Assembly (NCBI GenBank): GCA_027577595.1
Contig: JANBRJ010000134.1
Coordinates: forward strand, 1 to 32,863
Direction: 5' to 3'
From: Coemansia sp. RSA 487
Taxonomy: Eukaryota; Kickxellomycota; Kickxellomycetes; Kickxellales; Kickxellaceae
Length of the DNA stretch: 32,863 nucleotides
The stretch's first letter is position 1. Each line of letters starts with the position of its first letter. Shown here in pieces: positions 1-32,863 of the stretch. The translations under genes and the position numbers were made by a program. The notes under the pieces were generated by a model. It had not been told where the DNA came from. It saw only the letters and a program-made list of their open reading frames with translations, and ran no database searches.

Positions 1-1
1 C

Positions 2-439
2 GAGATAGAAAAATGGCGACATGGGACAATGCAGGACATTGCAGAATGTAAGCGCAGGCAAATGAACAGCATGGACATCTTTTCTGGACTTATTCTGGCC
101 GGATTCCAGGAAGAGTACTTTGTACTTCAGCTCTTGGCTACTAACATTTACATGGCACTATTCCAGCACAACGGATGCGAAGGAGCCTACTTCGATACGA
201 AAGATATAGTGGCACCACATTCGTATGCTCTGGCAGTTGCTGCTGTATTGAACAACCTACAGGGTGGCCAATCCTCCAGCAAACAGCCCAAGTCCGACCC
301 TCTTGCTGTTCGCAAAGAATATGAAAAGGAAATTGTGGATGATCTTTTGAAGGCTATTCGAGCTGCCACAGAAGCATCTGGGGATTTATGTATGCTACGA
401 GCTATAGCACAGGGCAGTGGAACAGCTCCAAACCAGTAG
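2..439 (+). CDS. Partial ORF of unknown function
   Basis: The frame is open from the left edge of the window and ends with a TAG at 437-439, so the true start may lie outside. The first ATG is at 29, giving at least 136 residues. The protein is rich in Ala and Leu, with a hydrophobic first half and a charged second half (Lys/Glu around residues 85-110). I see no signal peptide, catalytic motif or repeat and do not recognise the family. It lies beside a broken BMS1 fragment and MITE-like repeats, so it could be part of a decayed mobile element or a truncated host gene. That it is protein-coding is an inference from the open frame only. Confidence 0.35.
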   Translation, partial: EIEKWRHGTMQDIAECKRRQMNSMDIFSGLILAGFQEEYFVLQLLATNIYMALFQHNGCEGAYFDTKDIVAPHSYALAVAAVLNNLQGGQSSSKQPKSDPLAVRKEYEKEIVDDLLKAIRAATEASGDLCMLRAIAQGSGTAPNQ

Positions 440-557
440 ACATTTTGGCACTATCCCTATCCAAACAGTACTTTATAAAGCAAAAAAATGTTTAAAGAGG
501 AAATGAATCAGAATCTAAACGGACTACTTACTTGGTACATAGCCGAATCCAAGAGGG

Positions 558-872
558 TTAGCGTGGCCTTTCGCTCTGGCCCTCGTGACAGAAAAATGGC
601 TTGCACTTCTTCTTGCAGCAGGCCTCGGCTTCCTCCTCTGCAGCACGACGTTTCTTTATATGCTCGACCTACTGTTTCTGTGTCTTCTGCTTCTTTGCCT
701 TGTCCTTGCTCAGGAAGTTGATCTCGTTGAAGAAAGCGGCCACCTGCTTGCCCTTTTTGTCCATGACCACAGCACGTTTTGTGGGCGCATCGGCCTTGAC
801 GATCCTGGGCTTGGGCTTGAACGGCAGCTCAGAGACTGGGGTGTGATTAAATGGCAATACGCATGCAGTCAA
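558..872 (-). pseudogene. Broken C-terminal fragment of BMS1-like ribosome-biogenesis GTPase
   Basis: Read on the minus strand from 872, the frame begins with a LPFKPKPR block, then KRAVVMDKKGKQVAAFF, then a Lys-rich stretch. This is the order seen at the C-terminal end of BMS1, the nucleolar GTPase needed for 40S ribosomal subunit assembly (LPFxxKPK, then RAVV, then a charged EEE/KKK tail). An in-frame TAG at 669-671 interrupts it. Past the stop the same frame continues with family-like sequence (VEHIKKRRAAEEEAEA, then GQSERPR) to a TAA at 558-560. Only about 100 residues of a protein normally above 1,000 remain. The GTPase domain is absent from the window, and a MITE-like element begins about 50 bp upstream. 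It is most likely a dead duplicated fragment, with the working gene elsewhere. The BMS1 match is from memory of the family. Confidence 0.6.
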
Positions 873-922
873 GAATGAAAGGTGGCAGGACGGTCGCTTT
901 CCTCAACACTTTATACTGGATT

Positions 923-1122
923 TGTGATAACGATTCGGCTTGTTACAAGAATAAAAAGTAATTACAAACGGTACTAAAGTGCCATTACATTCTTATAATA
1001 AACCATGGCCTTTTATAGCCGCTACAACCAAATAAAAACTATTCAGATAATTGGATAGCATATGTTGCATGCTATCCAACAATGTGATCGACTCTCAAAT
1101 GGCAGAGCCGAATCGTTATCAC
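923..1122. mobile_element. MITE-like element, copy 1 (perfect 18-bp inverted ends)
   Basis: The segment starts with tgtgataacgattcggct (923-940) and ends with its exact reverse complement (1105-1122), giving a 200-bp unit with perfect 18-bp terminal inverted repeats. It carries no credible coding frame. An internal 11-bp palindrome lies at 1051-1061/1069-1079. A second, diverged full-length copy in the opposite orientation lies near 3095-3291, which shows that this is a repeated unit. I see no clear target-site duplication at the borders, so the superfamily cannot be assigned. Confidence 0.7.
1051..1079. repeat. Internal palindrome of the MITE-like element
   Basis: The arms ttggatagcat and atgctatccaa are perfect reverse complements around a 7-nt spacer. 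The diverged second copy near 3139-3167 keeps the same imperfect palindrome, so it is part of the element rather than chance. Confidence 0.7.
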
Positions 1123-1196
1123 AGCCCCATCCAAACCTATGCTCATTCCAACAACTACTCAGCGAGCTATTGCTCCTCTAGTTTTGGCTGCGATTA

Positions 1197-1344
1197 TGCC
1201 TTTTCACTATATACCTCCGGCCACAGCCATGCTACACTCACGAAACAAACATCGTTGTCCTCTGCTCATCTGCCTTTTCACTATGTATCCCCGGCCACAG
1301 CCACGCTATGTTCGCGAAGCAAACACTATCATCCTCTGCTCATC
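1197..1344. repeat. 74-bp tandem duplication (two units)
   Basis: Unit one (1197-1270) and unit two (1271-1344) are head-to-tail copies that share the opening tgccttttcactat, the central ggccacagcca and the closing cctctgctcatc, with about a dozen differences. The unit length is not a multiple of three, so it does not suggest a protein repeat. It lies just outside MITE copy 1. Confidence 0.7.
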
Positions 1345-2243
1345 CGTACGGCTCCTATCATATCTTAGTCATCCCATGAATGCTGTTTTTCACAAAACTG
1401 TTCTCTGCCTTTCACTGCTTGAATTCACTCTTTGCACTGCTATTTACAACTCCCAGCTTTTTCTATCTGTATTACACAAATGCTTTATAACCAGAACTCT
1501 CAACTTCCTCATTTTATATATCCAATAGCCGCATAAACCCATTCTAAAATACACTATGTCGTTACCACAGCCCTGCTCTAGGAGAAACACCTCTTTTAAA
1601 ACACCACTTGCCAAGTGGCTGCTTCTCTAATCACGATCTCAGCCGTTTCTTAGCCGAATACCACAGAGATTGGATCATTTATGTAAAATTCCACAAAGAA
1701 TCCGATAAAACAAACCGCGTGTTTCTATCTTTTCTACATGCCCCGAGAACGAATAGAAAACACTCCTTTCACGGAAAACACCCACTTCCAGAGGCTGCCA
1801 CGGAGCGTACAGACAAGCCACAATCATCAAATACGCATCGCTGAAATGAGAAACCCCGTGTTAGCGCAGCACGCTAATAAAATCAACTCTTTCCTTTTTT
1901 GCTCAGCACGCATATAAAAGAGTACAATCGGCGATCAGGGAAGCTTGCTTATAAAAAATGAAGCAGTCGGCGTGTTAGAGCAAAAAGCAATCAAGAGGGG
2001 AAAGAGCCTCCTGCCTTTATGAATCAGCAATCACAGCCATGGTAAAGAGCAGAGAAAGCAAATGATCACATCCTTTCTTGCAGAGGAAAAAGAAGTAATC
2101 GCTGCTTATAACCCAATTTCAAATCAATACCTTTCACTAAAAGCGAACAGCAATTGTTGCTTATTTTGCAAATGCACATTCTCAGCATGGCAACTAAACA
2201 AAGTAACAGTCATCCATCACCTTGGCTGTGTTTTATCCGACTC

Positions 2244-2345
2244 TGTTTACTATTATTTAACAGCATACCATGCCATTGCAGGTAAGCAGATATTTTCTTC
2301 TGGGGGTTCCTTCAGCTTTAAGAATATACTTTTATTCATACTAAA
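2244..2345 (+). repeat. Dispersed direct repeat, copy A
   Basis: About 100 bp running from tgtttactattatttaacagc to tacttttattcatactaaa. It matches 5734-5838 at roughly 80% identity by eye with a few small gaps, in the same orientation. The shared block includes ggggttccttc. It may be the shared end of a transposable element whose body is too decayed to see. Confidence 0.6.
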
Positions 2346-3094
2346 GACGTTCTTCCCCGCCAGGCATGACCGAGCTCCGGCTCCAAACCGTAGGCTGCTT
2401 GCTAGTGCTGTTTCTGTGCTGAACGAGAGAAAGCTTGAAGATGCGGAAACCCATCACGAAAAGGCTTCTCTCTCCATGGTCTTGATTGAGCGTCGCAGCG
2501 CCTGCATCCATACATCGACTCGGGCGAAAGGCTAGGGCAGGGGATCTTCTCCATAGATAATGGACACCCTTATCCCGACCGACAACCCAAGGCTTGACGC
2601 CAGAAATAGTGCCTTCATTTAGATAGACTGACTCCTGATAACGCTGTGCCGCCTTCTTTCCGTGGCTGCTTGTTCGCTTAATCATCATCTGGCCACAAGA
2701 TTTCCAGAGCTACTTTTCGGCTTGCTTTGCCTTGGCATTCAACTCGATTTTTATAAAGCCAGCAGAAAATCAGATTGTTGCCAACATTTGCCTAAAAGAA
2801 CTCTCCAAACTCTACCAGCTCGGTAAAGTGTTTTGCCTCAGCTCCGTAGTTCTGCAGGACTGGGCAAAACGCTAGAACCAACTGCCGCACATATTCCTCA
2901 ACGCTGGTACTCTTAATGATAACTCCATCAGTCATGGCATGTCTGCCAATGTCCAGAATATTGTACATTGCCAAAAGAAGATCGCTCCAGAGGGGCGGGC
3001 AGCTTTTGCTCAGACGAGTCTTTGTATGCATCGCTAGACGAGAACCATTTCTTCCTTCTTCCTTAGATCGTCCGCCGATATAGACCCACTCCAA

Positions 3095-3291
3095 AGCTTC
3101 TTAGATTTTGTGCCACATGTTGAGTCAATCATATTTCTGGATAGCATATATTGTATACTGTCCAATTATCTAAATAGTGTGTTTGATACGAATATAAACG
3201 CCATGATTGCATTAATAAATAAAGGAGGAACTTTTAATTCCGTTTGTGATTACTTTTTATTCTTATAACAACTAGAATTGCTTTACTTATT
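3095..3291. mobile_element. MITE-like element, copy 2 (diverged, inverted)
   Basis: The reverse complement of this stretch aligns along its length with 923-1122. It shares the core tggatagcat, the block aattatctraatag, and gattactttttattcttrtaaca near the right end. The terminal inverted repeats are recognisable but degraded, so this copy looks older than copy 1. The borders are approximate, to within about 10 bp. Confidence 0.6.
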
Positions 3292-3439
3292 TATCAATAA
3301 TGTTTGCTCCGTCTACTACTGAATATCGCCAAAAGCTATAACCCATTTCCGCTGTTGCTTATTCATACCAGAAAAATAAACTACGTACACAAGCTACGCG
3401 ACATGGCGTTGGTTTCTCTTTGGCAGTTTTTTGTTCAAG

Positions 3440-4390
3440 ATTGTTTATTCCAAAAGTATTTGACATAGCATGACAATCCGTGTTTTGCCTGCGCTCGGTG
3501 CGCTGGTGACAATGACAACCCGAGAGCTATCCAACTTTATTCTTTTGTATACGGCGTCTTCCTCACCATCATCTAACTTGCCATGGAAACATGCAATTTT
3601 CCCGTCGATTCTGTCAGAAAGAATGCCATGTATCCTATATGCTTGTGCTACAAGTTGTACAGTAAACAATCATTTAGCTGCCTCGTGCAAATACTATGGC
3701 GTCGTCTACCAGCATTTGCCTACAAATATGGCTACTTTTGCACTCTTCAAAGTGGTACCCCATATTCGATCTGTTCATTGACATGCAAGCGACGAGATGC
3801 AGTTTTGTTTTGGGTTCAAAAAGAACGTTGGAGTAACCTTTGTCGTTTGCATATAAATGCCTTTGATCATCTCTGGCGGAATCATCGCCGACAAAACAAG
3901 CAATGGTGCATCGAATTGGCGCAGCTCATGCAAACGATCCATACAAACACGTAAACTGTGCATATTCATATACAGGTGTACTTCGTCAATTACGAACCGC
4001 TGGAGAATCCGAATTTCCTTATAATACCTCAAGAGGTTTACAAATACTGCATAATGTTCTCGATTGCAACAATCAGAACGCCGCGAAAAGATAGCCAATC
4101 CTTGTCGTTCACGTTGCTTCGATCCCAAGCCTGAGCTGATAGCCTGCACTTTTTATTCCGCCAATATATCATTGGTCAATGCTGCCAGTGGTGAAACGAC
4201 GACAGTGAGCCGTTAGTACCTGCTATTGTTTAGCTCCGCATATGCTGTAAGCTGGAAAACAAGGATTTTGCCTGCATCAGTAGGCAAAATGCAGATAATA
4301 TCTTTGTTGGACACATATGTAAAGCAAATAGCACGCAATTGGTCATCGGAACTACTACAGAGATATCTTCTAGGCAGAACTAAAGCTCCT
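3440..4390 (-). pseudogene. Decayed RecQ-type superfamily 2 DNA helicase
   Basis: On the minus strand, pieces in more than one frame line up in RecQ order. First come QLRAI and DIICILPTDAGK (motif I; the usual TGGGKS or TGSGKS is altered) around 4267-4340. Then VVVSPLAALTNDI (motif Ia), IDEVHLY (motif II, DEVH, near 3970-3987), LVLSAMIPP (motif III-like), KIACFHGKLDDG (motif IV region) and VVIVTSAPSAG (motif V-like, near 3480-3520). RecQ helicases unwind DNA 3'-5' in repair, and fungi also carry subtelomeric and repeat-associated copies. Several in-frame stops and at least one frame change break the gene, and the C-terminal RQC/HRDC parts are not visible. The remnant lies between repeats in AT-rich DNA, which fits a repeat-associated rather than housekeeping copy. 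Confidence 0.7.
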
Positions 4391-4446
4391 TTTTGATTTC
4401 ATTTAAACAATACATTTTGATAATAATGGTGGCTCGGCAATTCGCG

Positions 4447-4464
4447 AGCCTGATCGTTATCACA
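4447..4464. repeat. Solo MITE-end-like 18-mer
   Basis: agcctgatcgttatcaca matches the 18-bp end of MITE copy 1 at 16 of 18 bases. No full element can be traced on either side, so it may be a remnant end. Confidence 0.35.
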
Positions 4465-5733
4465 TTGGTAGCACCTTCAGAATTAAAATATTCTATATAA
4501 AATCATCCAAAAAGCTGAACCGTATAATTCATTTATTATAGTAAAAGAAAAACAATTCAACAAAACCAGTACATTGGCATATTTTCCAAAAAGAACACGA
4601 CAAAAGTAGTCAACATAATGCAACTGCATGTGTAAATTTCTAGAGATATTGCATGCCAACAACTGAATTACAATATTATTCAAATATAATTACTTTTTAT
4701 TCCTTATTTTCTCGAGATTTTTCAGGTCTGCCTCCCTTGTTGCCAAATCCATAGCATCTCTTCTTTTACGTGGTTGGTTATTGCCACTGCTGCTTGATTC
4801 CCTATTGCCACTGTTGTCTGAACCCTTATTTTCACTCATTGTTGAACTGTATTATGCGATTTGTTAGTATATCTGCGTTTTGGTTTTTGTTAATCTGCTT
4901 ATACTGGGATGTGGAGCAAGAATAAAAAGAATAACTGCCTTTCCATTCTCTTTTATATGTCCCATCAACAATTTTTCAAACTACTATAGGGTGTCCTATG
5001 TTTGTGTGCAATAAGATTAAAGTCATATCATCTTTAGCAATGCATGGTAATTTGTTGTAAGTCTTGAAGAGCAACAGTTTAGGGCTGCTTTTATCCTTTG
5101 TAAAGTGTGACTTTAGTGAAGTTAGTTAAACATTAATTGTGATTTCACAGCTTGTGTCATCATTATGTTATCTTGTCTTTCAAATTGGGCGACTATCTTT
5201 TACCTGCTTTACAACATGCTAATTCCATAATGGGTAAAGATGCTAGATCAGCTCATGAATTTAGCACTAGGCATGTTTGGTAGCTATGTAAATTACAGAA
5301 AATTACATTAGAGTTGTGTTCATAGAAGAATATCCTAAACTCTAAAATTTATCACCGGTGAGGAAGATATAGCCCATTAAAGCTGTCTTACTACAATATT
5401 TCAACATCCAGTAATTGAAAAGCACTGAAAGTTGTAATAAGTTTGCGCATTCAAACCATAAAACATGGGATATGGACCGATCTTCAGGTTCATTTGGCCA
5501 TTAAAATTTGGAGTAGATGCCAGGGAAATTCAGTGGATTATAGAACCTCCTATCTGTTTTATTGTCTTTTATAAAGTTTCTGGGTTAAAACTAACCTCTA
5601 GGGTTAGAGCCTCTCATATTGCAGGCTTGGTCCAATTACTTACAAATCAAGTCACAGCCATGAGCCAAGTTATTGCATCAATGAAGAATAAACTTCACAG
5701 TTCATGTGATACGAAATCTAATTACCGGATGTA
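4465..5733. other. AT-rich stretch with no supportable gene
   Basis: No coding frame with recognisable features. The longest open stretch begins at 5465 on the plus strand and runs to 5779 (104 codons); its tail lies inside direct-repeat copy B. The composition is strongly AT-rich, with short homopolymer tracts. I read this as decayed repeat-derived DNA. Confidence 0.4.
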
Positions 5734-5838
5734 TGTTTACCACTATTTAACAGCATGCCATGTCATCACAGATAGATAGACTTTTCTCCTCGGGGGTTCC
5801 TTCTTCAGTTTTTATAATATACTTTTATTCATATTAAA
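5734..5838 (+). repeat. Dispersed direct repeat, copy B
   Basis: Partner of 2244-2345 in the same orientation, sharing ctatttaacagcat, cgggggttccttc and atatacttttattcat. Both copies keep one frame that reads roughly YxYLTAxHxI, so the block may derive from the coding end of an old element. Confidence 0.6.
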
Positions 5839-7046
5839 TATCTCCTGTACAGCCTATATTTAGATTTACATTTAAAAGATACCCATAATTAACCTATCAA
5901 TGTCAAATATATATAATCAGGAATTGCAACAGTCAATTATATATAACAAAAATGGATACAAGGACTGCAAAGTATTTTAGAAATGAACGTGGATATAGCT
6001 ATGTTGGGCGGCTATATATTTGTATAACATAATAGCTGTCTAAGGTTAATATTATAAAAGCTAGCCATTGCACCGCTTGGTCAAAGTAGATTTTCCACCA
6101 CCTAGTTTGTGAAGAAAAACATGACAGATAAATCAGTCTCCATTGTTCGTGTACAGTTCCTTCATCCAATTACCTTAACTGCTTGTGTTACTTATAGAGT
6201 AGAGGCTACTGGTGAAGCTGCCATGTCAGCTGCTATCAAGAAAGCTAAAGGCGTCATGCTAGTGTTGTTGTCGTATGCAAGGCTGACCCATTGTCAAGGT
6301 TTGCACAGCCACTAAATGCCAACACTGCAATAAGTGCACTATACGTAAGAGCTCTCGGTTACATATAAGGACAGAATTGCCCGTGGGTCATTGCCTTCTG
6401 GAAGAAGGGAAGGATTTTTTATCTAGTTTGAAGAAAGTAAGAGATCTGAAAGTACTCTGTGTTATTTTATCCTGGGTCCATGGTAAACCCGTCACAGCTC
6501 TACAATTACTACAATCGGATCAATGTTGGTTAAATTTAATCCTAATCTATCTGGCGCAGGTCTCAGAATTGATCTAGCTCATCTAATGATGGGGCTATAA
6601 ACAAAAAAGCATCCCAACACCAGTCTTTTTCAAAAAATTTGTTAATTATACAACTAGTGTACTATAATCGAATGTAAAGTTGGAGTAAAGTGTGGAAATT
6701 GGCATTGAATGGCTATCTTTAGTTGCAGGTTCTATTAATAGAAACTGGTATTGTGTTACCAGGATACACTGCATCCTTCCAGAGTTCTTGCCTGCTTAAA
6801 AAAAAGCGGGATGCACTATATATCCTCTGGATATAATGTGACAAAGACAAGGCAAGAATAGTGCATCCCTCTATATTATGCAAGCTCTGTTTTTCTGTCT
6901 TCTTTTTCTTTTACTACTAATATTATACTCTTTTTGACGGCATCTAGTAGTTTTCACACACTTGGGCCTCCATCTATTTCAATTACGCACAGTTCATCAG
7001 TATTGCTAAGATTATCCAATCAAAGGTTTAAAGAGTGACATCAATT
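5839..7046. other. AT-rich intergenic stretch before the amidase
   Basis: Two short plus-strand frames (6109-6315 and 6377-6577) have no recognisable features and are closed by stops. A set of crossing inverted repeats lies at 6785-6869. The last 150 bp, with pyrimidine-rich runs and ATTATACT near 6920, are probably the amidase promoter, but no strong TATA box is clear. Confidence 0.4.
6785..6869. repeat. Crossing inverted repeats
   Basis: gggatgcactat (6808-6819) is the reverse complement of 6858-6869, and ttcttgcct (6785-6793) is the reverse complement of 6850-6858. The two pairings cross, so they cannot nest in one simple hairpin. No function is known to me. Confidence 0.55.
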
Positions 7047-8543
7047 ATGGCTTCTATCAATCCTCATTTGCCAATAAGTGAGCTCCAGGCGGGTCTCATC
7101 TCTGGAAAATGGACCTCCGTGGATCTTGTCGAAGCGTATCTAGCGAGAATTGCCCAATTCAAGCATTACAATGCTATGATATTTGTCAAAGACAGACAGT
7201 CGCTCTTGTTCGAGGCTGCTTTACTGGACAAGGAGAGATCTTCTTTAGTAGAGACGAAAATTCTCCATGGAATTCCTGTTGTTATCAAAGATAACATTTG
7301 CACCTCTGATATGCCGACTACTGTAGGCACACTTTCTTTGAAGAATGCAGAGAGCGGCTTTGATGCTGAGATAGTCCGCAGACTGAGGAATGCTGGCGCC
7401 ATTATCATTGGAAAAGCAAATATGTCTGAATTCTTCCACTTCTGCGATAATTATCTTCTTAGTGGATGGAGCTGTATGGGAGGTCAGACTCTGAATGCCA
7501 TCTCCGGAAGTGCCCACCCTGGAGGCTCCTCATCAGGCTCGGCCTGTGCCGCTGCACTAGGTTTAGCTGCAGCTACGATAGGATCTGAAACCGAAGGCTC
7601 GATCATTATCCCTTCCATGAATCAAAGTGTTGTAGGGATTAAACCTAGTCGCGGATTATGCTCCAGCTCTGGAACCATACCTATCTCCACCACATTCGAC
7701 GTTCTAGGCCCCATCTGCCGCAATGTTGAAGATGCTGCTGCAATGCTGGAAGTCATCTCTGAAGAAGACATCAAATTCACCAAACTTCATGCTTTCAACA
7801 TCCGAGGTGCTAGAGCTGGGATAACTCTGAATCATGGTTCTAGCTTGAATTCCAATGACAGTGCTCATGTGGCATACCATTTTGCTAGCTTTGTTTTCAA
7901 CAGCCTGCGTGATCTGGGGTGTGTGGTTCTTCATAACGATGTTGTGAGCGACGGCGTATTATCTTCACACTCTTATAATACTATCAAAGATCTAGCGGAA
8001 TCAATAGGCAAGGATTATGCATTTGTCCTCGGATGCGAACTTAAAGATGGCATTGGTAAAATGCTTTCCAAGTTCTCCAACATTCCCAGCGGTGTAAATG
8101 ATTTGAAATCACTGGTTGAATTCAACAAGCAGAATCCTGAGTCGCTTAATCCCCTGATCAGTGACCAGGAAAATCTTCTTAATGTTGATAAGACTGGTGG
8201 TTTTAATGACCCTAAGTACCAAACATCTCTCAATAAAATACTGAAACTTTCCGGAGATACTATCAAACGCATATTCTCACTGAATAAGCTGGATTTCCTG
8301 ATAACTACCATTTCTGGCCCCAAACGACCTCTTATATATTCGATAGCCGTGATCGCTGGGTGTCCTACTATCTCTATTCCTCTGGGTAAGCACCCAAAAT
8401 CCGACAGATATTCTATCGAACCCTTTTACACCAACCATTATGGAGTTGGTTACAGTCTTATCCTTATCGGAATGCCTGGCGATGACCACAAACTACTCTG
8501 TTATGCTAAGCAAATTGAGAATATATTAAAGACAAATGACTAG
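7047..8543 (+). CDS. Amidase-signature family hydrolase
   Basis: 498 residues from the first in-frame ATG at 7047. Amidase-signature enzymes cleave C-N amide bonds with a Ser-cisSer-Lys triad. The pieces are visible: GIPVVIKDNI carries the catalytic Lys at about residue 81; the Gly/Ser-rich GGSSSGSA (about 159-166) holds the cis-Ser; GSETEGSIIIPS carries the Ser nucleophile at about 185. AGCPTISIPLG near residue 430 matches the usual C-terminal AGxPxxxxPxG block. Normal family length is 450-550, so the gene looks complete. There is no signal peptide, so it is probably cytosolic, and the substrate cannot be told. An aataaa motif follows about 50 bp after the stop. The gene is uninterrupted and its codon choice looks more AT-rich than that of genes to its right, which may reflect its AT-rich surroundings or transfer. 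Confidence 0.9.
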   Translation: MASINPHLPISELQAGLISGKWTSVDLVEAYLARIAQFKHYNAMIFVKDRQSLLFEAALLDKERSSLVETKILHGIPVVIKDNICTSDMPTTVGTLSLKNAESGFDAEIVRRLRNAGAIIIGKANMSEFFHFCDNYLLSGWSCMGGQTLNAISGSAHPGGSSSGSACAAALGLAAATIGSETEGSIIIPSMNQSVVGIKPSRGLCSSSGTIPISTTFDVLGPICRNVEDAAAMLEVISEEDIKFTKLHAFNIRGARAGITLNHGSSLNSNDSAHVAYHFASFVFNSLRDLGCVVLHNDVVSDGVLSSHSYNTIKDLAESIGKDYAFVLGCELKDGIGKMLSKFSNIPSGVNDLKSLVEFNKQNPESLNPLISDQENLLNVDKTGGFNDPKYQTSLNKILKLSGDTIKRIFSLNKLDFLITTISGPKRPLIYSIAVIAGCPTISIPLGKHPKSDRYSIEPFYTNHYGVGYSLILIGMPGDDHKLLCYAKQIENILKTND

Positions 8544-9140
8544 TTTCACAATTTTTCTTGACGGAGCTAAAGTTCCTCCTATTCATTTATTTAATAAACG
8601 GTGGCTTTTATCAACATCAAAATGTTGCTAAAGAGACTTGTGGTAAATTGGCAAGAGCGAGTAGTTGTGATAATGATTCAGCTCAGCAACTTGCAAGCTG
8701 AATTGCAATATGATGATTGGCTTGTGTTGAACCAATTATCATAATCATTTCCTTGTAGTGTTTTGACAGCTATAAAAGCCATGTTTTGTTTTGAAAGAAA
8801 ACGAGGAAATTTAGTTCTGTGAATATAAGACAATTTTAACAGTAGTGCAAAGCAACAGAAAGCCTTACTCTCCCCATTATTGCATTTTTTTTCATAAATA
8901 AGTATTGGCAAGAAAAATATAGACCAAAAGTGTATGCTGTGCATGCTAAGACCTTACAATTCATGTAGCTGTAAAGGGGGCTGAGTAGAAAGCTATATAT
9001 TCAAGTATAACTTCATACCCAGTTACTAGTAATAAATAATTCTCCTAAATAGAATTGTATCCACGTATCATTTCCATTGCCTAATTCCATTTTAGAACTT
9101 TTAAATTAAAATACATTTTCTTGATAGAGTTGGCCGGGAG
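8544..9140. other. Intergenic stretch with inverted repeats, no gene seen
   Basis: AT-rich. attcagct (8676-8683) pairs with agctgaat (8696-8703), and a second near-palindrome (atgatgattgg / ccaattatcat) follows in the next 50 bp. No convincing reading frame is present. Confidence 0.4.
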
Positions 9141-9148
9141 TATAAATA
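9141..9148 (+). promoter_or_regulatory. TATA-like box before a putative small gene
   Basis: tataaata lies 52 bp before the ATG at 9200, at a spacing like that of other genes in this window. It is the main reason to take the small downstream frame seriously. Confidence 0.45.
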
Positions 9149-9199
9149 CAGAACAGAATCCTCCACCTTGTACCTTTCTTCATATTTCAGAGAATCAAC

Positions 9200-9430
9200 A
9201 TGAAAAACGAGCAACTAAAACTGGTGCACGTAGTGTACAACAACCCACTCGCTGATAATAAAAAAGATATATACATACATAGGTCATAGGCTGGTAGTGT
9301 CAAGGCTGCTGACAGTGAAGCTCACAGCCAATTTAAAATAGACATGGAGAAGGTGTTACGAAATACATACAAAATGTCTAAGGAAGAAATTAAAAAAGAC
9401 GAGGAATTACTAAAAGTGCTAAAGTGCTAA
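9200..9430 (+). CDS. Putative tiny spliced gene, function unknown
   Basis: Exon 1 runs from ATG 9200 to 9282 and exon 2 from 9328 to the TAA at 9428-9430. A 45-bp candidate intron (9283-9327) has GT..AG ends and a good branch-site match, gctgac, about 15 nt before the acceptor. Splicing would join the frames into a 61-residue basic protein whose second half is a charged helix rich in Lys, Glu and Leu. Without splicing the first frame stops after 29 codons. A TATA-like box lies 52 bp upstream and the ATG context is caacATGa. I do not recognise the protein. The intron is inferred from signals only, and it could instead be non-coding. Confidence 0.3.
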
Positions 9431-9510
9431 AGTAGTGTAGCTTTCCTCAACTTTTTAAAATTATTCAGTTCACATTTCTAGTTTTGTTTTAACCAATAAA
9501 CTCTTTGAGA

Positions 9511-12500
9511 CTACTCTAGCAGAAGACTTGAAACATACCAGTCATCGAATCCAGGCAACTTGGGCTTTGGGTGCTTTGGCTCTGATGCCAACCCATGCTC
9601 ATTTGTTTCTGCAGGTACAGGTTCGGGAATACCATTTTCACCCATCTGCATTTGCACACGCTGCTCGTCAAATACCCAGTCACCACTTTCGCGCACCTGC
9701 GAAACAAGGCCGTAAAACTTTTTTTGAAGCTCGCATGCCTGAGGGGCAAGTGCAAAGTGCACAAGCGCCAGACACATCTCGCGCACCTGTATTTGAGCAG
9801 CACGTACTCGGTTAATCAGCTTTGAAATCGAATCCACCAGATAAGACTCTTCATAGATGCTCCCTTTCTTGCCGCGTACGCGCTTGCGTTCCTCCTTGCG
9901 CCTACTCTTCGAAATGCGCCGTACTGTTGAGCCAGTCATCCGTGACGATGCGTTCGAGACAGTCGCAGTGAACGTGCTAAATTGGCTGGCCATTGAGGCA
10001 GTGTCCGACATCACATCAACGTCTTGCACAGCACGCTCCATATTCTGCTCGATCAGGACTTCCAGCGGTTTTGCGCGCAGCTCCCGCAGACGCTCGACTT
10101 TGGCTTTAAACGACTCGCTAATCTCGTCAATCTCCTCGTCAATCTCCGAGTATGCGGACTGCATGCCAGGGTAGACTGTGGTCTCGATCAAATCCGACCG
10201 ATCTCTCAGGCGCGCCGTACGTAGCGCCTCTGCCCAATGTTTACCCTTCACGAGTAGCGACAAGGCCTCTTCGTCTTCAGCTGTATATTCCAACAAAGCA
10301 GCGGCAGCAGTCATGAACATGTGCCGCTCGGCAAGAACACCGCTCGCTTTCACAGCAGTATCGTGGATAACTTGTGTGTCAAATCCGCTCCCTGGTGCTG
10401 CAGCTAGTGCCAGCGCCATGCGCCACTCTTTGGCCTGCACAAACGCGTCAACCGCCTGTCGTGTTGCGTTACCCAAGAGATAAGCAGCTGCTGACTGAGC
10501 CCAATCGTTGGTGTTTGCAAGATGGTTTCCGTACTCGACGCAAATATCGCTATGGCGCAGCTTATCGTCAGCGAATATACGGAGAGCGCTTTGGTGCAAG
10601 CTGTTTGCATTCACAAATTCGACGACTTCACCCCACAGCGAGCTATCAGCTCGATACGCTTCGCACAAGTGTTCGAGTGCCAGGCGTGCGCGGCCGAGCT
10701 GGGAATCGATTTTGTAGCGCCGGTATTCCTCGCTCCTGATTGCATTGAGAGTGCCCAGCGATGCCAAGTACTCGCGTGGATCGCGCTGGCTGCGCTGAGC
10801 AACAAGTAGTGCCAATGGCAAATCGTACAATCCAAGAGCCGCATTGTACACAGTGTCGACATCCGAGAGGAACAGCAGGTACGTAAGGGCGTCGTCGCGC
10901 TCGTCTGTAGATAGCGGGGCTAGAAGCTGCAGTGCCGACGCAATATCTGCAGGCGTCTCACACATAAAGGTCGTCAGGATAGTTGGCATGTATTTCTTTT
11001 CGCCGGAATCTTGAAGTACCTTGCGCAGGCGTTTGCAGATGGTCGTTGTCTTTTGATCAACAGCAACCGCTTTCTCTGCTGCTGCATCCGTGTCGTTGCT
11101 GGTTAGTCCTGTGAACATGGTCTGGGTGACATCCTCATCGCGGAGCCCCGATACAAACAAATTGAGCAGATCCGGATCATTGATCTGTTGCACAAACTCG
11201 CCAAAGTCGTCGATAAGCTGGTCGGCAATATGGTCAAATACAAAGTTCATATCGATTCGGTTTACGCGGCAAGTGATAAGCGCTTCGCGGTAGTGGCGCA
11301 TCTCAAGCAGCCGTCGGACAGATGCAAGAACAAGAGCGCGCGGACGGACGGTCTCGAGGTTTCCGCGTGGCATTTGGAACACTATGCGATCATCCACGGG
11401 CAATGCAAGGACAATGGTCGATCCACGCTCGACACGCCTGCACGATTCGTCATATTTAGACACATTCCTGTTGTTGGCCTCGTTGGCTGAAGCAGCGGCT
11501 GCTGCCGCCTCGTCGACAAATGCAGTCGCCAGCCGGCTGACAGGAACAAACCGAACAAGATGAGTTGTTGTTGTAAATGCCAAAAGATCTTTGCGTAGGT
11601 AGAATGACGAGCATGCAGCACTTACCAAATGGTCGTTGGCAAACAGCTGGTTGCGCTCAGACCGACCAACAACAGTTAGCGCATTTTCATTGGCGTCACA
11701 AACAGCGTCAATGTCTGGACACATGACAGGTAGCTTGCTCGCAGTCGATAGCTTGTCGGTTTCAATGTCAAGAGCCGACACATTTCCCGCCGCATCTTCA
11801 ACCAATACGACGCACCCTGCATGTGGAGCCGAATAGATGCGAACGGACCGCTCAACGCTCAGCTGTTTACGAACCACGACTTCTCCTGAACCACCGATAT
11901 CTAACAAAGAAACCATCTCACCGCGGCTGGCAGACACACCAAGACAAGCCAGCTGATCCTTCGCTGGCCATGCAATCTGTCGTACGTTGATATCCCCAGG
12001 TATGCTAATACGTGTGAGCTCCTTGGGCGGCTCACCTTCGCGCACGGTCTTTGCATGCTTACACTCGTAAAGCAGAACAGTCCGACGGTCTGCCAGCAGC
12101 ACCGCAAAATCGTTTCCAGGACCAAACGCCGCAAACGCCAAGTGGGTTGCTGGTAGTGGCATCCCAACAGTGTAAAGCGCCATCGGGGGCGGCACATTGG
12201 AATAGCTAAACGGAGTGTACAGCAATTGTGTGCCATCAATTACACAAGCAGCGCCATTCGACTCCTCCGATGCGACATGGGCAACAGCTGGCGTCGAATG
12301 TAGCCGAATTTTCGAGTACGATCCCAATGAGCCAATCGCATGCAGACACATTGGGTCCTCAGCGTCCCACAGCACATGTCCAGAGACACGCAGCTCCTGT
12401 TTCAAATACCAATGATAGTTCTTATCCGTCCACAGCTCCACACATATCTCGGGCTTATCTTTGCCGGTGTCGACCAGTGCAGTCACAGCCAGTATCGATG

Positions 12501-13455
12501 AGTCCGCATTAAACGACAGATCCAGAACACGGCGCGTATCCTTGCGCAGCGTAAACTCGCCGTGCCGCAATCCGTTCCGCTCAAAGAAAACAACGTCATG
12601 CTTGTGTGGCAATTTCTGGGTGGCTGCAATCAGTCTCCCCGATGGCCGCCAGCACAGTGTGTGCTCCAGGGCATCGATGCTCTCGCAAATGCTGTGTAGC
12701 TTGCCTTCGCGCGAGAATACGCGAATCTCACGTGCGTTGTTTCGGATAAACGATATCGAGAAATACGCGCCATCGCCACGCCAGGATATGCGAACACAGT
12801 GGTCATCATCGGCTGGTATCTGATCTTCTTCTGTTGCCTCAGGTGCTGAGCCAGCTGTCTTAGCAGTGGCGGAGGATCCCTGATACTGCGTCTCCTTCCG
12901 ACCCCACCCCAGTGCTACAGGCACTTCCTCGCCATGCTCGCCCTGCGCCAACGGGAACTCATCCAAGACATCAAAATCCTGCGTCATTAAAAGAAGCTTT
13001 GCCTCGCCAGTCACCAGCGCCAGCAGCTCCTCGTCAGGGCTCCAGCTACTCGCCATGATTCCAGGATCGACCGTACCAACAAGGTCAACCCCTGCAGCCT
13101 CTATCTTGTCAGTACCCACTTGAATAGCAAATATATCGCCTGACTGCAGCGCTACAAATAATGACTCGCGCTCCATAAGACATTGGACTCCAGACAGCGC
13201 AGCACTGCTTGCCGAGAATGGCAGCGGCACGCCTAGCACAAACTGCTCGTGACCTTCCTCTCCCGTTTGCATCTTTGCAATGTAGGCGCTGTCATGATCA
13301 TCGCCAACTATCGCATATGTTGTTTTCGTTGTCACATCAACACACGCTGCTGCTGTTGGTCTGCGATTGGCGAGATTGCCGTCCTTGGCGCCAACAAAGT
13401 AAAAGCCTTCCGGAACGGCAACCGCAGTCTCGGACAGAATCGTAAGGTTGCGCAT
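9511..13455 (-). CDS. ELP1: Elongator complex subunit 1 (ELP1/IKI3/IKAP)
   Basis: 1,314 residues, beginning MRNLTILSE as ELP1 proteins typically do, in one uninterrupted frame. ELP1 is the scaffold of the Elongator complex, which adds carboxymethyl-type modifications to wobble uridine (U34) of tRNAs, mainly in the cytosol. The N-terminal half (about 1-700) shows the expected WD40-propeller character, such as DHCVRISWRGDGAYFSIS and LCWRPSGRLIAATQ. The C-terminal half is helical and TPR-like. A Ser-rich segment followed by the basic stretch RRISKSRRKEERKRVRGKKG (about residues 1170-1195) corresponds to the conserved tRNA-binding/regulatory region, and KLPGFDDWYVSSLLLE forms a typical C-terminal end. 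Length matches the family (about 1,300). The ATG at 13453-13455 is preferred over upstream non-ATG codons because it gives the family's MRNL start. Confidence 0.95.
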   Translation of the reverse strand: MRNLTILSETAVAVPEGFYFVGAKDGNLANRRPTAAACVDVTTKTTYAIVGDDHDSAYIAKMQTGEEGHEQFVLGVPLPFSASSAALSGVQCLMERESLFVALQSGDIFAIQVGTDKIEAAGVDLVGTVDPGIMASSWSPDEELLALVTGEAKLLLMTQDFDVLDEFPLAQGEHGEEVPVALGWGRKETQYQGSSATAKTAGSAPEATEEDQIPADDDHCVRISWRGDGAYFSISFIRNNAREIRVFSREGKLHSICESIDALEHTLCWRPSGRLIAATQKLPHKHDVVFFERNGLRHGEFTLRKDTRRVLDLSFNADSSILAVTALVDTGKDKPEICVELWTDKNYHWYLKQELRVSGHVLWDAEDPMCLHAIGSLGSYSKIRLHSTPAVAHVASEESNGAACVIDGTQLLYTPFSYSNVPPPMALYTVGMPLPATHLAFAAFGPGNDFAVLLADRRTVLLYECKHAKTVREGEPPKELTRISIPGDINVRQIAWPAKDQLACLGVSASRGEMVSLLDIGGSGEVVVRKQLSVERSVRIYSAPHAGCVVLVEDAAGNVSALDIETDKLSTASKLPVMCPDIDAVCDANENALTVVGRSERNQLFANDHLVSAACSSFYLRKDLLAFTTTTHLVRFVPVSRLATAFVDEAAAAAASANEANNRNVSKYDESCRRVERGSTIVLALPVDDRIVFQMPRGNLETVRPRALVLASVRRLLEMRHYREALITCRVNRIDMNFVFDHIADQLIDDFGEFVQQINDPDLLNLFVSGLRDEDVTQTMFTGLTSNDTDAAAEKAVAVDQKTTTICKRLRKVLQDSGEKKYMPTILTTFMCETPADIASALQLLAPLSTDERDDALTYLLFLSDVDTVYNAALGLYDLPLALLVAQRSQRDPREYLASLGTLNAIRSEEYRRYKIDSQLGRARLALEHLCEAYRADSSLWGEVVEFVNANSLHQSALRIFADDKLRHSDICVEYGNHLANTNDWAQSAAAYLLGNATRQAVDAFVQAKEWRMALALAAAPGSGFDTQVIHDTAVKASGVLAERHMFMTAAAALLEYTAEDEEALSLLVKGKHWAEALRTARLRDRSDLIETTVYPGMQSAYSEIDEEIDEISESFKAKVERLRELRAKPLEVLIEQNMERAVQDVDVMSDTASMASQFSTFTATVSNASSRMTGSTVRRISKSRRKEERKRVRGKKGSIYEESYLVDSISKLINRVRAAQIQVREMCLALVHFALAPQACELQKKFYGLVSQVRESGDWVFDEQRVQMQMGENGIPEPVPAETNEHGLASEPKHPKPKLPGFDDWYVSSLLLE

Positions 13456-13629
13456 CACCACTAATTATCTGGTACGAATTACTGGTATTTAGAAAGTAGA
13501 CGAAATGAATAATGATAAAGTGACAGAAAGAAATGAAAATAAATGAAATGAAAAATACAAAAAAAAATACAGTGGGGTTATAAGAAAAAAGCACACAAAT
13601 GTTGATCACAATGATCTGATTCGATTACC

Positions 13630-14754
13630 TTAAAAGTAGAAAAACTGTGATGACTGGAGCCTCTCTTCGTCAGAGTCATGTTGCTGTTGCGATGACTGCT
13701 GCTGCTGCTGCTGTTGATGCTGCCGATGCTGCTGGTGTTGTAGTTGTGGCTGTGGCTGCGGATTGTTGTTGTTGAATGAAGCCAAGTCAAACAGGTTCTG
13801 GATCGTTGGGATCTCGCTTATGCGGCTAACCGATGGAATTTGCGGCTGCTGAGTAACACCGGCGGTCAGCGATTGCAAGGACGGCAAAGACAGGTTCACA
13901 GGCTGCTGTCGATAATACATTGGATCCATACCAAGCGACGAAAAATCCAACGATGATATCAAACCTTCTAATCCCTGATTCAGCGAGAACGGCTGGGTGG
14001 TGTCATACGGATTTTCAGGCAGTTGCTGAGACTGTTGCATTTCATCGGCGTCTTTTTCATTTTCAATGTCCGCATCCTCAGCGGACTCCTCTGTGCCGGG
14101 AAGCTTGAAGCGCTCAAGTACTAGCGCCCGAAACGTCGAAAAGCTGACTTTGTTCTCGGCAGTCTTGCTGACAAAGTCACGGTGTAGCGCACGTAGCGGC
14201 CTTGCAAGCACGTTGCTGTTGCCTTCTCCATCTTTGGTGTGTTTGCTGACAAACTGTACAAGCCGCTCGACAAAGTCGCTTGGCTTTGGCTGGCGCGACG
14301 GTGGTATTGCACGCTTGTGCGGCTCAAATAGGTGGTTTGCAAAAGACCCATCCGAGCTCATCCGCTTTGCAGTCTGCAGCTGGTGTGTCCCAAATGAAAA
14401 CCCCCACTTTTGCTTCAGCTCTGGCCCCGAAAATGCGCCAGCAACTAGTGCCAACACGGCTGTTCTCTGTTCGGGTGGTGCAGCATCGTGCATGGTGCGT
14501 ATATTGGCCATGATAGAACGCAGTGGTGCTGTATCGATTAAACCCTCGTACATAGCGCTGTCTGTCTTTGACAGCGTCTCCGATACTAGTTGTACGCGCT
14601 CATCAGTGGTTTGTGCGCCAGAGAGTTGCGCTATTGTGTTGTGCAGCTGTGTGCGCCGCCGGCTTTGCGCTGAAGCCGAGCACTGGCTGTATGGCTGCAA
14701 TGGTGCAGTATCTTCTGGACTTCCGTTATGTCGCCGCTTGCGTCCAGGGGGCAT
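13630..14754 (-). CDS. Gln-rich protein of unknown function
   Basis: 374 residues from the ATG at 14752-14754, just after a TATA-like box. A basic N-terminus (GRKRRH) could be a nuclear-localisation signal. The middle (about residues 100-175) is compact and conserved-looking, with FSGPELKQKWGFSFG and a helix ending in FVERLVQFVSKH. An acidic patch follows (about 233-248). The C-terminal third is Asn/Gln/His-rich and encoded by CAG-type repeats (about 13,680-13,760). I do not recognise the family. The composition is that of a nuclear regulatory protein, but that is inference. It lies 174 bp upstream of ELP1 on the same strand, with its own promoter signal. Confidence 0.75.
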   Translation of the reverse strand: MPPGRKRRHNGSPEDTAPLQPYSQCSASAQSRRRTQLHNTIAQLSGAQTTDERVQLVSETLSKTDSAMYEGLIDTAPLRSIMANIRTMHDAAPPEQRTAVLALVAGAFSGPELKQKWGFSFGTHQLQTAKRMSSDGSFANHLFEPHKRAIPPSRQPKPSDFVERLVQFVSKHTKDGEGNSNVLARPLRALHRDFVSKTAENKVSFSTFRALVLERFKLPGTEESAEDADIENEKDADEMQQSQQLPENPYDTTQPFSLNQGLEGLISSLDFSSLGMDPMYYRQQPVNLSLPSLQSLTAGVTQQPQIPSVSRISEIPTIQNLFDLASFNNNNPQPQPQLQHQQHRQHQQQQQQQSSQQQHDSDEERLQSSQFFYF

Positions 14755-14802
14755 TTGTTGTGTAGTGTGCAAATTGAAAAGAGTAAAAGTACAATTCTTT
14801 CT

Positions 14803-14810
14803 TTTATATA
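14803..14810 (-). promoter_or_regulatory. TATA-like box of the Gln-rich protein gene
   Basis: tatataaa on the minus strand, about 50 bp before the ATG at 14754. Confidence 0.5.
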
Positions 14811-14916
14811 AATACAAGACAAAGAAAAGAAAAAGGAAACAAGACAAACACACTGATGCTTTTTTTAACAAGGGAGGATTACTACCACTTAGTCATAATT
14901 TAATAATTAAATAGAT

Positions 14917-15480
14917 TCAAAAAGTATAATCAAGAGTAAAAATATCAGAATTACCAGACTGCAACGAGTCAAAGGTGAGCATTCCACCGTCAGTGTCGAC
15001 AAAGAAGCTCAAGCGACGGCTTGCTGAGCCATCGCAGACAGATGTGACATCGAGTGAGCCAGGAGATGACGCGTCGGCGACTTTGACCGAGCCGACAGTA
15101 GTACCCTCCAGACGCTTCGTGTATCCGTTGACAGTCGGCTCTTCCCAAACATCGTCTGTGCGCACGACAGTCAGCTGGTACCCACTGTTGTTGGTGTTGC
15201 TTGCATTGCTTGTTGGCGCAGGGATGCGCAGAATGCAACTCGACGGCTTGTTTGTTGGCAGATCAAAGCCGATAAGGACGCGTCTATAGTCACGGTTGCC
15301 CTTGAATGTTGTCAGCGAGGTATCCAGCCCTAGTGGAATTGAGGAGCATGGAACCGTGTCGTTCTGGCACATGATGCCATTGAACGAAACAGTCGCGTCA
15401 CGGGAAGTGCGCAAGTTGACTGTTGCGCACGCAGCTGTAGCGCAGTAGGCGAGGATTGCGGCAGGAATGAAAAGCTTCAT
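14917..15480 (-). CDS. Secreted DNRLRE/CBM96-like domain protein
   Basis: 187 residues from the ATG at 15478-15480. Residues 1-19 (MKLFIPAAILAYCATAACA) form a signal peptide. The mature part follows the order of DNRLRE/CBM96-type beta-sandwich modules: an opening strand with DATVSFNG, then RRVLIGFDLP (about 67-75), a strand with CILRIPAP, the VWEEPTVNGYTK block (about 111-122, like the family's W-x-E-x-T-x-N segment), VGSVKV, LDVTSV, and LSFFVDTDG near the end. The domain fills the mature protein, so this is a stand-alone module without an attached enzyme. Such modules bind carbohydrate or act as structural surface domains; the ligand here is unknown. It is the first of four neighbouring minus-strand genes with signal peptides. 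Confidence 0.75.
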   Translation of the reverse strand: MKLFIPAAILAYCATAACATVNLRTSRDATVSFNGIMCQNDTVPCSSIPLGLDTSLTTFKGNRDYRRVLIGFDLPTNKPSSCILRIPAPTSNASNTNNSGYQLTVVRTDDVWEEPTVNGYTKRLEGTTVGSVKVADASSPGSLDVTSVCDGSASRRLSFFVDTDGGMLTFDSLQSGNSDIFTLDYTF

Positions 15481-15570
15481 CTTTATATTGAAGAAAAATA
15501 TAATAAAACGTGAGTGAAAAAAAGAATGAAAATCTCTCCCTTCTCTCTTTCGCCCGTTCCTTAAAACTGA

Positions 15571-15580
15571 CCTTTTATAG
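15571..15580 (-). promoter_or_regulatory. TATA-like box of the DNRLRE-like gene
   Basis: ctataaaagg on the minus strand, about 90 bp before the ATG at 15480. Confidence 0.5.
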
Positions 15581-15683
15581 TATTTTTCCCTGCCTGCAAA
15601 CAAAAACAATCCGTTAGTCTATTTTTAAATGAGAGGGGGAAACCAATGAAAGAGTGTGAGTACAGAAACTTCCAGTACTTTTT

Positions 15684-16686
15684 CTAAATTAAGATGCCTC
15701 CAATCGCAGCAATAGCTACAGCAATAGCAGCTGCACTGCTAGCTGCACGAACGGAATGAGGAGCTGCGGCTCCGCTGTCCTTGTCGACATCATTCACAGG
15801 CGATGAAAAGGGCTTCTTGGGCGAAGACGAAGAAGAAGAGCCCCTTGAAGACGGCGAGGATTCCGGTTTCGCAGAGTTCTCTGAGTTTGATACGGAAGCA
15901 GACTTGCCATTTGCAAGCTTCGATGACGATGCTGGCTGGTCTGGTGACGCAGTAGGCATCGATGCGTGGAACCCGATGTTGCTGCTGCTGTTCTTGTTGT
16001 TGGAATCCTTTCTGGGTCCCGACATGTTGACCGACATTTCGCTGGACGGGAACGTAAACTTGTCAATGTCGGTGGGTTTAAACGCGGATGCGCTGGCCCT
16101 GGCAAGCATTTCCGGGCGAGCAGCCATCGTCGCCTTGCTGTTATTTTTAGCGCTAGCAGGGGATGTGGCAGCAGTAGCAGGAGTAATAGTAGCGCCAGCG
16201 GCGGCGGCAGGCTTGATCGTGGTTGTTACTTCTTCTTCGATTTCCTCTTCCTCGATAATCTCCTCCTCATCTTCTGCAGGCGCAGCTTGCTGCTGTGGTT
16301 GTTGCGGCTGTTGTGGTTGTTGCTGTTGCTGTTGCTGTGGCAGTGGCGGACCGCCTGCAATTGATACAGTCATTGGTGGCTTTTCCCGGGCCTGGCCAAC
16401 GTTTCCTATGGCGGGCGTAGCCAAAGCAAGAGGCACCGTGGTCGTTGACATATGAACAACTGTGCTTGTCAGGACCTTATTGCTTGGATCCGACTGAAGA
16501 CCGACACTAGCGCCATGCGCTGGAACGAGCGGCACCTCTGCCTGCTTGCTTGGCGGAGGCGGAGGCACAGTTGGGGGAGGAGGAGGATGCAGAGGCAGTT
16601 GCGAAGAAGGCGGTAATGGTGGTGACGAAGGAGCTTTCGACGAAGGCAGCTGGCCAGACTTTTCCTGAATTTCTTGCTGTTTAAGC

Positions 16687-16728
<42 letters not shown>

Positions 16729-16916
16729 CCGATCTTTGCGGGATAGATGCCATTTGCGTTGGCTCCACTAAATGAATCGTAGTTTTGGATCCCGTGCTCG
16801 CTAAGCGCTGCCTTTACAACATTGGGGTCGAGTTCAGAAGGCACATTGACGAATACTTTGCCGGAAGCAAAGCCAACGAGTAGCAAACCCGTCGTGATAT
16901 AGATTATTCCACGCAT
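15684..16916 (-). CDS. Probable GPI-anchored, Gln/Pro/Ser-rich cell-surface protein
   Basis: 410 residues from the ATG at 16914-16916. The N-terminus has a hydrophobic signal peptide (about 1-19, ending GFASG), followed by a short ordered region, KVFVNVPSELDPNVVKAALSE. After that it is low-complexity: a run of about 14 Gln (CAG repeat near 16,690-16,730), Pro-rich runs, a Glu-rich patch (EEIIEEEEIEEE), then a long Ser-rich tail. The last 20 residues are hydrophobic (AAAIAVAIAAIGGILI), preceded by small residues such as SGAAA, which is the layout of a GPI-attachment signal. The Ser/Pro stalk plus GPI tail suggests a cell-wall or plasma-membrane glycoprotein. No enzyme domain is visible. Confidence 0.75.
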
Positions 16917-17275
16917 TTTTTTCCGCGAGTGCAAGCTGTTTTTTTTTTAAAAAAATTTGAATGAATAAACAAGAGCAATTGTTTTTGGAGAATTAAACGT
17001 TAAATATTCAACGAAACCAAAAGTGGTGCTAAATGAAAAAGAAATCTGGGATCCCGCTCTTTTAAGGCAACCGTACATTGCAAAAGTAAACAATAGGTCA
17101 TTTAGGTTTGCGACATTGGTGCTTTAAATGGATTGATACATGATCCGCGAAAATAGCAAAAAAAAAGAATGTTACTGCTTGTTTTTTATTTAAATATTTT
17201 AGGCTATGTATACTAAAAATATGACCATTTGCAAGGAGTGTGGGGGGCTTCTTTATAAATATTTATTGTTTCAGA
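16917..17275. other. Intergenic stretch between two GPI-type genes
   Basis: 359 bp, AT-rich with poly-A/T tracts. It holds the probable promoter of the 410-aa gene (a weak cttaaaag near 17,058-17,065) and the 3' region of the next gene. No gene is seen. Confidence 0.4.
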
Positions 17276-17836
17276 CTAGAAAAAGAAGCTCCAAAGCATT
17301 GGCAAAAGAACGGCTGCGGACACTGTGGCTGGCACCATTAGCGAACGGTTGCTAACAGCTGCTGACTCGTCATCGTTGGTAGCCATATCTGACTTCTTGG
17401 CTGTGCTTTTAGCGGCTGGTGAGTTTTCGATTTGCCTTGGCGGCGGGGCTGGTTTTCGGGCGGCTGGAGTGGATGGCATTCTTGATCGCACTGTCTCACT
17501 ACTGTTGCGGTTATTCTCGCCATCCTGTATAGCCGTTACTTTGTCTCTACTTGAGCCCATTGTTGCAGCTGCTGGCATCTGTGATGGATGAGGGGGTGGG
17601 GCTGCAGCTGCGGCTGCGGCTCTAGCCTTTTGTACACGCGCGGCGATCACAGATGCCTTGGCCTGTGGCAGCCCGACATCCTCAATCATTGCGGTTGGTC
17701 TGCCGGTGGCGGCTGGAGCCAGCTCGCCAATATCAATCAGCTCTGGCATGTTTGTGTTCGAGTCGGCACGCGAGACCAGGTTGTGTGCGCCAGTTGCCGC
17801 GGCCGCAAGCGCTGAAAATACAAGAGTAGATTTCAT
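17276..17836 (-). CDS. Small probable GPI-anchored protein
   Basis: 186 residues from the ATG at 17834-17836. Residues 1-16 (MKSTLVFSALAAAATG) look like a signal peptide. The middle is rich in Ala, Pro and Ser with no recognised domain. The end (MVPATVSAAVLLPMLWSFFF) is a hydrophobic tail preceded by SNRS, consistent with GPI attachment. Unlike its 410-aa neighbour it has little poly-Gln. The two share the same overall design (signal peptide, disordered stalk, GPI tail) and strand, so they may be distantly related or simply the same kind of wall protein. Confidence 0.7.
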   Translation of the reverse strand: MKSTLVFSALAAAATGAHNLVSRADSNTNMPELIDIGELAPAATGRPTAMIEDVGLPQAKASVIAARVQKARAAAAAAAPPPHPSQMPAAATMGSSRDKVTAIQDGENNRNSSETVRSRMPSTPAARKPAPPPRQIENSPAAKSTAKKSDMATNDDESAAVSNRSLMVPATVSAAVLLPMLWSFFF

Positions 17837-17921
17837 TATATATTTTTATTAATGTGAGGATATGCAAAATAGACAAACAGGCTCATCCCGTGGCCCTTTC
17901 GTCCAGCCCTCTGTCTAGACA

Positions 17922-17931
17922 GCTTTATATG
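17922..17931 (-). promoter_or_regulatory. TATA-like box of the 186-aa GPI-type gene
   Basis: atataaagct on the minus strand, about 90 bp before the ATG at 17836. The same word recurs near 17,989-17,998, beyond it. Confidence 0.45.
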
Positions 17932-18045
17932 TAAAAAAAATCTCTATATCATAGTACATTCTTTTTATCTTCACCTTTCTCCGCAATGAGCTTTATATGA
18001 ATGTAATATATTTTGTATTGAATTGAATATCTTCCGACTATTCGG

Positions 18046-18444
18046 TCAGTTTACAATCAATAGATCCGATGTTTGTTGAGATATCATAGTAGCAGACACT
18101 CGGCTTAGATACAGTGTATCCTTGTGCGCGCTAACAATGGCGCCATTTAGCAGACTGCTCTGGTACTCGAATGTAAATAGGAATGTAGTCACAGAAATCT
18201 CTGCAAGATAGCGCTCTCCGGGGTTCCCCACATATTTGACCGAGCGTGTAGCTTGGAAATAAATGCTGGCCGAGCCCGATACCACGCTGGAGCCGCTGAC
18301 AATGTTTATTGGGATAGTGGCAAGGAACGCTGGTGTAGCGACGGTGATATCGAAATCTAAACGCTTGCTTAGGTCTTCTTGATCTGTGGATGATCCGACG
18401 ACCTGGAGCAGCCAAAGGAACAGAATCAATAGAAAGGATCTCAT
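18046..18444 (-). CDS. Small secreted protein, function unknown
   Basis: 132 residues from the ATG at 18442-18444. The N-terminus MRSFLLILFLWLLQVVGS is a strong signal peptide. The mature part alternates hydrophobic and polar residues like a beta-rich fold (FDITVATPAFLATIPINIV, then SASIYFQATRSVKYVG). It has no Cys, no GPI tail and no motif I recognise. It shares its upstream region with the divergent dioxygenase gene, and the two TATA-like boxes are about 60 bp apart. Confidence 0.65.
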   Translation of the reverse strand: MRSFLLILFLWLLQVVGSSTDQEDLSKRLDFDITVATPAFLATIPINIVSGSSVVSGSASIYFQATRSVKYVGNPGERYLAEISVTTFLFTFEYQSSLLNGAIVSAHKDTLYLSRVSATMISQQTSDLLIVN

Positions 18445-18512
18445 TTTTCGTCAAATCGTATCTATAATGTGGTTTATGTTTTAAGAGTGCATACAGAACC
18501 GCCATCACCCGA

Positions 18513-18520
18513 GTATTTAT
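18513..18520 (-). promoter_or_regulatory. TATA-like box of the 132-aa secreted protein gene
   Basis: ataaatac on the minus strand, about 70 bp before the ATG at 18444, in a short divergent promoter region. Confidence 0.45.
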
Positions 18521-18579
18521 GCAACAGCCCTAAAGTACAGTTTAGTGTTTTGCTAGAACCATGGTGCATGTGATCGTGG

Positions 18580-18588
18580 CATATAAAC
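18580..18588 (+). promoter_or_regulatory. TATA-like box of the dioxygenase gene
   Basis: catataaac on the plus strand, about 140 bp before the ATG at 18728, facing the opposite way from the box at 18513-18520. Confidence 0.4.
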
Positions 18589-18727
18589 TCATCAGCTGCA
18601 CTTTCATCTATATCAGCAACTTCAAATCGTACATCATCAACATCATCAATTTTTTTGTTTGGATGTATCAGAACAGATCGAACGCTTGCAGATATCTCGA
18701 CATTACTGTTTACTACATTCCATCAGC

Positions 18728-19606
18728 ATGGCCGAATTAACAGACGATGCACTGAGAGCCTTTTCGCGCGACGGATGCGCAGTCATCGATGGGTTTATCA
18801 GCAAGTCAGAAATAGCAGAATTGCGACAACGTATCAGCGGGCTTCTCGACGAATTCGACCCAAGCATGCACCCAGCCATTGCTTTTGAAACAGGTACAAG
18901 CACCCAGTACTTTTTCGATTCCGCCAACAAAGTCAGCTACTTTCTCGAGAACGACAAGCAGGCGGTGAACAAGATTGGTCATGGCTTGCATATCATTGAG
19001 CCGCTGTTCCAGAGACTCACACATAGTGATAGAGTTAAGCGGGTTGCGGAACAGCTTGGGTACAAGGATCCGCGTGTACTGCAGTCAATGGTCATTTGCA
19101 AGCAGCCGGGTGTTGGTGGAGCGGTGCCGATGCACCAGGACTCGACGTTTCTGTTCACGGAGCCGTTGTCAGCTTGTGGATTCTGGATAGCTCTGGAGGA
19201 CTGCACGCAAACAAACGGGTGTCTTGAGTTTATCCCTGGATCGCACAGAAGGTCAGCCGTAGAGCAGCGTTTTGTGCGCACGCAAGACGATAAAGGGACA
19301 GAGATGGTCGACATTGATCCAGTAGCCCACCACAGGTCGCACCTGCCGAGGCTAGAGGACTACTATAACCGGGAGGCTGAGCCAGCTGCAGTAGATGGCA
19401 ACGACAAGGATGAAAAGTGCGTGCCTATCGAGGTCTCTGCAGGCGCACTGGTGCTTATCCACGGGCAAGTGCTGCACAAGTCGGCACACAACCATTCACC
19501 AAAGTCGCGCTGGATATACACATTCCACATTATTGATGGTGAGTGCAAGTACGATGAACGCAACTGGCTGCAGATGCGTGAGAATGTGGAGATGACAAGG
19601 CTTTGA
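18728..19606 (+). CDS. Phytanoyl-CoA dioxygenase-family protein (PHYHD1-like)
   Basis: 292 residues from the ATG at 18728, close to the length of animal PHYHD1 (about 291). The family uses Fe(II) and 2-oxoglutarate to hydroxylate substrates. The Fe(II) ligands are visible: H136 and D138 in MHQDSTFLF, and the distal His, about H250, in GQVLHKSAHN. R261 in KSRWIYTFHI is placed to bind 2-oxoglutarate. GFWIALEDCTQTNGCLEFIPGSH (about 151-173) is the typical core strand block, and NWLQ near the end matches PHYHD1 C-termini. No peroxisomal or secretion signal is obvious, so it is probably cytosolic, and its substrate is unknown. The ATG at 18728 is preferred because upstream in-frame sequence has no ATG and does not look like the family. 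Confidence 0.92.
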   Translation: MAELTDDALRAFSRDGCAVIDGFISKSEIAELRQRISGLLDEFDPSMHPAIAFETGTSTQYFFDSANKVSYFLENDKQAVNKIGHGLHIIEPLFQRLTHSDRVKRVAEQLGYKDPRVLQSMVICKQPGVGGAVPMHQDSTFLFTEPLSACGFWIALEDCTQTNGCLEFIPGSHRRSAVEQRFVRTQDDKGTEMVDIDPVAHHRSHLPRLEDYYNREAEPAAVDGNDKDEKCVPIEVSAGALVLIHGQVLHKSAHNHSPKSRWIYTFHIIDGECKYDERNWLQMRENVEMTRL

Positions 19607-19701
19607 TCTCTGCAAAACAGCAGCAACGTAAGCAAGCAGCTTGCTGACAAAAAAGCTGCAATTACAAATTGTCAGCTTGCTTAGTAATCTGATTTTTTGC
19701 G

Positions 19702-19710
19702 TATATAAAT
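19702..19710 (+). promoter_or_regulatory. TATA-like box followed by a leader hairpin
   Basis: tatataaat, with an 8-bp inverted repeat starting at once behind it: aatggaga (19708-19715) pairs with tctccatt (19723-19730) around 7 nt. The box lies about 170 bp before the next ATG at 19877. Confidence 0.45.
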
Positions 19711-19876
19711 GGAGAGCATCGTTCTCCATTTCGTTGGTAAGAACAGCTTTGTCTTTTTTTTCCCACCATACTTCTTCCAAACAGGCTTTTCTATCTGTAT
19801 TTCTTTATCTCTTTGATCTGCCGCCTCTAAACAGCCCATTCACGTTTAGCCCACTTTACGAACAATATATTTGAGA

Positions 19877-20851
19877 ATGTCGCAGAGCATTGAATCGTTG
19901 CGCGTTGGCTGGATAGGCCTCGGCAACCTGGGCATCGAAATGGCAAAGAACCTGCAATCCTACCGCTCGGACAATGGCCTTTCACCAGTAACCGTGTACA
20001 ACCGCACTACAGCCAAATGCCAAGCGGTCGAGCAGCTTGGAGCAACCGTCAGCTCGTCGCCAGCAAAAGTTGCACTGGCCAGTGACGTTGTTTTTCTTTC
20101 ATTGTTCAACGACGATGCAGTCAAGTCTGTTGTTCAAGAGATTCTCACAGCTGTGGCAGATAAAGAAAAGGAGCAACAAGCACGCTCCTCCCTGTCGGTG
20201 CCACTAGTTATTGCCGATACCACGACGATGCATCCAACAATGACACAATCGCTGGTTGATCTTATCAATGAGCGCCAACCAGAGCTCAGTAGACCTGTGG
20301 TGTTTGCACAGACGCCAGTCTGGGGCGCCCCACCAGCAGCCAAAGCGCGCAAACTCGTCCTCGTTACCAACAAGAACAGTATGGCCGAGACCGTCAGTGC
20401 CATTGCGGTCCCTGCGTTTGCTCGTACCACAATTGAAGTTGAGGACCAAGTGAGGGCGGCCAGATTCAAGATAATGGGCAACTTCATGATCGCCGCCATC
20501 ATTGAGGCGCTGGGCGAAGCCATGGCTGTTTCGCATGAGCTTGGCGTGAGCCGCGAAACGTATCTGGAGTTTGTCAAAGAGGTTTTCCCAGTACCTCCTG
20601 TGCTTGGATATGCGACAAAGCTGGTCGACCAGGGAGGCGAGGCGGCGAAAACGCAAGTCGGGTTCACGGTTCCCGGCGGAATGAAAGATGTCGGGTACGC
20701 GATAGACGTTGCAAAGAGCGTCGGCATGCGGTTGCCTGTGGCTGAACTGGCGTATGAACATTTGCAGTGGGTCAACGACAATGGGAACCCTGACTGGGAC
20801 TGGTCCAGTCTCGCCTACGCTCTGCGAAAGGAAGCACGCCCAGAAAACTAA
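19877..20851 (+). CDS. 3-hydroxyisobutyrate-dehydrogenase-family oxidoreductase
   Basis: 324 residues from the ATG at 19877. The N-terminal GWIGLGNLGIEMAKNL is the NAD(P)-binding GxGxxG motif of the beta-hydroxyacid dehydrogenase family, followed by the adenine-side YNRT. The expected catalytic Lys is K198 in ARFKIMGNF, with N202 and EALGEAMA after it as in the family. The substrate block, usually DAPVSGG, is here QTPVWGAPPAAKA, so the substrate probably differs from classic 3-hydroxyisobutyrate. A C-terminal helical domain ends the protein at a normal length. No mitochondrial presequence is obvious. An aataaa-type signal follows about 25 bp after the stop. Confidence 0.88.
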   Translation: MSQSIESLRVGWIGLGNLGIEMAKNLQSYRSDNGLSPVTVYNRTTAKCQAVEQLGATVSSSPAKVALASDVVFLSLFNDDAVKSVVQEILTAVADKEKEQQARSSLSVPLVIADTTTMHPTMTQSLVDLINERQPELSRPVVFAQTPVWGAPPAAKARKLVLVTNKNSMAETVSAIAVPAFARTTIEVEDQVRAARFKIMGNFMIAAIIEALGEAMAVSHELGVSRETYLEFVKEVFPVPPVLGYATKLVDQGGEAAKTQVGFTVPGGMKDVGYAIDVAKSVGMRLPVAELAYEHLQWVNDNGNPDWDWSSLAYALRKEARPEN

Positions 20852-21035
20852 CCACCTCCCCCCTCCCTGTTGCAAATAAACTAAACACATTTCTCTAGCT
20901 AGAATAACATTAAATTTTTTATTTGACAATGCACTGCACTGGGGAGGAGGAGAACTTGTGAAGGAAAGAAAGGAAGAAAGAAAAAAGTTACTTTAAGGAA
21001 GCAGGTAAAGCAAAGTCGTATCTGATCCATTAACC

Positions 21036-22895
21036 TTAGTAGTACGAGCCAGCTGGCGCAGTGGCAGCGTACGTGCCGCCGGTCTCCTCGCAGGGCGTGG
21101 AAGCAGCAGCGCCAGACGATGGTGCACCAGAGGAGCCGCTAGCATACGAGGGCATGGATGCTGCAGGCGCCGCAGATGACGGAGGCGCAGCGCTGTAAAC
21201 TGGAGCAACGCTGGTGGGCGCCTCAGACGACGGAAGCGCGGCGCTGTAGACCGGGGCGGCGCTGGAGTTTGCCTGCGACGACGGGAGCACTTCTTGCGGC
21301 TGCGTCACGGTCTGGTAAACAGTGGTCGGAGCAGGGGCCGGAGCGGTGACGGTCTGGTACGCAGTCTCTGTCGCAACACTCGTCACGGTTGACACGACAG
21401 TTTCGGTGCTTGGTGCCGGCGCAGGGGCGGTGACAGTTTGAACCTGGGTTTCAGTCTCAACACACGTGGTGGTAGACACAACAGTCTCAGTGCTCGGTGC
21501 TGGCGCTGGGGCAGTGACAGTTTCGGTAACAACGCTGGTCTGCACATATGGCACGTAGACGGGCTTGGTAACCGTAGAGTACTGGACTTCAGTCTGCACA
21601 ACCGTAGTGGGGACAGTCATGGTTGAATACTCGGTGGAGTACACTACCTGGACGGTTGGCACGGTCTTGTAGATGACGCTAGGAACGGTCTGCATGACGA
21701 CCGACGTCTCGTAAACCGTGGTTGGAACAGGAACAGTCACATACTGCGGCGCGGTTGGCGTCGGTTGCGAGATCTCTTGTGATGCCTCGACGCTTCCCGG
21801 TGTCGTTTCGCAAGGAGTGGTTGCCGCGCCTGGGACTGACCCTCCAGGAGTGCTGCCTCCTGGAACTGATTCGCCAGGGGTGCTTCCTCCTGGAGCTGAT
21901 TCACCAGGCGAAGTCTCGCAAGGGGTAGTGGCAGCACCCGGAACCGACTCGGCTGGTGTGCTGGCTCCAGGGACCGATTCAGCGGGAGTGCTACCGCCTG
22001 GAACTGATCCGGCAGGAGTGCTTGCTCCGGGAACCGACTCTGCAGGAGTGCTAGCACCGGGAGATGATTCAGCTGGGGTACTACCACCGGGAACTGACTC
22101 TGCAGGAGTACTAGCGCCGGGAACTGATTCAGCGGGGGTGCTTGCACCTGGGACTGATTCAGCAGGAGTGCTACCACCGGGAACGGATTCTCCAGGAGTG
22201 CCAGTATTGTATCCACCGCCGGGAGTGGTTTCACAAGGAGTGGATTCGGCAGGGGTTCCGCCTCCAGGAGTGCTTGCACCAGGAGAACCGCCGCCGGGAG
22301 AGCTCTCGCCAGGCGACCCACCACCGGGAGAGCTTGCGCCAGGAGTGCCAGTATTGTATCCACCGCCGGGAGTGGTTTCACAAGGAGTGGATTCGGTAGG
22401 AGATCCGCCTCCAGGTGTCGATGCAGTTGGAGATCCGCCACCTGGAGTAGAAGCTCCAGGAGACCCACCGCCGGGGGTGCTTGAGCCAGGAATGCTCTCG
22501 CCCGGAGTCGATTCACCAGGGCTGCTCTCACCGGGTGATGATTCGCCAGGAGACGATGCTCCAGGGCTGCTTTCTCCTGGGCTGCTCTCGCCAGGAGACG
22601 ATTCACCAGGGCTGCTCTCACCGGGTGATGATTCACCAGGGCTGCTCTCACCAGGTGACGATTCGCCAGGGCTGCTCTCGCCGGGAGAAGATTCGCCAGG
22701 AGCGGATACATCAGTGTTAACTTCCTGGGTCGCGCGGCCATAATGATCAACATCGTAAAGCGGCTGCATGTAGTAGTTGTACGGCGCATTGCTCGCGGGT
22801 GCCTCAACAGCGTAGTCGGCAGGAGCGACCTCCCTGTACGATGCAGCAGCCAGAGAGGCAAAAGCAAGAGTGGCGATCTGAATCTTGGTATTCAT
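21036..22895 (-). CDS. Repeat-rich secreted cell-wall-type protein
   Basis: 619 residues from the ATG at 22893-22895. A signal peptide (MNTKIQIATLAFASLAAAS) is followed by a Tyr-rich segment, then about 300 residues of short tandem repeats based on SPGES, STPGG and SVPGA units with interspersed TPCET/YNTGTP blocks. A Thr/Val-rich region follows, with TVTAPAPAPSTETVVST recurring three times (about residues 440-520), then an Ala/Ser/Pro end closing in GSYY. There is no hydrophobic GPI tail, so it may be held by cross-links or released. Scattered Cys sit in TPCET-type repeats. The design is that of a mucin-like wall or adhesin protein. The repeat DNA leaves several other frames open, which are by-products. 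Confidence 0.8.
   Translation of the reverse strand: MNTKIQIATLAFASLAAASYREVAPADYAVEAPASNAPYNYYMQPLYDVDHYGRATQEVNTDVSAPGESSPGESSPGESSPGESSPGESSPGESSPGESSPGESSPGESSPGASSPGESSPGESSPGESTPGESIPGSSTPGGGSPGASTPGGGSPTASTPGGGSPTESTPCETTPGGGYNTGTPGASSPGGGSPGESSPGGGSPGASTPGGGTPAESTPCETTPGGGYNTGTPGESVPGGSTPAESVPGASTPAESVPGASTPAESVPGGSTPAESSPGASTPAESVPGASTPAGSVPGGSTPAESVPGASTPAESVPGAATTPCETSPGESAPGGSTPGESVPGGSTPGGSVPGAATTPCETTPGSVEASQEISQPTPTAPQYVTVPVPTTVYETSVVMQTVPSVIYKTVPTVQVVYSTEYSTMTVPTTVVQTEVQYSTVTKPVYVPYVQTSVVTETVTAPAPAPSTETVVSTTTCVETETQVQTVTAPAPAPSTETVVSTVTSVATETAYQTVTAPAPAPTTVYQTVTQPQEVLPSSQANSSAAPVYSAALPSSEAPTSVAPVYSAAPPSSAAPAASMPSYASGSSGAPSSGAAASTPCEETGGTYAATAPAGSYY
21834..22715. repeat. Minisatellite encoding SPGES-type repeats
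   Basis: Tandem 15-bp and related units (a tctccaggagaagat-like word with variants) inside the 619-aa gene. The 22,500-22,715 end is the most regular. Such coding minisatellites change length easily, so alleles probably differ between strains. Confidence 0.7.
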
Positions 22896-24123
22896 GGCGT
22901 GGGATGGATAGAGATCTTTACGACAAAGAGGAACGATTTGTCACGCGTGAGAGTAAGCGTAAATTTTTAAATAAAAATGGAAAGTGTATACGTTTCTGGT
23001 AGGGTCAGTCGAATAGGTATGAGAGGGCTGGTAATAGAAGCGAATTGCCAAAGATTTCTTGTACTAAAGATTTTTTTGCTATGTTGAAATACTACCGACC
23101 AGCGATATTTATACGAGTAAATCTAGCTTGTATGTGGCGGAGTGGGCCAAATAGTATGACAGGAGAAAAGTAGAAGCGAGTATGAAGAGCGAGAAAACTA
23201 ACCACAACTTTTTTCTTTCTGATGAAAAAGTTCCCAAAACACGAGGTATTTATAGGACACGGAGGCTTGGGATGTATTTTGTTGATAGAGGAGAGGTTAT
23301 CGCGTATTGTCCTTTGTTTTTTGTTGGTCTAAATGTATACAGTCCGTAGTCATAAAAATATAAAAACGGGGTGAATGGGGAATGGCGTTTTTGTCAATGG
23401 AACAATTATGTCTCGGTATTTATAGCGAGAAGAATCGCTTGGTCATCACCATCATTTGGTAGCGTGTAAATTTCCAGAATGCTAAAGACCATTCTATTAA
23501 TTACCCAATTCATTTGACTTTTTTTGTTTTTGCAAAAAGAGGGGAGATGTGTTCCTGGACTTGATAGACACTAGGAATGGGTAGTAAAATAGACCAGTAG
23601 CAATATCTTGTTTTTGGGACCTCTAGACATATGAAAGCTTGTTCATATGAACAATATAGGAAATGTATTCGATTGTCTGGAATTTAGACAATGTAATATC
23701 ACAATATTGCACATTGTTCATGCCCAGTTTCCATTCAATTTTTTATTTTATTTTTGAAAGACCAGGCGAGACCCGAGCTACAAGTAAATTACCACTGAAC
23801 CGCGGCGCTTTTGTATCCTTTTTTTTATAGCTTTTGCAGCCTTGACTCTAATGTCAAATACGAGGCCGATCAAACTAGATCAGATCAAAACCTTTTTGAC
23901 TTGACGCCACTGTTGCTGTAGGTTCGTAGATAATTGAACAAGGATCTGCAGCGCATACATTGAAATAAGCCGCATTGCTGGGAGAGGTTTAGACACTTTT
24001 TCTAATCCCCCTAAACACTAGTCGTTGCATTTTTCTAACCTACCTACCCTTTTTATTGTTTTTTCTAATAGCGTGCGAGTTTGGAGTGCTTTCTAGGAAA
24101 CAGCCATCCATACACAAAAAGAC
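22896..24123. other. Long divergent intergenic region with repeated TATA-like boxes and palindromes
   Basis: About 1.2 kb between two divergent genes, with no gene seen. On the minus strand tataaata occurs exactly three times, at 23106-23113, 23247-23254 and 23417-23424, all oriented toward the 619-aa gene. Between 23,640 and 23,721 lie tgttcatatgaaca (perfect 14-bp palindrome), attgtct..agacaat (23672-23692), caatattg, and a distant 9-bp pair atgaacaat/attgttcat. This looks like an elaborate control region rather than coding DNA. Confidence 0.5.
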
Positions 24124-25314
24124 ATGCCGTCGTTTCTGATATTTGGATGTGCCAACTTTTACGGGCGAGCGTTGATGCAGCATCTTTGCGCAGAACGCGA
24201 TCGAGCAGCAGCAGCAGCAGATACGAAGGAAATCTGGACCATCCGAGGCGTCGACAAGGTGCTCCCGCGTTTAGCGTCATTTCCCGAGGATACACTCAGA
24301 CTGTACGAGACCTTTGACTACAGGATGGGCAACCTGCGCAGCGCCGAGTTCCTGGAGCAGGCGTTCGCCATTGACGATAGCAGCGGGTGGGACTACGTGT
24401 TCGACTTTGCGCCCGAATACAAGTTTGGACAGTCGGAACAAGTGTACGAGCAAGATGTGTTCCAAGTGTCCGTTAGAATCGCACAGCTTGCACAGCGACT
24501 CAATGCCAAGCTTCTTGTGCACCTGTCGACGGCGCACATATTTAAACCCACCAGCAACAATAATAAGCAGCACCCCGAAGACGATGCTCTTGAGGCGCCA
24601 AACCCGCTTGTTCACTGGCATGTGCGCGCAGAGGAGGAGTTGCGCAAGCTTTCTTCAGGGGCGAATGGGCTGGCGGCGGTGATTTTGCGGCCAGCGCTAT
24701 GCTACGGACCAGGTGACAGGCAGAACGTTGTGCCGATCCTGATTTCCGCGCAACTCAGTCGCGAATCCAACGACAAGATGCCTGTGCTCTGGGACAAAGC
24801 CATGCGTGTCAACACCGTTCATGTTGCCGATGTTGCAAGAGCAGCCGTGGCAACCGCGCGCTGGTGGCTCGACTCAAAGAACGACACCCAGCAACAGTTG
24901 GTTGTCTTCAATCTTGCCGATCCAGGAGACACGACGAATGCAAAGCTTGCAGCGGCTGTTGGCTCGCTGTTTGGCGTCGAGCCCAGCTTTCACAACACTG
25001 CCTTCAACTACATTGCGAAAAAGCTGAAAACGTCTGAGCTTACTGAGGAAGTCAACGAGTCGCTTCTGGGCCCGTGGATGGATTTGCTCACGCGCCACGG
25101 TGTTGCAAACTCGCCGCTCTCGCCATACCTTGACCAAGAGCACCCTTATTGCAGCCTTGAGAACTGGCCCCTAGGCGTCGACGGATCAAAGATTACAAAC
25201 ACGCAGGGACTGGACTTTACATACGCTCACGAGACTGTGTCTGCGGAAGCATTGCGACCGATTGTTGAAGAGTTCCAGCAACTCGGGCTCTGGCCAAACA
25301 TTCCTCTGCCTTGA
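24124..25314 (+). CDS. Atypical NAD-dependent epimerase/dehydratase-like protein
   Basis: 396 residues from the ATG at 24124. The N-terminal FLIFGCANFYGRAL matches the extended short-chain dehydrogenase dinucleotide motif (like FGATGFIG), and the body follows the epimerase/3-beta-HSD order: KLLVHLSTAHIF (active-site Ser/Thr strand), AVILRPALCYGPGD (RPxxxYGPG block) and VNTVHVADVARAAV (the VHVxDVA block). The catalytic YxxxK, expected just after the Ser/Thr strand, is not present. The aligned stretch reads HWHVRAEEEL, with His and Arg in place of Tyr and Lys. It may therefore be an inactive or altered enzyme. No targeting signal is clear. It is convergent with the next gene. Confidence 0.8.
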   Translation: MPSFLIFGCANFYGRALMQHLCAERDRAAAAADTKEIWTIRGVDKVLPRLASFPEDTLRLYETFDYRMGNLRSAEFLEQAFAIDDSSGWDYVFDFAPEYKFGQSEQVYEQDVFQVSVRIAQLAQRLNAKLLVHLSTAHIFKPTSNNNKQHPEDDALEAPNPLVHWHVRAEEELRKLSSGANGLAAVILRPALCYGPGDRQNVVPILISAQLSRESNDKMPVLWDKAMRVNTVHVADVARAAVATARWWLDSKNDTQQQLVVFNLADPGDTTNAKLAAAVGSLFGVEPSFHNTAFNYIAKKLKTSELTEEVNESLLGPWMDLLTRHGVANSPLSPYLDQEHPYCSLENWPLGVDGSKITNTQGLDFTYAHETVSAEALRPIVEEFQQLGLWPNIPLP

Positions 25315-25438
25315 TTTCATGTTCCTCCCCCAGATAATGTTGACAATAGTAGTAATTTTTTTTTACAAAAAAAAGGGGGGGGTGAAAGAAAGCAGCATCT
25401 AGAACATCAAGATTAGTAGACAATTAGCTCTATCAATT

Positions 25439-26134
25439 TTACCACGATGAAACCCTAAAGGTATCGTCAACCCACTGGATCCTGCATCTCCCCACATTGT
25501 AGTGCACGTAGGAGCCAGCCGAAAGACGTGCAGCTTCATGGTGATGCGGGAGTGAATTGACAGACCGCGCAATATCGCGAGATGTCCAAATACAGGTGGC
25601 CAGGCAATTCTGCTCGTCATCCAGATCCGAGTACCAGTACATCAGGAGCGACTTGTTGGTTCCATAGAAAGCTTCCTCGTACGCCTTTCTGTCAGCATCA
25701 AACAGATCAACATTGTCACAATCGGTGCGACGCTTCGACCGGAATGCAACGGCGAACCAGTCTATCGGCACATCTTCAGTTTCCCGTGACGGAAGGTGGT
25801 CAAAATTGGATAGCTGTCGCTTGTATTCGGTGGCAATCTCAGCCCAATTGAAGCTTTTCCCGTAATCGGCTGTTCGGTAGTCGTCACGCACTGCGCGGAA
25901 CTGCTTGAGTGCCTCGCGCATGCTTTCGTCCTCGCGTGTTACCGAGTAGACCTCCCGCCCCTGGTCGCGTGCCAGATTCCGGCGTTTAAGCTGGTCAATT
26001 GCATGGTCCGTGTGGAAGGGGCAGCATTCCGATGGGCTTTCGTCGGTGGGGAGCTTGTGCGGATCATTAGGCGAGACGATATGCCCGGATTCGTCGATGG
26101 TTGGGTATTTACCGGATATCAGAATTTCTGGCAT
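25439..26134 (-). CDS. UPF0643-like protein
   Basis: 231 residues from the ATG at 26132-26134, beginning MPEILISGKYP. Its later part resembles the fungal UPF0643 family: a LMYWYSDLDDEQNCLATCIWTS segment, then SLPHHHEAARLSAGSYVHYNVGRCRIQW and a closing aromatic end. The family has no established activity. The protein is soluble-looking, with no signal peptide. The family assignment is from memory of its C-terminal pattern and is moderately sure. It ends 124 bp from the convergent dehydrogenase gene. Confidence 0.6.
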   Translation of the reverse strand: MPEILISGKYPTIDESGHIVSPNDPHKLPTDESPSECCPFHTDHAIDQLKRRNLARDQGREVYSVTREDESMREALKQFRAVRDDYRTADYGKSFNWAEIATEYKRQLSNFDHLPSRETEDVPIDWFAVAFRSKRRTDCDNVDLFDADRKAYEEAFYGTNKSLLMYWYSDLDDEQNCLATCIWTSRDIARSVNSLPHHHEAARLSAGSYVHYNVGRCRIQWVDDTFRVSSW

Positions 26135-26715
26135 TGTTGAAAAAGCCAAAAAAATGCACTTTATTACAAAAGGGAAGTTTGAAGAAAAGAAATCCAAATG
26201 TAGTGGAAAAAAACAGAGGATATTTGGATGTCAGAAGCAGCAGCATAAAAGGAAAGAGAGATTTGGCTTTTTTATATACCAACCCTTGCTAACCATTGCC
26301 AAAGTTGGCTCGGTTTTTTCTCTCTTTCAGCGGAGTGTTGAACGGGGGAACGGAAAGATCGGACAGTTTCTCAACATATCCTATAAATGGCAACATCCAC
26401 ATCCAATCATAGCTCCACTGTACACTTCCAGATCCGGAATTGCGACATACCCCAAACATCTTGGGCAATGTTGGGCCTAATTTGATTTACTATCGTGTGA
26501 TTAGGCTTTTTAATCATGGCACCATTGGTGGTGTTGGCGTCAGCATCTTAGTGTAGTCATACTAAGCGTAGGGCGCTCTGATAAATAATTTGCATACTTT
26601 TTTCATTATCTAGTGCTTTGTTCTTTTGTTTTTCCCTTTTGCTCTTTTTTTTACAACACATTTGCAGATTTATACTATTTCTGGGCTACATTTTCGAAAA
26701 AGGAATTCCCCGACA
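26135..26715. other. Divergent promoter region (UPF0643-like / Dsk2)
   Basis: A minus-strand TATA-like ggtatataaa (26271-26280) lies about 140 bp before the UPF0643-like ATG. A plus-strand ctataaatgg (26381-26390) lies about 330 bp before the Dsk2 ATG, and a weaker ataaataat sits near 26,581. No gene is seen. Confidence 0.45.
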
Positions 26716-27753
26716 ATGATAAACATCACAATCAAGTGCTCCGGCGACAAAAAGGTTAATTTGGAGGTAGATGAAGCGACCATCACCGTTTTGGAAGTTA
26801 AGGAAAGGATAGCCGAGCAATTAGAAGACACGCCAGCCAGTAGTCAGCGGCTTATTTTTGCAGGTCGCATTCTAAAGGACACTGAAAAACTATCTGACCA
26901 CAAGGTGGCTGATGGCAATACTATCCATATGGTGAAGAGCGGGGCAAAGAAGCAGACTGCTGCTAGCGCGGCTTCTTTGGCGGGTGCAGCCATTCGCGAC
27001 GACAGTGCTGCTGCGTCGACTGGAGTATCCTCAGGTTCACCGGGGGCAACTGGAGGCGCGCAGGAGCCGTCGGCAACTGGTGCTGCGACAAACCCATGGG
27101 GCGGAATGGGAGACATGGGAGACATGGCATCGATGCTCGGCATGGGTGGAATGGGTGGAATGGGCGGTATGGGCGGTATGGGTGGCGATATGCCGCATAT
27201 GTCGCCCGAGATGCTCGAGCAAATGTACTCCAACCCAATGGTACAGCAGATGATGCAGCAAGTGATGTCGAACCCAGAGCTGCTGCGCTCGATGATCGAT
27301 AGCAACCCAATGCTCCAGCAACGCATGACGCCTCAGATGCGCGAGATGATGAGCAACCCCGAATTCCTCCGCATGGCAACAAATCCAGAGATGATGCGTG
27401 CTGCCGCTCAGATGCAATCAGTAATGAATCGGGCACAACAACAACAGGGTCAGTCTCCGCCCCTTCAAGGACAGCAGCAGCAATCGAATCCAATGGCTGG
27501 CAATAACCCACTGGCAGCGCTCCTAGGCGGTGCTGGCGGTGGTGGTGGTTTTGGCGGCTTTGGCGGAATGTCTCCTCCTTCTCAAGCACCAACTGATAAT
27601 CAGCAGCCAGCAGAGGAACGCTACCAACAACAGCTCCAGCAATTGGCCGATATGGGATTCCGGAACGTCAACCAGAATATCCGTGCATTGACGCTGACCG
27701 GTGGCGACGTCCAAGCAGCTATCGAATACTTGCTCAGCAATCCAGGGTACTGA
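26716..27753 (+). CDS. DSK2: Dsk2/ubiquilin ubiquitin-receptor shuttle
   Basis: 345 residues from the ATG at 26716. Residues 1-74 are a ubiquitin-like domain (MINITIKCSG..., with RLIFAGRILKD as in ubiquitin and Dsk2). A Gly/Met-rich linker (about 128-158, GGM repeats) leads to an STI1-type helical region (about 163-235) with repeated SNPE/SNPM units. The end (about 300-345, YQQQLQQLADMGF...LLSNPGY) is a UBA domain that binds ubiquitin chains. Dsk2 carries ubiquitylated proteins to the proteasome in the cytosol and nucleus. Length is close to yeast Dsk2 (373). The upstream in-frame stretch is hydrophobic and unlike the family, so this ATG is preferred. Confidence 0.95.
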   Translation: MINITIKCSGDKKVNLEVDEATITVLEVKERIAEQLEDTPASSQRLIFAGRILKDTEKLSDHKVADGNTIHMVKSGAKKQTAASAASLAGAAIRDDSAAASTGVSSGSPGATGGAQEPSATGAATNPWGGMGDMGDMASMLGMGGMGGMGGMGGMGGDMPHMSPEMLEQMYSNPMVQQMMQQVMSNPELLRSMIDSNPMLQQRMTPQMREMMSNPEFLRMATNPEMMRAAAQMQSVMNRAQQQQGQSPPLQGQQQQSNPMAGNNPLAALLGGAGGGGGFGGFGGMSPPSQAPTDNQQPAEERYQQQLQQLADMGFRNVNQNIRALTLTGGDVQAAIEYLLSNPGY

Positions 27754-27951
27754 ATCCGCAGGTATTTTTTTTCAATTTTTCGCATTTTTCTTTGATTAAC
27801 TTTATATCTAAAGCAGTAAATGACAATTACCACGCGATAAGCCACGTGAATATTACGTGTGTGCACTGGCCAAAACGATTTCAGTTTACAAAACTCTGTG
27901 CCTTTTTTTTCGCCTCCCCCTTCTTGCTTCCTTCTTTTTTTTGAATTGGTA

Positions 27952-28881
27952 ATGTACAATATAATTCTAATAGCACTACTAACATTATTCGTTGTTTCTC
28001 GATCCATACTTATAAAGGATTTACTTGACGATATTGTGCACAGCGGGCGGTATGCGGCGGCAACGTACCAGCGGTTTGAGGACTGGACCAGCGAGTACGC
28101 ATGCCCTGCGTGCCAGCACGACGATATCCGCAACACTGAGCTCAACACAACATGGTCGACATCGCTACCTGTATTTAGCCGCGGATACATTGGCATTGAC
28201 CACAAGAGGCAGCATGTTGTCGTAGCGTTCCGCGGGACCACACATGTAATGGACGTGCTAGCCGATGCGCAAGTCGTGCAAGTGCAATGGCCAACCAGCG
28301 TCAATGGGTCAAAGGTGCATTGGGGGTTCCTTGCTGCGTACATGTCGGCCAGGAATGTGGTCCAAGACGCATTAGATGCAATAGCGATAGATAGGGAACA
28401 GTACCAGGTCCAGTTTATTGGCCATTCGCTTGGGGCAGCACAGGCAACGTTAGCGTTTGTGGACTATGTGGAGCGCAGGAACGGGTCTTATCAGATGCGC
28501 CCGCAGCTGACGACGTTTGGATCCCCGCGGGTCGGCAACCAAGCGTTTGCACAGTATGCGGATGCCATGCTAATGGCTGCAAATGGCAAAGGACTACGTC
28601 TGGTGCATGAATCGGATATCGTGCCGCATTTGCCAAGATCGTTTCTGCTTCCCTTCCAGGATTATGCGCACAGCGGGCGCGAGGTGTGGGCGAGAGACAG
28701 TGAGAAAGCGCCTGCGTCAGTGCTTGTACTCTGCCAAGAAAAGGGAGAAGCCGAAGAAGACCCATCGTGTTCGGCATCGGTGAGCCCTCTGAGGTGGAAC
28801 ATTGCTGATCACATGGTATATCCAGGAATCCGGATTGGGATCCCAAAGTTCCTGATCCAGCAACCAGAGCTTTCTTTATGA
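27952..28881 (+). CDS. Secreted class 3 (fungal-type) triacylglycerol lipase
   Basis: 309 residues from the ATG at 27952. MYNIILIALLTLFVVSRS is a signal peptide or anchor. The lipase triad is visible: S159 in IGHSLGAAQA (GHSLG elbow), D222 in HESDIVPHLP and H287 in NIADHMVYPG. RGYIGIDHKRQHVVVAFRGTT is the usual oxyanion-side block. Cysteines C51/C54 (CPAC) and C261/C273 match two of the three disulfide positions of Rhizomucor-type lipases. Substrates are probably acylglycerols outside the cell. The gene is convergent with the first RING gene, with stops about 46 bp apart. Confidence 0.92.
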   Translation: MYNIILIALLTLFVVSRSILIKDLLDDIVHSGRYAAATYQRFEDWTSEYACPACQHDDIRNTELNTTWSTSLPVFSRGYIGIDHKRQHVVVAFRGTTHVMDVLADAQVVQVQWPTSVNGSKVHWGFLAAYMSARNVVQDALDAIAIDREQYQVQFIGHSLGAAQATLAFVDYVERRNGSYQMRPQLTTFGSPRVGNQAFAQYADAMLMAANGKGLRLVHESDIVPHLPRSFLLPFQDYAHSGREVWARDSEKAPASVLVLCQEKGEAEEDPSCSASVSPLRWNIADHMVYPGIRIGIPKFLIQQPELSL

Positions 28882-28927
28882 ATGTAGTTGTTGTTCAACA
28901 TGTTAAAACAAGAAGCGAGATAATAGC

Positions 28928-29578
28928 TTACTTCTTTCTCCGTAGAAAACTCGATATTCCTGTGGTAGGTGGCCGTGTCTGTGCTTCCAAAAGCTGCGTC
29001 AGGCGTTCAATCTCCTGCTGCTGGCTATCACAAATATCATTAGAGTCCACCAGGTTTTCTGACAGTTGGTGGATTGTGGACTCTAGCTCATTGAGGTCGC
29101 CTTCATGTTTCGATTTCAGCTGAACCACTGAAGTGACCAATTCATTAAGAATCTCTTTGTAGTAGTCGTCGTAGTTAGCGTAGATATCTTTATCCGGCAT
29201 ATCCATGCCAAGCCCAGCAAAACATTCACACAGACTGCTGATACTTAAAGTTTGGTCGAGCTCTATCTTTGCGTATGACAATGAACTAGATGCAGTCTGC
29301 GGTTGGGGGTTATTCGCCGAACTGTTGCTGCTTCTGTTGCTGTTGCTGTTTTCGTCCTCATTAATGTCAATGTAAAGAACCAGTGATGGGCCATGGTGCC
29401 CTTTGTTGCATAGCGGACATGAGCTGTTTGAGCTGCTTGGCAGCCACTGATCGATACAGACTTTGTGGAATACGTGTCCACAGCTAAGCGCTGCTTGTTG
29501 GAGCTGCGACTGAGATGTGGAAGACGAAGACTCGAGGTTTGGCCCAAATAGCGACTCTTGGCAAATACTACAACCCAT
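28928..29578 (-). CDS. RING-H2/coiled-coil protein, paralogue 1 (TRAIP-like layout)
   Basis: 216 residues from the ATG at 29576-29578. An N-terminal RING-H2 finger uses C3, C6, C33, H35, H38, C41, C54 and C57 (CSIC, CGHVFHKVC, CPLC), so it is a candidate E3 ubiquitin ligase. GPSLVLYIDI follows, placed like the short hydrophobic strand after the RING in TRAIP. Then comes a Ser/Asn-rich linker, the block SLCECFAGLGMDMP (about 122-135), NELVTSVVQLKSKHE and a coiled coil to a basic end (FLRRKK). First of four related minus-strand copies. Substrate and partners unknown. The TRAIP comparison is of layout only. Confidence 0.8.
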   Translation of the reverse strand: MGCSICQESLFGPNLESSSSTSQSQLQQAALSCGHVFHKVCIDQWLPSSSNSSCPLCNKGHHGPSLVLYIDINEDENSNSNRSSNSSANNPQPQTASSSLSYAKIELDQTLSISSLCECFAGLGMDMPDKDIYANYDDYYKEILNELVTSVVQLKSKHEGDLNELESTIHQLSENLVDSNDICDSQQQEIERLTQLLEAQTRPPTTGISSFLRRKK

Positions 29579-30335
29579 TTTGATAATGTATAATGTATAA
29601 TATGCAAGTCGATAATCGAAAAGAAAAAGAAGAGCTTTTTTAAAAAAAAACCTTGAAACACAAGAATTGAAATGAGGACGAGGCAAATCAAAAAAACGTC
29701 AACTTAAAGCCACAAGCGCCAATAACATTTTGAAATTAACTTGTGTGTTGAAAAGAGTCTACACATATTTACAAGTATAAAATGAGGAACAAAATAAACA
29801 CTTAAAGTGACAGGGTAAACGTGTCAACTTGTTGAATGTCATATCTGTCACAACTGCATACAAAGGCAGGACCCATATGGTACTGCGGATAGGCTCCGCT
29901 TGTCAAAATTGCACTTTAAACCTCCAGTGAATCCTTGCCTTGTCTAGAATTTTGCTGACAATAGCATTGTTTGTACATTTGTATTTGACAACCTTAGATA
30001 ATTTGAGGTGTGGCTTGAGTTTTGGCGCTGGTTAGTTTTGTGGGTTTTTTTAGCGATTTATTAGGAATTCCGAATACGTAAACTACATGAAAACGCTATT
30101 GTTTCCCTCGTTTCCTAGACAGCACTAGGTGGCTAACACGCCGCTCTTTCGTTTAGCAGCGGCCGTGCAGTATAGAGCATGGTACTTTCTTGTATACCAG
30201 AGACTTAGGGTTTGCCATCTTTTCAGAGCACAAGAGGTGTTTAAATATTTCCCGATCCAACGAATAGAGTGCTCTTTTTCTTAAAGGAAGCCACGCTTAT
30301 TGCTTAATGAAGAGGAATGTATGAAAACGAGCTCT
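29579..30335. other. Intergenic stretch between RING paralogues 1 and 2
   Basis: 757 bp with no supportable gene. AT-rich, with no clear TATA box on either strand. The promoter of paralogue 1 lies in its left part, and the rest is unassigned. Confidence 0.4.
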
Positions 30336-30959
30336 TTAGTAGTCGCCTTGTCTCTTTTTTGCCAGCCCCGTGATGTGCCTTCTGTGCGCTTCCGAGAGCT
30401 TGGTCAGACGAGCAATTTCATTCTCATGGACTCTGCAAAGATCGTTGGAGTGCTTCAGGTCTCCTGCCAGCTTGTCGATCCTGGCTTGCAGTTTTCCTCT
30501 ATCGTCCTCATGCTTTGATACAAGCTGGGCCGTTGAAGCGACAAGTTCATCCAGCATTACATCGCAATAATCGCTGTAGCCCTCGTAATCGCTTGGTCCC
30601 GGTATATCCATGCCTAGTTCTGCAAAGCATTCGCATAATCTGTAAACATCCAAAGTTTGGCCTGTTTCCCTTGGTGGCGATGAGCTGGAAGCAGCAGTTT
30701 GAGGTTGGGTATTATTACTAGGTCTGCTGCTTTTTTCGTCCTCGTCAGCTTCAATATAGAGAACAAGCGCTGGTCCACAGTGCCTCTTGTGGCACAATGG
30801 ACACGAATTATTCGAGCTGCTTGCAAACCACTTGTCGATACATGTCCCGTGGAAAACATGCCCACAGCTCAGTGCTGCTGGTTTGAGACGAGACGACGTA
30901 GGTGCACTGTTGGAGCTTTCCAGCCTAAACAGCGGGTCTTGGCAAATACTACACCCCAT
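30336..30959 (-). CDS. RING-H2/coiled-coil protein, paralogue 2
   Basis: 207 residues from the ATG at 30957-30959. RING ligands C3, C6, C32, H34, H37, C40, C53 and C56 are complete. GPALVLYIEADEDE follows, then a Ser/Pro/Thr linker shorter than in paralogue 1, LCECFAELGMDIP, LDELVASTAQLVSKHEDD and a coiled coil ending in KKRQGDY. Compared with paralogue 1, the RING and the LCECF block are close while the linker differs strongly. Confidence 0.8.
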   Translation of the reverse strand: MGCSICQDPLFRLESSNSAPTSSRLKPAALSCGHVFHGTCIDKWFASSSNNSCPLCHKRHCGPALVLYIEADEDEKSSRPSNNTQPQTAASSSSPPRETGQTLDVYRLCECFAELGMDIPGPSDYEGYSDYCDVMLDELVASTAQLVSKHEDDRGKLQARIDKLAGDLKHSNDLCRVHENEIARLTKLSEAHRRHITGLAKKRQGDY

Positions 30960-31287
30960 CGGATAGTTTATGGAAAAAAAGGAGCTGTAAGAAAAACTTT
31001 AGAAATACAAAATAATAAAGTAAACTAGAAATGTTGATTTAAAGCCACCTTCACCAAGAGGAGAAAAAGAAAACACATATGGAGACAAATTGACAAATTG
31101 ACAATCTTATCCTTTTTTGACAATATGTTTGGTTCTTCCCTCGATAAATGCTATCACTCCATGATCTTTAGAAAGCTTGGGAATGTCAAAGTTCGAAAAT
31201 TACATGTTTGAGGCAATACCTTGTGCATTTAGTAGTTGCATTTTTTGGAAATCAAGCTATGTTTACAATATAAAATAAAATGCTAAT
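30960..31287. other. Intergenic stretch between RING paralogues 2 and 3
   Basis: 328 bp, AT-rich, with no gene or strong promoter signal seen. Confidence 0.4.
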
Positions 31288-32025
31288 TCAATAGTAATGA
31301 ATATCCTCGTCTGAATCCTCGCCGTAGTCTTCAGTGCTGTCAGACCCGTATCTTTCCTCATACCAATCGACAAGATCTTTCTCTCTCTGCAGCGCTGTCT
31401 GTAGCCCTGCGATGTGCTGCTTATGTGCCTCCGCAAGTTTATTCAGACGATCGACCTCATCTTGCTGCTCCTCCAGATAGCCCTCCAGCCGGTTGATCCT
31501 GAACTCCAGTCTCCCACGATCGTCCTCGTGCTTCAAAACCAGCTGCCCCGTTGATGCGACCAGTTCATCCAGCAGCTCTCCGCAATATTCATTGTAGCTC
31601 GAATAGTAGTTTTGTTCTGGTGCTTTGATACCCAGCTCATCAAAGCATTCACACAGCTTGTCAGCATCCATTGTTTGGCTAGCTGCCCTTTTGTATAACG
31701 ATGAGCCGGAAGCGGTGGTTTTCCGTTGGTTATTCTTCCTTGGTCTGCTGCTGCTGTTGTTGTTGTTGTTGTTTCTGGTGCTGCTGCTGCTTTCGTTTTC
31801 GTCTGCGTCGATATAGAGAACCAGCGCTGGGCCATGATGCTCCCTGGTACATAGCGGACACGTATGGTTTTCATTGCTTGATATCCACCGGTTAATACAG
31901 GCTTTGTGAAAGACGTGTCCGCAGTTCAGTGCTGCTGGCTGGAGACGAGCCACGGCAGAAGACGTAGATGTATTGCTGGCACTTGCCAGCCTAAGCAGCG
32001 AGTCCTGACATATACTACAAACCAT
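31288..32025 (-). CDS. RING-H2/coiled-coil protein, paralogue 3
   Basis: 245 residues from the ATG at 32023-32025. RING ligands C3, C6, C35, H37, H40, C43, C56 and C59 are complete, followed by GPALVLYIDADE. The linker is Asn/Ser-rich with a run of six Asn, encoded partly by GTT-type repeats. LCECFDELGIKAP and LDELVASTGQLVLKHEDD come next, then the longest coiled coil of the set. The end is acidic (DSTEDYGEDSDEDIHYY), unlike the basic end of paralogue 1. The copies therefore share the two blocks but differ in linker and tail. Confidence 0.8.
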   Translation of the reverse strand: MVCSICQDSLLRLASASNTSTSSAVARLQPAALNCGHVFHKACINRWISSNENHTCPLCTREHHGPALVLYIDADENESSSSTRNNNNNNSSSRPRKNNQRKTTASGSSLYKRAASQTMDADKLCECFDELGIKAPEQNYYSSYNEYCGELLDELVASTGQLVLKHEDDRGRLEFRINRLEGYLEEQQDEVDRLNKLAEAHKQHIAGLQTALQREKDLVDWYEERYGSDSTEDYGEDSDEDIHYY

Positions 32026-32568
32026 TTGATAATGAGCTAGAGTTGGTGGTTTATTAAAAACAAGTTGATAAAAAGCATGAGGGAGGCTAAACACAAGAGT
32101 TGGAAAAATAATAAATTATAGTTGGCTAGTATGAAACAATTATTGCGAAAAAGAAAAGAAAAAGAAATCAGAGTAAGGGAGTAGGTGAAGCAATATATTA
32201 TCGTTTTTTGGGTGCTGCCCCAGGGTTTAGACACTACTTCAAGGTGCCAAATTATGTATGTGTGAAGCTGCACATATAAAACACCTTAATTAGGACAGCA
32301 TTGATATAAGCTAATATATCTGAAGAGGGTTTCCACGTGCACTAAGGGGAAACTGCCCGTCATTCGGAAAAGGGAGTATATATGGTGGTGGTCATCAGGA
32401 TTAGCATGTCTAATTATAGATTACAAACAGGCGCAGGGCTCTCCTGTAAAGCAATGGCATGTATACCACTGTGGATGGATTTGTGTGTCGAAAATTCAAG
32501 TTTTAAAAGCTCCAAGGAAATCCAAGCACTATCCAAACACTCATTCGCTTGGTTCTTTTTGGTTTACA
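32026..32568. other. Intergenic stretch between RING paralogue 3 and the broken copy
   Basis: 543 bp. A plus-strand catataaaac (near 32,272) and gagtatatatgg (near 32,371) look like TATA boxes facing right, but no matching plus-strand gene is seen. AT-rich. Confidence 0.4.
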
Positions 32569-32863
32569 TCAAAAATAGGGAAAGAAGCAATCCAATAGCA
32601 ATAGCCATTTTCTGAACCCTCTTTCATCATCGTCGTCGTAGCCGTCATCTTCGCCAGACCCGTACCTTTCCTCATAACAAGCAGCAATAGTCATCGTGGC
32701 TCGAATAGCAGTATTTCTCTGGCACATCCACGCCTAGTTCGCCAAGGCACTCACACCACAGCCTGTCGATACCCAGTGCTTGGTTAGCTGTCCTTGACGA
32801 TGATGGCCTGGGTGCATTAGCCTGCTGTTGGTTGTTGCTGTTGCCGTTGCCGTTCAAGCGATT
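32569..32863 (-). pseudogene. Broken fourth RING-H2/coiled-coil copy, partial at window edge
   Basis: On the minus strand the frame runs in from the window edge with an Asn/Gln-rich linker, then LWCECLGELGVDVP and SSHDDYC, matching the LCECFxxLG block and the next segment of the other copies. It then stops. Right behind the stop, in another frame, comes YEERYGSGEDDGYDDDDE, which matches the acidic tail region of paralogue 3. The ELV coiled coil between these two points is missing, so an internal deletion of roughly 80 codons near 32,676-32,684 has joined the two parts out of frame. The RING half lies beyond the window and cannot be judged. Confidence 0.7.

Follow-up and report, generated by a model that had tools for sequence, protein, structure and literature searches.

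The window analyzed here is the whole stretch of 32,863 nucleotides from contig JANBRJ010000134.1 of Coemansia sp. RSA 487. Three intact genes lie head-to-tail on its minus strand as uninterrupted frames: copy A (31288..32025, 245 amino acids), copy B (30336..30959, 207 amino acids) and copy C (28928..29578, 216 amino acids), with pairwise identities of 47-58%. All three proteins share a RING-H2 finger, a GPxLVLYI strand after the RING, an LCECFxxLG-x3-P block, a Tyr-rich stretch and the ELV start of a long helix; the linker of copy A is N/S-rich. The tails differ, being acidic in A, short in B and basic in C.

The RING-H2 fingers, located by Pfam matches, occupy 31849..32022 in copy A, 30792..30953 in copy B and 29405..29572 in copy C (all on the minus strand). 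Pfam matches over the cut-off in the three copies are to RING families only, with PF12678 (zf-rbx1) the best match in each (E 1.2e-12 to 1.5e-11) and PF13639 also over the cut-off in each. The eight zinc ligands follow the RING-H2 order (C3H2C3) in all three intact copies, and Ile5 (between the first Cys pair), Trp47 and Pro57, the positions usually named as RING E2 contacts, are invariant. This pattern, including the Ile, Trp and Pro, is that of RING-H2 E3 ligases (PF12678/PF13639), from which copies A-C differ in the long first loop (25-28 residues) and in the 12-residue spacing of ligands six and seven. The AlphaFold confidence for the RING, with three paralogues as input, was low. The residue right after the last RING Cys, the usual site of the linchpin Arg/Lys, which is not universal among RINGs, is Thr in A, His in B and Asn in C, with Arg or Lys found one position later in all three copies. 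Among the other 26 RINGs of the genome (all non-window zf-rbx1 matches), 20 carry Arg or Lys at this site and 6 do not. The missing linchpin concerns activity rather than fold; if the linchpin matters, activity might be weak or a different E2 might be needed.

The LCECF block together with the Tyr-rich stretch, delimited by repeat D2 and alignment, maps to 31582..31654 in copy A, 30564..30636 in copy B and 29159..29231 in copy C (minus strand). A predicted structure of the block, proposed as a check in the first-pass annotation, was obtained with AlphaFold and presents the block as a short helix ahead of a predicted helix of 66-83 residues. In copy A, the long helix spans residues 144-226 (31348..31596, minus strand), with ten-residue mean pLDDT values of 74-94 over residues 141-230; in copy C, it comprises 66 residues (28976..29173, minus strand), and the mean pLDDT of block plus coil is 83. 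No convincing relative of the block was found in Pfam, among solved structures or in the rest of this genome, and the earlier description of a tandem RING-H2/coiled-coil family with an unrecognized block is supported within what these searches covered. When the copy C block was compared with solved structures by sequence, three matches were obtained to E 10, of which the best, a nicking endonuclease (E 0.081), was taken as chance. The full-length model had no matches to known structures at E 10, and the block-coil model had 14 matches with a best E of only 2.0; with a profile of copies A-C, the best 60 of 76 matches to solved structures (E <=0.1) fell within the RING or immediately beyond it. 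In the titles and abstract openings of the papers listed on TRAIP, RING-ligase expansion, fungi, Kickxellales and LCECF, no family like A-C is named.

The searches covered one fungal genome, namely this one, and viral and prokaryote collections. Because RING peptides were the queries in the viral and prokaryote scans, these say nothing on the block. The viral contigs yielded 45 pattern matches, none of which was confirmed, and the prokaryote contigs yielded 22, with a single confirmed match, a RING in Lentzea aerocolonigenes that covers residues 2-65 only.

Two further copies are broken. Copy D (32672..32863, minus strand) is a frame open to the contig end that encodes the linker, an LWCECLGELG block and the Tyr-rich stretch (the latter two at 32684..32756, minus strand, repeat D2), followed by a stop, without the coil. 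Aligned with A, copy D lacks approximately 212 bases after the Tyr-rich stretch, a length that is not divisible by three, and it is due to this frame-shifting deletion that the coil is lost and a stop comes next. A stretch similar to the acidic tail of A (YEERYGS...) is retained at 32629..32687 on the minus strand (repeat D6, 75% to 31315-31373), mostly out of the frame of D after the deletion. The first-pass annotation listed three intact neighbors and a broken copy with the same RING, strand and LCECFxxLG block. The three neighbors are confirmed by their frames, Pfam RING matches and shared parts, but the RING and strand of copy D cannot be claimed given that both positions fall beyond the contig end, and its block departs from the LCECFxxLG form. 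At the contig edge, there is also a 40-base match to contig C42 that is partly a trinucleotide repeat, with about 10 bases beyond the repeat. The other broken copy, the fifth in all and absent from the earlier annotation, is a decayed one on contig C27 of the same genome, which is matched by copy A in two frames (E 3e-14; DNA 75% over 167 bases).

Copies A-C are old (dS among them >1) and are under purifying selection, with a pooled pN/pS of 0.43 overall (0.36-0.52). The region-by-region comparison of the dN/dS type suggested in the first-pass annotation, run here across the copies, gave values of 0.34-0.52 in every region (RING 0.34, block 0.38, coil 0.49, linker 0.52, the last with a bootstrap range of 0.35-0.78). 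Random mutation of copy A to the A-C divergence (0.39) kept the frame open in 0 of 500 runs, with a mean of 9.0 stops. The broken state of copy D and of the copy on C27 might suggest that the locus is a cluster of functionless, decaying duplicates. For A-C, the selection result, the frames that are still open at dS >1 and the outcome of the random runs contradict this possibility, which appears extremely improbable. As had been noticed before, linker length differs among the copies (44, 31 and 38 residues in A, B and C, respectively); of the two causes then considered, fast change under selection is disfavored by the pN/pS of 0.52, and given that no positive selection was seen in the linker of A-C (pooled pN/pS, bootstrap), weaker constraint together with slippage in the N/S/Q runs fits the length changes. 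A shared promoter was not detected in the 300 bases upstream of the copies, where local alignments scored 25, 28 and 29 vs shuffle maxima of 36, 30 and 36 (200 single-base shuffles per alignment). Copies B and C share a 29-base match (72%, repeat D8) in their upstream regions, which was left as chance.

The nearest intact relative, also absent from the first-pass annotation, lies on contig C25 (L004) and is a RING/coil gene with an apparent intron. It is the best match of copy A outside the cluster (C25:75502, E 1.6e-11); searched back, the C25 RING finds as its best non-self matches the three copies of the window (at 9e-13 to 1.3e-11), followed by a match on C82 (4e-10) and further RINGs at 4e-6 or weaker, that is, the C25 gene and the window copies are reciprocally nearest outside the cluster. 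Among the 26 non-window zf-rbx1 matches, the 20 residues after the RING align best with C25 for each window copy (28, 28 and 24 vs 15, 19 and 17 for the next). Like the window copies, the C25 gene encodes a post-RING strand, a Ser/Asn/Gln-containing linker and a coil, with a first loop of 28 and a next spacing of 13; unlike them, it has an apparent intron, a longer coil and C-terminal region, and the linchpin Arg/Lys. The LCECF block was not found in the C25 gene, and comparison of the window block plus coil with the C25 coil exon gave no significant match (best E 0.082). In the RING tree, which was built from 20 rows and 67 retained columns and includes 16 of the 26 other RINGs, the C25 gene is not the sister of the window copies and no branch is starred; a constraint that groups the C25 gene with the window copies and the decayed copy on C27 was not rejected (p-AU 0.229).

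Among known systems, TRAIP has the same order of parts, an N-terminal RING followed by a coil (according to PMC6121587), and this resemblance in layout, pointed out in the first-pass annotation, holds. In sequence, however, it does not extend to a specific link, and it seems improbable that the window genes belong, as divergent members, to the TRAIP family, whose proteins are ubiquitin ligases of the replisome. In the human TRAIP sequence used for comparison, a provisional one, ligands six and seven are likewise spaced by 12 residues, the window proteins have a hydrophobic strand after the RING, and copy C aligns with this provisional sequence over RING and strand (residues 21-70), but the same sequence searched against the genome gave 16 matches, all to RING plus strand at E 9e-5 or weaker, in which the window copies take ranks 4, 5 and 8 while the C25 gene does not appear, so that the window genes are not singled out among the RINGs of the genome. 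The coil and C-terminus of the provisional TRAIP sequence are without likeness to the window proteins. Copies A (EKDLVDWY) and C (TTGISSFL) have tails that agree with the hydrophobic part of the C-terminal PCNA-binding box of TRAIP, with the Gln missing, and the tail of B does not; 2 of 14 other window proteins carry such a pattern within their last 40 residues, as do 75 of 10000 shuffles of the last 20 residues of copy C. TRAIP orthologues are confined to metazoa according to PMC11405719. A DGLGG motif common to the C25 gene and the C-terminus of the provisional TRAIP sequence is not counted as kinship because 235 of 1000 shuffles score equally. TRIM proteins similarly combine a RING with a following coil, but no B-box is among the Pfam rows listed to E 1 for copies A-C (25 of 25, 19 of 19 and 25 of 27). 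RBX1/APC11-type RINGs share with the window copies zf-rbx1 as the best Pfam match, but within the genome the window copies (47-51 bits) are not the best representatives of this family, C3 and C48 reaching 83 and 77 bits, and RBX1 is not known to have a coil.

Taken as a whole, the locus probably encodes a small tandem family of soluble, dimeric RING-H2 E3 ubiquitin ligases that is related to the C25 gene and has evolved through birth and death of copies. The N-terminal RING would bind E2~ubiquitin, the long C-terminal helix, modeled as one chain, could pair with that of a second chain, the block and the differing tails would pick partners, and the N/S/Q linker would act as a flexible spacer. 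A RING/coiled-coil gene like the one that persists on C25 may have given rise to the family by duplication, or the two may have arisen alongside each other; three copies have been kept, one has been cut by a deletion and one has decayed elsewhere. In plants and animals, RING ligases are known to form tandem sets that evolve by birth and death. A less probable scenario is that the proteins are not active ligases but scaffolds or dampening partners that tune the C25 protein, pairing through the coil either with it or among themselves. The kinship to a larger coil protein, and the absence from all three copies of a linchpin that the C25 gene and most other RINGs of the genome possess, are compatible with such a role; yet the zinc ligands and E2-contact residues are maintained under purifying selection, the Arg or Lys one position later could serve instead, and 6 of the 26 other RINGs likewise lack the linchpin. 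Under a more specific and rather unlikely variant, the LCECFxxLG helix and Tyr-rich turn would be an undescribed partner-binding module, and these coil-paired RING ligases, having lost the usual linchpin, would for that reason work only in mixed pairs with a C25-type ligase.

Given that the RING and the coil are of known kinds and that the new block comprises only some 30 residues, the finding is modest as a discovery. Under the preferred reading as a family of ligases, this compact set, together with a likely single-copy kin gene in an apparently small-genome fungus, would show a ligase in the course of changing its tail and its linchpin.

Three intact genes, A (31288-32025), B (30336-30959) and C (28928-29578), lie head to tail on the minus strand as uninterrupted frames, with identities of 58% between A and B, 47% between A and C, and 54% between B and C. 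The encoded parts follow one order: a RING-H2 finger, the GPxLVLYI strand, an acidic start, an N/S/Q-rich linker (44, 31 and 38 residues in A, B and C, respectively), the LCECFxxLG-x3-P block, a Tyr-rich stretch (3-4 tyrosines per 33 residues from LCECF to ELV), a long helix and dissimilar tails. Together with the broken copy D, these neighbors bear out the tandem RING-H2/coiled-coil family proposed in the first-pass annotation. Above the cut-off, A-C match RING families in Pfam, with zf-rbx1 as the top match in all three; the Pfam matches of the coil (e.g., SlyX, ADIP, DUF16) are weak and fall far below it.

Pairwise dS over all codons is 1.2-1.9 (Nei-Gojobori; partly saturated, with no finite value in some regions), and therefore the copies are old. 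The pooled pN/pS is 0.43 (0.36-0.52, bootstrap over columns), with 0.34 for the RING and strand, 0.38 for the block, 0.49 for the coil and 0.52 for the linker (bootstrap limits 0.35-0.78), and such ratios tend to exceed the true dN/dS because pS is near saturation. A, B and C are real, coding, constrained genes. Two explanations had been offered for the variable linker, fast change under selection and repeat slippage. The first is not borne out by pN/pS, which indicates positive selection in none of the regions (the top single value, 0.70, comes from 29 linker codons of A versus B); the second fits, the length differences being located in N/S/Q runs encoded by repeats of a type common in this genome.

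The block was rightly described as unrecognized: it matches no Pfam family above the cut-off, nothing convincing among solved structures and, to an E-value of 1, nothing in the genome outside the cluster. AlphaFold, run with the three paralogs as input, supplies the predicted structure that had been called for: residues 121-130 of A form a short helix, the Pro and most of the Tyr residues fall in a loop, and a single long helix follows, with 83 residues in A and 66 in a piece of C. The block-coil piece of C has a mean pLDDT of 83, against 64 for full-length A, the RING of which is poorly modeled, and a Foldseek search with the models gave no meaningful match. We infer that the block either caps the coil or serves as a site for partner binding.

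Outside the cluster, the best matches of A in the genome (17.8 Mb, 184 contigs, the window being all of contig C134) are a RING at C25:75502 (E 1.6e-11), a decayed copy on contig C27 (2.8e-8) and a RING on C82 (2.1e-7), followed by ordinary RINGs from 8e-5. In the reverse search, the C25 RING retrieved 20 matches including itself, the C27 copy not being among them: A-C came next (9e-13 to 1.3e-11), then C82 (4e-10) and others at 4e-6 or weaker. Over the 20 post-RING residues, outside the zinc core, C25 ranked first for all three copies against 26 non-window zf-rbx1 matches. The RING loops measure 25-28 and 12 residues in the window copies, 28 and 13 in C25, and 26 and 13 in C82 (16 of the 26 non-window RINGs compared). 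The C25 gene (75499 onward), in which an apparent intron separates the RING exon from a 341-codon frame encoding a long coil, whereas A-C are uninterrupted, is by sequence the nearest intact relative of the family. In their N-terminal half, the window proteins thus most likely share ancestry with this gene, as judged from the reciprocal matches, post-RING residues and loop lengths; no likeness is detectable between the C25 and window coils. A RING-only tree neither shows nor rejects this kinship.

Copy D crosses the contig end within its linker, so that any RING would lie outside the visible sequence, and its block reads LWCECLGELG. In an alignment with A, about 212 bases are missing from D past the Tyr-rich stretch, with a frame shift and a stop at 32672-32674, downstream of which comes an out-of-frame tail resembling that of A; as this tail is absent from B and C, A is likely the nearest sister of D. 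The contig edge within the linker of D (32823-32863) is 95% identical over about 40 bases, in part trinucleotide repeat, to an internal site at C42:76733-76772. The fifth copy, at about C27:105708-105931, is decayed, frame-shifted and truncated: Trp and Tyr replace the last two ligand cysteines, a Cys that could still bind zinc takes the place of the second finger histidine, and after the finger the frame changes and GPALVLYIGADES follows, with no trace of the block. The RING tree places this copy alongside those of the window (support 91/100, branch not starred); the copy adjoins a frame that by eye resembles a dihydrouridine synthase. Protein, block and DNA searches of the genome yielded no further copies, the at least 52 DNA matches coming mostly from one trinucleotide-repeat stretch.

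As to the suggested resemblance to TRAIP, the RING-coil order is common to both (a passage of PMC6121587 describes TRAIP as a RING followed by a coil), but no specific sequence link emerged with a human TRAIP query; a passage of PMC11405719 confines TRAIP orthologs to metazoa. The query, possibly inexact, matched 16 RINGs of the genome, all weakly; the window copies ranked fourth, fifth and eighth, C25 was not among the matches, and no likeness to the window proteins extended beyond the post-RING strand. On these grounds the window genes were not assigned to TRAIP, the query being the weak point. The C25 gene product has a C-terminal DGLGG that resembles the TRAIP sequence used, a likeness not beyond chance. 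TRAIP carries a PCNA-binding box, and the tails of A (EKDLVDWY, 31360-31383, minus strand) and C (TTGISSFL, 28943-28966, minus strand) fit the hydrophobic part of its pattern, without the Gln; the tail of B does not fit it. Because 2 of 14 other window proteins carry the pattern in their tails as well, these sequence matches may serve as a lead only.

Other window genes include those for ELP1, an amidase, a phytanoyl-CoA dioxygenase-like protein, a class 3 lipase and a ubiquilin-like protein with ubiquitin and UBA domains (26716-27753, plus strand), a content that marks the contig as eukaryotic and probably fungal. Only the lipase gene separates the ubiquilin-like gene from the nearby RING cluster, a proximity that is probably a coincidence. 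The minus-strand frame at 21036-22895 encodes a secreted-looking protein of 619 amino acids with many SPGES/TPGGG-type repeats, tandem in the DNA as well. A second RING cluster of the genome, at C41:18841-23953, comprises four RING-H2 frames within about 5 kb (three on the plus strand, one on the minus; 218-414 codons between stops), some with apparent membrane stretches by eye. An actinobacterial frame of 783 codons from Lentzea aerocolonigenes (NZ_JYJG01000364.1) has a RING-H2-like finger in its middle.

The A-C family belongs to a known kind, its short block being unmatched in the libraries and genome searched. All zinc ligands and the usual E2-contact residues are kept in the three RINGs, and because they are kept under purifying selection, E2 binding is likely. 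The main rival to an active ligase is a weaker or regulatory role of these proteins, and here the linchpin position, right after the last RING cysteine, is to be weighed along with the kept ligands: it holds Thr in A, His in B and Asn in C, against Arg or Lys in 20 of the 26 other RINGs of the genome, and Arg or Lys stands one position further on in the window copies. In an active ligase, the N-terminal RING would bind the E2, the predicted long helix would pair two chains into a dimer, and the block and tail would choose the targets. The products of A-C are likely to be dimeric ligases, with targets set by the block and tail.
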